This document shows, piece by piece, positions 1-64,000 of a stretch of 64,000 nt of DNA. The position numbers were made by a program, and so were the translations under genes. How positions within the stretch are numbered: the stretch's first letter is position 1; each line of letters opens with the position of its first letter. Under the pieces are notes generated by a model. That model had not been told where the DNA came from, ran no database searches, and worked only from the letters and a program-made list of their open reading frames with translations. Source of the stretch: Sphingomonadales bacterium (GTDB taxonomy: Bacteria; Pseudomonadota; Alphaproteobacteria; Sphingomonadales; Sphingomonadaceae); assembly GCA_025351405.1 (NCBI GenBank), contig JANXVZ010000010.1, positions 62,001-126,000 of the forward strand, in the 5' to 3' direction.

Positions 1-996
1 CTGGCCTTCGCCCGGAACGAAGCTGGCGCAATCGCCTATGGCCAAGATTGCCGGATCGCGGGTGGTTTGCAGCGTCGGCAGCACGACGAGCTGGTTGCCG
101 CGGGTCGTTTCGAGCCCGGCAATATCCTTCAGGAAATCGGCGCCCTTCACGCCGGCCGCCCATACCTTGAGGTCGCAGGGGATCGTTTCGCCGTCCTTGG
201 TGAGAATGGCCTCTGCGGTGGCGGAAACAACCTGGGTGCCGGTCAGCACGCGGACGCCAAGGGCCTCCAGCTCGGCCGTGGCCGCTGCCGCCAGCTTGTC
301 CGGAAGCGCGGGCAAGATGCGCGGGCCGGCTTCGATGAGCGTTACCTGCAAGCGCTTTTCGTCGAAGACTTCCAGCCCGTAGAAGCCCAGCGCCGATGCC
401 GCCGAATAGAGTTCTGCGGAAAGCTCGACCCCGGTTGCGCCCCCACCGACGATCGCCACACGCGCATAGGCGTCTGCCGAAGGGTCGGCGGTCATGGCAC
501 GCGACACCCGCAGGCACTGGTTGAGCAGCCGCCGCCGAAAACGATCGGCATCGGCCCGGGTATCGAGCGACAGGCAATGCTCGCGCACCCCGGGCGTGCC
601 GAAGTCGTTCGATACCGAACCGACCGCCAGCACCAGATAGTCATAGCGAATGCGATGGCGACCGATGACTTCGGTGCCATCCTCATCGCGAATCGGGGCA
701 ACGATGATCTCCTTGGCGTCGCGATCGATGCCTTCGAGCGCGCCGTCGAAATATCGATAACCCCAGCGGTAGGCATGGCCGCGGTAGCCGACCTCATCGA
801 GATTGGCATCCAGTGACCCTGCCGCAACTTCGTGCAGCAATGGCTTCCAGATGTGGGTCGAATTGCGATCGACGAGGATGATGTCGAACTCGCGCCGTCC
901 GAAATGCGCGCCAAGCTTGGCGACAAGCTCCAGCCCGCCGGCGCCACCCCCGACCACGACAATCTGCGTCTTCTTGCCGTCTGCCCGCCGCACCAT
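1..996 (-). CDS. ndh: Type II NADH:quinone oxidoreductase (NDH-2), 3' end cut by window
   Basis: Flavoprotein that passes electrons from NADH to quinone at the inner membrane without pumping protons. 332 codons are visible from the ATG at 996 and the frame is still open at the window edge, so the C-terminal third, including the usual membrane-anchoring helices, is missing. Seen: an N-terminal FAD Rossmann motif GGGAGG (residues 16-21), a second nucleotide-binding motif GGGATGVEL (184-192), and the AIGDC flavin motif (319-323). These two dinucleotide folds plus the GD motif are standard for NDH-2. A close relative in the pyridine nucleotide-disulfide oxidoreductase family is possible but less likely. 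Confidence 0.88.
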   Translation of the reverse strand, partial: MVRRADGKKTQIVVVGGGAGGLELVAKLGAHFGRREFDIILVDRNSTHIWKPLLHEVAAGSLDANLDEVGYRGHAYRWGYRYFDGALEGIDRDAKEIIVAPIRDEDGTEVIGRHRIRYDYLVLAVGSVSNDFGTPGVREHCLSLDTRADADRFRRRLLNQCLRVSRAMTADPSADAYARVAIVGGGATGVELSAELYSAASALGFYGLEVFDEKRLQVTLIEAGPRILPALPDKLAAAATAELEALGVRVLTGTQVVSATAEAILTKDGETIPCDLKVWAAGVKGADFLKDIAGLETTRGNQLVVLPTLQTTRDPAILAIGDCASFVPGEGQ

Positions 997-1089
997 TCAG
1001 AGTCCCCGCCAGTTATGGCGCAACCTTAGCGATGACGCAGCGATTGCCCAAGCGGCGAGACGACCCAACCCCGGGGGGGAGCGGCACGC

Positions 1090-1443
1090 TCAGTAGAAGA
1101 AGCGTTCCTCGACGATCTTGCCGTCCTTGACCGTGAACAGCGCGATCTCGTCCATCGTCATGCGATTGCCGGTCTCCTTCTGGGTGACATCCATCACCCA
1201 GCGGACGCTGAACTGGTCGCCATTGACCCAGGGACCGAAGGTTTCGACGCTGTGAACATCGTGGGCGCCGTACCACCATTCACCCTTGCCGGCGACCGCG
1301 GCCCTGCCCTCGATACGCGCCATCGGGCCGTCCATGGCCTCGATGCTGACAATGTCGTCGGACCAATATTTGCTGCCGATGCCATCAAGGTTGCCGGCCT
1401 TGGCCATGGCCACCACATCGGCGGCGATTTTCCGCGTCGTCAT
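1090..1443 (-). CDS. SnoaL-like / NTF2-fold protein
   Basis: A 117-residue protein with the length and pattern of the SnoaL/NTF2-like cone fold: an N-terminal helix, a repeated aromatic strand pattern, and a C-terminal DEIALFTVKDGKIVEERFFY ending. Such proteins may be small isomerases or hydrolases, or ligand-binding domains; the substrate cannot be read from sequence. The ATG at 1443 has a GGGAGA Shine-Dalgarno sequence just upstream and is preferred over a possible start 30 bases further out. It is transcribed away from purL and lies 93 bases upstream of the NDH-2 gene on the same strand. Confidence 0.75.
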   Translation of the reverse strand: MTTRKIAADVVAMAKAGNLDGIGSKYWSDDIVSIEAMDGPMARIEGRAAVAGKGEWWYGAHDVHSVETFGPWVNGDQFSVRWVMDVTQKETGNRMTMDEIALFTVKDGKIVEERFFY

Positions 1444-1556
1444 GACTGTTCTCCCAATGATTTGTGAGAACATAACATGAATATCATGAAAGGGCGATGA
1501 CAGAATTGCAGGGGCAGCGGGTGACAGTGCGCGCTACCTTCGCTATCGCCGGTTGC

Positions 1557-3710
1557 ATGACCGAAATCACCCCGCAGATCGTTGCCGAGCACGGCTTCAC
1601 CCCGGACGAATATGCGCGCGTCGTCGCCAGCATGGGGCGAGTCCCCAACATGCTCGAGCTCGGTATATTTTCGGTGATGTGGTCGGAGCATTGCTCGTAC
1701 AAATCGTCGCGCATGCACCTCGCCAAGCTGCCGACAAAGGCACCCTGGGTCATCTGCGGTCCTGGCGAAAATGCCGGCGTCATCGATATCGGCGATGGCG
1801 ACGCCGCCATCTTCAAGATGGAGAGCCACAACCACCCGAGCTTCATCGAGCCCTACCAGGGGGCTGCCACCGGGGTTGGCGGCATCCTGCGCGATGTCTT
1901 CACCATGGGGGCGCGGCCGGTCGCCAACATGAACGCGCTGCGTTTCGGCGAAATCGACGCACCTAAGATGAAGCACCTCATCAAGGGCGTCGTCGCCGGC
2001 ATCGGCGGCTATGGCAATTGCGTCGGCGTGCCGACCGTTGGCGGCGAGACCAATTTCCACAAGGCTTACGACGGCAATATCATCGTCAACGCCATGACGG
2101 TCGGCATCGCGAAACAAGACAAGATTTTCTACAGCGCCGCCGCCGGGATCGGCAATCCGGTGGTTTATGTCGGGTCGAAAACAGGCCGCGACGGAATCCA
2201 CGGCGCCACCATGGCCAGCGCCGAATTCGATGACTCCAGCGAGGACAAGCGGCCGACGGTGCAGGTCGGCGACCCGTTCACGGAAAAGTTGCTGATCGAA
2301 GCCTGCCTCGAGCTGATGGCCTCGGATGCGATCGTCGCCATCCAGGACATGGGCGCCGCCGGGCTGACCTCGTCGAGCGTCGAGATGGCGTCGAAGGGCG
2401 GCGTCGGCCTGCGCCTCGATCTCGACCGGGTGCCCGTCCGGGAAGAGGGGATGACACCCTATGAGATGATGCTGAGCGAAAGCCAGGAGCGCATGCTGAT
2501 GGTGCTCAGGCCCGGTGGCGAGGGTATTGCCGAAAAGATCTTCCGCAAATGGGAGCTCGACTTCGCCGTGATCGGCGAAGTCGTCGAGGGCGGTAACCTG
2601 ACCCTGACATTCCATGGCGAAGTCGTGGGCGACATCCCCCTGGGGCCACTTGCCGATGAAGCGCCGAAATATGATCGCCCCTGGGTGCCGACACCCAAGC
2701 GCGCGCCGTTGACCGATGTACCGGAATCGACCGACATCGGCGCCGATTTGCTGAAACTGATGGCCTGCCCCGACCTCGCCTCCAAGCGCTGGATCTGGGA
2801 GCAATATGACCATATGGTCGGCGCCGACACCGTGCAACGGCCGGGCGGCGACGCTGCAGTGGTACGCGTGCATGGCACGAAGAAAGCGCTGGCGATCACC
2901 ACCGATTGCACCCCGCGCTATTGCTTCGCCGATCCGGTCGAAGGCGGCAAGCAGGCGGTGGCGGAAGCCTGGCGCAACCTCATCTCGGTCGGTGCCAGGC
3001 CGCTGGCGATCACCGATTGCATGAATTTCGGCGCGCCGACACGGCCCGAAATCATGGGGCAGTTCGTCGGCTGCATCGAAGGCATGGCGGAAGCGTGCCT
3101 TGCGCTGGATTTCCCTGTTGTATCGGGGAATGTCAGTTTGTACAATGAAACCAATGGGGTAGGCATCTTGCCGACGCCGGCGATTGGTGGCGTGGGTGTG
3201 ATTGAGGACTACGACTGGCGGTGCTCGATGGCTTTTTCGATGGAAGGGGACGAAATCTGGGTCGTGGGCGGAGATTATGACGGGCACCTCGGCCAATCCC
3301 TGTGGCTACGCGAATGCCAGGGTCGCGAAGACGGCCCGCCCCCGCCGGTCGATCTCTTGGCAGAGCGCCGTACCGGCGAGTTTATCAGCGATTTGATCCG
3401 ATGGGACAATGTCACTGCTGTCCACGATGTTTCGGATGGCGGCGTTCTTGTCGCGCTGGCGGAAATGGCGCTTGCCGGCGGAATCGGTGCTGTCGTTTAT
3501 GATGATGAAATGCGTTCGGCGGCGGAGGCGTTCGGTGAAGACCAGGGACGCTATGTGATAACGACACCGCCAACCACGATTAAGGAAGCGCCGGTGCGCA
3601 TGCGTCGCATTGGCTGGACAGGAGGTTCGAAGGTTGGTGGCATCGAACTTTCCGCGCTCCGCGCCGCGCATGAGGGCGCGCTACCGGCGATGCTGCAGGG
3701 CGAACTATAG
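1557..3710 (+). CDS. purL: Phosphoribosylformylglycinamidine synthase, large subunit PurL
   Basis: Fourth step of de novo purine synthesis: ATP-dependent conversion of FGAR to FGAM in the cytosol, with PurQ and PurS supplying ammonia. About 717 residues, matching the small alphaproteobacterial type of PurL. Seen: [19 protein letters not shown] start, [11 protein letters not shown], the ATP and Mg site [17 protein letters not shown], and the second half DCMNFGAP and HDVSDGG. The start at 1557 is chosen because it matches the family N-terminus; an in-frame ATG at 1497 would add 20 residues that do not look like PurL. The last ~600 bases use less GC-rich codons than the first 1.5 kb (see findings). 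Confidence 0.96.
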
Positions 3711-3897
3711 CCGCACGTCATTCCGCGCCAGCCCTGCACCTCGTCGGTTTACCGGCTCGCCCAAATGGCTCGCTCCCTTCCCACCAGGCGCCAATCAGCC
3801 TGACACAAGCAGGGTGCCAGCGCTCCCGATCTTGAATCCAGCGCGAAACGCGCCATCTTCCATGCTGGCGCTTCCGCCACGGAGACCTGCGACCGCA

Positions 3898-4311
3898 ATG
3901 GCCGCCACCTTTACCGCCATCGATGCAAAAGCCATGTTCGGCAACGACCCGGCCGCCATTCGCGCCCGTGTCGAGGTCGCCGAAAAGCTGCTGGAGCGCG
4001 TTTTCATCATCCCCGGCATCAACCGCGCCATCGGCTTTGACGCGATCGTCGGGTTGATTCCGGTGGCGGGCGACCTGATCGCCGGCGCCATGGGGCTGTA
4101 TATCGTCTTCGAGGCGCGCAATCTCGGGATGCCGAAGCGCACCTTGGTGCGGATGCTCGCCAACATCGGCATCGACACGGCATTCGGCGCGGTGCCGATC
4201 GTCGGCGACTTGTTCGACATGATGTTCCGCTCGAACAGCATGAACTTGAAGCTGATCCGCAAGCATCTCGACCGGCATCACCCGTCCGCGGCGGTCATCA
4301 ACGCTCGCTGA
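3898..4311 (+). CDS. DUF4112 membrane-associated protein
   Basis: 137 residues of the DUF4112 family, whose function is unknown. Seen: the family core GFDAIVGLIPVAGDLIAGAMG followed by AVPIVGDLFDMMFRSN, two similar hydrophobic segments each ending in a V-G/A-D-L turn, which suggests two membrane-embedded hairpins. A positively charged C-terminus (HLDRHH) follows. The ATG at 3898 is used; one at 3862 is also in frame but encodes an Arg/Pro-rich stretch. It ends base-to-base with the stop of the convergent nadC. The 187 bases before it hold no gene or clear signal. Confidence 0.8.
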   Translation: MAATFTAIDAKAMFGNDPAAIRARVEVAEKLLERVFIIPGINRAIGFDAIVGLIPVAGDLIAGAMGLYIVFEARNLGMPKRTLVRMLANIGIDTAFGAVPIVGDLFDMMFRSNSMNLKLIRKHLDRHHPSAAVINAR

Positions 4312-5154
4312 TCAGGCGAAATCCAGCCCGATATCAGCGGCCGGCGCACTCTGGGTGATCCGCCCGACCGAGATGAAGGTGACGCCGGTTTCGGCGATGG
4401 CGCGGATGGTGGCGAGGTTGACGCCGCCGCTGGCCTCGGTCGGCACCCGGCCGGCGACCAGGGCCACCGCCTGGCGCAATACCTCCGGCCCCATGTTATC
4501 GAGCAGCAGGCGATCCGCGCCTGCCGCCATCGCCGGCCCGATCTGGTCGATCCGATCGACCTCCACCACCACATCGGTCAGCCCCGCAGCCTTCGCCGCG
4601 CGCACGGCGGGTTCGACGCCGCCCGCGACGGCGATATGATTGTCCTTGATCATCACGCCATCATCGAGCCGCATCCGGTGGTTGGTTGCCCCGCCCATCC
4701 GCGTCGCATATTTTTCCAGCACACGCAGGCCGGGCAACGTCTTCCGGGTATCGAGCAGGATGGTGCCCGTCCCGGCAATCGCGTCGACATAGCGGCGCGT
4801 CATCGTCGCAATGCCTGTCAGATGCTGGACGGTATTGAGAGCCGAACGTTCGGCGGTGAGAAGCGCCCGCGCATTGCCGCGAACGCGCATGATGTCAGCG
4901 CCGGCGGCAACCGGTGCCCCCTCCGCCGCCAATATCTCGACCGTGCATTGAGGGTCGAGGGCATGGAAAAACGCCGCAGCAATCGGCAGCCCGGCGATGA
5001 CGGCGGCGTCACGGCTGTCCATGACCGCGGTCAGCACGGCATCGGCCGGGATGACGGCAGCAGAGGTGCGATCACCGCCCTCGCCCATGTCCTCGGCCAG
5101 CGTCGCGGCAACGAATGCCGCGAGGTCGAAACCTGGAATTGCCAGTTCGGTCAC
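4312..5154 (-). CDS. nadC: Nicotinate-nucleotide pyrophosphorylase (carboxylating)
   Basis: Converts quinolinate and PRPP to nicotinate mononucleotide, CO2 and PPi, the step after NadA in de novo NAD synthesis. 280 residues, normal for the family. Seen: EDMGEGGDRTS near the N-terminus, the TAERSALNTVQHLTGIAT active-site helix, DTRKTLPGLR with its phosphoribosyl-binding Arg and Lys, and the KDNHIAVAGG motif. The start is GTG at 5154, four bases after the nadA stop, so the two are translated from one message. The usual partner nadB (aspartate oxidase) is not in this window. Confidence 0.96.
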   Translation of the reverse strand: MTELAIPGFDLAAFVAATLAEDMGEGGDRTSAAVIPADAVLTAVMDSRDAAVIAGLPIAAAFFHALDPQCTVEILAAEGAPVAAGADIMRVRGNARALLTAERSALNTVQHLTGIATMTRRYVDAIAGTGTILLDTRKTLPGLRVLEKYATRMGGATNHRMRLDDGVMIKDNHIAVAGGVEPAVRAAKAAGLTDVVVEVDRIDQIGPAMAAGADRLLLDNMGPEVLRQAVALVAGRVPTEASGGVNLATIRAIAETGVTFISVGRITQSAPAADIGLDFA

Positions 5155-5158
5155 CGCC

Positions 5159-6163
5159 TCAATCCCCCGTCACCCGCACTGGCGTCACCGCGCCCGCCAT
5201 CTCCAACATCCGGTCGAGCGACACCTTGGCGCGCAGCCGAACATCCTCGGGCACTTCGATCACCGGGGACAGGTCACGCAGCGCAAGATACAGCTTTTCC
5301 ATGGTGTTGAGCGCCATGTAGGGGCACATGTTGCAACCGCAATTGCCATCCGCCCCAGGCGCGCCGATGAAGGTCTTGTGCGGTGCCTTCAGCTGCATCT
5401 GGTGGATGATATTGGGCTCGGTGGCGACGATGACGACGGGTTCCGGGCTGTTCAGCGCATAGTTCAAAATGCCACTGGTGGCGCCGATGTAATGCGCCAG
5501 GTCGAGTATGGCGGCGGGACATTCGGGGTGGGCAAGCACCGGAGCCGCCGGATATTGCGCCTTCAATTTCAACAGTTCGACCACCGAGAATTTTTCATGG
5601 ACGATGCAGGTTCCGTCCCACAGCAGCATGTCGCGCCCGGTCTTGCGGTTGAGCCAGGCGCCGAGGTGCTTGTCGGGCGCGAACAGGATCTTTTGGTCCG
5701 CCGGCAGCTGGTTGATGATCTTTTCGGCCGACGACGAGGTGACGATGATGTCGCTCTCCGCCTTCACCGCCGCCGAACAGTTGATATAGGTGAGGCTAAT
5801 GTGATCGGGATGGGCGCGGCGAAACTTGGCAAAGGCTTCCGGCGGGCAACTATCCTCCAGCGAACAGCCGGCCTTCAGGTCGGGCAGAACCACAGTCTTC
5901 TGCGGCGACAGGATTTTTGCCACTTCCGCCATGAACTTGACGCCGCAGAAAGCGATGACATCGGCGTTGGTCTCGGCGGCCTTGCGACTGAGGTCGAGGC
6001 TGTCGCCGACAAAATCGGCGATGTCCTGCAACGCCGGCTCCTGGTAGTAATGGGCCAGGATAACCGCGTTCTTTTCGCGTCGAAGCCTGTTGATCTCGTC
6101 CTTCAGGTCAAGCGCCGCGAGATTGGCCTTGATACCGCCCAGGGGATTCAAACGCGCGTCCAT
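5159..6163 (-). CDS. nadA: Quinolinate synthase A
   Basis: Iron-sulfur enzyme condensing iminoaspartate with dihydroxyacetone phosphate to quinolinate. About 334 residues. Seen: the [21 protein letters not shown]-terminal motif, the FCGVKFMAE cysteine (about residue 73), GCSLEDSCP, and the C-terminal CGCNMCPYM group; cysteines from these sites ligate the 4Fe-4S cluster in the family. The ATG at 6163 has an AGGA eight bases upstream and is preferred; a TTG at 6178 overlaps the stop of the preceding DUF4230 gene and would add five residues. Second-last gene of the MBL-DUF4230-nadA-nadC operon. Confidence 0.96.
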
Positions 6164-6174
6164 TTCGGCTTTCC

Positions 6175-6807
6175 TCAAATCCTGTCGCCGGGAAAGCGCA
6201 CGCGAACCTGCGCGCCAACACCGGCCGCATGCAGCGGCAATTCGAAATTATTGGTAATCGCGGCACGTCCGGCCTTGCGCGCCATGTCCATCAACAGCGG
6301 TGCGCCGGCAAGAGTCCGGAGGCTGGCGGTGGCGGCCTTGGCATTGGCGTCGTCAAGCAGCGGCTCGCTTCCGGTCAACGCCATGACGAGCTCCCCGTCC
6401 TTGTAGGTGACAAGGCGACGCAGGTCGATGGCGGGGTCGCCGACGATCGGCTCGGGAATGTTGACGGTCAGGGTGCTGGTTGCCGCGTCCCAGACCAGAT
6501 CACGTCGCGAAACGCGCGAAAAGTCGACGTCGTAGCGCACCGTTCCGGGGACGATGACGGTCTTGCGGCTGCCTAGAAGGTCGATTCCCAATGGACCCGC
6601 AGCCTTGCTGGTGGCGGTCGTGGTCAGCACCGCCGCGAATACCGTCAGCCGGTTGAGCGCCTGGACACCGGTGAGTGTCGTATCGATGACACTCGCGGGG
6701 TCAGGCCCATGCCCAAACACGCGCGCCAGCGGATTGCCCGGCCATGCGGCGATCGCCAGGCCGGCGAGCAGGCCGCCGGCAATGCCCAGGATCCAGGGCC
6801 GCTTCAT
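6175..6807 (-). CDS. DUF4230 membrane-anchored protein
   Basis: 210-residue protein of the DUF4230 family, function unknown. A single N-terminal hydrophobic helix (about residues 5-22, [17 protein letters not shown]) would anchor a soluble domain outside the cytoplasmic membrane. The domain has the family patterns [17 protein letters not shown] and [11 protein letters not shown]. Its ATG overlaps the TGA of the upstream metallo-hydrolase gene by four bases (ATGA) and its stop lies 11 bases before the nadA ATG, so it is locked into the NAD operon. No link to NAD synthesis is known to me. Confidence 0.78.
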
Positions 6808-7679
6808 GCCGCCAATTTCCAGTCGTCGCCGGCGCGAATGACGTGGCCGCGCGCATTGAGATCGATCAGATGCGCCAGCACCGACCGCCCCGCCGCCGGG
6901 TGCAGGCGCGGATCGACCTTGGCGTACATAACCGCCACCATCGCCGGAATGGCGTGCGGGCCATCGCCGAGGAGCTTCAATATCTGGTTTTCGCGCTGTT
7001 TGCGGTGCGTGATCAACCCCCGCACAAAACGCTGCGGATCGGTCACCGGCTCACCGTGCGTCGGGTGGTAAATCCCATCATCGCGGCCGAGCAGCTTCCT
7101 GAGCGACGCCATATAGGCCGCCATGTCGCCATCGGGCGGCGCCACCACCGTCGTTGACCAGCCCATGACATGATCGCCGGTGAACAGCGCCTTTTCCTCT
7201 GCCAGCGCATAGCACAGGTGGTTGGAGGTATGGCCCGGCGTCGCCAACGCGGTCAGCGTCCAGCCGGGGCCGGATATGCTGTCACCTTCGACCAGAACGC
7301 GGTCGGGTGCATAGGTCGGGTCAAAGCCAGCATCGGCGCGCGGACCATCGTCCGACAGCACCAGCGGCACGCACCCGACAATTTCGGCGCCGGTCGCTGC
7401 CTTCAGCGCCGGAGCGGCGGGTGAATGGTCCATATGGGTGTGGGTGATGACGATATGACTGACAGTCTCGCCCTGCAACGAACCGATCAGAGCGGCGATA
7501 TGGTCGGGATCGTCCGGACCCGGGTCAATGACGGCGACCGTCCCCTTGCCCACAACGAACGTTCCCGTCCCGGTATAGGTGAATGCCGACGGGTTGTGCG
7601 CCAGCAGCCGCCGCACCAGCGGCGTGCGCGCGACAAGGTGGCTGTACGCCGCAGAATCGGGGTTTTCGGGACGCTCCAT
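6804..7679 (-). CDS. MBL-fold metallo-hydrolase (LACTB2-like)
   Basis: About 291 residues of the metallo-beta-lactamase superfamily. Seen: the zinc motif THTHMDHS, a later GHTSNH, an FTGDHVMG motif, and a C-terminal winged-helix-like segment after HPTHGEP. This layout matches the LACTB2/hydroxyacylglutathione-hydrolase-like branch, whose members act as hydrolases or nucleases; the real substrate is unknown. The start is uncertain: ATG at 7679 is used, but an in-frame ATG at 7709 would add 10 residues and neither has a clear Shine-Dalgarno sequence. First gene of the operon leading to nadA-nadC. Confidence 0.85.
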   Translation of the reverse strand: MERPENPDSAAYSHLVARTPLVRRLLAHNPSAFTYTGTGTFVVGKGTVAVIDPGPDDPDHIAALIGSLQGETVSHIVITHTHMDHSPAAPALKAATGAEIVGCVPLVLSDDGPRADAGFDPTYAPDRVLVEGDSISGPGWTLTALATPGHTSNHLCYALAEEKALFTGDHVMGWSTTVVAPPDGDMAAYMASLRKLLGRDDGIYHPTHGEPVTDPQRFVRGLITHRKQRENQILKLLGDGPHAIPAMVAVMYAKVDPRLHPAAGRSVLAHLIDLNARGHVIRAGDDWKLAA

Positions 7680-7791
7680 AGCGGTGATGTGGCAGCGACA
7701 GCGGCCCATGTGAAGGGGTGGCGACCAATCGCCCCTTGGCCGTACGGCGGCCGTGGCCCATGCTGCCGTTCGGGAATGGCAGGGGATGACG

Positions 7792-8193
7792 ATGGCGTTG
7801 GCGCAGTTGATCTACAGGTCGCAGCCGTTCGGGTTCGACGAAGCGATGCTCAATGGAATATTGATACAGGCGCGGCGCAACAACGCCGCCAATGATTTGA
7901 CCGGCGCGCTTATTGTTCGCGCCGATCTCTATCTGCAGCTTCTGGAAGGCCCCGATGCGGCGGTGGCGACCACCTTCGACCGCATCGCCGGCGACAATCG
8001 CCATCTGGCGGTCACCGAAATCAGCAGGATTGCCGTCGATGACCGTATGTTCCCTGGCTGGACGATGCGCGACGATCCCGCCCCAAGCTGGCTGTGGGAT
8101 GCGGGCGAAGTTGCCGATGGCGCGCTCGACAGGGCCGCCCCGGGGGATGTGCTGGCGATATTCGGCCGGCTTTCAAAGCTTCCGATACCCTGA
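7792..8193 (+). CDS. BLUF-domain blue-light sensor (single domain)
   Basis: 133-residue stand-alone BLUF protein. BLUF domains bind FAD and change a hydrogen-bond network on blue light. Every key position known from AppA/PixD is present: Tyr8 (LIYRS), Asn31 (RRNNA), Gln49 (LQLLEGP), and Trp90/Met92 (PGWTM). No effector domain is fused; the last ~35 residues form a short C-terminal cap like that of PixD-type proteins, which signal through partner proteins. The ATG at 7792 follows AGGGG by six bases. It stands alone on the plus strand between the NAD operon and a flavoprotein gene, so its partner is not evident. Confidence 0.88.
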   Translation: MALAQLIYRSQPFGFDEAMLNGILIQARRNNAANDLTGALIVRADLYLQLLEGPDAAVATTFDRIAGDNRHLAVTEISRIAVDDRMFPGWTMRDDPAPSWLWDAGEVADGALDRAAPGDVLAIFGRLSKLPIP

Positions 8194-8259
8194 CCGTTGG
8201 ACAGGTTGCCGGGCACCGGCAAAGCTTCTAGCGGTCGCCGACAGCAAGGGGGAAACCAG

Positions 8260-9504
8260 ATGGCCGATCATCATGACGTGTTGATCGTCGGGGCCGGGCA
8301 TGGCGGCGCGCAGGCAGCGGTATCGCTGCGCCTACTCGGCTTTGCCGGCAGCATCGCCATTGTCGGGGAGGAACCGGAAATCCCCTATGAGCGTCCGCCG
8401 CTGTCAAAGGATTTTCTTGCCGGCGAGAAGGAATTCGCCCGGCTGCTGATCCGGCCGGCGACTTTCTGGGCCGAACGAAATGTCACGATGTTGACCGGCC
8501 GACGCGTTGTTGCAGTCGACGCAGCATCCCGGCGGGTAACGACTGCGGAGGGCGAAAGCATCGGCTATGGCGACCTCGTCTGGGCAACCGGCGGCAGCCC
8601 GCGGCGGATGACGTGCGAAGGCCATGACCTCGCCGGCGTCCACGCCATTCGCACCCGCGCCGATGTCGAGCAATTGAAGCGCGAGCTGGCGACAACCACG
8701 ACGGTCGCGGTCATCGGCGGCGGCTATATCGGGCTGGAGGCGGCGGCCGTGTTGGCCAAGCTCGGCAAGAAGGTCGTCGTGCTCGAAGCAATGGACCGGG
8801 TCCTGGCGCGCGTCGCCGGAGCGCCGCTGTCGCGCTTTTACGAGGGCGAACACCGCGCGCACGGGGTGGAGATCCGCACCGGCGTCTCCGTTTCGGGGAT
8901 CACCGGGGCCGCTGGCCGCGCCACCGGCGTCACGCTGGCAACCGGCGAAACCATAGCCGCCGACATGGTCATCGTCGGCATCGGCATCATCCCGGAAGTT
9001 GCCCCGCTGCTGGCGGCGGGTGCCGTAGGGCAGACCAGTGCACCGGGCGGCGTCGATGTCGACGACCATTGCCGCACGTCGCTGCCCCATGTCTTCGCCA
9101 TCGGCGATTGCGCCGCGCACGAGAACGAATTTGCCGGCGGCGCACTTATCCGCCTCGAATCAGTTCAAAATGCCAATGACATGGCGACAACCGTGGCAAG
9201 GATGCTGACCGGGGCGCCCAAGCCCTATCATGCGGTTCCATGGTTCTGGTCGAACCAGTATGACCTGCGTCTGCAAACCGTCGGGATGTCGATGGGCTAT
9301 GACGCCACCGTGCTGCGTGGCGACATGGCGGCGCGCAGTTTCAGCCTCGTCTATTTGCGTCAGGGCCACGTCATTGCGCTCGATTGCGTCAACGCGGTGC
9401 GCGATTATGTGCAGGGCAAGGCGCTCGTCGAGAGCGGCGCCATGCTGGCAGCCGCGCAGCTCGCGGACACGGCAATACCGCTGAAGGCGTGGCACCAAGC
9501 TTGA
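8260..9504 (+). CDS. FAD-dependent ferredoxin/rubredoxin reductase
   Basis: 414-residue flavoprotein of the type that passes electrons from NAD(P)H to a [2Fe-2S] ferredoxin for cytochrome P450s or dioxygenases. Seen: FAD motif [10 protein letters not shown] near the N-terminus, the YERPPLSK signature, NAD motif [10 protein letters not shown] around residue 150, FAIGDCAAH around 290, and a reductase C-terminal domain with [15 protein letters not shown]. Start at 8260 behind AAGGGGGAA. Followed 88 bases later by a GMC oxidoreductase on the same strand. No ferredoxin or P450 gene is near, so the electron acceptor is unknown. Confidence 0.9.
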
Positions 9505-9592
9505 GGCACGTCTCCGGATTGACACTTTGCCCCGTTGCACTTCCCGGAAAGCGGAGTAGCAATACGCAAAATTGCGTTTGGGGAGTGTGCCG

Positions 9593-11239
9593 GTGAACAA
9601 GCCCGAGAATGATCGTTGGGATTTCATCATCGTCGGGGCGGGTTCTGCCGGCTGTGTGCTCGCCAACCGGCTGTCGGCCGACCCGGCAACGCGCGTGCTG
9701 CTCATCGAGGCAGGTGGCCGTGACAACAACCTGATGATCCAGATGCCCGCCGGAATCGCCCAGATCATCCCGCCCGACAAGGCGAGCCCGTATGACTGGG
9801 GGTTCTGGACGGTACCGCAGGCGGCGATGGACAATCGGCCGATGTACTGGCCGCGCGGTCGGGCGTTGGGCGGATCATCGTCGATCAATGGCATGGTTTA
9901 TATCCGCGGCCATTCGAGCGACTATGATCGGTGGTCGCAGTTGGGGCTGACCGGCTGGGGATGGGCGGACGTGCTGCCGTATTTTCGCAAGGCCGAGAAC
10001 AGCGAGCGCGGTTCGGATGCCTTTCACGGTACCGGCGGCCCTTTGCACACGTCGACGCGGGTTTTGCCGAGTGCGCTCAACGAGGCCTTTATCGAAGCCA
10101 GCGTCGAAGCCGGGCACGGTCGCACCGATGATTTCAACGGGCCGCAGTTCGCCGGCGCCGGCTATTACGATTCAACCATAAAGGACGGCAGCCGCTTTTC
10201 AGTCGCCAAGGCCTATCTCACCGATGCTGTGAAGGCGCGCAGCAACCTTGAAATCCGCACCGAGGTCCAGGTCGAGCGCGTCATATTCGATGGCCGGCGC
10301 GCCAGCGGCATCGCCTACAAGCGCGGCGGCAAGGCCGAAACGGCGCTGGCCCGGGAAGTCATCCTGTGCGGAGGCGCGGTCAATTCACCGCAACTGCTGA
10401 TGCTCTCGGGCATCGGCCCGGCAGCGCACTTGAAAGCGATGGGAATTGCCGTCGTGTACGATGCGCCCGATGTCGGTGGTAATCTGCAGGACCATCTCGA
10501 CATGATCGTGCAATGGCGCTGCAGCCAGCCAATCACCCTCAACGGCAATGCCAGATTTCTCACCAAGACGGTTGCATTCGGCAAGTGGCTGCTGGCGAAG
10601 ACCGGTACCGCCAGCTATATGCCGACGCCCTCCGGCGCCTTTATCGCCAGCCGCGAGGGCCTTGCCGCGCCCGATCTGCAGATTCATTTCATGCCCGTAC
10701 GCGGTGCACCGCATGGCCGCGGCACCATGAGCGGAGAGCATGGCTACCAGATGCATGTTTGCCAATTGCGGCCCGAAAGCCGCGGCACCATCCGCCTCGC
10801 CTCACCCGATCCGCTCGCGCATCCGGCAATCGACCCGCAATATCTGTCGGCGCCCGAGGATGTCGAAACCCTGTATCGCGGCGTCGAGATTGCCCGGGCA
10901 ATCGGGCGTCAACCGGCGCTGGCCGCCTATAATAATGGCGAAACCTGGCCAGGCCCAGCCATCGAAGGCCGCGAAGCGGTGGTTGCAGCGATGCGGCAAT
11001 GGGGGGAAACCATCTACCACCCAGTCGGCACCTGCCGCATGGGCGCGGATGCGAACGCCGTTGTCGACGGCCATTTGCGGGTCAACGGCGTCGAAGGCCT
11101 GCGCGTCGTCGATGCCTCGGTGATGCCGTATCTGATATCGGGAAACACCAATGCCCCGACGATCATGATCGCTGAAAAAGCCGCCGATCTCATCGGCGAA
11201 CGTCGCAACCTCGACCGCAAGCTCGGCATTGCCGCATGA
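9593..11239 (+). CDS. GMC-family FAD oxidoreductase (choline/alcohol dehydrogenase-like)
   Basis: 548 residues, the standard GMC length. Oxidises an alcohol using FAD; the precise substrate cannot be told. Seen: GAGSAGCVLANRL (ADP-binding), the GMC signature 1 GRALGGSSSINGMVYIRG, signature 2 GGAVNSPQLLMLSGIGP, and the C-terminal active-site YHPVGTCRMG with its catalytic His, then SGNTNAPTIMIAEKAADLI. The start is GTG at 9593, eight bases after GGGGAG. Its stop overlaps the ATG of the epoxide hydrolase gene (ATGA), which suggests a shared catabolic role. Confidence 0.92.
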   Translation: MNKPENDRWDFIIVGAGSAGCVLANRLSADPATRVLLIEAGGRDNNLMIQMPAGIAQIIPPDKASPYDWGFWTVPQAAMDNRPMYWPRGRALGGSSSINGMVYIRGHSSDYDRWSQLGLTGWGWADVLPYFRKAENSERGSDAFHGTGGPLHTSTRVLPSALNEAFIEASVEAGHGRTDDFNGPQFAGAGYYDSTIKDGSRFSVAKAYLTDAVKARSNLEIRTEVQVERVIFDGRRASGIAYKRGGKAETALAREVILCGGAVNSPQLLMLSGIGPAAHLKAMGIAVVYDAPDVGGNLQDHLDMIVQWRCSQPITLNGNARFLTKTVAFGKWLLAKTGTASYMPTPSGAFIASREGLAAPDLQIHFMPVRGAPHGRGTMSGEHGYQMHVCQLRPESRGTIRLASPDPLAHPAIDPQYLSAPEDVETLYRGVEIARAIGRQPALAAYNNGETWPGPAIEGREAVVAAMRQWGETIYHPVGTCRMGADANAVVDGHLRVNGVEGLRVVDASVMPYLISGNTNAPTIMIAEKAADLIGERRNLDRKLGIAA

Positions 11240-12366
11240 GCAGCGCGCCATTCGAAATCCCGGTCAACGCTGCGGAAGTCGCGTGGATTCGGGAACGTGT
11301 TCGGGCGTTTCGCTTTTTTGAAGAGCCCGAGAATGCTGGTTGGGACCATGGCGCCAACCGGGCCTATATGCAGGGCATACGCGATTACTGGCTCGATGGC
11401 TTCGATTGGCCGGCGGCGGTAGCGCGGCTCAACCGGCATCCGCAGGTAAGGGTCGAGGTTGAAGACGGGTTTCACCTCCACGCCATCCATCGGCGATCCT
11501 CGCGCGCCGACGCGAGGCCGCTGCTGATTGCCCATGGCTGGCCGGGATCGATCCTGGAGTTCGACGCCATCATCGACCGGTTGGCCGAGCCCGAGGACGA
11601 GAGCCAGCCCGCATTCCATGTGGTTGCGCCGTCGCTGCCTGGCTATGCGTGGTCGGACCGTCCCGCAAACCCCCTTGGTCCGCGCGCCATTGCCGGGCTT
11701 TACGACGCGCTGATGGGCAAGCTGGAGTACGATCGCTATGTCTACCAGGGTGGCGACTGGGGCTGCGTCATCGGCGGTTGGATAGGGCTCGACAGCGCAC
11801 GCGTTGAAGCGGTTCATCTCAGCGGCTTCGGGCTCCGGCCTGCCGACATGCACCCGGAGACACCCGAGCAGGGCCGATGGCTGCAAAAGGCCGTCGCGAT
11901 CCGCGATACCGAAACCGCCTATCTGCAATTGCAGGGCACCAAGCCCCAAAGCCTCGGTTTCGCCATGATGGATTCGCCGATGGGCGTCGCAGCGTGGTTC
12001 TGCGAGAAATTCTGTGGCTGGTCGGATGTCGAGGCGGGGGCGTCCAACCCGCCGTTCAGCCATGATGTGTTGCTGACCAACATCATGATCTATCTCACGA
12101 CACGCAGCTTCCTGACGGCAACATGGATTTACCGTGGCATGTTCCTGGAGGGCGGATTTACCGTGCCGGCGGATCGCCGGATCGAAAAGCCGACAGGTGT
12201 CGCCAATTTTCCGGCCGATCTGCTGGCGTTCCCGCCCCGCGCCATGGTCGAGCGCAGCTACAACGTCGTGCACTGGACCGACATGCCACGCGGCGGGCAT
12301 TTTGCCAGCCTGGAGGAACCCGAGCTGTTCCTCGCCGATTTGCGAAAGTTCGTGTCGGCGCTGTGA
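11236..12366 (+). CDS. Epoxide hydrolase, alpha/beta-hydrolase fold
   Basis: 376 residues with the microsomal-type epoxide hydrolase layout: an N-terminal EHN domain ([11 protein letters not shown], then the Trp-rich YWLDGFDW), oxyanion motif HGWPGS (100-105), nucleophile Asp174 in QGGDWG, and a late [11 protein letters not shown] carrying the catalytic His. Hydrolyses epoxides to diols, substrate unknown. Coupled by ATGA overlap to the GMC oxidoreductase, and lipB starts three bases after its stop. Co-translation with the oxidoreductase hints at a two-step terpenoid or aromatic degradation, which is inference. Confidence 0.9.
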
Positions 12367-12368
12367 CC

Positions 12369-13001
12369 ATGGACTTGCCCGAATGGCGGGTCGAACCGGG
12401 CTTGCTGGATTATGGAGCGGCGGTCGCGACGATGGAATTGCGCGTCGAGGCCATACGCCGCGGCGAGGCCCGCGAACTCGTGTGGCTGGTCGAACATCCG
12501 CCGCTTTATACGGCCGGCACCAGCGCGGAGCCGGCAGACCTTGTCGATCCCGACCGCTTCCCTGTCCACAAGACCGGGCGAGGCGGCAAATACACCTACC
12601 ACGGACCCGGTCAGCGCGTCGTGTATGTCATGCTCGATCTCGATCGGCGCGGGCGAGACGTGCGGCGCTTCGTGGCGATGCTCGAGGGCTGGATTATCAC
12701 GGCCCTCGCGGAATTCGGCATCGACAGCGGCATAATCGATGGCAAGGTCGGCGTATGGGTGGCCATGCCGGGCGCCACCGCGAAGATTGCGGCGATCGGC
12801 GTGCGCGTTCGCCGATGGGTCAGCTATCACGGTCTCGCCATCAATGTTTCGAGCGACCTCGACCATTTCAACGGAATTGTTCCGTGCGGCCTGTCCGACC
12901 CGGTGACAAGCATGGTCGCGCTGGGCAAAACCGCGGACATGGCGGCTCTGGATGCGGTTCTGCGGGAAAAGTTGCCGGCGCTATTGTCCGACATGGGATA
13001 G
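12369..13001 (+). CDS. lipB: Lipoyl(octanoyl) transferase
   Basis: Moves octanoate from acyl-carrier protein to the lipoyl domains of 2-oxoacid dehydrogenases and the glycine cleavage H protein. 210 residues. Seen: [14 protein letters not shown], the [12 protein letters not shown] signature, [18 protein letters not shown] with the catalytic Lys, and PCGLSD with the catalytic Cys. The start ATG at 12369 is three bases after the epoxide hydrolase stop, so it is carried on the same transcript even though the functions differ. Confidence 0.96.
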
Positions 13002-13154
13002 TCCGAGCCGCGTTTGCGACAATCTGTTCAGGTTGCAATCATGCCGCTTGAGGGCGCTGCGATTTCTGCTAATGTCTACCTCAGTTGGGGGATAAGGTTT
13101 CAACCGGCCCAACTTGTATGGGTCCCACATTTTCACGGAACAAAGGAGTTCAAC

Positions 13155-13454
13155 ATGGCTGACATGATTTCGAAGCTTAAGACCGTCACGCTCATCGCTG
13201 GTGCTGCACTGCTCGTCGTCGCTTGCGGCGAAAAGAAGGCCGAAACCACCACCGAGTCGACCACGACGACGACCGAAGCTGCTGCTCCGGCTGCTGACGC
13301 CACTGCTGCCGCTCCGGCCGCAGATGCCGCCACCACCGAAGCAACTGCCGCTGCTCCGGCCGCCGGCGCTGCTGACGCCGCCGCTCCTGCCGCCGATGCC
13401 GCTGCACCGGCTGCAACGACCACCACTGCGACGACGACCGAAACCAAGAAGTAA
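13155..13454 (+). CDS. Ala/Thr-rich low-complexity lipoprotein
   Basis: 99 residues. The N-terminus is a lipoprotein signal: KLK, a hydrophobic stretch, and the lipobox VVAC with Cys24 as lipidation site, followed by GEKKAE. The rest is almost entirely Ala, Pro, Thr, Asp and Glu, with Thr runs near both ends and AAAPAAD-like units between, so it is likely a disordered periplasmic or surface tail. No function can be assigned. It has a strong AAAGGAG ribosome binding site and a strong terminator 28 bases downstream, so it is a monocistronic, probably well expressed gene. Confidence 0.82.
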   Translation: MADMISKLKTVTLIAGAALLVVACGEKKAETTTESTTTTTEAAAPAADATAAAPAADAATTEATAAAPAAGAADAAAPAADAAAPAATTTTATTTETKK

Positions 13455-13481
13455 GGTCAACGTACGCGTTGTGCGTTATGG

Positions 13482-13511
13482 AAAGGGCCGCCCTTGGGCG
13501 GCCCTTTTTTT
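13482..13511 (+). terminator. Intrinsic terminator after the lipoprotein gene
   Basis: Perfect 11-bp stem AAGGGCCGCCC / GGGCGGCCCTT (13483-13493 and 13496-13506) followed by a run of seven T (13505-13511). It lies 28 bases after the lipoprotein stop. Confidence 0.93.
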
Positions 13512-13541
13512 ATGTGTCGATTTTTGGGGAAGGAATAGAAT

Positions 13542-13841
13542 ATGAGCCTTGAAGCAATAACCGAGCAGATGAAGGCGCGGATCGGCGCCGGCGGCAATTT
13601 CAAGAAGTCGGTTAAATTCGATTTTGGCAGCGATGGCCTTGTCCACATCGATGATACGGTATCGCCCGCCGTCGTCGACAACGCCGATGAACCCGTCGAT
13701 TGCACCGTAAAGGTCTCGATGGCCGACTTCATGGACATCGCCAATGGCAAGCAGAACGCACAGATGGCGTTCATGATGGGCAAGCTAAAGATCGACGGGG
13801 ATATGTCGGTCGCGCTTCAGCTTGGCAGCATACTCGGCTAA
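13542..13841 (+). CDS. SCP2 sterol-binding-domain protein
   Basis: 99 residues forming a single SCP2 domain, a small cytosolic fold with a hydrophobic tunnel that binds lipids or acyl-CoA. Seen: the VKFDFGSDGLVHIDD strand pair, DCTVKVSMADFMDIANGK, and the AFMMGKLKIDGDMSVALQL closing motif, all typical. AAGGA lies eight bases upstream of the ATG. It begins 31 bases after a terminator, so it needs its own promoter. The bacterial role is unknown. Confidence 0.88.
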   Translation: MSLEAITEQMKARIGAGGNFKKSVKFDFGSDGLVHIDDTVSPAVVDNADEPVDCTVKVSMADFMDIANGKQNAQMAFMMGKLKIDGDMSVALQLGSILG

Positions 13842-13881
13842 GCTGAAATGCTGGCCTTGGCCGGCAAACGGTGCTGGCGGG

Positions 13882-13906
13882 TCGGGAATGGCGGCGCTAT
13901 TCCCGA
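13882..13906. repeat. 8-bp inverted repeat after the SCP2 gene
   Basis: TCGGGAAT (13882-13889) and ATTCCCGA (13899-13906) with a 9-base loop, between the SCP2 gene and the next coding region. No T-run follows, so it is at best a weak terminator or an mRNA end-stabiliser. Confidence 0.4.
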
Positions 13907-13937
13907 TCTACGGCTATAACCGTGAAAAGGGTGTTGA

Positions 13938-14603
13938 ATGCAGCAGGTTCGTTGGATTTTGGTCGGGTGCGCGCTGGCGCTGGCCACTGCCGCCACTCCC
14001 GCCGGGGCCGTTGCAAAAAAGCCGGCCAAGAAACCCGCAACCAGGTCACGTTCCGCACCTGCAAGTGCCGCGACGACGAAGATTGCCGAACCCACCGCAC
14101 CGGCACGTCCGGGCGGTTTCATGGTCCCCCAGGCCGTTGTGCTGCGCACGACGACCAAGGCGGAGGATGAGGCCAATGCCGTCTGGAACGTTCGTGCGGC
14201 ACTGAACATTGCGGCGCTTCAGTGCCAGTTTTCGCCATTTCTGGCGACAGTTAAGAATTACAACGACCTGCTGAAGCACCATGGCGAAGAGATCACCAGC
14301 GCACAGATGACGATGATAGCGCATTTCAAACGCTATGATGGCGCCCGTGCCGCAAATAATTTCGATCAATATACGACGCGTACATACAACAGTTATTCAA
14401 CGTTGGACGCGCAATACAGCTTTTGCGACGCCGCCGCTCTGGTCGGGCGCCAGCTCCTGACGATCCCGAAGGGTCAACTCGGCGCGATTGCAAAGATCGA
14501 CAATCCTGTCATGCGAGCATCGCTGGTTCCCAAGCCGCTATCGCCGGCGCTGGCTGAGATCGACATCGCGCCACTCGCCGTCGAGCCCATCTCAACGGAC
14601 TGA
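13938..14603 (+). CDS. Exported protein of unknown function
   Basis: 221 residues. Signal peptide at residues 1-24 (WILVGCALALATAATPAGAVA) with a likely cleavage after AGA, then a Lys/Pro/Ala-rich linker to about residue 60, then a soluble domain with AVWNVRAALNIAALQCQFSPFLATV and a later FCDAAALVGRQLLTIP. The two cysteines in the domain (QCQF and SFCD) could form a periplasmic disulfide. I recognise no family with certainty. Confidence 0.75.
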   Translation: MQQVRWILVGCALALATAATPAGAVAKKPAKKPATRSRSAPASAATTKIAEPTAPARPGGFMVPQAVVLRTTTKAEDEANAVWNVRAALNIAALQCQFSPFLATVKNYNDLLKHHGEEITSAQMTMIAHFKRYDGARAANNFDQYTTRTYNSYSTLDAQYSFCDAAALVGRQLLTIPKGQLGAIAKIDNPVMRASLVPKPLSPALAEIDIAPLAVEPISTD

Positions 14604-14744
14604 GCGCGCCGTCGCCCCTCGATTTGGCGGACGGCATCCAGCACAATATTTCGCCATTTGCTCATCGGGCCTCGCCGGCGGAGCGTTTGGCGCGCGCGCA
14701 TGCCGAACCTTGCCGCCAAGTCTGATTCATCGCGATCGGCCATA

Positions 14745-14774
14745 GAAAAAGGGCCGCCCCATGGGGCGGCCCTT
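14745..14774 (-). terminator. Intrinsic terminator of the ompA-like gene
   Basis: 12-bp stem AAGGGCCGCCCC / GGGGCGGCCCTT (14749-14760, 14763-14774). Read on the minus strand it is followed by a T-run (the A-run at 14746-14750), 34 bases after the ompA stop. It shares an 11-bp core with the terminator at 13483. Confidence 0.9.
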
Positions 14775-14808
14775 GATCCATTCGACGTTCCTCGCGGAAC
14801 CGTCCGGC

Positions 14809-15981
14809 TTACTGCGGGGTGCAGGGGCCAGCGGCTGCCGGGGCCGGAGCACCACCGAAGGTGATCTCGACGCGGCGGTTCTGCGGTTCACGGACACCAT
14901 CGGCGGTATCGACCAGCGGACGGCTTTCACCGAAGGCTTCAGTCGTGATCGCCGTATCCGGCACACCCTTGGCAGCCATGTATGCCTTCACGGCATCGGC
15001 ACGGCGCTGCGAGAGACGGACGTTGTAATCATCCTTACCAGACTTGTCGGCGTGACCGGCAAGCGCGACGCTGGTCTGACCAGTTGCCTGGTACTGCTCA
15101 ACGGCACGATCGAGGATCTGCGTTGCTTCAGCCGTGATCAGCGACTTGTCCCAATCGAAGAACACCAGGAACGGTCCAGGCGTCACAGCGGCAGGCGGGC
15201 AAGGCGGCAGCGGGGCTGCAACCGGGGCCGGCGGAGCCGGCGGCGGCGGCGGCGGAGCCGGCGGCGTGAAGAAGTTGTAGGCCAGCGTCAGCATCAGGCT
15301 GTGCGCACGGTAGTCGGTGTAGGTCGGCAGACCGTTGTTCGTGAAGGTATCAACCTTCGGAACTTTGAAATAACGGTACTTGATGCCGATATCGACGTGG
15401 TCGGTCAGCGGCTTGTAAAAGCCGGCGAGAACCTGCCAGGCAAAGCCCGTGCTGCTGTCATCGAGGTAGGCGCTGCCGAACTTGGCAAGCTGCAACTGGC
15501 TCAGCTTGACGCGAGCGACACCGGCACCACCGCCGACATAACCGCCGACTGCGCCGTCCTTGCCGCCGAAATCGACGAGGGCATTGGCCATGAACGAAAG
15601 AACGCGGGCGTTGCCGTCAGCCGAAGGGTTGTTGCCGAGCGGCGGCGACGCGATCGCGCCATTGGACAGGCGGATCGGCGGGATCGCCTGCTCGACAGTG
15701 ACGTTGTCGAGGTTGTTGTCCTTGTAGCCGACTTCGAATTCACCGCGGATCGGACCGAAGTCGTAACCGATGGTGCCACCGGCCGCATAGCCGATTTCAT
15801 ACCGGTTGGTCAGGCCATCCGGAACGACAACCGTACCAGCCGAATTGCTGATGTCGAACTTCTGGTTCTGCATCAGGTTGGGACCGGCTTCGACGCCGAT
15901 GTACCAGGCGTGGTCTCGTGCAAGTGCCGGTCCGGCCAGCGCAGTGGTGGCCAGCGCCATGGCTATTGCGAATTTACGCAT
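14809..15981 (-). CDS. OmpA-family outer membrane protein
   Basis: 390 residues. Signal peptide to about residue 22 (LATTALAGPALA), an eight-stranded-type beta-barrel to about residue 240 (WYIGVEAGP, then alternating aromatic strands ending SLMLTLAYNFF), a Pro/Ala-rich linker, and an OmpA peptidoglycan-binding domain (FFDWDKSLITAEA, LAGHADKSG, LSQRRADAVKAYM, NRRVEITF). It ties the outer membrane to the cell wall. The ATG at 15981 is chosen because AGGGG sits six bases upstream; an ATG six bases earlier would overlap the ribosome site. Followed by a strong terminator; likely abundant. Confidence 0.93.
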   Translation of the reverse strand: MRKFAIAMALATTALAGPALARDHAWYIGVEAGPNLMQNQKFDISNSAGTVVVPDGLTNRYEIGYAAGGTIGYDFGPIRGEFEVGYKDNNLDNVTVEQAIPPIRLSNGAIASPPLGNNPSADGNARVLSFMANALVDFGGKDGAVGGYVGGGAGVARVKLSQLQLAKFGSAYLDDSSTGFAWQVLAGFYKPLTDHVDIGIKYRYFKVPKVDTFTNNGLPTYTDYRAHSLMLTLAYNFFTPPAPPPPPPAPPAPVAAPLPPCPPAAVTPGPFLVFFDWDKSLITAEATQILDRAVEQYQATGQTSVALAGHADKSGKDDYNVRLSQRRADAVKAYMAAKGVPDTAITTEAFGESRPLVDTADGVREPQNRRVEITFGGAPAPAAAGPCTPQ

Positions 15982-16072
15982 TGTCATCCCCTTTCAACTC
16001 CGTGTTTCTGTCTAATTCTCACAACGCTCTAACCCAGCAATCGGGTTCCGTGCAAGAGCCTATTGGGATAGT

Positions 16073-16092
16073 CTGTTGCTGTATAGCAACAG
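16073..16092. repeat. 8-bp inverted repeat between the GTA cluster and ompA
   Basis: CTGTTGCT (16073-16080), loop GTAT, AGCAACAG (16085-16092). It lies between the stop of the last GTA gene (16141) and the ompA start, both on the minus strand. No T-run follows on either strand. It could end GTA transcripts weakly or be an operator for ompA. Confidence 0.5.
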
Positions 16093-16140
16093 TCACGACA
16101 GGAACATTCAACAGTCGGGACGATACGTTACCGGTCCAAA

Positions 16141-16632
16141 TCAGGCGATAATGCCTTGATTGCGAAGCGTTATCAGCAAACTGGTAATTGTCGCGCGGCT
16201 TTCTGCATCGATCGTGCTGCCGCCGTCCGGTGCCGCCACCGCAGCCGGTGGTGCCCCCAGAACGCGGCGACCGGCAATCACAAGCGCATCGACCGGCCAT
16301 CCCTGGCTGGACCAGCCACCGTCGAACACCGAGAAGCAGGCTTCGTCGATGATCCAGGCGACACAGCCACGAACAGGAAAGGTTATCGCCCAGCCGAAGC
16401 CGTCATGGCTGGCGATGGCGCCGGTCCAACCAGCCCAGGTGCCGGCAGCACCCGCAGGCACCAGATAGGCATCGCCGGCAACCGGCGTCGCGGGCGGAAT
16501 TGCCAGTTGCCGACTGATGATGGCGAGATGGAGTTGCCTGTCGATGGCGGCAAGCGCTTCATTGTGTGTGACTTCCTTCTGCGCCTGGCCGGCGGCGAGA
16601 AGCGGCAAATGATGACGGTCGGTTTCGCCCAT
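16141..16632 (-). CDS. DUF2793 protein at the GTA cluster end
   Basis: 163 residues, DUF2793. Seen: LPLLAAGQAQKEVTHNEALAAID, PPATPVAGDAYLVPAGAAGTWAGW and CVAWIIDEACFSVFDGGW, all typical for the family, which occurs at the 3' end of GTA and phage tail modules. It is likely a tail-tip or fibre component; there is no signal peptide. Last gene of the cluster, 55 bases after gp15. The C-terminal ~25 residues look like a separate helical or trimerising tail. Confidence 0.82.
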   Translation of the reverse strand: MGETDRHHLPLLAAGQAQKEVTHNEALAAIDRQLHLAIISRQLAIPPATPVAGDAYLVPAGAAGTWAGWTGAIASHDGFGWAITFPVRGCVAWIIDEACFSVFDGGWSSQGWPVDALVIAGRRVLGAPPAAVAAPDGGSTIDAESRATITSLLITLRNQGIIA

Positions 16633-16687
16633 GGAAACGGCTCCTGTGCTGGGGGCATGGGTGGTGGCGGCTTATGCCCGCCACAGG

Positions 16688-18889
16688 TCAGGCCCTATTG
16701 AGAACAAGTTCGGCAAAGGCTGGTGCGCCGGGGCCGATGGCGGCGCTGTGCTGCGCCACCGCGACACCAAGCCGTGTGCCGCCGCCATCAGCGGTACGCA
16801 TCGCGGCGGTGTACAGAAACACCGGCGCATCCACAGACACGCTGCGCACGATGTGGCCATCGAGCGACACAACGACCTGGTATGACTCGGCAGCCTCCCC
16901 GAGCGCTGCATCAACGAAGTCGGGCCAGCCGAACCCCGCCCTGCTCCGCCGTCGCCATTGCACCCTGATATCGCCGGCCTCCACCCCGAGCCGAAGGTGC
17001 GCGGGCGACAGCGGTCGCAAGGCAGCACCGCCGGCGACCCGGGCGACCGCGACAAAGCCGTCGTCACCGGGGCCGGCGGCACGGAACAAATACGGCCGTC
17101 CCACCGCTTCCAGTGGTGGATCGAACGCCAGCAAGGCCTGGGGGTCCAGCATGAGAAAGGTTTCCCCGCCGCCATGCATTGCAACGGCGACCTCGGTGCC
17201 GCGCCGTCCTCGCAGCAAGGTCGAGAGCCGAAATCGCCCGGGGCCGAGGGCTTCGGCGGTGGCGAACTGGATCAACTCGTCGCCGATGATGGCAAGGTTG
17301 GCCCCGGCGAGCACCGACGCTTCGTCGCGGCTTTCGAGCCACATGCCATCATGGCGCAGATCGACATCGACTGTTGAAAAACGGTCCCATCGATCGGCGG
17401 GGCCATCGGGCAAGATCGTCAGCGCGGAACCATCGACCAGGGTGTTTTCCGCAACGCCGAGTGGCGCGTAGCTCGCGCCACCGTCGCCACTCGCCGATAT
17501 TCCGGCATGGCGCCATGCCGACGAGGCACCGGTGGCCGCGATCCACAACCGCGGCACCGCCGGAAGGTCCCCCGGCAGCGGCGGCAGGTCGAGAACGGTC
17601 AGATGCGTCGGACCGGCAGCACGATTGTCGAAGGCAAGGGCGCGGCCGCCATCTGCGTCGACAAGCGGGGCGACGGCAACCGAGGCCCGCTCCACATCGA
17701 GCTCAACCACCCAGCCGACAAAGCGCGCCTCCCGCACCCGCCAGGTCGTCGCGTCGCCCGAAACCGAAATCAGCGCGCCGGGGCGCAACGGCAAATGGCG
17801 CCATGGCAATCGCAACGTCGCGGTCAACCGCCCTGTTTCGCCCTGCACCAAAAGCTGCGCCGCCAACGTTTTGGCTTGTGCCGGCAACATTGCGGCGGCG
17901 ATATCGTGCTGGTCAATGACTGCGCCCGTTCCGCGCCGCACGCGCTGCAAACCTGGCTGGTAGTCGCGGCTGGCATCATAGAAGCCGACTTCGACGCTAT
18001 CGGCGCGCTGGTCCGCCCCGCTGCGCTTGCGCCGCTCTCCGGCCCGGTCGCTCCCGGTGCCGGACGCATCGCAGTCTCCGGCAGCGACCATTGCAACGGG
18101 GCCGCCGCGACCTCGCAAGGTCAGGCCGCCCTTCGAGTCCATATGCGCGTTGGTAATCGCCACCAAGGGTTCGAGCGCGGTGAAGAGGCTGCCGGCGCGT
18201 CCGGCGAAATAGCCGCTGATTGCGGGGAAATCGCCCGCGACGGCAATCGTGCCCTGCCCCAGGCCGTGCATGGCGGACCCGAAATCAAAGGTGTCGGAGG
18301 CGTCGGCGACGATCTCGAACGTCAAGTTGGGGATGCGGTTGCCGTAATCGGCCAACGGCAGGTCCTCGAACAACGCATAAGCCAGGCCGCGATATGCCGG
18401 CGCGCGGCCGGCGCCTTCTGCCGCGGCGATCAACGGGTCGACCAGCTGCCCTTCGCTGCCTCGCGCCAGCCGCATCGTCACGGGGGATACGAAGCTGCCG
18501 TCGGCGTTGCGGATGAGCTTGCCGTCAGCCCAGATGCGGGCGACGCGGTCAATACATTGGCCGGCAAGCACCACTGCGAACGACGCCGAATAGCTGTAGC
18601 GTGTCGTCGCCCCGCCGCTGCGCTTGCCGCCGCTTCGGCTGCTGCTTTCCTTGATGCCGCTGGTCCAGATGAGGTTGCCGGCGGCGCGCATCCGCCCGGT
18701 GATGACCGGGATCGGTTCACCATAAGCCGAACTTTGCACCGCGAGGTTGCTGATCCGGCCGACTTCGCGTGACGCACCCCCGTTGCCCAGCACGGCGCGA
18801 TCCACGCTGCTGCCAACAAGGCTGCCGATGATGCCGCCTATCGGCCCGCCGACGGCACGGCCGATCCCGCCCAGAATAAGTGTCGCCAT
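16688..18889 (-). CDS. GTA gp15-like tail hub/tip protein, short form
   Basis: 733 residues. N-terminal Gly-rich hydrophobic GGIGRAVGGPIGGIIGSLVGS, then the phage tail-tip core with NLAVQSSAYGEPIPVITGRMRAAGN, LIAAAEG, YALFEDLPLADYGNRIPNLTFEI, and a C-terminal region with STLLRGRRGTE and FRAAGPG, as in gp15 of RcGTA. The RcGTA protein is, as I recall, about 1,300 residues and carries a TIM-barrel-like domain; here the space between the N-terminal segment and the tip core is too short for it. In RcGTA gp15 forms the central tail fibre. The ATG is two bases after the gp14 stop, so the two are co-translated. Confidence 0.85.
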   Translation of the reverse strand: MATLILGGIGRAVGGPIGGIIGSLVGSSVDRAVLGNGGASREVGRISNLAVQSSAYGEPIPVITGRMRAAGNLIWTSGIKESSSRSGGKRSGGATTRYSYSASFAVVLAGQCIDRVARIWADGKLIRNADGSFVSPVTMRLARGSEGQLVDPLIAAAEGAGRAPAYRGLAYALFEDLPLADYGNRIPNLTFEIVADASDTFDFGSAMHGLGQGTIAVAGDFPAISGYFAGRAGSLFTALEPLVAITNAHMDSKGGLTLRGRGGPVAMVAAGDCDASGTGSDRAGERRKRSGADQRADSVEVGFYDASRDYQPGLQRVRRGTGAVIDQHDIAAAMLPAQAKTLAAQLLVQGETGRLTATLRLPWRHLPLRPGALISVSGDATTWRVREARFVGWVVELDVERASVAVAPLVDADGGRALAFDNRAAGPTHLTVLDLPPLPGDLPAVPRLWIAATGASSAWRHAGISASGDGGASYAPLGVAENTLVDGSALTILPDGPADRWDRFSTVDVDLRHDGMWLESRDEASVLAGANLAIIGDELIQFATAEALGPGRFRLSTLLRGRRGTEVAVAMHGGGETFLMLDPQALLAFDPPLEAVGRPYLFRAAGPGDDGFVAVARVAGGAALRPLSPAHLRLGVEAGDIRVQWRRRSRAGFGWPDFVDAALGEAAESYQVVVSLDGHIVRSVSVDAPVFLYTAAMRTADGGGTRLGVAVAQHSAAIGPGAPAFAELVLNRA

Positions 18890-18891
18890 GA

Positions 18892-19323
18892 TCAGCCAAC
18901 TCCCGGAAAGCGCCAGATGGCAATGATGGTCCAGCCGGGATCGATCGGCCCTTCAACGACCCGGCCCAGGCCCGCATGGGCATGGACCACCCCCCGCGAT
19001 GTCACGATGGCGACATGACGTTGGCCCGGAGCGGGTTCCACCACCAGAATGTCGCCGGGCTGCGCCGCCCCCACGCATCGGCAGCCGCACGACGCCAGAA
19101 AGGGGATGAGCAGCCCGGCATTGTCGCCGCCAATGGCATAGGCCGGCACCGCCAGTCCGCCGAGCCCGGCCGCAGCCGCAGCCCACAAGGCAACACCGAT
19201 GCAATCCAGCCCGAGGCCCGGGATCCGTCCCTGGGGCCGAAATCGGGTGCCGACACAATCCCGCACGGCGGCAATGATGGTAGTGACGATCGCGGCGCCA
19301 TCGCGGGCCGATGCTTCGGTCAT
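18892..19323 (-). CDS. GTA gp14-like NlpC/P60 cell-wall peptidase
   Basis: 143 residues. NlpC/P60 cysteine peptidase of the phage-tail type: Cys41 in GLDCIGVAL, His103 in GQRHVAIVT, and a further His in VVHAHAGLGRVVE. It is expected to cut peptidoglycan during DNA delivery and to sit at the tail hub. The start at 19323 has GGAGG eight bases upstream; an upstream extension in the frame overlaps gp13 and is Cys/Arg-rich noise. Length fits RcGTA gp14. Confidence 0.87.
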   Translation of the reverse strand: MTEASARDGAAIVTTIIAAVRDCVGTRFRPQGRIPGLGLDCIGVALWAAAAAGLGGLAVPAYAIGGDNAGLLIPFLASCGCRCVGAAQPGDILVVEPAPGQRHVAIVTSRGVVHAHAGLGRVVEGPIDPGWTIIAIWRFPGVG

Positions 19324-19349
19324 CACGGAAACCTCCGGGAGTTGGGTTC

Positions 19350-20186
19350 TCACGCGCCGGGGAAGCGGGTCAGCAGGTCGCCGCCGGGGACATGGGGCTC
19401 GCCGCGAAAATTCTCGGCATTGGCAAAGCGCCCGATGCAGGTTGCAAAGCGTTTGTCGCAACCGGCCTCGATCTCGACAAGGACACCGGGAACCAGTGCC
19501 AGCGGTTCGTCGAGGGCGAGGCTGGCACCCGTGTGCGCGACGATGCGCCGCTCGATTCCGGCAGCGGCGCCCGTCAGTACCCGCATCCGACCTTCGATAT
19601 GGTCGCCGGCAGAATCGACGCCGGCAATGACAAGGCTATCGCCATCGGCGCTGGTCACCACGCCGCGATGACGGCGGCCCCGCATCGCCACCCGACAGCG
19701 CGCGTCGCCCAGTTCGGCACGACATTCGGGTGAGCAGGTCTCGATGCGCACAGCGGCGAGCGCCGACGTCGGTCCGCGCAGCGTCGCGGTAAAGCCGGCG
19801 TCCGGCCCGGTGCCGGCCTCGACACTTCCCAAGGTGCCGCGCGCCAGCAGCTGCGACCCGGTGTCAGGCTGGCGCCAATCGACCATCACCAGCGACACTT
19901 CGGCGCCATCATAGCGGCCGTCCGCCAGGTCCGCCGCGGTGATAGCATCGGCGCTGAGCGCACCGGCCACGTCCATGGTATCGACATCGAGGCCGTCGCT
20001 GGCGACGATCGCCGATGGGTTCATCCCCGGGGCACTGTCGTATCGCAGCCCGGCAATGACCAAAGGCCGGTCATGGGTGGTGAAACCCAGCGTCACGCCG
20101 TCCCGTCGCGACACCCGCCAGCAGATTGCCAGCATGGTGAGGTCGTTCGTCAGGTCCGGGGCCAGCGCCGCTCCCAATTCCGCCAT
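19350..20186 (-). CDS. GTA gp13-like tail hub protein (DUF2163)
   Basis: 278 residues, DUF2163. Seen: CWRVSRRDGVTLGFTTHDRPL near the N-terminus, DVAGALSADAITAADLADGRYDGAEV, and the C-terminal EAGCDKRFATCIGRFANAENF followed by GEPHVPG. Five cysteines (151, 155, 164, 243, 250) sit in two clusters, consistent with the iron-sulfur site reported for the RcGTA hub, to my knowledge. It follows gp12 by four bases. The ATG at 20186 is used; a longer frame upstream overlaps gp12. Confidence 0.88.
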   Translation of the reverse strand: MAELGAALAPDLTNDLTMLAICWRVSRRDGVTLGFTTHDRPLVIAGLRYDSAPGMNPSAIVASDGLDVDTMDVAGALSADAITAADLADGRYDGAEVSLVMVDWRQPDTGSQLLARGTLGSVEAGTGPDAGFTATLRGPTSALAAVRIETCSPECRAELGDARCRVAMRGRRHRGVVTSADGDSLVIAGVDSAGDHIEGRMRVLTGAAAGIERRIVAHTGASLALDEPLALVPGVLVEIEAGCDKRFATCIGRFANAENFRGEPHVPGGDLLTRFPGA

Positions 20187-20190
20187 GGGC

Positions 20191-22509
20191 CTAATCCTCC
20201 CGCACTTCGACAAGCGGCACCGAGGGCAGTTCCCCCGCCCGCCAGCCGGCGAGCGACACGTCGATGCGATCGGCGGCGAAGCGCACGGGCACGTCGAATT
20301 CAAAGCCTGCACTGACCGCGATCCCGGCAGCGGGCGCCACTTCAAAATCGATCATGCCGCCATCGCCAAGGCTCCAGCCGCTGTTGCGCTCGTTGCCGCC
20401 GACCGCGACGCGCAGGCTGGCGGCGACCGGCCGCGTGATGCGGCGCGTCTGGATGTCGTCGCCGCCGCCATAGTGTTTGACGAGGGCGAAGCGCGTCGCC
20501 AGCCCATCGCCCACCCCAAGCGATTGATCGGTTGCCGCCAACGGCGCTCCGGGTGCCGCCGACGACCGGTCCAGCGGATCGCTGAAGCGAAAGCCATGCG
20601 CCTGGCCACGCCGTGCCCGGAAAAACCCGACGAGCGCGACAAGGTCGGCCTCCGATCGCACGCCGACCCCGGCATCATAGTGCAGGCGCGCGTCACTCCA
20701 CTGGCTGTTGCGCTGCTCGCGCCCGGATCCGGTGACCACCACCTGCGTCGAAAATTCCGGGCCGCCCGCTGCGCCATAGCCGAGCTGAAGCGGAAAGCGC
20801 ACGTCGTGAAAGCCTGCCACGTCTTCCTCCCCGTTGATTTCGAATGCCGTGAAACCGTCGCGCGCGACTTGCGGCCAGGCCCAGACAAATGTTTCCGCGA
20901 CGCCGCGCGCCATCGCTGCGCGGGCGGCATCGACAATGGCCGGCCAATCCGCCGCCGACGCTGCGAAACCGCTGAAATAATGCTGTTTCGCCGCCGGGTA
21001 GCCGAGCCGCTCCGCGATCACGGCGCGCGCCCGTTGCTGGCCGCCGGCATCGCCAGTGGTGACAAATTCATAGTCTTCCAGCTGGAGCACATCGAACGCG
21101 GGTGACGCCCATGCGACCGGCAGGTTGGCGCGAATTAGTTCGGGCGCCTGCGAGTTGAACACCTGTGGGGCGTAGAACAATATATGCGTGACCGTGGCAG
21201 GCGCCGCAGCAAGGACCGCTTCGCGCAGCGCCAGTGTCGCGGCACCAAGCCGGTTGCCGCACCAATCGAGATAGGCGCGTTCCCCGGCGCTGGCGATGCT
21301 GCGAACATCGGCGATGGCGGGCGCCGCGAGGCCGGTGTCCGCCCGATATGCCGCCGTGGTCGCGGCATCATAGAGGCACGCCTGCCCGTCGGCGGCGACC
21401 CACCACCAGGGCTCTCCGATCTGGAAGCGCGGCGCAGGTCCCATCAGCGCCGTGAACGCCAGCGCCGCGCTTTCCAGCCATGCCATCGCCGCCGCGTTGC
21501 AAGGCGACAGCAGCGTGGACGCGGGCACATAGCCGGTCACCGCCCGCTCGCCCGTAGTGCCGCGCTGCGCCCATTCCGCCGGGCAATGCTGGTCGAGCAG
21601 CTCGAACGACAGCGACATGATGGTTGCAAAGCCAAGCGCCGCAGCGCGCGCCAGAAAGTCCGCGTGCCATGCCAGCGCCGGGGCGTTGATCGGCACCACC
21701 GGGTCGGCGAGGAAGGCCCCGCTGGCGGCGTCGCGCCTGAGCCCCATGAAATGGCTCATCCCGACATAGTGGACGAGCGCGTCGCGATAGCCGAGGGCGA
21801 ACAGCGCCTCGACCAGCCGCTCGGGCGTCTGGTTATAGCTGTCGTCATAGCCGCTCGCCATGCGCAGGCGGTGCGGCGGCACAAAGGCATCGCCGGCGCG
21901 CAGCATGGAACCGGGGCCATCGCAGCGAACCGCGCCGATCTGCACCCGCCCGGTAACCGGCGCGGCGAACGCCGCCGCGCTGCCGTCATACGCCGGCGCC
22001 ACCAGCGATATGAACAGCCGGTCGATATCCCTCGCCCACACCGGATCGGACTCGGCAGGGTGCAGAAAGCCACCGGCCAGCGCGTCGAAATCGAGGCTGA
22101 TGACCGCATCATCGGGAACCCCGACGGCATAGTTCCACAGCCGGACATACCAGCTTCGCGGCGCTCCCGATGCGTCGCGCCCTTCGATGGTCAGCACCGG
22201 GCCGTTGACCGCGTCGAGCGGCATGACACCGCTGCCCTGCCAGCGGAACTGCAGTTGCGTGCCGCGATAATCCCGCGATGTCTCCAGCGCGAGCAGCGGA
22301 TGGCTCCAGCGATCGGTCGAGTCCCAGATCAGCCCGGCGAGATCGTCGGCACGGTGGAAGACTGCATCGACGATCATCGCGTCGGCACCGGCCGTTGTCA
22401 CCGCTGCCATCATCGGGCGCGGAAAATCGACTGTCCACCAACGGGGGTCAAAGCGCTTGACCCATTTCGTCCGGCGCTGGTCCGCCGCCGTCGCCAGCCA
22501 ATAGCGCAT
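20191..22509 (-). CDS. GTA gp12-like protein (DUF2460) with a 565-residue N-terminal extension
   Basis: 772 residues, whereas RcGTA gp12 is about 210. Residues 566-772 are the normal DUF2460 tail protein (GFHDVRFPLQLGYGA, FFRARRGQAHGFRFSDP, RRITRPVAASLRVAV). Residues 1-215 look like a beta-sandwich (alternating strands, many Trp/Tyr, WYVRLWNY). Residues 216-560 read like a TIM barrel of the glycosidase type: LGYRDALVHYVGMSHF, LGFATIMSLSFELLD (Glu303), RFQIGEPWWW (Glu366), AFDVLQLEDYEF (Glu478) and AETFVWAWPQ. In RcGTA a TIM-barrel-like domain is on gp15, which is short here. The fold and any activity are inferred from pattern only. Overlaps the gp11 stop by one base. Confidence 0.8.
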   Translation of the reverse strand: MRYWLATAADQRRTKWVKRFDPRWWTVDFPRPMMAAVTTAGADAMIVDAVFHRADDLAGLIWDSTDRWSHPLLALETSRDYRGTQLQFRWQGSGVMPLDAVNGPVLTIEGRDASGAPRSWYVRLWNYAVGVPDDAVISLDFDALAGGFLHPAESDPVWARDIDRLFISLVAPAYDGSAAAFAAPVTGRVQIGAVRCDGPGSMLRAGDAFVPPHRLRMASGYDDSYNQTPERLVEALFALGYRDALVHYVGMSHFMGLRRDAASGAFLADPVVPINAPALAWHADFLARAAALGFATIMSLSFELLDQHCPAEWAQRGTTGERAVTGYVPASTLLSPCNAAAMAWLESAALAFTALMGPAPRFQIGEPWWWVAADGQACLYDAATTAAYRADTGLAAPAIADVRSIASAGERAYLDWCGNRLGAATLALREAVLAAAPATVTHILFYAPQVFNSQAPELIRANLPVAWASPAFDVLQLEDYEFVTTGDAGGQQRARAVIAERLGYPAAKQHYFSGFAASAADWPAIVDAARAAMARGVAETFVWAWPQVARDGFTAFEINGEEDVAGFHDVRFPLQLGYGAAGGPEFSTQVVVTGSGREQRNSQWSDARLHYDAGVGVRSEADLVALVGFFRARRGQAHGFRFSDPLDRSSAAPGAPLAATDQSLGVGDGLATRFALVKHYGGGDDIQTRRITRPVAASLRVAVGGNERNSGWSLGDGGMIDFEVAPAAGIAVSAGFEFDVPVRFAADRIDVSLAGWRAGELPSVPLVEVRED

Positions 22510-23108
22510 TATGCGCTCCTCGCCAGCGCCTGGCGCACAGCGCGCGCCACCTGGTCGCCCGTCCGCGCCATCAACGCCGGCGAGGTGTCGCGGGCCGTAG
22601 CCACGTTGACCGTTACATTGACAGGGCCGCGCCCGCTGCTCCAGCCGCCGGTGCCGCTACCGTTGTCGATCCGCCCGGCCGCCGTCGGCACGAACAGTTC
22701 AGGCCCCCGCTCACCCACCAGATACGGTCGCCCGCCGGCCACCGCCCCGCCGATCGCCCGCCCCGGTGCACCCGAAAACAGCCCCGACACCGCCCCGGCC
22801 AGCGAGCCGAGCAGGCCGCCACCGCTGCCACCGCCGCCGAACAAGGCACCCAGATCGGTCCGCAATGCCCCCGCCGCAATATCGGCCAGCGCCGTCAGCG
22901 CCACCCGCCGCAAATCCTCGAACCCGAACTTGCCCGACACCGCCGCCCGCGCCAGCGCCCGCTCGATGCTGGTCCCGGCGCGATCGACACCCTGCGCCAA
23001 AGGTCCATCCAGCTCGCGCCGGATGTCGCCGACGCCGCCAAGGAAGTCGCTGGTATCGGCGCGCACGCGAATGACCAGCGTATCCAGTTCCGTGCCCTCA
23101 CCGCCCAT
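22509..23108 (-). CDS. GTA gp11-like short tail tape measure protein
   Basis: 199 residues. Seen: LVIRVRADTSDFLGGVGDIRREL at the N-terminus, a long helical middle, a Gly-rich turn (GGGGSGGGLLGSLAG), and the phage tape-measure ending with GRPYLVGERGPELFVPTAAGRI and VNVTVNVATA. Tape length sets tail length, so the particle tail would be very short, as in RcGTA (about 220 residues). Overlaps the tail chaperone gene by 11 bases. Confidence 0.86.
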   Translation of the reverse strand: MGGEGTELDTLVIRVRADTSDFLGGVGDIRRELDGPLAQGVDRAGTSIERALARAAVSGKFGFEDLRRVALTALADIAAGALRTDLGALFGGGGSGGGLLGSLAGAVSGLFSGAPGRAIGGAVAGGRPYLVGERGPELFVPTAAGRIDNGSGTGGWSSGRGPVNVTVNVATARDTSPALMARTGDQVARAVRQALARSA

Positions 23109-23301
23109 CGGGAAATGCCTCCATCAATCGTGTGAGCATGGCGCCATCGGCGGGCACGGCATCGGCGTCATCAAGGCCAAGAGCCGTGCGCAATTCCGCG
23201 GGGGTCGCCAGCCAGAACTCCGCCGGCCGCCAGCCAAGGGCAGCGCTGGCAACCCGCGCCGCCTGCAGCGCCGCCGCGGCGAACGTCAGCGCGAACGTCA
23301 T
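23098..23301 (-). CDS. Phage tail assembly chaperone (rcc01693 type)
   Basis: 67 residues, small acidic protein with GWRPAEFWLATPAELRTALGL, the family pattern of the GTA tail assembly chaperone that sits between gp10 and gp11. It would hold the tape measure during tail assembly. Start ATG at 23301 overlaps the gp10 stop by four bases. Confidence 0.83.
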   Translation of the reverse strand: MTFALTFAAAALQAARVASAALGWRPAEFWLATPAELRTALGLDDADAVPADGAMLTRLMEAFPDGR

Positions 23302-23600
23302 CGCCCGGCCAGTATCTGCCCGAGCAGCACGCGCAGCACCGGGGTCACCGCCGCCAGCCCCTGCGCCACCAGCCGTTCGGAGAACGCACCTCGCTCCAGC
23401 CCCGCCGGAGCGCCATCGAGGCAATGCCAGAACAGCCCCGCCAGTTCCGCAAGGGTCAGGCCGCCCGCCGCTGCGCGTTCCACCAGCGCGAACAGCGGCC
23501 CGAGTTCGGCTTCCGCGGCCACCAGCGCCGTGAACGTGGGCCGCAGTCGCAGCGCCTGGTCACCGAGCAACAGCGCCGCCTCGCCGCGCAAGCCGTTCAC
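23298..23600 (-). CDS. GTA gp10-like protein
   Basis: 100 residues of the GTA gp10 family (gene transfer agent family protein, tail chaperone-like). Seen: NGLRGEAALLLGDQALRLRPTF, AAEAELG, and GLTLAELAGLFWHCLDG. The start is GTG at 23600, overlapping the gp9 stop as GTGA. It partners with the following small chaperone, the counterpart of the frameshift-linked chaperone pair of siphophages; here they are two separate overlapping genes. Confidence 0.83.
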   Translation of the reverse strand: MNGLRGEAALLLGDQALRLRPTFTALVAAEAELGPLFALVERAAAGGLTLAELAGLFWHCLDGAPAGLERGAFSERLVAQGLAAVTPVLRVLLGQILAGR

Positions 23601-24004
23601 GCCGCCACCACGGCGCCGGAGCTTTCGAGCGCCAGTGTATAGGTACGTTCCCCGTTGAAATCGCCGGCGTAATCAAGCCGGGTGATGAGAAATTTCGCCG
23701 TTACGGTGGCGCCGCTTTCAAAGCTGACGCGGTAGTCGTCGATAACCCCCGCCAGCGCATTGGCCTTGATCCGCGCCTCTGCTGCCGACCCGGTGAACAC
23801 CCCCGATCCGCTCAGCGAGACCGATCGAACGCCTGCGCCCGACAACAGCTCGCGCCAGCCGCCGGAACCCTGGTTGGTCACCACCACGGTTTCGGCATTG
23901 ATCGCCATCTGCGTCGTCCGCAAACCCGCAACCGTGGTGAACGCCGGCACTGGCGCCCCGTCGCCGACCTTCAACAGGAAGGCGCTGCCCTTTTCGATGG
24001 CCAT
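23597..24004 (-). CDS. GTA gp9-like major tail tube protein
   Basis: 135 residues, phage major tail protein of the TP901-1 type. Seen: FLLKVGDGAPVPAFTTVAGLRTTQM, a loop with VVTNQGSGGWRELLSGAGVRSVSLSGSG, and ending FNGERTYTLALESSG. Stacked hexamers of this protein form the tail tube. A clear AAGGGG ribosome site precedes the ATG. Length equals that of RcGTA gp9. Confidence 0.9.
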   Translation of the reverse strand: MAIEKGSAFLLKVGDGAPVPAFTTVAGLRTTQMAINAETVVVTNQGSGGWRELLSGAGVRSVSLSGSGVFTGSAAEARIKANALAGVIDDYRVSFESGATVTAKFLITRLDYAGDFNGERTYTLALESSGAVVAA

Positions 24005-24022
24005 GAATTTACCCCTTTCGGA

Positions 24023-24406
24023 TCAGATGGATATGCTGCGAACGCGAATATCGACGATGCCCTGCGTCCAGCCCCCCGGGTCCGTGAGCACCAGCGACCG
24101 CATGAAACGGACGCTGGCGACGCCGTGGCCGCCGCTGCTGCCGGACATCGCCAGCAGCGCCGCCTCGACCAGCCCCATCAGCGCCTTGGCGCGCACTGTG
24201 CCAGGCCCGGAATCCCAGACACCGATGCTCAGGCGGTGCTCATGGCCGGCGTTCGTCTTGGTGCCCCAATCGGTGACCACATCGCTGCCGATGACGACGT
24301 AGGGCGGCGCCGCTTCGGCCGGCGGACCGTCATAGACGCCGGTGATGCCGGGGATTGCCGCCAGCGACGCGGCAACAAGCTTTTGTACAGCCAGGCTCGC
24401 GCTCAT
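24023..24406 (-). CDS. GTA gp8-like tail terminator/connector (DUF3168)
   Basis: 127 residues of DUF3168. Seen: LAAIPGITGVYDGPPAEAAPPYVVIGSD, TKTNAGHEHRLSIGVWD and VRFMRSLVLTDPGGWTQGIVDIRV, all family-typical. It caps the tail tube at the head-tail joint. The ATG overlaps the stop of the preceding small gene (ATGA). Confidence 0.88.
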   Translation of the reverse strand: MSASLAVQKLVAASLAAIPGITGVYDGPPAEAAPPYVVIGSDVVTDWGTKTNAGHEHRLSIGVWDSGPGTVRAKALMGLVEAALLAMSGSSGGHGVASVRFMRSLVLTDPGGWTQGIVDIRVRSISI

Positions 24407-24660
24407 CGCCGCCCTCCCGTCAAAGTCGCCAGCAGCGCCGCGATGCGCGGGTCCGGCGGATGTCGCTGCGTGCCGAACGCCCGCGCCACCAGTGCCGGCG
24501 CGCGCAGGCGCACGAAATCATCGCCGGGCTCGACGGCAATCGCCGGCATTTCGGCCTGTGCCGCCGCCGTCAGGCGCGGCACCGCGGCGCTGACCGCGTG
24601 TTGCCCGGCCGTGATGCCGCGCTGTGCCACCAGCGCCATGATCCAGCCCGCCGTCACCAT
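24403..24660 (-). CDS. Small head-tail gene product, possible HK97 gp10 counterpart
   Basis: 85 residues with no family I can name with confidence. It sits between the head-tail adaptor (gp7) and DUF3168 (gp8), the slot where many siphophages carry an HK97 gp10-like protein (usually 120-150 residues). Ala-rich helical N-terminus (GQHAVSAAVPRLTAAAQAEM), then FVRLRAPALVARAFGT and a basic C-terminus. Its start overlaps gp7 by seven bases and its stop overlaps gp8 by four, so the frame is held by both neighbours. RcGTA has no separate gene here, to my knowledge. Confidence 0.7.
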   Translation of the reverse strand: MVTAGWIMALVAQRGITAGQHAVSAAVPRLTAAAQAEMPAIAVEPGDDFVRLRAPALVARAFGTQRHPPDPRIAALLATLTGGRR

Positions 24661-25007
24661 GTCCGGGTCTCGCAAGCCAGCGTCACCCGGTCCGGGGTGC
24701 GCGGATCGTTCGCCACCGACAGCACCGCCAGCGTGGCGCCCTGCCAGCGCAACCGCGACGTCAGGTCCACCGCAACCGGCGCCCGCAGCACCACCTGCCA
24801 ACGCCGCTGCGCCCGCCGCGCCTCGCCTAAAATGCTGCCGACCGCGCTGCTCCCCCCGCCGCTTCCCGGGCCGCCGGCGGGTGACACCGCCGCGTACACC
24901 TCGCCACGCGCCGCCCAATAGCCTGCCGAGGCCCCGGCCTCGTCGCGCAGGTCCACCCACGCCTCGATGCCGACGCGCTCGACGAGCGCGCCCGAAAGTT
25001 CGTCCAT
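24654..25007 (-). CDS. GTA gp7-like head-tail adaptor
   Basis: 117 residues of the phage head-tail joining type (Phage_H_T_join, HK97 gp7/SPP1 gp16-like). Seen: RVGIEAWVDLRDEAG, a disordered Gly/Ser loop, RAQRRWQVVLRAPVAVDLTSRLRWQGATLAVLSVANDP, and CET at the end, the usual RWQG...V...NDP strand pattern. ATG at 25007 is chosen with AAAGGA six bases upstream; a GTG three bases earlier is too near the ribosome site. Confidence 0.85.
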   Translation of the reverse strand: MDELSGALVERVGIEAWVDLRDEAGASAGYWAARGEVYAAVSPAGGPGSGGGSSAVGSILGEARRAQRRWQVVLRAPVAVDLTSRLRWQGATLAVLSVANDPRTPDRVTLACETRTW

Positions 25008-25018
25008 CACCGGTCCTT

Positions 25019-25546
25019 TCAGTTAAGCCGCATCCGCCGCCACGGTCGCCACAGCGCCGCCACCGCGGTGGGCGGCGGCCCGGCATCGGCGGCATCGCGA
25101 TGTGAAAACAGGTGTGCCGCCAATCGCACCAGGCCCTGGCGCAACGGTTCGGGTACGCCGTTCCAATCCGCCCCCAGCCCGGCGCGAAACGCGACCACCG
25201 GTTGCACGACGTCGAAGGGTGCCAGCAAGCGCACCCAGCCACAGCCCGAAACGTCGATGTCGGTTTCGAAACCATCGCCCGCCACCGCGCCGCCGGCGCC
25301 GGCTACCGCGGTTATCGCCACGACGGGCAACACCCCGATCCGCTGCCAGTCCGGGCTCGCGGCGATCCGCTGGCGGCCATCACGAACGATCAACCATTGG
25401 CCGGTGAACGCCTCGCACAAGGCTATCGCCGTGCGGATGAACCCCGCCAGCAAGGCATCCTCGTCGTCGCGTTCGAGCCGCAGGAACGCCTTCACCTCGG
25501 CAAGGCTGACTGCTGCTTCGGGGCTTGGCATCGTTTCCGGCATCAT
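25019..25546 (-). CDS. GTA gp6-like head-tail connector
   Basis: 175 residues. Seen: the gp6 opening VSLAEVKAFLRLERDDEDALLAGFIRTAI, CEAFTGQWLIVRDG, and an all-helical end with VPEPLRQGLVRLAAHLFSHRD, matching the phage gp6-like connector family. It docks on the portal as the first ring of the neck. Start ATG at 25546 overlaps the stop of the preceding adaptor gene; an ATG one codon later is equally possible. Confidence 0.87.
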   Translation of the reverse strand: MMPETMPSPEAAVSLAEVKAFLRLERDDEDALLAGFIRTAIALCEAFTGQWLIVRDGRQRIAASPDWQRIGVLPVVAITAVAGAGGAVAGDGFETDIDVSGCGWVRLLAPFDVVQPVVAFRAGLGADWNGVPEPLRQGLVRLAAHLFSHRDAADAGPPPTAVAALWRPWRRMRLN

Positions 25547-25815
25547 CGGTCCTCCACCCGGATAACCAACGTCCGTTCATCGCTGCGGCCATCGGACATG
25601 GTGATCGCGTTGACAACGCGATAGACAGTGCCGGCAACGCCTGCCGCCAGCGTCACCATGGTACGTTGTGCATCGATGACGGCGCCCGAAACGGCAAGTC
25701 CGTCCGGGGTCACCCGCCATTGCGACGACATGATCGCCAGGCTGCCGAGATAGCCGCCGGCCCAATCGACGGCATAGTCGACCACCGCGGCCGGATCCTT
25801 GAGGAAAATCGCCAA
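25543..25815 (-). CDS. Phage fibre-tail adaptor-like Ig-fold protein
   Basis: 90 residues. The pattern LKDPAAVVDYAVDW, then SSQWRVTPDGLAVSGAVID, TMVTLAAGVAGTVYRVVNAIT and GRSDERTLVIRVED matches small Ig-like phage proteins annotated as fibre-tail adaptors. It likely joins the spike product of this cassette to the particle. It is co-translated with gp6 (four-base overlap). RcGTA has no counterpart at this position. Confidence 0.72.
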   Translation of the reverse strand: MAIFLKDPAAVVDYAVDWAGGYLGSLAIMSSQWRVTPDGLAVSGAVIDAQRTMVTLAAGVAGTVYRVVNAITMSDGRSDERTLVIRVEDR

Positions 25816-25885
25816 TGCCTGCCCCTTAGGTTATGGGCGCACTCCGCCGGAGTGCACCCGAACGCGTGGAAAAACCGGCGGCAAA

Positions 25886-26254
25886 TCAGACCGGGGCGCC
25901 GACTTCGACGCTCCAGCTGGCAATGCTGACGGTGCCGCCAAGGGCCAGCGCCTGCGCCGGACAGGTGGTGACATAAAGCAGCCGGCTGGTGGTGCCATCG
26001 AGTAGCGCGACATGATCGGCCGTGCCGGCGGCGACCACCGACAGTCCGGATTTCGCGGCAATGGTCACCTTGCGCCCGGAAATGTCACCGATGCCGATGG
26101 CAAAATCGGCGGTCACCAGCGCGCCTTCGGCAAGGCGGCCGCTATCGGCCTGGGCATAGGTCGTCGGTTGTCCGCTGACCGCGACCATCCGCGTTGCGGC
26201 GCGGACGATGTTGAGGCTGCCGTCAAGGACGTCGGTGCTGGCAAATTTCGACAT
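25886..26254 (-). CDS. Phage-type structural protein of unknown role
   Basis: 122 residues. The motif set VLDGSLNIVRAATRMVAVSGQPTTYAQA, FAIGIGDISGRKVTIAA, ADHVALLDGTTSRLLYVTTC and ALALGGTVSIASWSVEV is found in small beta-rich proteins next to fibre genes in phage head-tail regions. Function is not established; a decoration or fibre-base role is inference. It lies 27 bases downstream of the spike gene and 70 bases upstream of the adaptor gene. Confidence 0.68.
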   Translation of the reverse strand: MSKFASTDVLDGSLNIVRAATRMVAVSGQPTTYAQADSGRLAEGALVTADFAIGIGDISGRKVTIAAKSGLSVVAAGTADHVALLDGTTSRLLYVTTCPAQALALGGTVSIASWSVEVGAPV

Positions 26255-26281
26255 GGTTGGTCTCCCTTCGAGATGAAATCG

Positions 26282-29116
26282 TCAGTTCAAGGTGATGGTG
26301 ATGGTGCGGAGATCGGCCGGGATGTGCAGCGTCGGCACCACTGCCGCGCCGCTGCCCGGAAACAGCAGCAACACGGCATCGACGATGGCGTGCACCGCGC
26401 CGGAGGGTGCAAGGCCGATGCCGGGCGGCGTGAAAGTCAGCACGGTTGCAAGGCCGCTGTGTGCGCTGCGTCCGCCCAGCGGCGCCAACGCCCCGGTCCA
26501 GCCGACCCCTGGGGTACGAGCCGCCTGCACGGATCGCGCTGCCGCAGGCACGAGCGCCCCAGCCCAGCCCAGCAGCGTCAGCGCCGCACGCTGGCCAGTG
26601 CGCGCAGGGGTCGGCACCAATGCCCCGGCCCAGCCCAGGGCGGTCACTTGCACTGCCTGCCCGGATCGCGTCGAAACGGGAGCCAGGGCGCCGACCCAGC
26701 CCAGCAGCGTCACCGCCGCGCGCGTCGCCACGGCGTTGCTGGCCGGGGCCAGGCTGACCAGCCCGGCCGACCCGGGCACCTCGACACCGCCGGTGGTAAA
26801 CGGCACGCCGCGCGCCGTCCCCAGCCGGTCCTTGTCCATCGAACTGCGGATGCCGCGCGCCGACAGGACCCCGCCCAATGGCGGCTGGTAGTTGCCGCCG
26901 CCGGTCGGCGTCGCGCTGTAGCTGCTGCGATCATCGACATAGCCCGGCAATCCCGGCGCCACCCGTGCCGATCGCCGCCCCATGTATTCATGGCGGAAAT
27001 TGCCCGATGCAGCATCGACATGGCGGCCGAAATCGTAATTGCCCTCCCAGCCGACGCCGTACAAAATCCCCCAGGTCTCGACCATCTGCGGCCGATAACC
27101 CGTTGCCGGGCTGACGCCGTTGGCTGCGCGGATCGATTGCGTCGTCGGTTCGGACACATCGTCGTGCTTGGTCGTCACCCAGTCGAAGCTGTTGTTCGCC
27201 ACGCGGTTGACAAAGGCATGGGTGACCTGGCTGTCGCACTCCGCCAGCGTCGTCGGCGTCGGTCTCCCGTACATCAGCGTGCAGCGTTCGCCGACAAAGC
27301 TGTTGCCTTCGATGATGTTGTAGCTTTGCGTCTGGACGGTCACCTCGCCCATCGCCATTTGTGGCTGGCCCTGGGCACCGATGGTTTCACAGACATTGCC
27401 GATGATCGCGGCGCGCCGATAGCTTTCGCCCACCGTCCCGGCGGCCACCTGCGGCACCGGCTGGATCTGGATGACGCGATTGTTGCACGATCTGAGATCG
27501 TTATAGGCGACCATCCAGTCCTCACCGGACGCTGCGGTGGTCAGCCCGCTCCACGATGACACGCCATCCTCGATGCCGGTCATCGTCGTGTCTTCGGTGG
27601 CGGGAATGCGGCGGTGCCTGGCAATGCACAGCGCCTCGGCCTTGCGGCTGCCTTCGCAGGCCCGCAACAGCCCGTGGCGCATCGATGCTCCCGCCAGCCG
27701 CGATCCGGTCTTCCACCATTTCGTCCGCGTTGCGGTCATGTTGAACTGGCTGGCCGGAACCGTGCCGCCGAACGGCGCGACGGTATTGGTGGTCTGTCCG
27801 GATTTGCCGCGCACCTCGATATTGTCGAGGTGCCAGTACAGCGCGCTGCTGATGAGCGTGGTGGTGCCGGTTTCCAGCACGAGGTTGCGCAAGGCATAGC
27901 GCGTTACCCGCCCGGTCGGCGGTGTTGCCGTTTGCAGGATGCAGTTGCTGCGCGGGCTGGCGTCATCCGGATCGCCCTCGATGACCAGCGGAATTTCAAG
28001 GCTGGTGACACCGCTGGTCACTGCCGTCGCGCCAACCCCTGCATGCGTCCCCACCGCCAGCCGGATGCGGGCTCCATCGACAGCCCGCGTCTGCGCTGCC
28101 TGGCCATTGGCCGCCGCCAGCGTCTTGTTGGCGAGGTACAGTGCCTGGATGGCGGTGGTGATGTTCGCCGGCCGCGATGCCGGCGCCAGCCCCTTGGCGG
28201 CGGCGTGGCTGGCCTGGACCATGGCGGCGTTCGCCGTGACCGTCCCGGCCGGATCGACATAGAGAAAGCGTTCCGAATAGCGCGTTCCCGCCGGGTCATA
28301 CCCGACGACAAACGGCGATTGCGCGCCGTCGCCATAACCCGCCGTGCCAAGCCCGGTCATTGACCGCGTGCCCGCCGCATCGGTCGATCGCATCGCCCCC
28401 AGCCAGGGGTAAACCTCGGCATCGCAGCGCAACAGCCCGGCGGTCAGCGCCGTGGCCATCGCCGGCGTCACATCGACATAATAGCAGCGCAGGGCGTCGC
28501 CATAGCTGTTGTCGGTGCCGAGCGCGGTGGTCCAGTAGGTCTTGACCGTCGTGCCGTCGGTGACACTGAACCTGACGCCGGCGACCGGTGCCAGGCCGAC
28601 AGGATGGTGCGACGCGACGAGCAAGGACAATCGGAAATTGCCGCCCTGCACCTGATAGACGGCATCGGCCCAGCGCATGATCGGCAGCGGTGCGACGCGG
28701 GTGGATGCGTTGGTGACGGCGATCGCCGATGCGGCGCTTTCGCCCGTTCGCCAGCCCGCCGCCACCGCCAACGCCAGCGCACTGTCCGTGGCGTACACCC
28801 ATTCCGCCAGCGCCAGCCGGCAGGTTATGGTGCCGTTGCCATTGTCGGTTTCGTCGATCGTGGCGGGCAGGATGGTGCCACTTGCATCCCATGACACCGG
28901 CTTGCGCAATGGCTTGGTGGCAACGAAACTGCGCGCAAGCGGCGCACTGACCGCCTGGCCCCCCGATGGCGCGTAGCCGGCATGGCTCGTCGTCAGCGTC
29001 ACCCGCGGCGTGCCATCGGGGTCGAGCGTGTAGGCGGCGAAGCTGCCGGGGCTGCCGCTGACCACCAGCCGCAACACCCAGCCGTTCGCCTCCACCATCG
29101 CCGAGATTATCGACAT
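26282..29116 (-). CDS. Large beta-helix tail-spike-like protein
   Basis: 944 residues. Residues 1-300 are beta-rich head/neck-like modules. About residues 310-720 have the short-turn pattern of a right-handed parallel beta-helix (YALRNLVLETGTTTL, YWHLDNIEVRG, RAAIIGNVCETIG, SYNIIEGNSFVG, FVNRVANNSFDW), the fold of receptor-degrading or receptor-binding phage spikes. Residues 799-886 are four 22-residue repeats, and the last 58 residues form a beta-rich end. There is no signal peptide. It sits between the capsid gene and the neck genes, an unusual site for a spike. Enzyme activity cannot be judged; no clear catalytic triad was picked out. Confidence 0.78.
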   Translation of the reverse strand: MSIISAMVEANGWVLRLVVSGSPGSFAAYTLDPDGTPRVTLTTSHAGYAPSGGQAVSAPLARSFVATKPLRKPVSWDASGTILPATIDETDNGNGTITCRLALAEWVYATDSALALAVAAGWRTGESAASAIAVTNASTRVAPLPIMRWADAVYQVQGGNFRLSLLVASHHPVGLAPVAGVRFSVTDGTTVKTYWTTALGTDNSYGDALRCYYVDVTPAMATALTAGLLRCDAEVYPWLGAMRSTDAAGTRSMTGLGTAGYGDGAQSPFVVGYDPAGTRYSERFLYVDPAGTVTANAAMVQASHAAAKGLAPASRPANITTAIQALYLANKTLAAANGQAAQTRAVDGARIRLAVGTHAGVGATAVTSGVTSLEIPLVIEGDPDDASPRSNCILQTATPPTGRVTRYALRNLVLETGTTTLISSALYWHLDNIEVRGKSGQTTNTVAPFGGTVPASQFNMTATRTKWWKTGSRLAGASMRHGLLRACEGSRKAEALCIARHRRIPATEDTTMTGIEDGVSSWSGLTTAASGEDWMVAYNDLRSCNNRVIQIQPVPQVAAGTVGESYRRAAIIGNVCETIGAQGQPQMAMGEVTVQTQSYNIIEGNSFVGERCTLMYGRPTPTTLAECDSQVTHAFVNRVANNSFDWVTTKHDDVSEPTTQSIRAANGVSPATGYRPQMVETWGILYGVGWEGNYDFGRHVDAASGNFRHEYMGRRSARVAPGLPGYVDDRSSYSATPTGGGNYQPPLGGVLSARGIRSSMDKDRLGTARGVPFTTGGVEVPGSAGLVSLAPASNAVATRAAVTLLGWVGALAPVSTRSGQAVQVTALGWAGALVPTPARTGQRAALTLLGWAGALVPAAARSVQAARTPGVGWTGALAPLGGRSAHSGLATVLTFTPPGIGLAPSGAVHAIVDAVLLLFPGSGAAVVPTLHIPADLRTITITLN
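26459..26722 (-). repeat. Four tandem 66-bp (22-residue) repeats in the spike gene
   Basis: Four consecutive 22-residue units, each with the core LLGW-x-GALVP or near variant (LGWVGALAP, LGWAGALVP, LGWAGALVP, VGWTGALAP) and a basic end such as TRSGQ, ARTGQ, ARSVQ or GRSAH. They are in frame, have no gaps, and cover residues 799-886. Confidence 0.92.
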
Positions 29117-29201
29117 GGTCTGTGCCTCCCCGGTAATATCGAGAAAAAGTTCGCCGATGCCCCTTCCCCCGCCTGCGGGAGAAGGGGCGAGGCGACGGCG
29201 G

Positions 29202-30335
29202 CTAGACCGCGAACTTCATCAGCTTGATCGCCTGCGAATTGACGACCGTGCCGCCCACCCGCCGCGTCGCGTAAAAGCTGACGAACGGCTTGTTGGTGAA
29301 CGGGTCGCGCAGCACCATGGTGTCGGGCCGCTGCGCGATGACATAGCCCAGGGCAAAATTGCCGAACGCGATCGACAGGCTGTCGGCGGCAATATCGGGC
29401 ATCGCCTCGGCTTCGATCACCGGATAGCCCAGCAATGTCGCCGGGCGGTCGGCCGCCAGCGCAGCCTGCCACAGGAACGCCCCTTGCGCGTCCTTCATTT
29501 TCCGGACCTTGGCCAGTGTCGCCGAATTCATCACCCAGGTGGCACCCTGGCGGTACGAAGCGCCAAGGGCATGGACAAGGTCGATCAGCTTGTCCTGCGG
29601 GTTGGTGGCGCCAAACGCCCCGGCGGCACCCGAAGTGACATATTGCAGGGTACCAAAGGGGCGGGTCGCATCGGGCAGCGCGCTGTTGAGGGCGCTGAGG
29701 AACCCCTTCGGCTTGTTGACGCCATCACCCGATACAAAGGCAATGCCTTCGGCACGTGCGAACTCACGGCCGATTTCGGCACCCAGCCAGGCCTCGACAT
29801 CGAACATCGCATCGTCGAGCATCGCCTGGCTGGCAGACGGGTTGGCATAAAGCTCTCCCATCGGCGGCGCGATCTCGGCAAAATCCGGCGTATCGGTGTC
29901 GGGGCGCCCGGCGGTCTCGCTGACCCAGCCGGAAACCACCCCCGAGGTGGTGATCAACTTGCGATAGTTGGCGGTGCCGATATCGACGACCTGTGCGATG
30001 GCCCGCATCGGCGATGCAGCACGCAACACACGGTCGATGACCTGGTCGATGAGGATCGGCACGGCGACGCCGCCCTTCAATGGCGCCGCAATGCTCGCCG
30101 CCTTGGTCTCGGGGACGCTCAGCTCGCCCTTGCGCAGATAGCCGCCGATGCCAACGGCCTCCTCCGCCTTGGCCCCTGCGAGCGCCGGGCGAACCGCTGC
30201 AGCATGGCGCGCAGTAACCATACCGGTCAATCGGCTCATTTCGGCGCGCAGTTCGGCAATCTCGCCGCCCGAATCGACAGCCGCCGCCGTTTCGAACACT
30301 GCGTCGAGCGGATCGGCCTTGATTTCATAACGCAT
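29202..30335 (-). CDS. GTA gp5-like HK97-fold major capsid protein
   Basis: 377 residues. Residues ~1-75 form the helical scaffolding delta domain (LRAEMSRLTGM), followed by the mature HK97 fold: GGVAVPILIDQVIDRV, SPMRAIAQVVDI, TSGVVSGWVSETAGRPDTDTP, LLDDAMFDVEAWL-like E-loop/spine region, FVSGDGVNKPKGFL, WVMNSATLAKVRKMKDAQG, LLGYPVIEAEAMPDI. The prohead protease upstream is expected to remove the delta domain. Overlaps the protease gene by 11 bases. An 85-base gap, with a short GC-rich inverted segment, separates it from the spike gene. Confidence 0.95.
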   Translation of the reverse strand: MRYEIKADPLDAVFETAAAVDSGGEIAELRAEMSRLTGMVTARHAAAVRPALAGAKAEEAVGIGGYLRKGELSVPETKAASIAAPLKGGVAVPILIDQVIDRVLRAASPMRAIAQVVDIGTANYRKLITTSGVVSGWVSETAGRPDTDTPDFAEIAPPMGELYANPSASQAMLDDAMFDVEAWLGAEIGREFARAEGIAFVSGDGVNKPKGFLSALNSALPDATRPFGTLQYVTSGAAGAFGATNPQDKLIDLVHALGASYRQGATWVMNSATLAKVRKMKDAQGAFLWQAALAADRPATLLGYPVIEAEAMPDIAADSLSIAFGNFALGYVIAQRPDTMVLRDPFTNKPFVSFYATRRVGGTVVNSQAIKLMKFAV

Positions 30336-30753
30336 TCATCGTCTCCTCTGCCACCATGGAAAATCCCAGGACCCGAGCCAGCGGCTGCATCGGGAACGTA
30401 ACCAGTGAAACTTCAATGAGTTCGAGCGACGCCAGCTCACGCAGCCCAAGTGTGCGGTTGGCGCGGGCCGCCTTGACGCGATAGCCGAACGACAGCCCGT
30501 CGATGGCACCCGCACACAGCAGGTCGGCGGCTTGCGCGCCCCGCCCGCTCGCCACCACGCGGCCAACCACCCGCAAGCCGCGGCGGTCGGCGCGTATCGA
30601 TTCGATGAACCCCACGGGTTCCTTGGTATCATGCTGCCATAACAGCGGCACCTGCCCGCCCAGCGCGGAAAAGGCGCCGGGGAGCACGACGTCCCCACCC
30701 TTGTCGGGCACGCCAAAGACACTGGCATAGCCAGCGAAACGCACATCGCCCAT
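30325..30753 (-). CDS. GTA gp4-like HK97 prohead protease
   Basis: 142 residues, U35-type serine protease that cleaves the capsid delta domain during maturation. Seen: FAGYASVFGVPDKGGDVVLPGAF, catalytic His41 in LLWQHDTKEPVG and catalytic Ser88 in IDGLSFGYR, then LIEVSLVTFPMQPLARV. Length is that of short GTA proteases. Overlap with the capsid gene suggests coupled translation. Confidence 0.92.
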   Translation of the reverse strand: MGDVRFAGYASVFGVPDKGGDVVLPGAFSALGGQVPLLWQHDTKEPVGFIESIRADRRGLRVVGRVVASGRGAQAADLLCAGAIDGLSFGYRVKAARANRTLGLRELASLELIEVSLVTFPMQPLARVLGFSMVAEETMNAL

Positions 30754-30788
30754 GCCAACCCCCTTCAGCCTTCATCAGACGCTAAGCG

Positions 30789-31094
30789 TCAGCCGCGGAC
30801 CCGCTCGATAACGCCCATCTTGAAGGCCAGCCCGACGAGGAACAGCGCCACCGCCGATCGCACCGCCCAGGCCAGCGCCGCCGACAGCGCCGACCGCTTG
30901 GCATCGCGCCAGCCCTGGATAAGCTGTCGCAGGTCGAAAATGTCCGGCCCGGCGCGCTCGTCCATCAACCCCAGGGTGCGCAATGCCCGCGCCGCCCCCA
31001 CCTCGCACGCCTCCTCGACCAGCGCCCGCAGCGTCACCCGCGTCGCGCCCTCGGCTTCCGCCTGCGCCACCAACCCCTCCAGCACCGCGCTCAT
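30789..31094 (-). CDS. DUF6127 protein of the GTA cluster
   Basis: 101 residues of DUF6127, a family I know from sphingomonad GTA clusters between portal and protease. Seen: LVAQAEAEGATRVTLRALVEEACEVGAARALRTLGL, then DAKRSALSAALAWAVRSAVALFLVGLAFKMG, a hydrophobic C-terminal helix (about residues 73-95) that could span a membrane. Function unknown. Starts inside the end of the portal gene (four-base overlap). Confidence 0.8.
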   Translation of the reverse strand: MSAVLEGLVAQAEAEGATRVTLRALVEEACEVGAARALRTLGLMDERAGPDIFDLRQLIQGWRDAKRSALSAALAWAVRSAVALFLVGLAFKMGVIERVRG

Positions 31095-32221
31095 CGTCCC
31101 GCCTCCAACCCGAGCAACGCCCGCTTCTCCAGATCGGTTAAGAATGCCGCCGCCGAGATCTGCGCCCACAGCCTTTCGCGATCCTCCGACAGCGCCGGCA
31201 CTGCGTCGCGGTCGACGCTCAGCTCCAGCCCCGGCCACCAGCTCTGCAGATGGGCGGAAAGCGCCGACAGTATGCGCAAGGTCAGTGGCAGCAGCGTCAG
31301 CCGCCACAGCGCGACATTGGCTTCCTTGTAGTTGGCATAGGTGGCATCGCCGGGCAGCCCGAGCAGGATCGGCGGCACCCCGAACGCCAGTGCAATTTCG
31401 CGCGCCGCATTGTCGCGCGCCCTGGCAAAGTCCATTTCCGCCGGCGTCAGGCTCATCGCCTGCCAGCTCAACCCGCCTTCGAGCAGCATCGGCCGCCCGG
31501 CGTTGGCCGCGCCGGCAAACCCTGCCTCCATTTCGGTTCTCAGGCGGTCGAACTGCTCGGCGCTCAGCGTCGATCCGTCACCGGGCTGGTACACCAGCGC
31601 CCCCGATGGCCGCGCCGCATTGTCGAGCAACGCACGGTTCCACTTCGCCGCGGCATTATGGACATCGACCGCTGCCGCCGCGGCCCCCAGGCAACCCGCG
31701 CCATAGTGGTCATCGAGCGGATGATAGCCGCGAATGTGGAGCAAACCGACGCGATCGCCCAGGCTTTCGGCAGGGTATCGCGTCAGCATATCGCCGGCGC
31801 GGTACAGATACCCGGTCGGCCAGCCGCGACCATCGGCCTCCACCGTCACCCGTTCGGGCCGCAAGGCAAAAAGCGCTGCCGGCAACCCATCGGGACCGGT
31901 CGCAACCTCGACATAGGCATTGCCGTGCAGCAGCAACTGCGCCGCCAGCGTTTCGAGCAAGCCCGGCCCCGACGCACCGAACCCGGCACTGCCGAGCAGC
32001 GCCAGCGCCGGATGCCCGGGCGGATTCGACACCAGCGGCGCCCCGCCCGCCCCCTCGCTGACCAGGCGAATGGCCCGCGCCGCGATGGGATTGGCGAGAT
32101 ACGACGCCCGCACCTGCGCCTCGTAACTGCGCGGCGGCTCGGCCCCGCCGAACGGCGTCGCCCAGCCCGGAACCCGCAGCGGCGACGCAGCACTTTTGGT
32201 CCGCCAGAATGGCAGTTTCAT
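31091..32221 (-). CDS. GTA gp3-like portal protein
   Basis: 376 residues, HK97-type portal, the dodecameric ring through which DNA enters and leaves the capsid. Seen: YLANPIAARAIRLVSEGAGG, ETLAAQLLLHGNAYVEV, GYHPLDDHYGAGCLGAAAAAVDVHNAAAKWNRALLDNAARPSGAL, LSWQAMSLTPAEMDFARARDNAAREIALAFGVPPILLGL, DATYANYKEANVALWRLTLLPL. Start ATG at 32221 with AGGAG seven bases upstream. Confidence 0.94.
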   Translation of the reverse strand: MKLPFWRTKSAASPLRVPGWATPFGGAEPPRSYEAQVRASYLANPIAARAIRLVSEGAGGAPLVSNPPGHPALALLGSAGFGASGPGLLETLAAQLLLHGNAYVEVATGPDGLPAALFALRPERVTVEADGRGWPTGYLYRAGDMLTRYPAESLGDRVGLLHIRGYHPLDDHYGAGCLGAAAAAVDVHNAAAKWNRALLDNAARPSGALVYQPGDGSTLSAEQFDRLRTEMEAGFAGAANAGRPMLLEGGLSWQAMSLTPAEMDFARARDNAAREIALAFGVPPILLGLPGDATYANYKEANVALWRLTLLPLTLRILSALSAHLQSWWPGLELSVDRDAVPALSEDRERLWAQISAAAFLTDLEKRALLGLEAGR

Positions 32222-32322
32222 GGGGTTCTCCTGCAATGGAAAATGCCGTTGGCGGGCAAGGGATGATCCTGCACCCGAATATTTGGGCTGCCAGGCTAAT
32301 TACTTGGCGAAACCGCTTCAGA

Positions 32323-32622
32323 TCAGGGCTCGGGTTGCCCGACTGTGATAAATATCATGACGGCAGCAGCAATCGCCGCGGTGGCGTACAGCATTTGGTG
32401 AAAAGGCGCTGCAACGACCTCGCCCAGTCCGAACATGGCTGTAGCCGATATTACACATAGGATGCGGTAACGCCGGATGGGAAGGTACGACGATCCAGCT
32501 TCTGGTCGCCCGTTACTCAAGCGCGCGATGTTGATAGTATTCGTCATCCGCGCGAACGCTGACCAATCCAGTGCATAAACGACAAGCAAAAACAGCGCCG
32601 CGTAGCCAAAGTCCTCGAGCAT
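32323..32622 (-). CDS. Small three-helix membrane protein inserted between terminase and portal
   Basis: 99 residues, no family recognised. Three hydrophobic segments at about residues 7-22 (YAALFLLVVYALDW), 54-72 (ILCVISATAMFGLGEVVAA) and 76-94 (QMLYATAAIAAAVMIFITV), with a polar loop between the first two. It has a weaker GC bias than its neighbours. Gaps of 101 bases (to portal) and 72 bases (to TerL) set it apart from the tightly packed GTA genes. A membrane protein in a head module is unexpected; a holin-like or immunity role is only speculation. Confidence 0.6.
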   Translation of the reverse strand: MLEDFGYAALFLLVVYALDWSAFARMTNTINIARLSNGRPEAGSSYLPIRRYRILCVISATAMFGLGEVVAAPFHQMLYATAAIAAAVMIFITVGQPEP

Positions 32623-32694
32623 ATGGCATCCATAGATGTCCCGCGTTCTGACGCACAGCCCATATCGCCCGTCTCCCGTAAACGGGAGAAGGCC

Positions 32695-34026
32695 TCACAA
32701 ACCCCGCACCGCCGGCTCCCGCCGCCTTTCCCCCAGCATCAGCGCCGTCAGCGCCCAAACCAGCGCATCGGCGCGATCGGGCGACGCCCCTGGCCCTGCA
32801 TAAACCCCGCTCGCGAGGAACCCGCAAAGCTGGTCCTCCAGCGCCGGAAATGCCCCGGCGTGCCATACCCGGCCTTCACCATACAGGCTCGCCACCGGCT
32901 CGGCGCGCGCCACCTTGCCACGCGATGCCCGCACTTCCAGCACCGGCAGCGCGCTATCGACCGATTTGAGCACCGCCGTCACCATATCGCCGCCGTTGTT
33001 GACCTCTGCCACCACCCGGTCGGCGCCCCAGCGTTCGGCGGCGTTGACCACCGCCCGTGCCCAGCCTTCCGGCCGCGCCCCCTCGACGCTGGCGTCGGCG
33101 AGGACGTGCCCCATGCCGTCGACTCCCAGCCCGACCGCGACGATGCCGCACACCCCCCGCGCGCCGCCGGCGGGTGGATCGACGCCGATGATGACCCGCG
33201 TCAGTTCGGGTGCGGCCCGCCGCCGCTGGCGTTCGATGAGGCCCCGTGTCCACAGCGCCCCCACCAGGTCATCGACGATTTCGCCGTCGAGTTCCTGCCG
33301 GCCCAGCGCGGTGCCGCCATAGCGGCGGGTGACCGTATCGATGAAACTTTCGGGCAAATTCGGGTGGTTGTCATGCATCCGGCCCCGCGTCACCGCAACA
33401 TGCGGCTCGGCAAGCAAGGCCTTCAGCCAGCCGTGCGGCAGCGGCGTCGTCGTCAGCAACAGGCGGGGGTGTGCCCCCAGCCGCACCGCCAGCCGCAAAT
33501 TGGCCAACGTCGCTTCGGCCCGCGGCCAATGGGCGAATTCATCGCCCCAGGCGAAATCGAACTGGTTGCCGCGCAGGCTGTCCGGCTCGCCGCCGGAATA
33601 CAGCCGCGCCTCCGAGCCATTGCGCCATTCGAGGCGCTTGAGGCTGGGCAGGAAGCTGACATCCTCGCCCGCCGGCAGCCGCGCCAGCAAGCCCGATTCC
33701 CCCTCCACCATCACCGCCCGGGCATTGTCGAGGCTGGCACCGACCAGCGCGATACGGCAACCTGGCGTGGTCAACGCGACTTCATGAACCCATTCGGTTC
33801 CTGCACGGGTCTTGCCAAAGCCCCGCCCGGCAAGGATCGCCCAGATCGTCCAGTCCCCGTCCGGGGCAATCTGCGTGGGTCGCAGCGCGCCGGCACCAGC
33901 GATTGCCGCCGCCATCAGCGGTCCGCCATAAACCGCCGTGACCAACGCACGATTGTCCGCGCCGATCGCGGCCCAACGCTCGGCAACGGAACCGTTCGGC
34001 TGGGGTCTATCGTGACGATCTGCCAT
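32695..34026 (-). CDS. GTA gp2-like terminase large subunit
   Basis: 443 residues. ATPase motor plus nuclease for DNA packaging. Seen: Walker A GRGFGKTR (67-74), Walker B FAWGDE (158-163), the coupling motif LLTTTP, and the nuclease Asp283 in IIGVDPPAGG with a later EVNNGGDMV and DRADALVWALTALML. Start ATG at 34026; an upstream in-frame extension overlaps gp1 and does not look like protein. All motor and nuclease motifs are intact, so nothing suggests decay. Confidence 0.94.
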   Translation of the reverse strand: MADRHDRPQPNGSVAERWAAIGADNRALVTAVYGGPLMAAAIAGAGALRPTQIAPDGDWTIWAILAGRGFGKTRAGTEWVHEVALTTPGCRIALVGASLDNARAVMVEGESGLLARLPAGEDVSFLPSLKRLEWRNGSEARLYSGGEPDSLRGNQFDFAWGDEFAHWPRAEATLANLRLAVRLGAHPRLLLTTTPLPHGWLKALLAEPHVAVTRGRMHDNHPNLPESFIDTVTRRYGGTALGRQELDGEIVDDLVGALWTRGLIERQRRRAAPELTRVIIGVDPPAGGARGVCGIVAVGLGVDGMGHVLADASVEGARPEGWARAVVNAAERWGADRVVAEVNNGGDMVTAVLKSVDSALPVLEVRASRGKVARAEPVASLYGEGRVWHAGAFPALEDQLCGFLASGVYAGPGASPDRADALVWALTALMLGERRREPAVRGL

Positions 34027-34096
34027 GCAATCGCCTCCCGATATCAGGGTCAAAGGCTGTTCGGCGTCGCCCTGGCTCGCAGGCGCCTGTGTGTGG

Positions 34097-34504
34097 TCAA
34101 TGCGGCGGTTGCCAGCTCGGCGGCATCGCCAAAGCCAGGGCTGCAATCGCTGCCCGGGCCTCCTTGACGCGTGTCCGGTCGGGCAAGCGCGCCGCCAGCA
34201 AATGGGCTTTGGGTTCATGCCGTTGCCAAATCGCCAGCGTCAGCTTTTCGTCGATTTTGCCACCCGCAGCCATGGTCTTGAGAATATGCGCCATCGCCGC
34301 TGCTTCGATACGGTCCCAGGCGGCACGCTCCGCAAGCGACCATTCACCGCTGAAATCACGGTCCGCCTCGCGCAGCCGATGCGCCGAAAGCACGGTCTTT
34401 CCGGCAGCGAGCGCTGCTGCCACGACGTCGCCGGTTTCCGCCAGCGTTTCGAGGAACAGCGCCCGCTCGGACCGCCGCCAATAGCCGCGACGCAACGTCA
34501 CCAT
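34097..34504 (-). CDS. GTA gp1-like small terminase subunit
   Basis: 135 residues. Contains a helix-turn-helix-like segment FLETLAETGDVVAAALAAGKTVLSAHRLR near the N-terminus and a long helical middle (AERAAWDRIEAAAMAHILKTMA), the layout of GTA gp1, which partners the large terminase in DNA recognition. The ATG at 34504 follows GGAGG by six bases. It ends 70 bases before the large terminase start. First gene of the cluster, about 85 bases downstream of a candidate promoter. Confidence 0.84.
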   Translation of the reverse strand: MVTLRRGYWRRSERALFLETLAETGDVVAAALAAGKTVLSAHRLREADRDFSGEWSLAERAAWDRIEAAAMAHILKTMAAGGKIDEKLTLAIWQRHEPKAHLLAARLPDRTRVKEARAAIAALALAMPPSWQPPH

Positions 34505-34879
34505 GGCACCCTCCTTCAAATTGGTCTGGATCACCGCCGCAGCCGCCGGGCTTTCCCGGATGGGCTCTTGCGGCGGATTTCTGAAGCGTGCCGAATCTCT
34601 AACCGATAGCGTGACGCTTGTCAATCATAAAACACCAGATGGGTGATATTGATTGGCCGATGGCGGGTCGATCCGGCAGCAACCGCCGGTCTCGCGGTTG
34701 CGTGTCTGCGGTCCCCGATACGATGGATGACGATCAATTCCTGTTGCGTTGTCGAAATAAAACGCTCAGCTTTTCGGTTCCCGGCCAGTCTTTTCTCGGA
34801 CGGGCCGGCGCGCATGTCGACTTGCGCAAGACCAATCTCCAGCTGCCCGGTCGTTCGACGGAATTTGAGGGGATCGCAG
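34505..34879. other. Intergenic region between GTA gp1 and the divergent ORFan
   Basis: 375 bases between two divergent genes. It contains the candidate gp1 promoter (34596-34624). No convincing gene is seen in the rest: the open frames there have poor codon bias and no ribosome site. The promoter for the rightward ORFan should also lie here but no clear -35/-10 pair was found. Confidence 0.6.
34596..34624 (-). promoter_or_regulatory. Candidate sigma-70-type promoter of the GTA cluster
   Basis: On the minus strand: TTGACA (34624-34619), a 17-base spacer, TAGAGA (34601-34596). The -35 is a perfect consensus match, the -10 is weak. The spacer contains the near-palindrome AGCGTGACGCT (34608-34618), which could be bound by a regulator. 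Predicted start lies about 85 bases before the gp1 ATG. Confidence 0.55.
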
Positions 34880-35410
34880 ATGAATATCGGAACTGCAATG
34901 GGCATCGCCAAGGTGATCGTCCTGTCGGCCAATCAATACATAAACTTCGACGAATTCGAAAAAGGCGCCGTGGCCAAATATGTGATGTCACATGACGACA
35001 AGCACAGGTCGCAGACACGTGCAATGTCGATCGCCAGCGCCAACACCCGCAACCCTGTCAGCTATTACCAACAGCAAAATCCGGCCAACCTCCAGCAAAC
35101 GCGCGATTTGACCCAATCCATCGAGGCCGACATGCTGCGCGCGGTGTTGAAGGACAACTGGACGGACAATGCACGATATCACGAGAGTTACAATTTCAAG
35201 GAAAATTGCGTCAACATCAACGATTTCAACCTGATCTGCCCGATCCCGAACCTGTTCGCCGCCTATACGCTGCGGAACGGGAACCGCACGGCGTGCACCC
35301 GCATGGTCGTCACCATGGGCAAACAATTCAAGCAACCGTGCATCCACACGCATTTTCCGATAACCGACCAGTCCTTCAACCAGACTTACAGCCGCCCTTT
35401 GCCCGCATAG
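34880..35410 (+). CDS. ORFan next to the GTA cluster
   Basis: 176 residues, no family recognised. AGGGG lies eight bases upstream of the ATG, and codon third positions are strongly GC-biased throughout, which supports a real gene. The protein is rich in Asn, Gln and Tyr (SYYQQQNPANLQQTRDLTQS, NFKENCVNINDFNLICPIPN) and has four cysteines, no signal peptide and no membrane helix. It is divergent from gp1 and ends 22 bases before the convergent enoyl-CoA hydratase stop. A role tied to the GTA is possible only by position. Confidence 0.65.
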   Translation: MNIGTAMGIAKVIVLSANQYINFDEFEKGAVAKYVMSHDDKHRSQTRAMSIASANTRNPVSYYQQQNPANLQQTRDLTQSIEADMLRAVLKDNWTDNARYHESYNFKENCVNINDFNLICPIPNLFAAYTLRNGNRTACTRMVVTMGKQFKQPCIHTHFPITDQSFNQTYSRPLPA

Positions 35411-35432
35411 CCGACGCCGGCACGCCGCCCCG

Positions 35433-36344
35433 CTATTTCCCGGCAAAGGTCTCCGGGGTCCACCACGGGAAAAAGTCGGGCATGTCCGCGCTCACCTTGT
35501 CGGGATAGGCAGGCGCGCGCTTCTCGAGGAACGACACCACCCCTTCCTTGGCGTCGCCCGATCGGCCGCGCGAATAGATGGCGCGACTGTCGAGGCGGTG
35601 CGCATCCCAGGGGCTCGCCGCGCCCGCCATCCGCCACAGCATCTGCCGGGTCATCGCCACCGATACCGGCGCGGTGTTTTCCGCAATCTCCAGCGCCAGC
35701 GCGCGAGCGGCGGGCAGCAGGTCCCCGGGGGCATGGACCGCCGAAACCAGCCCACCGGCCAATGCCTCGTCGGCACCGAAAATCCGCCCGGTCATGCACC
35801 ATTCAAGCGCCCGCGGCAGGCCGACGAGTTTCGACAGGAACCATGACGACCCTGCCTCCGGCACGATGCCGCGCTGGGCAAAGACAAAGCCGAAGCGCGC
35901 CGCACTCGACGCCAGCCGCATGTCCATCGCCAGTTGCATGGTGACGCCGATGCCGACCGCGGCGCCGTTGATGGCACCGATGACGGGCTTAAGCGATTCG
36001 AAAATCCGCAGCGTCACCCGGCCGCCGCCATCGCGCACCGCGTCATGTTCGTAATCGATGCTGCCATCGGCGCGGACCGGCGATTCGGCGCCGCGCGGGC
36101 TGTCGGTGCGGGTGTCGTAGTCGAAGGTCGCGGCGCCCGCCGACAGGTCCGCCCCGGCGCAAAAGGCCCGGCCGCGCCCGGTGACGATGACAGCACGCAC
36201 CGCGTCATCGGCGTCGGTAATGTCGAAGGCGGCGATCAGTTCGGCCATCATCGTCGCGGTGAAGGCGTTGAGCTTGGCCTCCCGATCCAGCGTTATGGTG
36301 GCGACGGGGCCATCGATGTCGAGGGCAATCTGGGTAAAAGTCAT
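35433..36344 (-). CDS. Enoyl-CoA hydratase/isomerase family protein
   Basis: 303 residues, crotonase fold. Seen: LDREAKLNAFTATMMAEL, the oxyanion-hole AFCAGADLS, a longer than usual insert (DYDTRTDSPRGAESPVRADG), NGAAVGIGVTMQLAMDMRLAS for the second oxyanion site, and RGIVPEAGSSWFL with a catalytic-type Glu. Acts on an acyl-CoA in beta-oxidation-like degradation. ATG at 36344 with TAGGAA upstream. It follows a thiolase gene on the same strand by 41 bases, so the two form a small acyl-CoA operon. Confidence 0.92.
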   Translation of the reverse strand: MTFTQIALDIDGPVATITLDREAKLNAFTATMMAELIAAFDITDADDAVRAVIVTGRGRAFCAGADLSAGAATFDYDTRTDSPRGAESPVRADGSIDYEHDAVRDGGGRVTLRIFESLKPVIGAINGAAVGIGVTMQLAMDMRLASSAARFGFVFAQRGIVPEAGSSWFLSKLVGLPRALEWCMTGRIFGADEALAGGLVSAVHAPGDLLPAARALALEIAENTAPVSVAMTRQMLWRMAGAASPWDAHRLDSRAIYSRGRSGDAKEGVVSFLEKRAPAYPDKVSADMPDFFPWWTPETFAGK

Positions 36345-36385
36345 ATGGGTTCCTAACGTTCGCTTCTTCCGCAATGGGGAGAAAG

Positions 36386-37561
36386 CTACAGCGCCTCGAT
36401 TATCGTCACATTGGCGAGGCCGCCGCCTTCGCACATCGTCTGCAACCCCCAGTGCTTGCCGCGTGCGTGCAGCGCATGGATCATCGTCGTCATCAACTTG
36501 GTCCCCGATGCGCCAAGTGGATGCCCGAGCGCGATGGCGCCGCCGTTGACGTTCAATCGCGCCGGATCGCCGCCCAGCACCTTGAGCCATGCCATCGGCA
36601 CCGAGGCAAAGGCTTCGTTGACTTCGTAAAGGTCGATATCGCCCAGCTTCATCCCCGACCGGGCGAGCGCACGCTGGGTCGCGCCGATGGGGGCTTCGAG
36701 CATGATCACCGGGTCCTCCCCCACCACCGTCATGTGGTGGATGCGCGCCATCGGCTTTGCCCCCAAGGCCTTCAGCCCGCGTTCGTTGACGATCATCACG
36801 CCGGATGCACCGTCGCAGATCTGCGACGACGTCGCCGCCGTTAGCCGGCCACCCTCCTGGATCAGCTTGACGCCGCGAATACCCTCCAGGCTGGCGTCGA
36901 AGCGGATGCCTTCATCGACGATATGCTGGCGTGCCTCGCCCTCGTGGGTGGTCACTTCGATGGGCACGATCTCCTTGTCGAAGGTGCCCGCCGTTGCTGC
37001 CGCCGCGCCCTTCTGCTGGCTGTGGAAGCCGAATTCGTCGAGCATGTCCTTGGTCAGCTCGTGCTTCCTCGCGATCATTTCGGCGCCGGTAAACTGGCTG
37101 AACTGGATCCCCGGGTAGCGCGCCTTGATGCCGGCGCTGCCGAACGGCGATCCCATGCCATTGTCGTGCGCCAGCTTGGCCGGCGCCCCCATCGGCACCC
37201 GCGTCATGCTTTCGACGCCGGCGGCGATGACGATGTCCATCTGCCCGGACATCACCGTGGCGGCAGCGAAGTGCACCGCCTGTTGCGAACTGCCGCACTG
37301 GCGATCGACGCTGGTGCCAGGCACCGATTCGGGCAGCTTCGACGACATGATGGCGTTGCGCGCAATGTTGGCGGATTGCTGGCCGAACTGGCTTACGCAG
37401 CCCATGATGACATCCTCGACTAGCGCCGGATCGGCCCCCGATCGCGCCACCAGCGCATCGAGCACCTGCGCCGCCAGGTCGGCGGGGTGCCAGTCGCACA
37501 GCAGTCCGCCGCGGCGGCCGCCGGCGGTGCGCGCTGCGGCAACGATATAGGCTTCATGCAT
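36386..37561 (-). CDS. Acetyl-CoA C-acyltransferase (thiolase)
   Basis: 391 residues. Cleaves 3-ketoacyl-CoA to acetyl-CoA and a shortened acyl-CoA, or runs the reverse condensation. Seen: nucleophile Cys89 in VDRQCGSSQQA, NVNGGAIALGHPLGASG with the catalytic His, and CEGGGLANVTI with the second Cys. Together with the hydratase downstream it fits fatty-acid or steroid-side-chain degradation, but the substrate is not defined. Divergent from the DUF1254 gene across a 115-base gap. Confidence 0.94.
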   Translation of the reverse strand: MHEAYIVAAARTAGGRRGGLLCDWHPADLAAQVLDALVARSGADPALVEDVIMGCVSQFGQQSANIARNAIMSSKLPESVPGTSVDRQCGSSQQAVHFAAATVMSGQMDIVIAAGVESMTRVPMGAPAKLAHDNGMGSPFGSAGIKARYPGIQFSQFTGAEMIARKHELTKDMLDEFGFHSQQKGAAAATAGTFDKEIVPIEVTTHEGEARQHIVDEGIRFDASLEGIRGVKLIQEGGRLTAATSSQICDGASGVMIVNERGLKALGAKPMARIHHMTVVGEDPVIMLEAPIGATQRALARSGMKLGDIDLYEVNEAFASVPMAWLKVLGGDPARLNVNGGAIALGHPLGASGTKLMTTMIHALHARGKHWGLQTMCEGGGLANVTIIEAL

Positions 37562-37676
37562 CGGCGGGGGCTCCCAAGGTGGTTTTAATTGTGCAGCGAC
37601 TTTACGCCAAAGTCGGCACGCGGCAAGGAAGCGCAAAGAACAGGTGTCGGGCCGGTCCCGGCAGAAGGAACAGCCC

Positions 37677-39113
37677 ATGCGCGCGGTCACTCTCCTCATG
37701 GCGGCGTTGCTGCTCGGCACCGCCCCCGGTGCATTTTCGAAGACCGGGTCGAAAACCGCGCCCAGACCGGCGGCGAAACACCGGGTCGTTGCCGGCAAGA
37801 CCGTCAAGCCGGCGCCGAAGACCGCTGCCATCGCGCCGCTGCCCGATACCGCCGAAATAGCCCAGTTGCGCAGCGCCTTCCGCTTCGCCTTCCCGGTCTA
37901 TGCGGTCATGGCAACCCGCGACGCCCAACTCGGCAGGGCACGGGCGATGGGCCTGTCCAATGCGGTCAACATGATCCTGCCGCGCCTGACGCTCGCCGAC
38001 GCATCGAGCCGCGAAGTGACGACGCCCAATAACGACACGCTGTACGGCTCGGCATGGCTCGACCTCGCTGCCGGGCCGGTGGTCCTCAACGTGCCGGCCA
38101 TGGCGGGGCGCTACAATTCCGCCGCGCTGATGTCGGTGATGACCGACAATATCGCCATCCTCGGCACCCGCACCGGCTCACAGGGTGGCCGTTATGCCAT
38201 CGTCGGGCCGGATTATACCGGCAATATTCCGCGCGACACGCAAAAGATCCAGATGCCGAGCAACGATGCATGGCTGTTGGTGCGGGTATTGGTCAACGGC
38301 CCTGCCGATGTCGATGCCGCCGCTGCTGCCCTGCGCGGCTACAGTCTCGAAAGCCCCGAAGGCCGCGCCGCGCCGGTGCCGACAGTGGCGACCCCCGCGG
38401 CCGACGCCAAAAGCTTTCTTGCCGTCGTCAACGAGGCGCTGGCGCGGTCGACGGGCAACCCCGCCCTGGTGAAAAAGGCGCAGGCCTTCGCCGCGTTCGG
38501 CATCGGCAGCGGCTGGGATGCGCTGCCCGCCGAAACCCGGGCGTTGTGGACACGGTCGCTCCCGGCGTTGCGGCAGGAACTGAAGGGCGGCATCGCCGCT
38601 GCCGGCGACGTCGTCGACGGCTGGTCGTACCCGCGCGCCGGCATCGGCAGTCCCGACGCCGATGACGACCTGCGCAGCTATGTTGCGCTCGGCGGCCTCG
38701 CGGCGCTGCCCCGCGTCGAAGCGATGTACCTTTCCGCCCGCACCGACAAGGACGGCGCTGCGCTGGATGGCAATAAGGCTTATCGCGTCCGCATTCCGGC
38801 GCACATGCCGATCGGCGCGTTCTGGTCGCTGTCGATGTACCAGGTCGAAGCCGATGGAAAGCTGTTCTTCGTCGCCAACCCGCTCAACCGCTTCGCCGTC
38901 GGCGATCGCTCGCCGCAGGTCCGCGCCGATCGGGATGGCAGCTATGAATTCTTCGTCCAGCCATCGCGGCCGGAGGGGGAACGTGTCGTCAACTGGCTGC
39001 CTGCACCCAGGGGCAAGTTCGTCCTCGTCTTCCGGGGCTACCTGCCGCGTGCCGAAATGCTCGACGGCCGCTTCCGCCTGCCGCCGGTCGAGGTCGGCGA
39101 GGTGGTACCATGA
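37677..39113 (+). CDS. Exported DUF1254/DUF1214 protein
   Basis: 478 residues. Signal peptide at residues 1-21 (LLMAALLLGTAPGAFS), then a Lys/Pro/Ala linker, then DUF1254 (PVYAVMATRDAQLG, TTPNNDTLYGSAWLDLAAGPVVLNVP, RYNSAALMSVMTDNIAILGTRT) and a C-terminal DUF1214 domain (GNKAYRVRIPAHMPIGAFWSLSMYQ, ending LRGYLPR-like FRGYLPRAEMLDG). The family is periplasmic and of unknown function. AAGGA precedes the ATG. Overlaps the next gene by four bases (ATGA). Confidence 0.9.
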   Translation: MRAVTLLMAALLLGTAPGAFSKTGSKTAPRPAAKHRVVAGKTVKPAPKTAAIAPLPDTAEIAQLRSAFRFAFPVYAVMATRDAQLGRARAMGLSNAVNMILPRLTLADASSREVTTPNNDTLYGSAWLDLAAGPVVLNVPAMAGRYNSAALMSVMTDNIAILGTRTGSQGGRYAIVGPDYTGNIPRDTQKIQMPSNDAWLLVRVLVNGPADVDAAAAALRGYSLESPEGRAAPVPTVATPAADAKSFLAVVNEALARSTGNPALVKKAQAFAAFGIGSGWDALPAETRALWTRSLPALRQELKGGIAAAGDVVDGWSYPRAGIGSPDADDDLRSYVALGGLAALPRVEAMYLSARTDKDGAALDGNKAYRVRIPAHMPIGAFWSLSMYQVEADGKLFFVANPLNRFAVGDRSPQVRADRDGSYEFFVQPSRPEGERVVNWLPAPRGKFVLVFRGYLPRAEMLDGRFRLPPVEVGEVVP

Positions 39114-40846
39114 CGACCAGTAACGAGAGCGAAAGCCTGCAAAGCAGCAGGCGCGGTGAAAGCCTGCAAAGCAGCAGGCGCGATGAAAGCCTGCAAAGCA
39201 GCAGGCAGGGCAAGCACATCCTCCTCGATCTGCTGGCGTCGGAAGGCGTCGCGTTCATTTTCGGCAATCCCGGCACCACCGAGCTGCCACTGATGGACGC
39301 GATGGTCGTCGAGGAGCGCATCCGCTACGTCCTCGGCCTCAATGAAGTCGTCGTCATGGGCATGGCCGACGGCTATGCGCAGGCGACCGGCAAGCTTGCG
39401 GTGTGCAACCTCCACGCTGCCCCCGGCCTCGGCAACGCCATGGGAATGCTGTACAATGCGGCGAAGGCGGGGGCGCCTGTCCTCGTCACCGCCGGCCAGC
39501 AGGACACAAGCATCCGGCTATCGGAGCCATTGCTGTGGGACGATTTGGCGACGCTGGCACGGCCACTGTGCAAATGGTCGTTCGAGGTGGCGTCAATCGC
39601 CGAACTGCCGCGCGCCATCCGCCGCGCAGCGAAGGTGGCGCTGACCGCCCCCACCGGCCCGGTGTTCCTGTCGATCCCCGGCGATATATTGACCGCGACC
39701 GCGCCCGACGACCTCGACATGGGTGCCCCGACCCGCATCGGCGCCCGGCTGCGCGGCGATGCCGACGCCATTGCCGTCGCCGCCACGCTCATCCACGCGG
39801 CGCAGTCGCCGGTGATCTTTGCCGGCGACCATGTCGCAAAATCGGGCGCCCATGCCGAACTGGCGGCGCTGGCCGAGGCCATCGGCGCGCCGGTGTATCT
39901 GGAGGGTATGGCCAACACCGCCGCCTTCCCGTCGAACCACCCGCTTTATGCCGGCACGGTGGCGCGGATGACCCCGGCGATGCGCGCGACGATGGAAAAC
40001 CACGACCTGCTGATTTCGATCGGCGCCGATTTGATGACGCAAAGCCAGGCCACCGGCGTGGAGGCGCTGGCGCCGGGCACCAAGGTCATCCACCTCGATG
40101 ACGAACCGTGGCAGATCGGCAAGAACTTCGCCGCCACCGCCGCCATCCAGGGCGACGCCAGGGCAACGCTGCCCGAATTGACGGCGCTGGTGGCCGGGTG
40201 CGGAGACGTTCGCCGCGACGCCATCATCGCCCGCCTCGCCGCGGCCCGCACCGCGCTCCTCGCCCGCGCCGACGCCATGGCGAGCAAACTGCCGCTGCAG
40301 CCGATGCCGGTGCTCAAGCTGATCGGCGAGCTGCTTCCTGCCGACGCCATCGTTATCGAGGAGCTGTTGTCGAGCGGCATGAACACCGTCCGCCACCTGG
40401 TCCCCGCCGTTGCGCCGGACAGCTGGTTCGGCATGCGCGGCGGCGGCATCGGCGTCGCGCTGCCCCAGGCCGCCGGCATCGCGCTGGCCAACCCCGGCCG
40501 CCCGGTGGTGGCGCTTTCGGGCGACGGCAGCGCGCTGTATTCCGCCGCCGCACTCTGGACGCTGGCGCACTACAAGCTGCCGGTGGTGGCGGTGATCTTA
40601 AACAACCGCGGCTATCGCATATTGAAGCAGCGCACCCGCGCCATCGGCGACCACAGCGCCCGCACCGGCGAATTCATCGCCATGGACATCGAGGCCCCGG
40701 CGATCGACTTCATGGCGCTGGCCAAGGCCCATGGCGTGGCGGGCGTTCGCGCCGATACCCTGGAAGACGTGCGCGCCGCGTTCACCGCCGCGCTCGCCAG
40801 CGACACCCCGACGCTGATCGAAGTGACGGTGGCGCGCGAGGTCTAG
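39110..40846 (+). CDS. ThDP-dependent decarboxylase, benzoylformate decarboxylase-like
   Basis: 578 residues. Seen: FGNPGTTELPLMDAM, CNLHAAPGLGNAMG with the family His, GQQDTSIRLSEPLLWDDL, and the ThDP/Mg motif LSGDGSALYS followed by VVAVILNNRGYRI. This is closest to benzoylformate decarboxylase, although the active-site Ser of GNPGS is Thr here; acetolactate synthase-like is the alternative label. Residues 9-35 come from three 27-bp repeats and have no equal in the family; the core starts at HILLDLLASEGV. Translated together with the DUF1254 gene (ATGA). Confidence 0.88.
   Translation: MTTSNESESLQSSRRGESLQSSRRDESLQSSRQGKHILLDLLASEGVAFIFGNPGTTELPLMDAMVVEERIRYVLGLNEVVVMGMADGYAQATGKLAVCNLHAAPGLGNAMGMLYNAAKAGAPVLVTAGQQDTSIRLSEPLLWDDLATLARPLCKWSFEVASIAELPRAIRRAAKVALTAPTGPVFLSIPGDILTATAPDDLDMGAPTRIGARLRGDADAIAVAATLIHAAQSPVIFAGDHVAKSGAHAELAALAEAIGAPVYLEGMANTAAFPSNHPLYAGTVARMTPAMRATMENHDLLISIGADLMTQSQATGVEALAPGTKVIHLDDEPWQIGKNFAATAAIQGDARATLPELTALVAGCGDVRRDAIIARLAAARTALLARADAMASKLPLQPMPVLKLIGELLPADAIVIEELLSSGMNTVRHLVPAVAPDSWFGMRGGGIGVALPQAAGIALANPGRPVVALSGDGSALYSAAALWTLAHYKLPVVAVILNNRGYRILKQRTRAIGDHSARTGEFIAMDIEAPAIDFMALAKAHGVAGVRADTLEDVRAAFTAALASDTPTLIEVTVAREV
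39131..39211 (+). repeat. Three tandem 27-bp palindromic repeats inside a coding N-terminus
   Basis: Units at 39131-39157, 39158-39184 and 39185-39211; the first two differ at one base, the third at its last five or so. Each unit holds the palindrome GCCTGC-AAAGCA-GCAGGC, so the mRNA can form three hairpins in a row. Each encodes ESLQSSR plus two variable residues. Confidence 0.95.
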
Positions 40847-40856
40847 TCCCTGCCCC

Positions 40857-40876
40857 CTCCCCTGAAGGAAGGGGAG
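40857..40876. terminator. Hairpin between convergent genes
   Basis: CTCCCCT (40857-40863), 6-base loop, AGGGGAG (40870-40876) between the ThDP enzyme and the convergent CaiB gene. No T-run, so weak evidence. Confidence 0.35.
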
Positions 40877-40889
40877 CAGGCACGCGGCG

Positions 40890-42083
40890 TCAGCCCTCCC
40901 GCGCCGCCTTGCTGGCCAGCAACGCCGCCACGTCCGCATCCGAAAACCCCGCCTCGGCGAGCACGGCGCGGGTATGCTCACCCAGTCGCGGCGGCACCCC
41001 CACCGGCGGCCGCACGCCATCGAACAGCACCGGCACGCCGGGATAGCGCAACCGCCCGGCGGCCGTTTCCACCGAGGTGAAGAACCCCGTCGCCACCAGG
41101 TGCGGGTCGGTCTCCAACGCCTCGAGCGTGAACACCGGCGCGCACGGAATTTGTGCACCATCGAGCAGCGCCAGCCATTCGGCGGTCGGGCGCTGGCGGA
41201 TCAGGTCGCCGGCGATGGCATAAAGCGCGCCGATATGCGCCGTTCGCGTGCCGATATCGGCAAAGCGCGGGTCGGCGAGGTGCTGCTCCGCCCCTGCCAC
41301 CCGGAAGAAGCCCGTCCAGTGCGCGTTGGTATAGGGCATGATGCAGACATGGCCGTCCGCTGTCGGCAGCGGACGCCGCCACGCCGCCATGGCACGCGGA
41401 TAACCGAGATCGGCGAGCGGCGGATCGAAGTGATGGCCATAGAAATGCTCGACGAGGTTGAACGCCACCAGCGTCTCGAACATCGGCACTTCGACAAAGC
41501 CGCCCTTGCCGGTCGTCTGGCGCCGCACCACGCAGGCGAGGATCGACAACGCCGCGACCAGCCCCGAAACCTTGTCGGCGGCAATGGTCGGCAGATAGCG
41601 CGGCTCGCCGGTTTGCCGCGCCATCAGGTCGGCGATGCCCGACATGCCCTGGATGACATCGTCATAGGCCGGGCGGCCGCCATAGGGCCCCGCCTCGCCG
41701 AAACCGTGCAGCCCGGCATAGATCAGCCGCGGATGGCGGGCGAGCAGGTCGTCGGGGTCGAGCCCCAGCGATTTCAGCTTCTGCGGCCGGATCGAATGGA
41801 GCAGCACATCGGCGCCATCGAGCAGCCGGTCGAACGCCGCGCGCCCCTCTGCCATTTTCAGGTCGAGGACGATGCCGCGCTTGCCGCGGTTGCAGCCGAG
41901 GAACAGCGCCGACATGCCGCGTTCCAGCGCTGGCCCGGTGAGGCGGGTCGAATCGCCCTCGGGTGCTTCCAGCTTGATGACATCGGCCCCGAGGTCGGCG
42001 AGCCACTGGCTGCAATATGGCCCGAAGACCACCGAACCGAGATCGATGACGCGAAGGCCGTGGAGGGGAAGGATCATGGTCAT
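40890..42083 (-). CDS. CaiB/BaiF-family CoA transferase
   Basis: 397 residues, family III CoA transferase (formyl-CoA transferase / racemase-like). Seen: GLRVIDLGSVVFGPYCSQWLADLGADVIKLEAPEGD, NRGKRGIVLDLK, GGRPAYDDVIQGMSG containing the conserved Asp, and GKGGFVEVPMFETLVAF. It moves CoA between acids; substrate unknown. Its ATG overlaps the stop of the S-formylglutathione hydrolase gene (ATGA), an odd coupling since that enzyme releases formate; a formyl-CoA link is attractive but unproven. Confidence 0.9.
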   Translation of the reverse strand: MTMILPLHGLRVIDLGSVVFGPYCSQWLADLGADVIKLEAPEGDSTRLTGPALERGMSALFLGCNRGKRGIVLDLKMAEGRAAFDRLLDGADVLLHSIRPQKLKSLGLDPDDLLARHPRLIYAGLHGFGEAGPYGGRPAYDDVIQGMSGIADLMARQTGEPRYLPTIAADKVSGLVAALSILACVVRRQTTGKGGFVEVPMFETLVAFNLVEHFYGHHFDPPLADLGYPRAMAAWRRPLPTADGHVCIMPYTNAHWTGFFRVAGAEQHLADPRFADIGTRTAHIGALYAIAGDLIRQRPTAEWLALLDGAQIPCAPVFTLEALETDPHLVATGFFTSVETAAGRLRYPGVPVLFDGVRPPVGVPPRLGEHTRAVLAEAGFSDADVAALLASKAAREG

Positions 42084-42922
42084 CGGGGCGCCAGCCGCGC
42101 CGCATGCCAGTGCAGATGGTCCTCGACAAAGCTCTGGATGAACCAATAGCCATGGTCATAGCCCGCGTGCCGGCGCAGCGTCAGCGGGATGCCGGCCGCC
42201 GCGCACGCCGCCTCCAGCCGCTCGGGCTGCAACTGGCTGTCGAGGAAATTGTCCGCCAGCCCCTGGTCAACCAGCAACTCCGCCACCCGCGCGCCGCCGT
42301 CGATGAGCGCCACCGCGTCATGCGCCGCCCAGGCTGCCGGGTCTGGCCCCAGGTACAGCGGCAACGCCTTTTGCCCCCATGGCACCTGCGACGGCGCGAC
42401 GATCGGCGCAAAGGCCGAAACGCTGCGAAAGCGGCCCGGCGTCGACAGTGCCAGGGTCAGCGCGCCATGCCCGCCCATCGAATGCCCGGTGATCGACTGG
42501 CGATCGAGATCGCCGCCGAAGTGCGCCGCGATGACGCCGGGCAATTCGTCGAGCAGCCATGATTTCATGCGGAAATGCGGCGCCCAGGGGGCCTCTGTGG
42601 CGTCGAGGTAAAAGCCGGCCCCCTGCCCCATGTCGTACGCCACGTCATCGGCGACGCCTTCACCGCGCGGGGACGTATCGGGCGTCACCAGCATCAGCCC
42701 CAGTTCGGCGGCGACGCGCTGAGCACCGGCCTTGATGGCAAAGGTTTCCTCGGTGCAGGTCAGCCCGGCGAGGCACCAGAGGATCGGGAATGGGCCCCCA
42801 TTTCCACGGCTGCCGGGCGGCGTGAACACCCCGAAGCGCATTGCCGTCCCGGTGCTGGTGGCGGCGTGCGAATGAAAGGACTGGCGGCCGCCGTGGCAGG
42901 CGGCAGAGGCGAGGGTTTCCAC
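42080..42922 (-). CDS. fghA: S-formylglutathione hydrolase
   Basis: 280 residues. Hydrolyses S-formylglutathione to formate and glutathione. Seen: ETLASAACHGGRQSFHSHAA start, LAGLTCTEETFAIKAGAQRVAAELGL, PDTSPRG, the nucleophile GHSMGGHGAL, and YDHGYWFIQSF with the catalytic His. The start is GTG at 42922, two bases after the stop of the formaldehyde dehydrogenase gene. Residues 1-30 match the family only when this GTG is used. Confidence 0.95.
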   Translation of the reverse strand: METLASAACHGGRQSFHSHAATSTGTAMRFGVFTPPGSRGNGGPFPILWCLAGLTCTEETFAIKAGAQRVAAELGLMLVTPDTSPRGEGVADDVAYDMGQGAGFYLDATEAPWAPHFRMKSWLLDELPGVIAAHFGGDLDRQSITGHSMGGHGALTLALSTPGRFRSVSAFAPIVAPSQVPWGQKALPLYLGPDPAAWAAHDAVALIDGGARVAELLVDQGLADNFLDSQLQPERLEAACAAAGIPLTLRRHAGYDHGYWFIQSFVEDHLHWHAARLAPR

Positions 42923-42924
42923 GC

Positions 42925-44034
42925 TCAGAACACCACCACGGACCGGATGCTCTCGCCTGCGTGCATCAAATCGAAGCCCTTGTTGATCTCGTCCAGGGTC
43001 AGCACATGGGTGATCATCGGGTCGATCTCGATCTTGCCGTTCATGTACCAGTCGACGATCTTCGGCACGTCGGTCCGCCCGCGCGCGCCGCCGAAGGCGC
43101 TGCCCTTCCACACCCGCCCGGTGACGAGCTGGAACGGCCGGGTGCTGATTTCCTTGCCCGATTCGGCGACGCCGATGACCACCGAGACACCCCAGCCGCG
43201 ATGGCACGCCTCCAGCGCTTGGCGCATGACGATGGTGTTGCCGGTGCAATCGAAGGTGTAATCGGCGCCGCCATCGGTCAGCGCCACCAGGTGCGCGACG
43301 ATATCGCCGTCGACATCCTTCGGGTTGACGAAGTGCGTCATGCCGAAGCGCTTGCCCCATTCGGCCTTGTCCGGGTTGATATCGACCCCGATGATCTTGT
43401 CGGCGCCGACCATCCGCGCCGCCTGGACGACGTTGAGCCCGATGCCGCCGAGTCCGAAGACGATGACGTTGCTGCCCGGCTCGACCTTTGCGGTGTTGAC
43501 CACGGCGCCGACCCCGGTGGTGACGCCGCAGCCGATATAGCAACTCTTGTCGAACGGCGCGTCGGTGCGGATCTTCGCCACGGCGATCTCGGGCAGCACG
43601 GTGAAGTTCGAAAAGGTCGAGCAGCCCATGTAGTGGTGCAGCATCTGGCCCTTGTAGCTGAAGCGGCTGGTGCCATCGGGCATGACGCCCTTGCCCTGCG
43701 TCGCGCGAATGGCGGTGCACAGGTTGGTCTTGCCCGACAGGCAGGATTTACACTGGCGACATTCCGGCGTGTAGAGCGGGATGACGTGATCGCCGACCGT
43801 CACCGACGTCACCCCGGCGCCGACTTCGCGAACGATGCCGGCGCCTTCATGGCCGAGGATGGAGGGGAACAGCCCCTCGCTGTCGAAACCGTCGAGCGTA
43901 TAGGCATCGGTGTGGCAGATGCCCGTCGCCATGATCTCCACCAGCACTTCGCCGGCGCGCGGGCCCTCCAGATCGACCTCGACGATTTCGAGCGGAGTCC
44001 TGGGGGCAAAGGCGACGGCGGCACGGGTCTTCAC
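42925..44034 (-). CDS. adhC: S-(hydroxymethyl)glutathione dehydrogenase / class III alcohol dehydrogenase
   Basis: 369 residues. Oxidises S-hydroxymethylglutathione (from formaldehyde and glutathione) to S-formylglutathione with NAD. Seen: [43 protein letters not shown], the structural zinc site [15 protein letters not shown], and [18 protein letters not shown]. The start is GTG at 44034 behind GAGG; no ATG fits the family start. First gene of an adhC-fghA-CaiB operon that detoxifies formaldehyde. Confidence 0.96.
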
Positions 44035-44272
44035 GGGGCTTACCTCATCATTGGCGTGCGCCGTTCCTAGCGTCAAAACGGCAGCGAACCCAATGCCACT
44101 TTGTCGAAGCCGGCGCACTGCGCTTGCTTTTTTTGCAGCTTGGGCGCATTGCCCCCCAGCGCGAAGGTGCCTGCAAGCGATCCGCGGTGCTTCGGCTCCC
44201 TCTTCGGCGAACGGTCCCCGGTTGCATCCGGCCGAACGTTTTTGCCGGAACAATCAAATCAAGGACCTGAAA

Positions 44273-44479
44273 ATGGCCACTGGTACAGTCAAGTTTTTCA
44301 ATGCCACCAAGGGTTATGGCTTCATCGCCCCGGATGGCGCTTCCAAGGACGTCTTTGTCCACATCTCAGCCGTCGAGCGTGCAGGTCTGTCCGACCTGAC
44401 CGAAGGCGCCAAGGTCCAGTTCGACCTCGAGAATGATCGTCAGGGTCGCGCCTCGGCGGTCAACCTTTCGATGGCCTGA
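44273..44479 (+). CDS. cspA: Cold-shock-domain RNA chaperone
   Basis: 68 residues, a single cold-shock domain. Seen: [18 protein letters not shown] (RNP1), [13 protein letters not shown] (RNP2) and [17 protein letters not shown]. Binds single-stranded RNA and melts structure. A clear AAGGA lies seven bases before the ATG. The 238 bases upstream, shared with adhC, hold no gene. infA follows nine bases after the stop. Confidence 0.95.
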
Positions 44480-44487
44480 GGCAGCTT

Positions 44488-44748
44488 ATGCCCAAAGAAG
44501 AGGTTATCAAGATCGAAGGCGTGATCGCCGAGATCCTGCCCGACGGACGCTTTCGCGTGCGGCTGGAAAATGAGCATGAGATCATCGCCTATACTGCCGG
44601 GAAAATGCGCAAGAACCGCATCCGGTCGATCGTGGGGGACAGGGTTCACGTCGAAATGACCCCCTATGACCTCGACAAGGGGCGTATTGTCTTCCGTGAG
44701 AAGACGGCTCCAATGCCAATGAACCAGCGGCGGTTTTTCCGCCGCTAG
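44488..44748 (+). CDS. infA: Translation initiation factor IF-1, long form
   Basis: 86 residues against the usual 72. S1/OB fold that binds the ribosomal A site during initiation. Seen: [63 protein letters not shown]. The C-terminus ([15 protein letters not shown]) is an extra basic tail. It may be a second copy beside a standard infA elsewhere. Nine bases downstream of cspA, so both OB-fold RNA binders are made from one mRNA. Confidence 0.9.
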
Positions 44749-44754
44749 TGCGAC

Positions 44755-44799
44755 CGGCCGCAGTTCGGAGATTGCAAGGCAATCACCGAACTGCGGCCG
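44755..44799 (+). repeat. 45-nt nearly perfect hairpin after infA
   Basis: 14-bp stem CGGCCGCAGTTCGG / CCGAACTGCGGCCG (44755-44768, 44786-44799), one A-A mismatch, then a second 6-bp stem GATTGC / GCAATC with a three-base AAG loop. It begins seven bases after the infA stop. No T-run follows, so it is not a standard intrinsic terminator. Confidence 0.9.
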
Positions 44800-44955
44800 A
44801 ACTCGCCCGACGTTTCGGTCCCAGCTGCGCCCGCCGCGATTTTCCGGCCAGCGCTTCACAGGCACCGCGCAGTTGCCATCCTGTAACCTTTTGCGGCAAT
44901 AGATGTCATTCCGATGCCACCCGGCATCACGACACTTCAGCCTAAAGGACCGCGC

Positions 44956-45336
44956 ATGAGCATTTTCGGCTTCATCAAGGACAAGATCTTTGGCCATGCC
45001 GAGGCTCCCGCTGCCGCGCCCGCCGCCGCCCCGACCGTGGTCGCCGCTGCCGCACCCGCCCCGGTCGTTCCCAGTGCCCCCGTCGACGTCGAAGCCGTGC
45101 TTGCTCAAATGGCCGCCACCGACGGCGTCCAGAGCAACTGGCAGTCGTCGGTCGTAGACTTGATGAAGTTGCTCAACATGGATTCGAGCCTCGATGCGCG
45201 CAAGACGCTGGCCACCGAGCTTGGCGTCAACGCCGGCGCGCCCGGCACGGCTGAACAGAATATCGCGCTCTACAAGGCGGTGATGGCACGGCTGGAAGAC
45301 GATGGCGCCACGGTCTCGCCAACGCTCAAGGGTTAA
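44956..45336 (+). CDS. DUF3597 protein
   Basis: 126 residues. N-terminal MSIFGFIKDKIFGHAEA, an Ala/Pro/Val-rich linker (to about residue 45), then the DUF3597 domain with DVEAVLAQMAATDGVQSNWQSSVVDLMKLLNMDSSLDARKTLATELG. Function unknown; related to LysM-associated proteins by the linker-plus-domain layout. AAAGGA precedes the ATG. The 207-base gap before it contains the 45-nt hairpin. Confidence 0.88.
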   Translation: MSIFGFIKDKIFGHAEAPAAAPAAAPTVVAAAAPAPVVPSAPVDVEAVLAQMAATDGVQSNWQSSVVDLMKLLNMDSSLDARKTLATELGVNAGAPGTAEQNIALYKAVMARLEDDGATVSPTLKG

Positions 45337-45358
45337 GCCCCACCCGGTTTCCCGACAG

Positions 45359-45388
45359 CGGGGAGGAGGCGCAATGCCCTCCTCCCCG
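45359..45388. terminator. Hairpin between convergent DUF3597 and PfpI genes
   Basis: 11-bp stem CGGGGAGGAGG / CCTCCTCCCCG with an 8-base loop, placed centrally between two convergent stops. No T-run; it may act as a bidirectional 3' end structure. Confidence 0.5.
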
Positions 45389-45401
45389 TGCCGCGGCAGG
45401 A

Positions 45402-46091
45402 TCAGGCCGCGACGGCGCTGACGGCGTCCAGCAGCCGCGCGGCCGCTTCGGCGGATGAAGCGGGGTTCTGGCCGGTGATCAGCAGGCCCTCCTGCACCAC
45501 ATAGGACGACCAGTCCGGCCCCTTTGAATAAAGGCCGCCCTTGGCCATCAGTTCGTCCTCGACGAGGAACGGAACCACCTTGGTCAACCCGACGGCTTCT
45601 TCCTCGCCGTTGGTGAAGCCGGTGACCCGCTTGCCTTCGACGAGCGGGCGCCCTGCGGCCGTCTTGACATGCCGCAGTGCACCGGGTGCGTGGCACACAA
45701 GCGCCACCGGCTTGCCCGCGCCAAGGAATGCTTCGATGAGGGCAATCGAGTTGCCGTCTTCCGCCAGGTCCCAAAGCGGTCCGTGGCCGCCGGGGTAGAA
45801 AACCGTGTCGAAATCGGCCTGCGATACGTCGGCGAGCTTAACGGTGCTGGCCAGCGCCGCCATCGCAGTTGCATCGGCTTCGAAGCGATGCGTGCTTTCC
45901 GTCTGGTTTTCGGGCTCGTTGCTCTTGGGGTCGAGCGGCGGACGACCGCCCTTTGGCGATGCCAGCGTGATGTCGGCGCCGGCATCCTTGAACACATAAT
46001 AAGGCGCTGCCAGCTCCTCGAGCCAGAAGCCGGTCTTGTGGCCGGTGTTGCCGAGCGTGTCATGCGATGTGAGAACAATCAGGATCTTCAT
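45402..46091 (-). CDS. DJ-1/PfpI-family protein (type 1 glutamine amidotransferase fold)
   Basis: 229 residues. Seen: ILIVLTSHDTLG, GFWLEELAAPYYVFKDAGADITLASPKGG, FYPGGHGPLWDL, and the nucleophile-elbow Cys in LVCHAPGAL. This subgroup (Hsp31/glyoxalase III-like) acts on glyoxal-type damage or as a chaperone; the exact activity is unproven. A good AAAGGAA site precedes the ATG. Convergent with DUF3597. Confidence 0.9.
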   Translation of the reverse strand: MKILIVLTSHDTLGNTGHKTGFWLEELAAPYYVFKDAGADITLASPKGGRPPLDPKSNEPENQTESTHRFEADATAMAALASTVKLADVSQADFDTVFYPGGHGPLWDLAEDGNSIALIEAFLGAGKPVALVCHAPGALRHVKTAAGRPLVEGKRVTGFTNGEEEAVGLTKVVPFLVEDELMAKGGLYSKGPDWSSYVVQEGLLITGQNPASSAEAAARLLDAVSAVAA

Positions 46092-46252
46092 CGGTCATTC
46101 CTTTCCTGTGCGCGGACGCCCCGGGGCTTGGCCGTCGCAATCCGCAAAACGCGCGACAGGGCCTTGTCGCGCCCGCCGTGCAAGGCCGTGCGACGATTTT
46201 TCCCTTGCCCCAAAGGCGGGTTGGCCGCCTTGGCCTTTTCAGACGGGCAGCA

Positions 46253-48157
46253 TTACCCGACGAAATCGGCGCGTTCCGGGGCCCGCGTCGCATTCCAGTA
46301 ATCGACCAGCGCGAACGGCCAGTTCTGGCTGACCCGGCCACTGGCATTCTTGTACCAGCTCGAAACATCGGGCGCGCCCCACGCCATTTCGGCATTGGCG
46401 GCATCCACACGGGCATTGAACGCCGCCGTCACATCCGGCCGCGGTTGCAGCGCGGTGACCCCGTCCTCGACCAGCAGTTTCAGGCAACCGACGATATAGC
46501 GCACCGAACATTCCGAAAAGAACACGATCGAGCCGTTGACGACGATATTGGTATTGGGGCCATATACCATGAAAAAGTTGGGAAATCCCGGCACTGTCAT
46601 GCCGAGATAGGCCTTGGCATCGCCGGCCCATTTGTCGTGGAGTTCCACCCCGCCTTCGCCGACAACCTGCATCGGCACGAGGAAATCCGACGCTGAAAAA
46701 CCGGTCGCGTAGATGATGACATCGACTTCGACCAGCCGCCCCGATTCGAGGCGCACGCCGCCGGGTTCGATCGCGGCGATCGGGTCGCTGACCAGCTCGA
46801 CATTGTCGCGCTTCAGCGCCGCGGCCCAGACGCCATTGTCCACCAGCATCCGCTTGCCCCCCGGCGCATAGGGCGGAATCGACTTCGCCAGCAGGTCCGG
46901 CCGGTCGGCGAGCTGTTCGGCGAGCGAAGCCTCGAGCAAGGCCCGCAGCCCGGCATTCATTTCCGACAGCGAGCCGGCGTGATGCCAGGCTGCATCGCGC
47001 GTCACCGCCGGCAGCAGGAACTCGGTCAACGACCAGAACAGCGCAAAACGATACCAGTTGGCATAAGACGGCGCATGCTTGAGCAGCCAGCGTTTTCCCG
47101 CCGGCACCGCATCATGATAGGCCGGCTGCGGCAGCAACCACGGTGCCGTGCGCTGGCACACCGTCAACGCCGCGACCTTGCCGGCAATCTCGGGCACGAT
47201 CTGGAAGGCGCTGGCGCCGGTGCCGATGACAGCGACGCGCTTGCCCTGCAAATCGACATCGTCGCGCCATTGCGCCGAATGGAATGCCGGCCCGGCAAAG
47301 CTGCCGACACCCTTGATATCGGGCAATTTCGGCGTGTTGAGCTGTCCGACCGCGCTTATCACGGCGCGCGCCGCCAATGTTTCGGTGCCCTGCGGGCCGG
47401 TGACGGTCACCTGCCAGTCATGGCCATCCCAGACAGCGCTTTCGACCCGGGTTTCAAAGCGGATGTGTTGGTGGAGGCCATGCTTGGCCGCAATCCGCTC
47501 GAAATATTCCTGCAGGATCGGCTGGGTCGAATAGCGCAACGGCCATTCATGCGCCGGCTCGAACGAATAGCTGTAGAGGTGGTTGGGCGTATCCACCCGA
47601 CAACCGGGATAGCGGTTCGCCCACCAGGTGCCGCCAACCCTGGATTGCGCGTCGATGATGGTGAACGGCAGGCCCGCCTGGCTGAGCGCGATGCCCGCCA
47701 GCAACCCCGACATGCCGGCGCCGATGATGACCACCGGGCACGCCGCCTTCGCCGCAGCGGGCGCATCGATGGTGACCCCTGTCGCCGTCGGCAGGCCATC
47801 GAGGTGCAGTTCGGCGGTGAGAAACGCGTCATAGGCAGCCGGGATTGCCCCCCCGGCGACAAAGTTCATCGCCCGCTTCACCGCAGCGGTGGAGGGCCGC
47901 GGCAACGCCGGGTAACCCGCCGCCCGCCAGCGAGTCAGATGCGCAAACGCCAGGTCGCGCGCCGCCGCCTGGCGCTCTGCCGGGATGCCGCCATGCTCGT
48001 CGGCCATGTTGGTGATATCCGCCACCGGCACCGGAAAATCATCGAGGTGATCGGCATTGCCGGTGAAATGGATCAGCGACGCCAGCAGCGCCGGAATATG
48101 CGCCGCCTCAAGCGCCGCACGGATTTCGGCATCGCTGTCGGTGAACGGCTCGGCCAT
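46253..48157 (-). CDS. Flavin-containing monooxygenase, Baeyer-Villiger type
   Basis: 634 residues. NADPH- and O2-dependent FAD enzyme. Seen: FAD motif VVIIGAGMSGLLAGIAL at about 145, VGGTWWANRYPGCRVDTPNHLYSYSF (the BVMO long motif region), a second Rossmann VAVIGTGASAFQIVPEI, and IIYATGFSASDFLVPM. The ~130-residue N-terminal domain before the FAD motif marks the long BVMO subgroup that oxidises ketones, often steroids. ATG at 48157 follows GGGGAG by six bases. Confidence 0.9.
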   Translation of the reverse strand: MAEPFTDSDAEIRAALEAAHIPALLASLIHFTGNADHLDDFPVPVADITNMADEHGGIPAERQAAARDLAFAHLTRWRAAGYPALPRPSTAAVKRAMNFVAGGAIPAAYDAFLTAELHLDGLPTATGVTIDAPAAAKAACPVVIIGAGMSGLLAGIALSQAGLPFTIIDAQSRVGGTWWANRYPGCRVDTPNHLYSYSFEPAHEWPLRYSTQPILQEYFERIAAKHGLHQHIRFETRVESAVWDGHDWQVTVTGPQGTETLAARAVISAVGQLNTPKLPDIKGVGSFAGPAFHSAQWRDDVDLQGKRVAVIGTGASAFQIVPEIAGKVAALTVCQRTAPWLLPQPAYHDAVPAGKRWLLKHAPSYANWYRFALFWSLTEFLLPAVTRDAAWHHAGSLSEMNAGLRALLEASLAEQLADRPDLLAKSIPPYAPGGKRMLVDNGVWAAALKRDNVELVSDPIAAIEPGGVRLESGRLVEVDVIIYATGFSASDFLVPMQVVGEGGVELHDKWAGDAKAYLGMTVPGFPNFFMVYGPNTNIVVNGSIVFFSECSVRYIVGCLKLLVEDGVTALQPRPDVTAAFNARVDAANAEMAWGAPDVSSWYKNASGRVSQNWPFALVDYWNATRAPERADFVG

Positions 48158-48354
48158 GAACATCTCCCCGGATGATTTTGGGGCAGTATGGAGCGCCGGC
48201 AAGCGATGTCCAGCGTGGAACCGCCCACCGCGCCAAACCGGCTGGCCGCGCATTTTTTTGCGCAACTGTCCGGCCGATGGGGCGACACCATGCCATTGGC
48301 AGCCGCAGTGCAACCGCGCTAAGCATTGGCCATCCGTCCCAGCGAAAGCCTGCC

Positions 48355-51186
48355 ATGTTGCGTTTGCCGATTGTTGCCAGCCTGTTGTGCTCTGTTGCCG
48401 TGCTTCCCGCCCCGGCCATCGCCGCGACTACGGCAACGCTCGCGCCGTCACCGGCGCCATCACCGGCGCCAGCCCCGGTCAGCGCGCTGGTCGCGCAGGT
48501 GCGGATTCCGTTCAGCGAGTTCACCCTGCCAAATGGCCTGCGGGTCATCGTCCACACAGATCGCAAGGCGCCGATCGTTGCGGTCAGCGTCTGGTACCAC
48601 ATCGGCTCGAGGGACGAGCCGGCGGGCAAGACCGGCTTTGCCCATCTGTTCGAGCACCTGATGTTCGGCGGCTCCGAAAATGTCGCCGATTTCGACAAGA
48701 TCATGGAGGATATCGGCAAGTCGCAGGACAATGGCTCGACCTGGTACGACCGCACCAATTATTTCGAGAATGTACCGACCCCGGCGCTCGAAACCGCGCT
48801 GTTCGTCGAATCGGATCGCGTGGGGCATTTGCTTGGCGCCGTCACCCAGTCGAAGCTCGATATCCAACGCGGCGTCGTCCAGAATGAAAAGCGGCAGGGC
48901 GACAACCGGCCCTTCGGCCTTGTGCAATATGCCATCGGCGACGGGCTGTTCCCGGTTGGCCACCCGTATCGCCACTCGACAATCGGGTCGATGGCAGACC
49001 TCGACGCAGCCAGCCTGGCCGATGTGAAGGGCTGGTTCCGCGCCAATTATGGCCCCAACAATGCCGTGCTGGTGCTGGCGGGCGATATCGACGAAGCGAC
49101 CGCACGGACGCTGGTGGCGAAGTATTTCGGCGACATTCCGCGCGGGCCGGAGCCGGTGCGTTACCCGGCGCCGGTGCCGGTGCGCACCGTCACGACCCGC
49201 GAGACGATGACCGATGCCATCGCCAACCCGCGCCTCATCCGCGCCTATGTGCTGCCCGGCCGTACGGACCCGGCATCACCGCTGGTCGATGTTGCCGCCA
49301 CCATCCTGGCGGGCGGCGAGACATCGCGGCTGTATACCGACCTGGTGCGCGACAAGCAGCTTGCCGTCGCCGTCAGCGGCGGCGTCGAGCCCTTTGAAAA
49401 GATCAGCCTGGTGCAGTTCGAAATCGACCTGAAGCCCGGCGTCGACCCCAAGGTCGTCGAGGCGCGCATCGACGCGCTGTTCGCCGAATTCCTCAGGCAC
49501 GGCCCCACCGCCGACGAGGTCCAGCGCGTCGCCACCCGCGCCGTATCGGGCACCATCCGCGGGCTGGAAGCGGTGGGCGGCTTTGGCGGCAAGGCGGTGA
49601 CGTTGGCCGAAGGCGCGGTCTATGCCGGTGATGCCACCTATTATCGCACCGAACTTGCGCGCTATGCCACCGCCACCCCGGCGAGCGTTGGCGCGGCCGC
49701 ACGCCGCTGGCTGGCGAAGGGTGATTTCCGGCTGACCGTAATGCCGGGGGAACGCAAGGTCGCCGATGTTGCCGCGCCGCTGCCGGCGCCTGCCGCCGCC
49801 ACGCCGCCCGCCGCCGGCACGCCGGTCGCCGCCGGCAACCGCAAGCTGCCGGTGCTGCCGACCATCGCGCCCGAACTGGCGGTGCCGGCGCTCGATCGCT
49901 TCACCCTGTCGAACGGCATCAAGGTGACGCTGGCACGCCGCACCACCATCCCGACCGTGCAAATGGCGCTGAATTTCGATGCCGGCTTCGCCGCCGACGA
50001 TCCCGCCCGCCCCGGCACCGAGGCGTTGATGCTGGCCATGCTGAGCGAAGGCACGAAGACGCGCACAGGCCTTGACCTTGCCCGCGCCACCGAACGGCTC
50101 GGCGCCGATATCGGCACCGGCAACGGCTTTGATACCACCAAGGTCAGCCTGAGCGCGTTGAAGCCCAACCTCGCCGCCAGCCTCGACCTGTTCGCCGACG
50201 TGGTGCGCAACCCGCGATTCGACGCCGCCGAACTCGAACGCGTCCGCGGCCAGGCGCTGGCCGGCATCGCCCAGGAAATGCGCGACCCGGCCAGCCTCGC
50301 CCGCCGCGCCTTCGTGCCGCTGCTGTTCGATGCTACCCACCCCTATGGCATCCCAGGCAGCGGCGCCGGCACCGAGGCCGGGGTCAAGGCCGTTACCCGC
50401 GCCGGGCTGGTCGCCTATCACCAGCGCTGGATCCGCCCCGACAATGCCGAACTGTTCGTCGTCGGCGACGTCACCGCGGCCGAACTGCGACCGATGCTCG
50501 AAGCCAGCCTTGGCAGCTGGAAGGCCCCGGCCGGCCCACGCGGCACCAAGGTCTTCCCCGCCCGCATCCCGACGCCGGCGCCGCGCATCATTCTCGTCGA
50601 CCGCCCGGGGTCGCCGCAATCGTACATCCGCGCTGGGCAATTGCTGCCGTTGACCGGCCGTGACGACCCGTTTGCGCTGACGGCCGCCAACGACCTGATC
50701 GGCGGCGGGCTGACGGCACGCCTCAATGCCGACCTGCGCGAGGCCAAGGGCTGGAGCTATGGCGTCGGCAGCCGCGTTTCGGAAGGCGTCGACCAGCTTT
50801 ACTATTTCGTCGTCGCGCCGGTGCAGACCGACAGGACGGGGGATGCCATCGCCGCGATCATCACCGACTTTGCCGCCATCCACAAGGACCGGCCGCTCGA
50901 CGCCACGGAGCGTACCAAGGTCGTCAACAGCAACGCCCGCGCCCTGCCCGGGGAGTTCGAAAGTGGCGCCGCCGTGCTGGGCGCCATCCAGCGCAACGCC
51001 CTGCTGGGCCGACCGGACGATTATTACCGCAAGCTGCCGGCGCGCTATGAAGCGCTGACGCTGGCCGAGCTCAACAGCGCCGCGGGGCTGTTGAGCGCGG
51101 ATCATTTCGTCTGGGTGGTCGTGGGTGACCGCAAGCTGGTCGAGCCGCAACTGGCAAAGCTGGGAATTCCGGTGGAGGTGCGCTGA
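48355..51186 (+). CDS. Exported two-domain M16 zinc metallopeptidase
   Basis: 943 residues. Signal peptide to about residue 24 (LCSVAVLPAPAIAA). First half carries the inverted zinc motif HLFEH (97-101) and the downstream Glu in ALFVESDRVGHL. A Pro/Ala linker near residue 480 leads to a second half (RFTLSNGIKVTLARR, ALMLAMLSEGTKTRTG) that lacks the HxxEH residues and likely forms the non-catalytic side of the clamshell. It should degrade peptides in the periplasm. Start ATG at 48355 is the only one that gives a signal peptide. Confidence 0.92.
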   Translation: MLRLPIVASLLCSVAVLPAPAIAATTATLAPSPAPSPAPAPVSALVAQVRIPFSEFTLPNGLRVIVHTDRKAPIVAVSVWYHIGSRDEPAGKTGFAHLFEHLMFGGSENVADFDKIMEDIGKSQDNGSTWYDRTNYFENVPTPALETALFVESDRVGHLLGAVTQSKLDIQRGVVQNEKRQGDNRPFGLVQYAIGDGLFPVGHPYRHSTIGSMADLDAASLADVKGWFRANYGPNNAVLVLAGDIDEATARTLVAKYFGDIPRGPEPVRYPAPVPVRTVTTRETMTDAIANPRLIRAYVLPGRTDPASPLVDVAATILAGGETSRLYTDLVRDKQLAVAVSGGVEPFEKISLVQFEIDLKPGVDPKVVEARIDALFAEFLRHGPTADEVQRVATRAVSGTIRGLEAVGGFGGKAVTLAEGAVYAGDATYYRTELARYATATPASVGAAARRWLAKGDFRLTVMPGERKVADVAAPLPAPAAATPPAAGTPVAAGNRKLPVLPTIAPELAVPALDRFTLSNGIKVTLARRTTIPTVQMALNFDAGFAADDPARPGTEALMLAMLSEGTKTRTGLDLARATERLGADIGTGNGFDTTKVSLSALKPNLAASLDLFADVVRNPRFDAAELERVRGQALAGIAQEMRDPASLARRAFVPLLFDATHPYGIPGSGAGTEAGVKAVTRAGLVAYHQRWIRPDNAELFVVGDVTAAELRPMLEASLGSWKAPAGPRGTKVFPARIPTPAPRIILVDRPGSPQSYIRAGQLLPLTGRDDPFALTAANDLIGGGLTARLNADLREAKGWSYGVGSRVSEGVDQLYYFVVAPVQTDRTGDAIAAIITDFAAIHKDRPLDATERTKVVNSNARALPGEFESGAAVLGAIQRNALLGRPDDYYRKLPARYEALTLAELNSAAGLLSADHFVWVVVGDRKLVEPQLAKLGIPVEVR

Positions 51187-51274
51187 CGTCCTCGACCGGA
51201 ACCGCCCGCCTTCGGCCACGTTCGCCCCATGATACCGCCACGATAACGGGGCGGACGCCAACAGGGGTCACACC

Positions 51275-51433
51275 ATGTCACTCGGACTTATTCTTCTCAT
51301 CATCGTCGTGTTGTTGCTGGTCGGCGCCCTGCCGCGCTGGGGCCATTCGGCCAACTGGGGCTACGCGCCGTCGGGCGTGCTCGGCACCGTGTTGCTGATC
51401 ATCATCATCCTGCTGGTACTCGGGCGGATCTGA
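51275..51433 (+). CDS. DUF3309 small membrane protein
   Basis: 52 residues. Two hydrophobic helices (LGLILLIIVVLLLVGALP and GVLGTVLLIIIILLVLG) around the conserved PRWGHSANWGYAPSG loop that defines DUF3309. Function unknown. AGGGG lies upstream of the ATG. Its last 29 bases overlap the 3' end of the convergent MFS gene. Confidence 0.88.
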   Translation: MSLGLILLIIVVLLLVGALPRWGHSANWGYAPSGVLGTVLLIIIILLVLGRI

Positions 51434-52661
51434 TCCCCACAGCGCGGAAGAACACCGCAAGTGCCGCAACGCTGAACAAGGCGGCAAGGACGAACGGCGC
51501 GCCGGGGAAATACACCGGCGCGCCGATGCCCGAGAAATAGGCAAAACTGCCGGTCATCAGCGGCGGCCCCATGATCGAGCTGAGGCTCTGGATGCTGCTG
51601 ACCGCGCCTTGCAGCTCGCCCTGCTCCGATGGTGCCACGCCCGACGACATCATCCCCTGGATCGAGGGGAACACCAGCCCCTGCAACGCTGAAACGATGA
51701 TGCCGACATACATCAGCCAGCCGACGCCGGCGAAGGCATAGATCAGATAGCCGGCAACCGCCGAAAGCGCCCCGCCGATGACGATGTTGCGCGCGCCGTA
51801 CCGGGGAATGAGCGACCGCGACAGCACGCCCTGCACCAGCGCCCCCGTCACCCCGACCGCACCCAGCGACCAGCCGACTTCACGCGGGCTCCAGTGGAAG
51901 CGCTCGATGGTGAAATAGTTCCACGTCGCGTAAAGCGATTGGTAGCCCATCGTCCACAGGAACACCGTCGCCGCCAGCAACAGCACCCGCGGGTTGGCGG
52001 CGCGCAGCCGCATCAGCGCGCCGACGGGGTTTGCACGTCGCCATTCAAAGGCACGGCGATTTTCCTTTTTCAGGCTCTCGGGCAGCACGAAAAAGCCATA
52101 GGCAACGTTGGCAAAGGCCAGCGCGGCGGCGAGCATGAACGGCACCCGGTCACCGAATTGCGAAACGATGCCGCCCAACGCCGGCCCGATGATGAAGCCG
52201 AAGCCGAAGGCCATGCCGATGATGCCGAAGTTGGCGGCGCGCTTTTCCGGCGGCGAGATATCGGCGATATAGGCATAGGCAGTGGGAAAGCTTGCACCCG
52301 TCACCCCCGCCAGCAGCCGCGCCGCGACCAGCCATGCGAGGGTGGGCGCAAAGCTCATCGCCATATAGTCGATGCCGAACGCCGTCAGGCTGGCGAGCAG
52401 CACCGGGCGGCGGCCCAGCTTGTCGGAAAGCCCGCCGATGACCGGGCCGCAAAGGAACTGCGTCACCGCATAAAGGAACATGATCCAGCCGCTGACCTGC
52501 GCCGCGCCGGCCAGCGAACGGCCGGTCAACGACACGATCAGCCCGGGCAGGACCGGGATGACGACGCCAAAGCCGATGGCATCGATCAGCACCGTAACAA
52601 AGATGAAGATGAGCGCGCGGCGCTGGTTCGCAGCCGGGTCCGCAGCCGCGTTCAGAGCCAT
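51405..52661 (-). CDS. MFS transporter, TCR/Tet drug-efflux type
   Basis: 418 residues with twelve predicted helices. Seen: the DHA1 loop 2-3 motif GGLSDKLGRRPVLLAS, PVLPGLI in helix 1-2, LAGVTGASFPTAYAYIAD (motif like TetA/MdtG), and GPALGGIVSQFG (antiporter motif C). Probable proton-driven efflux pump; calling it tetracycline resistance would go too far. Its start overlaps purK by 10 bases, so it is co-expressed with purE-purK. Confidence 0.9.
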   Translation of the reverse strand: MALNAAADPAANQRRALIFIFVTVLIDAIGFGVVIPVLPGLIVSLTGRSLAGAAQVSGWIMFLYAVTQFLCGPVIGGLSDKLGRRPVLLASLTAFGIDYMAMSFAPTLAWLVAARLLAGVTGASFPTAYAYIADISPPEKRAANFGIIGMAFGFGFIIGPALGGIVSQFGDRVPFMLAAALAFANVAYGFFVLPESLKKENRRAFEWRRANPVGALMRLRAANPRVLLLAATVFLWTMGYQSLYATWNYFTIERFHWSPREVGWSLGAVGVTGALVQGVLSRSLIPRYGARNIVIGGALSAVAGYLIYAFAGVGWLMYVGIIVSALQGLVFPSIQGMMSSGVAPSEQGELQGAVSSIQSLSSIMGPPLMTGSFAYFSGIGAPVYFPGAPFVLAALFSVAALAVFFRAVGIRSARVPAG

Positions 52662-53710
52662 GTGACATGGCCCATCTTGCGCCCCGGCTTGACTTCGGAC
52701 TTGCCATAGAGGTGCAGGTGCGCACGCGGATCGGCGAGCAGGTGCGCCCAGTCATGGACGTCGTCGCCGAGCAGGTTGCGCATCACCACATCGGCCGCGG
52801 TCAACGCGGTCGAACCCAGTGGCAGGCCGCAGACCGCGCGGATGTGGTTTTCGAACTGCGAGGCACGGCAGCCCTCGATCGTCCAGTGCCCGCTGTTGTG
52901 GACACGCGGCGCCATCTCGTTGAACACCGGGCCATCGGCGGTGGCGAAGAATTCGAGGCACAGCACCCCGACATGGCCAAGCGCTTCCGCCACCTGCAGC
53001 GCCAGCGCGGCGGCGGCGGGCACCTGCGCCATCACGGCGGCAGGCGCCGGCACCGTGCTGGTGGCGAGGATGCCGCCATCATGGACGTTGCACGCCACCG
53101 GGTAGACCGCCGTCTCGCCATTCGCCCGCCGCGCCAGCAGCACCGAAAATTCATGGTCGAACGGCACCCAGGCTTCCAGCACCGCCGGCTGTGCGCCGAT
53201 GGTCGACCAGGCCGCATCGGCATCGCCGGGTGTCATGATCCGCGCCTGGCCCTTGCCGTCATACCCCATGCGACGCGTCTTCAGCACCGCGGGGGTGCCC
53301 AGCGCGGCGATGGCGCCATCGAGTTCGGCGCGGGTTTCGACACCGCGATAGGGCGCCGGGGTGCCGCCCAGCCGTTCGACAAAGGCCTTTTCCGCCAGCC
53401 GGTCCTGCGCCACCGCAAGGCTTGCCGAACCGGGGTGGACAAGACCGCGTGCCGCGAGAAAATCGATGGCGGTGGTGGCGATGTTCTCGAATTCGAAGGT
53501 CACCACGTCGACGCTGGCAGCAAAGACCTCGAGCGCGGCAAAATCGGTGTATTCGGCGCGGGTCACAACGGCTGCGACATCGCCCGCCGGCAATTCGGCC
53601 TCGGGGGCGAGGACATGGACGCGATAGCCCATGCTGGCGGCGGCAAGTGCCAGCATCCGCCCCAATTGCCCGCCGCCCAGGATGCCGATCGTCGAACCGG
53701 GTGCGATCAT
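52652..53710 (-). CDS. purK: N5-carboxyaminoimidazole ribonucleotide synthase
   Basis: 352 residues, ATP-grasp fold. Makes N5-CAIR from AIR, bicarbonate and ATP, feeding PurE. Seen: [43 protein letters not shown] (ATP-grasp lid), and [17 protein letters not shown]. The ATG overlaps the purE stop (ATGA). Confidence 0.97.
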
Positions 53711-54207
53711 GCCTGGTTCGATAAGGCCGGGGGCTGTTCCGCCACCGCGTCGGTCTGCGCCTGCCGCCAGGCATCGAGCCGCGCCGCCAGCGCCGCATCG
53801 TTGTTGGCCAACATGGCGGCGGCCAGCAGGCCGGCGTTGATCGCCCCGGCCTTGCCGATGGCGAGCGTGCCGACCGGTACTCCGGCGGGCATCTGGACGA
53901 TCGACAACAGCGAATCCATGCCGCTCAACGCCTTGGATTCCACGGGAACGCCCAGCACCGGCAGCCGCGTCATCGCCGCCGCCATGCCGGGCAAATGCGC
54001 CGCGCCGCCGGCCCCGGCGATGATGACCTGCAGGCCCCGCGCCGCAGCGCCGGTGGCATAATCGTACAATCGCTGCGGGGTGCGATGGGCGCTGACCACG
54101 CGGGTTTCATGGGCAATGCCCAGCGCCGCCAGCGTTTGTGCCGCGTGCTCCATCGTTGCCCAATCGGACACCGACCCCATGATGATACCGACGAGCGGTG
54201 CGTCCAC
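53707..54207 (-). CDS. purE: N5-carboxyaminoimidazole ribonucleotide mutase
   Basis: 166 residues. Rearranges N5-CAIR to CAIR. Seen: [66 protein letters not shown], all class I PurE motifs. The start is GTG at 54207, the only one near GGGGAA. Confidence 0.97.
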
Positions 54208-54352
54208 CCAGCTTCCCCAACCCCGAACAGGAAGCGCCGGACCTTAAGGGCCGGGTGGCGCAAGGGCAACCGCCATATCCCCCCCTGCAAACTATGCCAG
54301 TTGCCGTGGCGGCCGCCCGGCCCGTACCCCATGGTGGTCAGGAGCCTCCAGC

Positions 54353-54691
54353 ATGGTCACCATCATCCAGGCCGTCGTCGATCTCGATCCGGGCCAGCGC
54401 GACGCCGCCCTGCACGGTGCCCGGCGCCATATCGATGCCGCGCTCGCCCAGCCCGGCTGCCGTGCCTATTCGTGGTGCGCCGACCCGTACGACCCGGCGC
54501 GCGTCCATGTCTTTGAACAATGGGATTCGACCGAGGCGCTGGCGGCACATCTCGCGGGACCGGCTTACAGCGGAATGCTCGGCCATATGCAGGGCTTTGG
54601 CATAACCGCCGCGGTCAGCACCAAGTTCGCGGTCAGTGCGATGCAGCCGGTCTATGATCCGCAGGGCCGGCCCCGCGCCGATTTCTTTTAG
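54353..54691 (+). CDS. Antibiotic biosynthesis monooxygenase (ABM)-domain protein
   Basis: 112 residues, ABM/dimeric alpha-beta barrel. Seen: QAVVDLDPGQRDAALHGARRHIDAALAQPGCRAYSWCADPYDPARVHVFEQWDS split across the usual strand-helix-strand, and HLAGPAYSGML. Such small enzymes include quinol monooxygenases; the substrate is unknown. It is divergent from purE. Confidence 0.85.
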   Translation: MVTIIQAVVDLDPGQRDAALHGARRHIDAALAQPGCRAYSWCADPYDPARVHVFEQWDSTEALAAHLAGPAYSGMLGHMQGFGITAAVSTKFAVSAMQPVYDPQGRPRADFF

Positions 54692-54755
54692 GGTCGACCG
54701 GCGCGACGTGTGGGCGACGTGTGGGCGACGGGTAAACGGTCGGTGCGGGCGCCCC

Positions 54756-55433
54756 TTACAGGTAACGGCGCCCGATCGCTTTCAGGTCTGCATCGAGATC
54801 ATAGACCATCGGCTTGCCGGTGGGGATTTCCTCATGAACGATATTGGCGTCCGAAATGCCCGACAAATGCTTGACCAGGGCCCGCAACGAATTGCCGTGG
54901 GCAACGACAAGCACGCGCTTGCCGGCGCGCAGTTCGGGAACAATCGCGCTTTGCCAATAGGGCAGCACGCGCTCGATGGTGTCCTTCAGGCTTTCGGCGG
55001 CGGGAATGGCGATGCCGGCATAGCGCCGGTCGCCCGACAGGTCATAGGGTGATCCCGGCAGCATCGGCGGCGGCGGCACGTCGAAACTGCGGCGCCAGAT
55101 CCGGACTTGCTCCTCGCCGTATTTCAGCGCGGTTTCAGCCTTGTTGAGCCCGGTCAGCCCACCATAGTGCCGCTCATTAAGGTGCCAGTCCTTGGTTACC
55201 GGCAACCAGGCGCGATCCATCCATGCCAGCGCCAGGTTGAGCGTGTTGATCGCCCGCGACTGGACACTGGTGAAGGCACAATCGAAATCGATCCCCGCAG
55301 CCGCGATGGCGATGCCGGCGGCCTTTGCCTCGGCATCGCCCTTTTCGGTCAGCCCGACATCCCACCAGCCGGTGAAGCGGTTTTCAAGGTTCCACGTCGA
55401 TTGGCCGTGACGCAGCAGGACAAGTGTCGGCAT
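54756..55433 (-). CDS. gpmA: 2,3-bisphosphoglycerate-dependent phosphoglycerate mutase
   Basis: 225 residues. Interconverts 2- and 3-phosphoglycerate through a phosphohistidine. Seen: [43 protein letters not shown], and [15 protein letters not shown] with the second His. A complete family length; ends at KAIGRRYL. Confidence 0.96.
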
Positions 55434-55454
55434 GGGTTGGGGCGCTTTTCGGAT

Positions 55455-56156
55455 TCAGGGTTTCTTGAAGCGATAGACGAACTGGTCGGTCTTGCCGCGG
55501 ATGGCGGGATCGAAAACATTGGCGGTATGCGGGTCGGCGGCGTTGTGCAGCGCCGCACTTTCCCCGTCGAAGACGAAGCCTGCGGCCAGCACTTCGGCCT
55601 TCACCGCCGCCGGGTCGATGCGGTGCAACGTCTTGGTCGCCGCCAGCCCGCTGCCATCGGCGGCGGCATGATCGACGATGACATAGACGCCGCCCGGCTT
55701 CAGCGTGGCGAACACCGCCTTGTTGAAACCGATAACGCCTTCGGGCGGCAGGCTGTTGTGGAGATCATGGTAGTTCTGCGCCGTCCAGAACACATCGAGC
55801 GAGCCTGCCAGCGATGGGTCACCCGGCGACGATACGACATTGACGTTGGTGAAGCCCAGGGTCGGCAGGGCCCGCACTGCCTTCGATGCATCGCCATAGG
55901 CGGCTTCGGCGGCCGGCGGGATGATCGCGGTGACCTTGCCGGCGGGGCCGGCGGCGATCGAGAACACCCGGGTGAAATAGCCGCCACCCGGGATCATGTC
56001 GGCGACTTTGGAGCCGGCCTCGATACCGGCAAAGGCCACCATGTCGGCAGGCTTGCGCGCAGCGTCGCGGGCGACGTCCTCGGGCGGGCGAGTCTGGGCG
56101 CTGGCGGGTGCGGCAATGAAGACGACGGCAGCAAGCGCGGCGATCAAGTGTTTCAT
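55455..56156 (-). CDS. Exported class I SAM methyltransferase-like protein
   Basis: 233 residues. Signal peptide at 1-23 (LIAALAAVVFIAAPASA, cut after ASAQ). The domain starts ARDAARKPADMVAFAGIEAGSKVADMIPGGGYFTRVFS, the SAM-binding motif I (VADMIPGGGY), and has YVIVDHAAADGSG later, as in the COG4798 family of methyltransferase-like proteins with signal peptides. SAM is not expected in the periplasm, so the activity is doubtful. It lies 21 bases upstream of gpmA on the same strand. Confidence 0.85.
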   Translation of the reverse strand: MKHLIAALAAVVFIAAPASAQTRPPEDVARDAARKPADMVAFAGIEAGSKVADMIPGGGYFTRVFSIAAGPAGKVTAIIPPAAEAAYGDASKAVRALPTLGFTNVNVVSSPGDPSLAGSLDVFWTAQNYHDLHNSLPPEGVIGFNKAVFATLKPGGVYVIVDHAAADGSGLAATKTLHRIDPAAVKAEVLAAGFVFDGESAALHNAADPHTANVFDPAIRGKTDQFVYRFKKP

Positions 56157-56264
56157 GGCGGTTCTCCCCTGGCCGGCGGACAGGCGCCGCCTTGCCCGCG
56201 CAGTCATGCCAGCGCCGGCGGGCAGCGTCACGTCGAAATGCACCGCATGGACCGGCATGGACCC

Positions 56265-56299
56265 AAAAAAGTGGCCCGGCAGATTGCTCTGCCGGGCCA
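56265..56299 (-). terminator. Intrinsic terminator of the glnK-amtB operon
   Basis: 12-bp stem TGGCCCGGCAGA / TCTGCCGGGCCA (56272-56283 and 56288-56299) with a 4-base loop; on the minus strand a run of six T follows (56270-56265, seen as A on the plus strand). It lies 49 bases after the amtB stop. Confidence 0.92.
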
Positions 56300-56347
56300 G
56301 GTTGTTTCCTTGGGGAGGAACTTTACCAACCCCGAGCGTTGAACCGC

Positions 56348-57847
56348 TCAGTAGTTGTAGGCGCGTTCGCCGTGTTCGCTGATGTCGAGCCCTTCGCGCT
56401 CGGCTTCGACGGTCGGACGCAGGCCGATGGTCTTGCCGATGATGAAGAACAGGATCGCCGAACCGACGCCCGACCACACCAGTGTCAGCAGGACCGCCTT
56501 GGCCTGGATGAGCAACTGGGTGGCAGCACCCGGATAGGTGAAGCTGATGATGCCCGGCTTGAGCATGTAGTCGGCGATGCCCTGCCCGCCGAGTGCCGGA
56601 TCGACCAGGATACCGGTGGCAAGGGCGCCGACGATGCCGCCGATGCAGTGGACGCCGAAGACATCCAGCGCATCGTCATAGCCGAGCTTGTTCTTGATGG
56701 TGGTGCAGAAGAAGAAGCAGATCGGCGAGACCGCGAGGCCGAGCACGATCGACCCCATCGGCCCGGCGTAACCCGAAGCCGGGGTGACAGCGACCAGCCC
56801 GGCAACAGCGCCGGTGACGCCGCCGAGAAGCGATGGCTTGCCCTTGGCGATCTGTTCGACGAGGACCCACGACACTGCGGCCGCGGCGGTGGCAACGAAG
56901 GTGTTGAGGAAGGCGACGCCGGTGACGCCGTTCGATTCAAGGTTCGAACCCGCGTTGAAGCCGAACCAGCCGACCCACAGCAGCGAGGCGCCGATCATGG
57001 TCATGGTCAGCGAGTGCGGAGGCATCGATTCCTTGCCATAGCCGGTCCGCTTGCCGAGCATGAGGCAGCCGACGAGGCCCGCGATACCGGCGTTGATGTG
57101 GACGACCGTGCCGCCGGCAAAATCGAGCGCGCCGAGTTGGAACAGGTAGCCGGCACCAGCGAGAGCGGCATCATAGGCGGCCTGGCCCTTTTGCGCCGCG
57201 GCGATGAAGGCGTCGGGACCATCCCAGTACCAGACCATATGGGCGATGGGGAAATAGACCAGCGTCACCCAGCCGACGACGAACACCATCAGGCCCGAAA
57301 ACTTGATGCGTTCGGCAAACGACCCGATGAACAGCGCCGGCGTGATGCAGGCAAAGGTCATCTGGAAGGCGATGTAGACATATTCCGGGATATACACGCC
57401 CGCCGAGAAGGTCGCGGCATTGCTGTTGGCATCGACACCCTTCAGGAACAGCTTGCCAAGGCCACCGACCCAGGGCGAACCGCCGGTAAAGGCTTCGGAA
57501 TAGCCATAGGTGACCCACAACAGCGACACGATCGAGACGATCATGAACACCTGGGTCAGCACCGACAGCATGTTCTTGGTGCGGACAAGGCCGCCATAGA
57601 ACAGCGCGAGGCCGGGGACCGACATCATCAGCACCAGAGCGGTGGCGACGAGCATCCAGGCGGTATCACCCTTGTTGGGCACCGGCGGGGCCGGCGTTGC
57701 CGCAACGGCGGCGGCGACAGCGGGAGCGGCGGCAACAACGGCGGCGGCTTCCTGGGCGAGTGCCGGGCCGGCAGCGCACAGCGCCACCGTCGCGGCGGCC
57801 AGTCCCAGTCGTTGCAGCAAACCCGGCGACTTGTAATCGAATGTCAT
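56348..57847 (-). CDS. amtB: Ammonium transporter
   Basis: 499 residues. Signal peptide then an Ala/Pro-rich lead (to about residue 60), then eleven membrane helices: DTAWMLVATALVLMMSVPGLALFYGG, FQMTFACITPALFIGSFAERIKF, DFAGGTVVHINAGIAGLVG (pore His), WVGWFGFNAGS, and DVFGVHCIGGIVGALATG (second pore His). It brings ammonium into the cell and is shut by GlnK. It starts 19 bases after glnK. The unusual Ala-rich lead may be disordered in the periplasm. Confidence 0.96.
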   Translation of the reverse strand: MTFDYKSPGLLQRLGLAAATVALCAAGPALAQEAAAVVAAAPAVAAAVAATPAPPVPNKGDTAWMLVATALVLMMSVPGLALFYGGLVRTKNMLSVLTQVFMIVSIVSLLWVTYGYSEAFTGGSPWVGGLGKLFLKGVDANSNAATFSAGVYIPEYVYIAFQMTFACITPALFIGSFAERIKFSGLMVFVVGWVTLVYFPIAHMVWYWDGPDAFIAAAQKGQAAYDAALAGAGYLFQLGALDFAGGTVVHINAGIAGLVGCLMLGKRTGYGKESMPPHSLTMTMIGASLLWVGWFGFNAGSNLESNGVTGVAFLNTFVATAAAAVSWVLVEQIAKGKPSLLGGVTGAVAGLVAVTPASGYAGPMGSIVLGLAVSPICFFFCTTIKNKLGYDDALDVFGVHCIGGIVGALATGILVDPALGGQGIADYMLKPGIISFTYPGAATQLLIQAKAVLLTLVWSGVGSAILFFIIGKTIGLRPTVEAEREGLDISEHGERAYNY

Positions 57848-57866
57848 GGTTCCCCCTCCGGTCACG

Positions 57867-58349
<483 letters not shown>

Positions 58350-58383
58350 TCAGGGAGACGGCGCGTTTTTTGGGCAGGGCGCG

Positions 58384-59178
58384 TTACCCCAGCGCTGCGA
58401 TGGCGCTCCAGTTGTCCGCCACCGCCGCCTCGCCAAGCTCGATCAGCTGGTGCGCCTTGGTAAAGTCCCGCACATCGATGTGGCCGATGGCGGGGGCGAT
58501 CTCCAGATCGGGTGGATCGATGATGAGACCCTGCCGCGCAAGGTGCGAGAACAGCAGCGAGATACCCGCCCGCCCGACGCGAAACGGCGTCATGATGCGC
58601 TTTTCCACCGGCATCGTCGCTTCGGCGCGGCGCAGGTAGTCGCCCTGCAGGTTGACCGCCAGCACCGGTGATTTCGACAGCGCCCGCACGGCGCGCACCG
58701 GCACCGGCGCCACCACCCCGCCATCGATGAGGATCATGCCGTCGCGCCGCACCGGCGGGAAGACGCCGGGAATGGCGATCGATGCGGTGACCGCCTCGAC
58801 AACGCGGCCGCGGGTGATCCAAACCTCCTCGCCCGACACGATATCGGCAGCGACGACGGCAACAGGGATGAACAGGTCCTGGAGGTTGTCATGGCCGAAA
58901 TGGGTGCGCAGGCGGTTGCGCACGGTACGGCCGCCGAGCACCGAGCCCTTGCGCGGATCGATATCGAGAAAGCGCAGCACCTGGCGACCGTTGATCGACC
59001 GCGCGATATCCTCCAGCACATTGACCCTGTCGGCCGCGAGGCAGACCGCCGCCACCGCGCCGATGCTGGTGCCGCTGACGGCATCGACGGTAACGCCGCG
59101 CGCCTTCAGCGCGTGCAGCACGCCGATATGCGCCCAGCCCAGCCCAGCGCCGCCGCCGAGCGCGAGTGCCAGCTTCAT
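58384..59178 (-). CDS. Patatin-like phospholipase
   Basis: 264 residues. Serine-Asp dyad hydrolase. Seen: oxyanion GGGAGLGWAHIGVLHAL, nucleophile GTSIGAV, and the Asp motif LIDGGVV. RssA-like size. It likely cleaves lipid acyl chains in the cytosol or at the membrane. The DUF2007-DUF2784 genes lie directly upstream on the same strand, 18 bases away. Confidence 0.93.
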   Translation of the reverse strand: MKLALALGGGAGLGWAHIGVLHALKARGVTVDAVSGTSIGAVAAVCLAADRVNVLEDIARSINGRQVLRFLDIDPRKGSVLGGRTVRNRLRTHFGHDNLQDLFIPVAVVAADIVSGEEVWITRGRVVEAVTASIAIPGVFPPVRRDGMILIDGGVVAPVPVRAVRALSKSPVLAVNLQGDYLRRAEATMPVEKRIMTPFRVGRAGISLLFSHLARQGLIIDPPDLEIAPAIGHIDVRDFTKAHQLIELGEAAVADNWSAIAALG

Positions 59179-59196
59179 GGTGCTGCCGTCATGGCG

Positions 59197-59397
59197 TCAT
59201 GCCGCCGCCAGCAGGGCGCGGGCATCGGCTTCATCGTCATCGAGCACCATCAGCCGCACCCCCGACAGACCGCTGCCGATCAACGACGCGATACCGGCGT
59301 CGAAAAGCACGGCTTCGATGCCACCGGCTTCGAGCCGCATCCGCATGATTTCCGCCTCCACCGGGTCGAACACCGTGGCGAGCACGACCAGGCTCAT
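59197..59397 (-). CDS. DUF2007 small protein
   Basis: 66 residues. Seen: VVLATVFDPVEAEIMRMRLEAGGIEAVLFDAG, the ferredoxin-like start of the DUF2007 family (putative signal-transducing domain), and GVRLMVLDDDEADARALL. Function unknown. The ATG overlaps the DUF2784 stop as ATGA. Confidence 0.85.
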   Translation of the reverse strand: MSLVVLATVFDPVEAEIMRMRLEAGGIEAVLFDAGIASLIGSGLSGVRLMVLDDDEADARALLAAA

Positions 59398-59771
59398 GCG
59401 CGGAACGCCCTTCGACGCCGCAACTGCCAGGCCCGGCCGTATACCGCGCCGTTCAGCCCCAGCAGCACGGCTGCGCCGCCAAGTTGCATCGCATGGGTAA
59501 GGCCCGGCGGGTAGATGAGCGGCACGATGTAATGATCGATGAAACCGCCGGCATAAGCGGTGCCGCCCGCTGCATCGCGCAGGCGGTTTTCAATCGGGGT
59601 CAACGGGCAGATGCCGCCGATGATCATGATGCCGCCGGCCCAGGCCAGCGCCGGCAGGTGCAGCCAGGCGACGCGCGGCCAGCGCAGCACCAGCAACGCT
59701 CCGAACACGGCAAACAGGATGAAGGCGGCGTGAAAGCTTACCACCAGGTCGGCGGCGATTGCGGGGTTCAT
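59394..59771 (-). CDS. DUF2784 membrane protein
   Basis: 125 residues with four hydrophobic segments. Seen: ADLVVSFHAAFILFAVFGALLVLRWPRVAWLH, GGICPLTPIENRLRDAAG and FIDHYIVPLIYPPG, the DUF2784 signature. Role unknown. Its true ATG at 59771 is the last of three ATG codons made by 14-bp repeats (see the repeat and mini-ORF entries). Confidence 0.9.
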   Translation of the reverse strand: MNPAIAADLVVSFHAAFILFAVFGALLVLRWPRVAWLHLPALAWAGGIMIIGGICPLTPIENRLRDAAGGTAYAGGFIDHYIVPLIYPPGLTHAMQLGGAAVLLGLNGAVYGRAWQLRRRRAFRA

Positions 59772-59785
59772 GGTGCGGGGTTCAT
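59768..59785 (-). other. Five-codon mini-ORF 2 (MNPAP) in the stop/start relay
   Basis: ATG at 59785, same five codons as mini-ORF 1, ending at a TGA that overlaps the DUF2784 ATG at 59771 as ATGA. Confidence 0.6.
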
Positions 59786-59799
59786 GGTGCGGGGTTCAT
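59782..59799 (-). other. Five-codon mini-ORF 1 (MNPAP) in the stop/start relay
   Basis: ATG at 59799 overlaps the PPOX stop as ATGA, reads Met-Asn-Pro-Ala-Pro, and ends at a TGA that overlaps the ATG of mini-ORF 2. Whether it is translated is unknown. Confidence 0.6.
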
Positions 59800-60410
59800 G
59801 CCGTCGGATCGCCGGTCGCGGGGAAGGGCATCGCTGGGCCGGGCATCGCTGGGCCGGGCATCGCCGGCACCACCACTGCCGGCCGCGTCGGCAGGCCGTC
59901 GATACTGCGGACGCGGGACTGGAAGACATCCAGCAGCGCCTCGGGGGTGCGCGGCGCATAATATTTGCGCAGGGTCTGGCGTTCGGCCTCGAGGGTCATT
60001 TTGGGCACCGCCCAGCCGCACGACGTCTGCGCCGAGGTGACGGTGGTGTCGAAAATCTGCCGCACGCCGGTCTCGATGGCGAAATGTGTCGCCAGTCCGG
60101 CCCAGCCTGCATCCTGCGGCAACACCGGCACCCCACGGCCGTAGAGCCGGTAAATCAACGCCGGCTGGTCGAAGGCGCAGAACATGATGGTGATACGGCC
60201 ATCGGCCATCAGGTGCGCGTTGGTCTCGTTGCCCGAACCGCCGAAATCGAGATAGGCGACGCGATTGGGCCCGAGCACGCGGAAGCTGTCCATGCCCTTG
60301 GGCGACAGATTGATGCGCGCATCCGCCGCCGCCGTGGCGACAAAGAACACCGGCTGGCGAGCGATGAACGCGCGGTGCTCGTCTGTGATGTGGTCGAAGA
60401 ACTCGGACAT
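59796..60410 (-). CDS. Pyridoxamine 5'-phosphate oxidase-family protein
   Basis: 204 residues. Split-barrel FMN-binding fold. Seen: HRAFIARQPVFFVATAAADARINLSPKG, RVAYLDFGGSGNETNAHLMADGRITIMFCAFDQPALIYRLYGRG, and SCGWAVPKM. Not PdxH itself; the group is often of unknown substrate. The last ~25 residues are Pro/Ala/Met-rich PAMPG repeats. Start at 60410 behind a GGGGGGGAGA tract. Confidence 0.88.
   Translation of the reverse strand: MSEFFDHITDEHRAFIARQPVFFVATAAADARINLSPKGMDSFRVLGPNRVAYLDFGGSGNETNAHLMADGRITIMFCAFDQPALIYRLYGRGVPVLPQDAGWAGLATHFAIETGVRQIFDTTVTSAQTSCGWAVPKMTLEAERQTLRKYYAPRTPEALLDVFQSRVRSIDGLPTRPAVVVPAMPGPAMPGPAMPFPATGDPTA
59826..59870. repeat. 15-bp tandem repeats in the PPOX C-terminus
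   Basis: Three in-frame units, GGGCATCGCTGGGCC twice then a diverged third (59826-59840, 59841-59855, 59856-59870), encoding the PAMPG repeats at the end of the PPOX-family protein. Confidence 0.9.
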
Positions 60411-60428
60411 GCTGGCTCTCCCCCCCCT

Positions 60429-60475
60429 GTCATCATGGTGACATCATGGTGTCATCATGGTGACACCATGATGAC
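60429..60475. repeat. Direct and inverted repeats upstream of the PPOX gene
   Basis: GTCATCATGGTG at 60429-60440 and 60451-60462, a near copy between them, and its inverse CACCATGATGAC at 60464-60475. The strongest fold is a 13-bp stem CATCATGGTGTCA / TGACACCATGATG (60442-60454, 60461-60473) with a 6-base loop. It lies in the 109-base gap between tldD and the PPOX start. Confidence 0.88.
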
Positions 60476-60519
60476 GCTGCGACCGCGTTGGCCGGTCAGG
60501 CCGCGCCTTTCTCTTCCGC

Positions 60520-61950
60520 CTACGCCGCGGTTCCCCCGACCGTCAGGCCTTCGATGAGCAGTGTCGGCTGGCCGACGCCGGCGGGGACGCTTTGCCCGCC
60601 CTTGCCGCAGATGCCGACACCTTCATCAAGGGCGAAGTCGTTGCCGATGGCCTTGACCCTCGTCAGCACGTCGGGGCCGTTGCCGATCAGCGTCGCGCCC
60701 TTGATCGGCGCGCCCAGCCTGCCGTTTTCGATGCGATAGGCCTCGGTGCAGGAGAACACGAACTTGCCGCTGGTGATATCGACCTGGCCACCGCCGAAGC
60801 TCTTGCAATAGATCCCCGATTTCGCCGAGCGCAGGATTTCGCCGGGGTCTTCGCTGCCATTGGTCATGAAGGTGTTGGTCATTCGCGGCATCGGCGCATG
60901 GGCATAGCTTTCACGGCGGCCGTTGCCGGTGACGGCGGCGCCCATCAACCGGGCGTTGAGCCGATCCTGCATGTAGCCCTTGAGGATGCCGTCCTCGATC
61001 AGCACGGTGCGTTCGGTCGGGGTGCCTTCATCGTCGACGGTCAGCGATCCGCGCCGGTTGTCGATGCTGCCGTCGTCGACGACGGTGACGCCGGGTGCCG
61101 CCACGCGTTCCCCGATCCGGCCCGAGAATGCCGATGTGCCCTTGCGGTTGAAATCACCCTCCAACCCGTGCCCGATGGCCTCGTGCAGCAGAATGCCCGG
61201 CCAGCCCGGCCCGAGCACGACGGTCATCTCGCCGGCCGGGGCGGCGACAGCATCGAGATTGACCAGCGCCTGCGCCAGCGCGATGTCGATGGCGCCCTGC
61301 CAGTTCTCCGGGTCCATCAGCCCATCATAGAGGTAGCGCCCGCCCATGCCGTGCACGCCGGTTTCGCGGCGGCCATTCTTTTCGGCGACGACCTGGACGT
61401 TCAGCCGCACCAGCGGGCGCACATCGCGGACGCGCTGGCCATCGGCACGGATGATTTCCACCACCGACCAGCTGCCCAGCAGGCTGGCGGAGACCTGCAC
61501 CACGCGCGGATCACGGGCGCGCGCGGCGGCATCGATGGTCTGCATCAACGCCACCTTGTCGGCAAAGCTGATCCCGTCCAACGGGTTGGCATCGGTGTAG
61601 CGGCGCGCGTTGGTGCGCTGCGGGGCGAGTGCCATCGTTCCGGCATGGCCATCACGGACAACGCGTATGGTGTCGGCGGCGCGCGAAATTGCCTCGTCGG
61701 ACAGGTCGTTGGCATGGGCAAAAGCGGTCATCTCGCCGGCGACACCGCGCAGGCCAAAGCCCTTTTGCGTGTCGAAGGTCGCGGCCTTCAGCCGGCCATC
61801 GTCGAAGGAGAAACTCTCCGAAACGGCGTATTGCAGGTACAGTTCGCCATCGTCGCAGCCGTTGAGGGCGTCGGCGACCAGCCTTTCGGTACGGCCGGGG
61901 TCCAGCCCGGTGTCGGTATAGAAGATCGTGGCGGGGTCGAGATTGCTCAT
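60520..61950 (-). CDS. tldD: TldD metalloprotease subunit
   Basis: 476 residues. With TldE (PmbA) it forms the zinc protease that degrades unfolded peptides and matures RiPPs such as microcin B17. Seen: the HEAIGH zinc motif (256-261), NRKGTSAFSGRIGERVAAPGVTVVDDG, MQDRLNARLMG, PMPRMTNTFM, and FGGGQVDITSGKFVFSCTEAYRIENG. Full length. TldE is not in this window. Confidence 0.96.
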   Translation of the reverse strand: MSNLDPATIFYTDTGLDPGRTERLVADALNGCDDGELYLQYAVSESFSFDDGRLKAATFDTQKGFGLRGVAGEMTAFAHANDLSDEAISRAADTIRVVRDGHAGTMALAPQRTNARRYTDANPLDGISFADKVALMQTIDAAARARDPRVVQVSASLLGSWSVVEIIRADGQRVRDVRPLVRLNVQVVAEKNGRRETGVHGMGGRYLYDGLMDPENWQGAIDIALAQALVNLDAVAAPAGEMTVVLGPGWPGILLHEAIGHGLEGDFNRKGTSAFSGRIGERVAAPGVTVVDDGSIDNRRGSLTVDDEGTPTERTVLIEDGILKGYMQDRLNARLMGAAVTGNGRRESYAHAPMPRMTNTFMTNGSEDPGEILRSAKSGIYCKSFGGGQVDITSGKFVFSCTEAYRIENGRLGAPIKGATLIGNGPDVLTRVKAIGNDFALDEGVGICGKGGQSVPAGVGQPTLLIEGLTVGGTAA

Positions 61951-62049
61951 GCGGCAGATATAGGGATGGTTGGCGCCAAGGGAAACCGCGACATTATCGA
62001 TGAGGCTGATCGGCCGGCCTGCGCCCCGCCCGACGTGAACACCGGGGCG

Positions 62050-63018
62050 CTAGATCGTGCACGTTAGCTGATAGGTCTTGCCGGGCCGGTCGATCTCGAT
62101 CCTGGCACAATGCTGGAGCACGTCGCGACCGATCAGCAGCCACGGCGCGGGTCGCTTTTTCGCCTCGCGCCTGGCGTTGACGGTGATCGCATCCTCCTCG
62201 TCGGCGACGGTGCTGGTGCCGGCCGCGGCCTTGGCATCGAGCAGCTTGGCCCGCGCTTCGGTGATGCGCACGGCGGGGCGGAACATCGGCAGCCCGAGGA
62301 GCTTGGCCCCTGCCACCGGGGTCAACCGCTCGAAGGGCAGCGACACGCCGGGAAAGGGCTGCCACTGGCCAACAGTGCCGGCGCGGTGCACCAGACCCGC
62401 CGACTCAAGCGCCTCGGCGGCGCGCGCGTTCATCACCGTATCGGGCGACCGCAGGTCGAAACCGACGCGGATGACCTCACCGCCCAGCGCCAGCTTCATC
62501 AGCGAATCGTTGCGCCCCGGCCGGGTCATGGTGTGCAGCTGGTTACCCATCGGCGCCGAAGGCTGGACGAAGCTGATGCGGTCCCCCTCCAGCGCGAACG
62601 CCGACATGATGCCATCGGCATCGTTGGCGATCGGCTTGTCCACCCACACCGTCGGCACCCCGGTCTTGGCATAACCGCGCGGCGTCACGCTGTAGATATT
62701 GCCGCGAAACACCGCCTCGCCGCCGGGAATCAGGGGGTTCCTGACCGTGCGCTTGCCGATGAACGGAAATGCCTTCAGCCCGGCCTTTGCCGCCGGGGCG
62801 GCGTTGAGCAACAAAGCCTTGTCGAAGCCCAGCGCCAGCCGCACGAAAAGGTCGCCGTTCTTGACGCGAATGGCGATGCGCGGTTCGGCATCGGCGGGAA
62901 TGACAATCGGCGCCGGGGGCGGCAACGGCACGCCCGCGGCCACAGCGGGAGCGGCCAGGCCGGCCAATACGAGCCAGGATGCCAGGGCAATCGACGGCGC
63001 GACTGCCCGGCCCGGCAT
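62050..63018 (-). CDS. Exported protein of unknown function
   Basis: 322 residues. Signal peptide to about residue 28 (SWLVLAGLAAPAVAAG), then PIVIPADAEPRIAIRVKNGDLFVRLALGFDKALLLN, a long beta-rich domain with GEAVFRGNIYSV, a mid-part ISFVQPSAPMGNQLHTMTRPGRND and a C-terminal PWLLIGRDVLQHCARIEIDRPGKTYQL. The last stretch resembles the closing half of a retropepsin-like domain, but no DTG or DSG catalytic motif was found. The next upstream gene ends one base before its ATG. Confidence 0.75.
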   Translation of the reverse strand: MPGRAVAPSIALASWLVLAGLAAPAVAAGVPLPPPAPIVIPADAEPRIAIRVKNGDLFVRLALGFDKALLLNAAPAAKAGLKAFPFIGKRTVRNPLIPGGEAVFRGNIYSVTPRGYAKTGVPTVWVDKPIANDADGIMSAFALEGDRISFVQPSAPMGNQLHTMTRPGRNDSLMKLALGGEVIRVGFDLRSPDTVMNARAAEALESAGLVHRAGTVGQWQPFPGVSLPFERLTPVAGAKLLGLPMFRPAVRITEARAKLLDAKAAAGTSTVADEEDAITVNARREAKKRPAPWLLIGRDVLQHCARIEIDRPGKTYQLTCTI

Positions 63019-63019
63019 C

Positions 63020-63223
63020 TCAGCGCAGCCCGCGTGCGTCGGCAGGGCCGCCCGCCAGGACGAAACGCCGGTCGCAATAGCCGCATTCGGCGACACCGTT
63101 CTCGCCGATCTGCAGCCAGACGCGCGGGTGGCCGTTGCCGACACCGGCTTCATCGCCATCGCAGAACACCCGCGCGCTGTCCGTGACGAAGGTTTCAGGC
63201 TGCGGGGTTGAAGGGGTCTGCAT
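63020..63223 (-). CDS. CHCC zinc-finger protein (NDUFS6-like)
   Basis: 67 residues. Zinc-binding CHCC pattern: [32 protein letters not shown] with the Cys, His and CxxC of the zf-CHCC family. In alphaproteobacteria and mitochondria this family (NDUFS6) is a complex I accessory subunit; a link to complex I here is inferred. Co-transcribed with the exported gene below. Confidence 0.88.
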
Positions 63224-63361
63224 GCCAAGTCCCTATCAAGCCGGTGCCATGGAGTCACGCCCCTACGCCCCTCGCCTTTGTCGAATCGGGGGGCGTCCTG
63301 CCCGACGTGTCGCAGTGCAGGAGGCTTGCCGCTCCCTGCCGCCGGGTCTATCTCCGCCGGC

Positions 63362-64000
63362 ATGACGCAATCCGCCATCTCCATCGTCGGCCTTGAAAAA
63401 ACCTATGCCGGCGGCAAGCGGGCACTGGACGGTGTCAGCCTCGAAATCCCGCGCGGCAGCATCTTCGGGCTGCTCGGCCCCAATGGCGCCGGCAAGTCGA
63501 CGATGATCAATATCCTCGCCGGGCTGGTCAACAAGACCGGCGGCACCGCCAATATCTGGGGCTTCGACATCGATGCCCATCCCCGCAATGCCAAGCGCAG
63601 CATCGGCATCGTGCCGCAGGAACTGGTTTTCGACGCCTTCTTCACGCCCTATGAAACGCTTGAGCTCGCCGCCGGGTTGTTCGGGGTACCACCCAAGCAG
63701 CGCCGTACCATGGAACTGCTGCGTGCCGTCCATCTCGACGACAAGGCGCACGTCTATTCGCGCAGCCTGTCGGGCGGCATGAAGCGCCGGCTGCTGGTGG
63801 CCAAGGCGCTGGTCCACAATCCGCCGGTGCTGGTGCTCGATGAGCCGACCGCCGGGGTCGACATCGAATTGCGCGCCCAGCTTTGGGACTATGTCAAGGA
63901 ACTGCATGCGCAGGGCACGACGGTGGTGCTGACAACGCATTACCTCGAGGAAGCGGAGGCGCTTTGCGACCGCATCGCCATTGTCAACCAGGGCCGCATC
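63362..64000 (+). CDS. ABC transporter ATP-binding protein, cut by the window edge
   Basis: 213 codons visible, open at the edge. Seen: Walker A GPNGAGKST, Q-loop GIVPQELVFD, signature LSGGMKRRL, Walker B VLVLDEPTAGVD, and H-loop TTHYLEEAEAL. YadG-like subgroup of ABC-2 type exporters. The permease partner should follow beyond the edge. The 138 bases before it hold no gene. Confidence 0.95.
   Translation, partial: MTQSAISIVGLEKTYAGGKRALDGVSLEIPRGSIFGLLGPNGAGKSTMINILAGLVNKTGGTANIWGFDIDAHPRNAKRSIGIVPQELVFDAFFTPYETLELAAGLFGVPPKQRRTMELLRAVHLDDKAHVYSRSLSGGMKRRLLVAKALVHNPPVLVLDEPTAGVDIELRAQLWDYVKELHAQGTTVVLTTHYLEEAEALCDRIAIVNQGRI

Follow-up and report, generated by a model that had tools for sequence, protein, structure and literature searches.

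An extended gp12 in a Sphingomonadales GTA carries a phage-type tail module and a conserved internal start codon that may add a plain Dit

Among described systems, the closest to the locus analyzed here are RcGTA and the tail of phage N4. In RcGTA, a single Dit hexamer meets the hub and megatron trimers, and odd- and even-numbered Dits touch different baseplate proteins, with Ala2 of Dit among the contacts (PMC7296036). The deposited chain of RcGTA gp12, the Dit, is 210 aa long, and that of gp15, the megatron, is 1304 aa long and includes a TIM barrel of family PF13547 at residues 445-739. PMC13420450 states the function of this peripheral TIM domain as unknown. In phage N4, the tail is surrounded by a six-fold sheath of gp64:gp65 heterodimers, of which gp65 is the receptor-binding protein (PMC12633501). 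A third set of relatives consists of alphaproteobacterial prophage-like loci (L162, L163 and L332-L339) with the same module and the same gene neighborhood as the gp12 locus described below.

The window, a stretch of 64,000 nucleotides from a Sphingomonadales bacterium, contains on its minus strand an RcGTA-type head-tail cluster with the conserved gene set: terminase, portal, DUF6127, S78 protease, capsid, connector, gp8, gp9, gp10, TAC, gp11, gp12 to gp15 and a DUF2793 protein. The locus shares with RcGTA the same cluster, the same Dit family and a TIM barrel at the tail tip, whereas in RcGTA the barrel belongs to another family (PF13547), resides in the trimeric gp15, and the Dit is plain. 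The tail-tip genes and the domains of gp12 are as follows.

20191..22509, minus strand: gp12, long product of 772 aa with NCTSP_N, NCTSP TIM-barrel and Dit domains (ORF, Pfam, AlphaFold2 model)
21892..22461, minus strand: NCTSP_N beta-sandwich domain, PF23844, gp12 residues 17-206 (Pfam, E 3.4e-91)
20851..21879, minus strand: TIM-barrel_NCTSP domain, PF23845, gp12 residues 211-553, with invariant E303, E366 and E478 at strand ends (Pfam, E 9.9e-136)
20200..20808, minus strand: Dit/DUF2460 domain, PF09343, gp12 residues 568-770, homologue of Rcc01695 of RcGTA (Pfam, E 5.2e-78)
19350..20345, minus strand: ORF of the gp13 hub, PF09931 and PF09356 (ORF, Pfam); the true start is probably near the gp12 stop
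18892..19461, minus strand: gp14, a protein resembling tail peptidases (weak, sub-threshold match to the NlpC/P60 family)
16688..18889, minus strand: gp15, short megatron of 733 aa lacking the peripheral TIM domain PF13547 (ORF, Pfam, profiles)
18296..18304, minus strand: empty slot of gp15 at residues ~196-198, where other megatrons carry an insert of 320-729 residues (profile comparison)

The initial annotation read gp12 as a protein of 772 residues instead of about 210, and this length is confirmed by an ORF that opens with ATG. The domain limits it proposed (1-215, 216-560 and 566-772) are close to those of the Pfam matches. PF23844 and PF23845 are matched over their full profiles at 304 and 453 bits (cut-off 27), and the Dit domain scores 262 bits with PF09343 and 233 bits with TIGR02217 (cut-off 136.65). 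A sequence search also matches gp12 to PDB chain 6tba_6B (E 3e-55). The AlphaFold2 model, built from a 47-row alignment (mean pLDDT 89.8, pTM 0.80), has an N domain rich in beta and, at residues 215-543, the strand/helix alternation of a TIM barrel, the fold that had been proposed for the extension. A chance reading frame is ruled out for the NCTSP module because PF23845 occurs in 97 of the 149 genomes surveyed in the same family. The NCTSP domain is not new in itself, since the module is already represented in Pfam and PHROG 6040 extends over it together with a part that also matches gp13.

The extension is a two-domain phage tail module composed of NCTSP_N and a TIM barrel. The top solved match of the barrel in the PDB, both by fold and by sequence, is N4 gp64, and gp65 likewise belongs to its nearest solved relatives. 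N4 chains take ranks 1-4 and 6 among the fold neighbors of the gp12 model, the R4C Dit takes rank 5, and glycosidases follow, such as GH31, PgaB, beta-amylase and GH66. The N4 pair gp65:gp64 has a homologous NCTSP_N and TIM barrel with the same carboxylates in gp64; unlike in gp12, the barrel is encoded by two genes, its first part in gp65 and the remainder in gp64, and neither protein showed a Dit domain. Further relatives of the module are found in Loki, Lebethron, phi92, rV5 and Goslar and in a prophage-like protein (G279). In a phage collection of 50,697 records, 322 match the 560-residue extension, every one at less than 60% identity.

The three glutamates to which the initial annotation had drawn attention are E303 (in SFELL), E366 (in IGEPWWW) and E478 (in LQLEDY), and they are invariant in all 47 rows of the GTA alignment. 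Eight phage and prophage proteins were aligned, of which N4 gp65 stops short of these positions; in the seven that cover them, the glutamates are the same (7/7), as are W368-W370, P448, N462, Y480 and W543, and D479 is replaced by Cys in phi92, rV5 and Goslar. The fold in the AlphaFold2 model and the conservation of carboxylates at the strand ends would fit a glycoside hydrolase, and the carboxylates suggest a candidate enzyme for the binding or cleavage of a surface sugar. A tentative alternative, which we consider less probable though worth serious thought, is that the barrel is a dead enzyme acting purely as a binding domain or a structural skirt. We know of no enzyme activity reported for N4 gp64, which speaks for this alternative, as does the description of N4 gp65 as a sheath and receptor-binding protein (PMC12633501). 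Against it, E303, E366 and E478 are conserved from GTAs to N4, phi92 and Goslar, and they sit at the barrel-strand ends in the model.

The counterpart of the long gp12 is a short gp15. The initial annotation set its 733 residues against a length of about 1,300 for RcGTA gp15, in good agreement with the deposited chain, and the near-equal sums of gp12 and gp15 that it pointed out are borne out as well (772 + 733 = 1505 here and 210 + 1304 = 1514 in RcGTA). The gp15 of the window scores 445 bits with the GTA megatron model NF048004, below the equivalog cut-off of 800, and matches the RcGTA megatron solely on both sides of one gap. When megatrons are compared with a profile of 69 short-type gp15s, the left match usually stops at 192-202 and the right one begins at 194-216, with the left match extending to ~240-250 in some viral megatrons. 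The insert at this point corresponds to the peripheral domain of RcGTA, residues 230-744 (PMC7296036), and PF13547 lies within it. The shortness of gp15 is due to this single empty slot near residue 196, which in RcGTA houses the peripheral domain.

From the size agreement, the initial annotation had suggested that this lineage transferred a TIM-barrel module from gp15 to gp12. The long gp12 and the short gp15 do co-occur in the loci examined, the gp15 insert of viral megatrons (median 557 aa, from 57 measurable loci out of 80) is about the size of the gp12 extension of about 560 aa, and the two barrels are never found together in our samples. The relocation itself is nonetheless largely refuted, and we regard it as highly improbable. 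The barrels belong to different Pfam families (PF23845 versus PF13547), and the expectation that gp12 would carry the GTA TIM family fails, as a Pfam scan gave no PF13547 match in gp12. The two barrels align with an hhalign probability of only 0.75%, whereas the same gp12 profile reaches 100% with N4 gp64, phi92, rV5, Goslar and Loki (5/5) as a positive control. A model of the gp15 insert (pLDDT 78.6) has the R4C megatron and enzymes of families GH113 and GH53 as neighbors, with no N4 chain among the 50 fold matches listed, and no megatron is among the 50 listed for the gp12 model, whose neighbors include N4 gp64, PgaB and beta-amylase. The gp12 module moreover has its own beta-sandwich and phage relatives, and the tree also speaks against a transfer. 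The module is therefore replacement or alternative equipment and no relocated gp15 domain, and, since the families and fold neighbors differ, the equal sizes are fortuitous or, at best, reflect similar space available at the tail tip.

Across GTA and prophage-like loci, we resolve three layouts of the tail-tip genes. In layout A, NCTSP is on the Dit, the hub is plain and gp15 is short; in layout B, NCTSP is on the hub (gp13), the Dit is plain and gp15 is short; and in layout C, both Dit and hub are plain and gp15 carries the GTA TIM barrel. The prophage-like loci have layout B, with the Dit a separate gene where seen, and resemble the window in their short gp15, with an empty slot in the nine loci scored. 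The gp15 slot is empty in all loci of layouts A (182/182) and B (9/9) and filled in all of layout C (100/100, insert of 499-729 aa). Loci with neither barrel have a filled slot in 14 of 15 cases, with an insert of 320-418 aa; the exception, L422, has a nearly empty slot of 43 aa on a weak match. No Pfam match was found in the inserts of the five gp15s of this group that were scanned, and these inserts may be rich in beta structure. In total, among 306 scorable loci, the slot is empty wherever the module is on gp12 or gp13 (191/191) and filled in 114 of the 115 without it. These loci are a non-random sample, fetched by NCTSP or GTA_TIM queries together with 20 Dit stretches with neither barrel, of which 15 were scored (L407, L409, L414, L415 and L419 were left out), and the distinct gp15 cores in the four groups number 170, 9, 99 and 15, respectively. 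The association of gp12 and gp15 layouts anticipated by the initial annotation is thereby upheld, without the origin in gp15 that it had assigned to the module.

Two surveys cover genomes chosen independently of these features. In 337 genomes of the class, PF23845 occurs in 5 and PF13547 in 36, with both in none; DUF2460 occurs in 54, of which 31 have PF13547, 5 have PF23845 and 18 have neither. For the family (149 genomes), the corresponding counts are 97 for PF23845, 102 for DUF2460 and 1, below the cut-off, for PF13547, and some members have the domains in pieces. Among the best 80 of 332 gp12 relatives, most are named after Sphingomonadales or genera placed in that order; two are MAGs named Emcibacter, and some are unplaced MAGs of Alphaproteobacteria, Proteobacteria or Pseudomonadota.

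In a gp15 tree of 74 chosen rows, 21 of which have an odd letter make-up and from which L422 was omitted as diverged, layout A lies on one side of a branch (SH-aLRT 93) and layout C on another (100). Layout B and the group with neither barrel do not form single groups, and L162 is placed beside three rows without the module (85). The layouts require 4 changes on this tree and NCTSP presence only 2. In the NCTSP tree, layout A forms one group (84/85), and layout B (100/99) adjoins N4, Loki and Lebethron. The slot rule is near-exact and rests on few independent events, because the loci are related and NCTSP presence changes only twice on the gp15 tree. Rooting the layouts with the tail proteins of Loki and Lebethron was dropped, as their Dit and hub gave no usable match (hhalign at most 9%); for gp15, one partial hhalign match was obtained with the Lebethron tail fiber (74.6% over 80 columns). 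As the host tree in PMC10883770 is rooted with Emcibacterales and Sphingomonadales, layout A may be as old as layout C.

The most interesting new point is a conserved start codon inside gp12, at the boundary between the module and the Dit domain.

20818..20820, minus strand: conserved internal start codon GTG, codon 564 (codon column of gp12 genes)
20824..20832, minus strand: ribosome-binding-like sequence GGGGAGGAA ahead of the internal start (anti-SD pairing)
20191..20820, minus strand: putative short product, a plain Dit of 209 aa, compared with 210 aa for the RcGTA gp12 chain

In the window, the site reads GGGGAGGAAGAC GTG. Codon 564 encodes Val here and is almost always ATG or GTG in the 47 alignment rows. 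From 255 ORFs with a near-complete Dit, we obtained 231 distinct layout-A genes, of which 223 have ATG (118), GTG (97) or TTG (8) at this codon, and the remaining 8 have ATG, GTG or TTG one triplet later, at codon 565. Where codon 564 encodes Val, it is GTG in 97/97 genes, compared with 55.8% GTG for Val in the same genes. On the tree, the state of this codon changes 50 times, always among start codons or by the one-codon shift, whereas control Val columns (122, 740, 742 and 570) have changed to GTC, GTT, GTA or Ile codons as well. The flanking codons vary, as does the linker from W543 to F567 (21-31 residues), and the internal start stays in place. Stand-alone Dits begin at nearly the same point, with a start codon at most 5 codons from it in 77/77 scored.

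The internal start is accompanied by a ribosome-binding-like signal. An SD 4-mer is present at -16 to -5 in 230/231 genes (11.5% on average elsewhere) and a 5-mer SD core in 178/231 (2.7% elsewhere), and the mean anti-SD energy is -8.9, compared with -3.3 (sd 1.4) elsewhere. Positions 564-566, which represent one common site, have the strongest mean pairing of 752 positions. This signal is in part a by-product of the acidic linker, as synonymous shuffling already gives -6.7, compared with -8.9 in the real sequences (per-gene p, median 0.38). SD 4-mers are also frequent at codons 112-114 (0.93) and 66-67 (0.86), in both cases without a conserved start codon. Because the linker supplies part of the signal and such 4-mers are frequent elsewhere too, the start-codon column outweighs the SD evidence. 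The RNA near the internal site is not unusually open (z 1.3). As a control, we examined the junction of NCTSP and hub in layout B (11 rows, with L123 and L162 representing one gene), where 8 rows have no start codon and the other 3 pair weakly, at -2.6 or -2.9; the prophage-like hub fusions thus lack a strong internal start.

With a conserved start codon and a ribosome-like site at a domain boundary, gp12 has the marks of a dual-product gene, and we infer from its sequence that it yields two proteins, a long sheath-Dit and a short Dit without the module. Type III secretion offers a gene that works in the same way, SctQ (Spa33, HrcQ), a structural gene whose internal in-frame start gives two products; the proteins are unrelated, and the likeness is one of analogy only. 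We propose that the first start would give a Dit with a phage-type non-contractile-sheath module on its N-terminus and that the second, at codon 564 with its own ribosome-binding-like site, would give the plain Dit. The two forms would co-assemble in one six-membered ring in which only some subunits carry the module, three of six being a natural guess that matches the three-fold hub and gp15. Hung on the Dit N-terminus, the module would adjoin the position left vacant by the gp15 peripheral domain and could sit beside the baseplate, replacing the TIM barrel inserted in gp15 of other GTAs, where it would most likely bind, and perhaps cut, a recipient surface sugar en route to the outer membrane. 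If the carrier is a trimer, as with hub or megatron, each subunit could bear the module, whereas a hexameric Dit would need a module-free product to hold three copies; this would be the simplest reason for an internal start in layout A and none in layout B. We place the probability of this reading, a long and a plain Dit from one gene in a mixed ring with the module in place of the gp15 barrel, at roughly 70%.

Two other readings of the same gene bear on this estimate. Only the fused 772-residue protein might be made, forming a six-fold skirt on six Dits, with the internal start a relic or silent. The six-fold N4 sheath (PMC12633501) and the good ribosome site of the long start in the window (-8.1) are consistent with it, but a silent relic would hardly retain a start codon across 50 changes in a variable linker, and the parallel gp13 fusions have no such site, making this reading improbable. 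Alternatively, the short Dit could be the main Dit and the long form a minor sheath or adhesin with its Dit domain as a mere anchor. Pairing is indeed stronger at the internal site (median -9.3, n 231) than at the long start (-6.5 in the 155 of 231 genes scorable, best near residue 1). Against this, it would be a matter of ratio with the same anatomy, and a single ORF encodes both barrel and Dit in 263 of the 264 loci with both outside layout B (the exception being L005), so the long form matters; we consider this reading unlikely, if less so than the fused protein by itself.

As regards copy number, the six-fold symmetry described for the N4 sheath in PMC12633501 makes six copies on the Dit conceivable. 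If the gp12 module formed a sheath around the tail and were carried on a single Dit ring, at most six copies would be present.

Among the matches listed, open-access titles and abstracts mention neither an extended gp12, nor NCTSP in GTAs, nor an internal start in a GTA gene, and an earlier description is possible. Passages of PMC8601537, PMC12892993 and PMC12185513 contain nothing against the present reading of gp12.

The reading of gp12 as a source of both a long and a plain Dit accounts for the short gp15 and the long gp12 together, and a large group of GTAs would gain a candidate tail-tip enzyme that has been overlooked by models based on RcGTA. A further prediction is a mixed ring whose two subunit forms come from one gene through an internal start, which would reconcile a three-fold component with a six-fold tail. 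The reading also comes with a rule: either the gp15 slot is filled or the module is on gp12 or gp13, never both. For the wider group, the chances appear about even that GTAs of the Sphingomonadales/Emcibacter type build a mixed Dit ring via an internal start, with a glycosidase module on part of it, probably half, and that GTA tail tips carry one threefold module on Dit, hub or megatron. If this is true, such tail tips would hold one threefold host-surface module, and the gp15 slot would be empty whenever another carrier is used.

The non-contractile tail sheath protein (NCTSP) of phage N4 carries its TIM barrel across a gene boundary:

Locus L326 (phage N4), 1523-6957: gp65 and gp64, together encoding the sheath TIM barrel.

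The initial part of this barrel is contributed by gp65 and the remainder by gp64, and the split form is collinear with the single-chain barrel of GTA gp12. The labels given to NCTSP proteins differ between phage records: some entries call them capsid and scaffold or non-contractile tail sheath, others lateral tail fibre or a baseplate protein with EPS depolymerase activity, and others simply hypothetical.

Among loci that have Dit and neither NCTSP nor the GTA_TIM barrel, a third type of insert (320-418 aa) fills the same gp15 slot, near residues 196-198, as the other inserts (L408, L410-L413, L416-L418, L420, L421, and L423-L426). No Pfam match to these inserts was found in the five gp15s scanned. 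In the gp13-like ORFs of L410, L411, L412, L418, and L426, an extra stretch splits the hub protein between its two domains. In another such locus, parts of the hub and of gp15 are joined:

L414, 10964-12985, minus strand: a single ORF with the initial part of the hub and the final part of gp15.

This ORF looks as if a deletion had fused the two genes in a decaying cluster. The gp12 domains lie in separate pieces or frames in the compared locus L005 and in seven family-survey genomes (G007, G017, G042, G044, G093, G132, and G140), which perhaps represent decaying GTAs or assembly errors. In Emcibacter-named and unplaced MAG loci (L101, L106, L080, L093, and L110), the gp13 and gp14 ORFs are separated by a gap of about 560-750 bp, leaving room for an additional gene.

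Within the window itself, three ORFs lie between the capsid and the head-tail connector:

Window 25543-29116, minus strand: capsid-to-connector stretch with three ORFs.

These encode a 944-aa protein with no Pfam match over the cut-off, a 122-aa protein, and a Gp77-like fibre-tail adaptor (PF23148). None of the three is known from the RcGTA gene order; they possibly constitute a fibre or adhesin unit.
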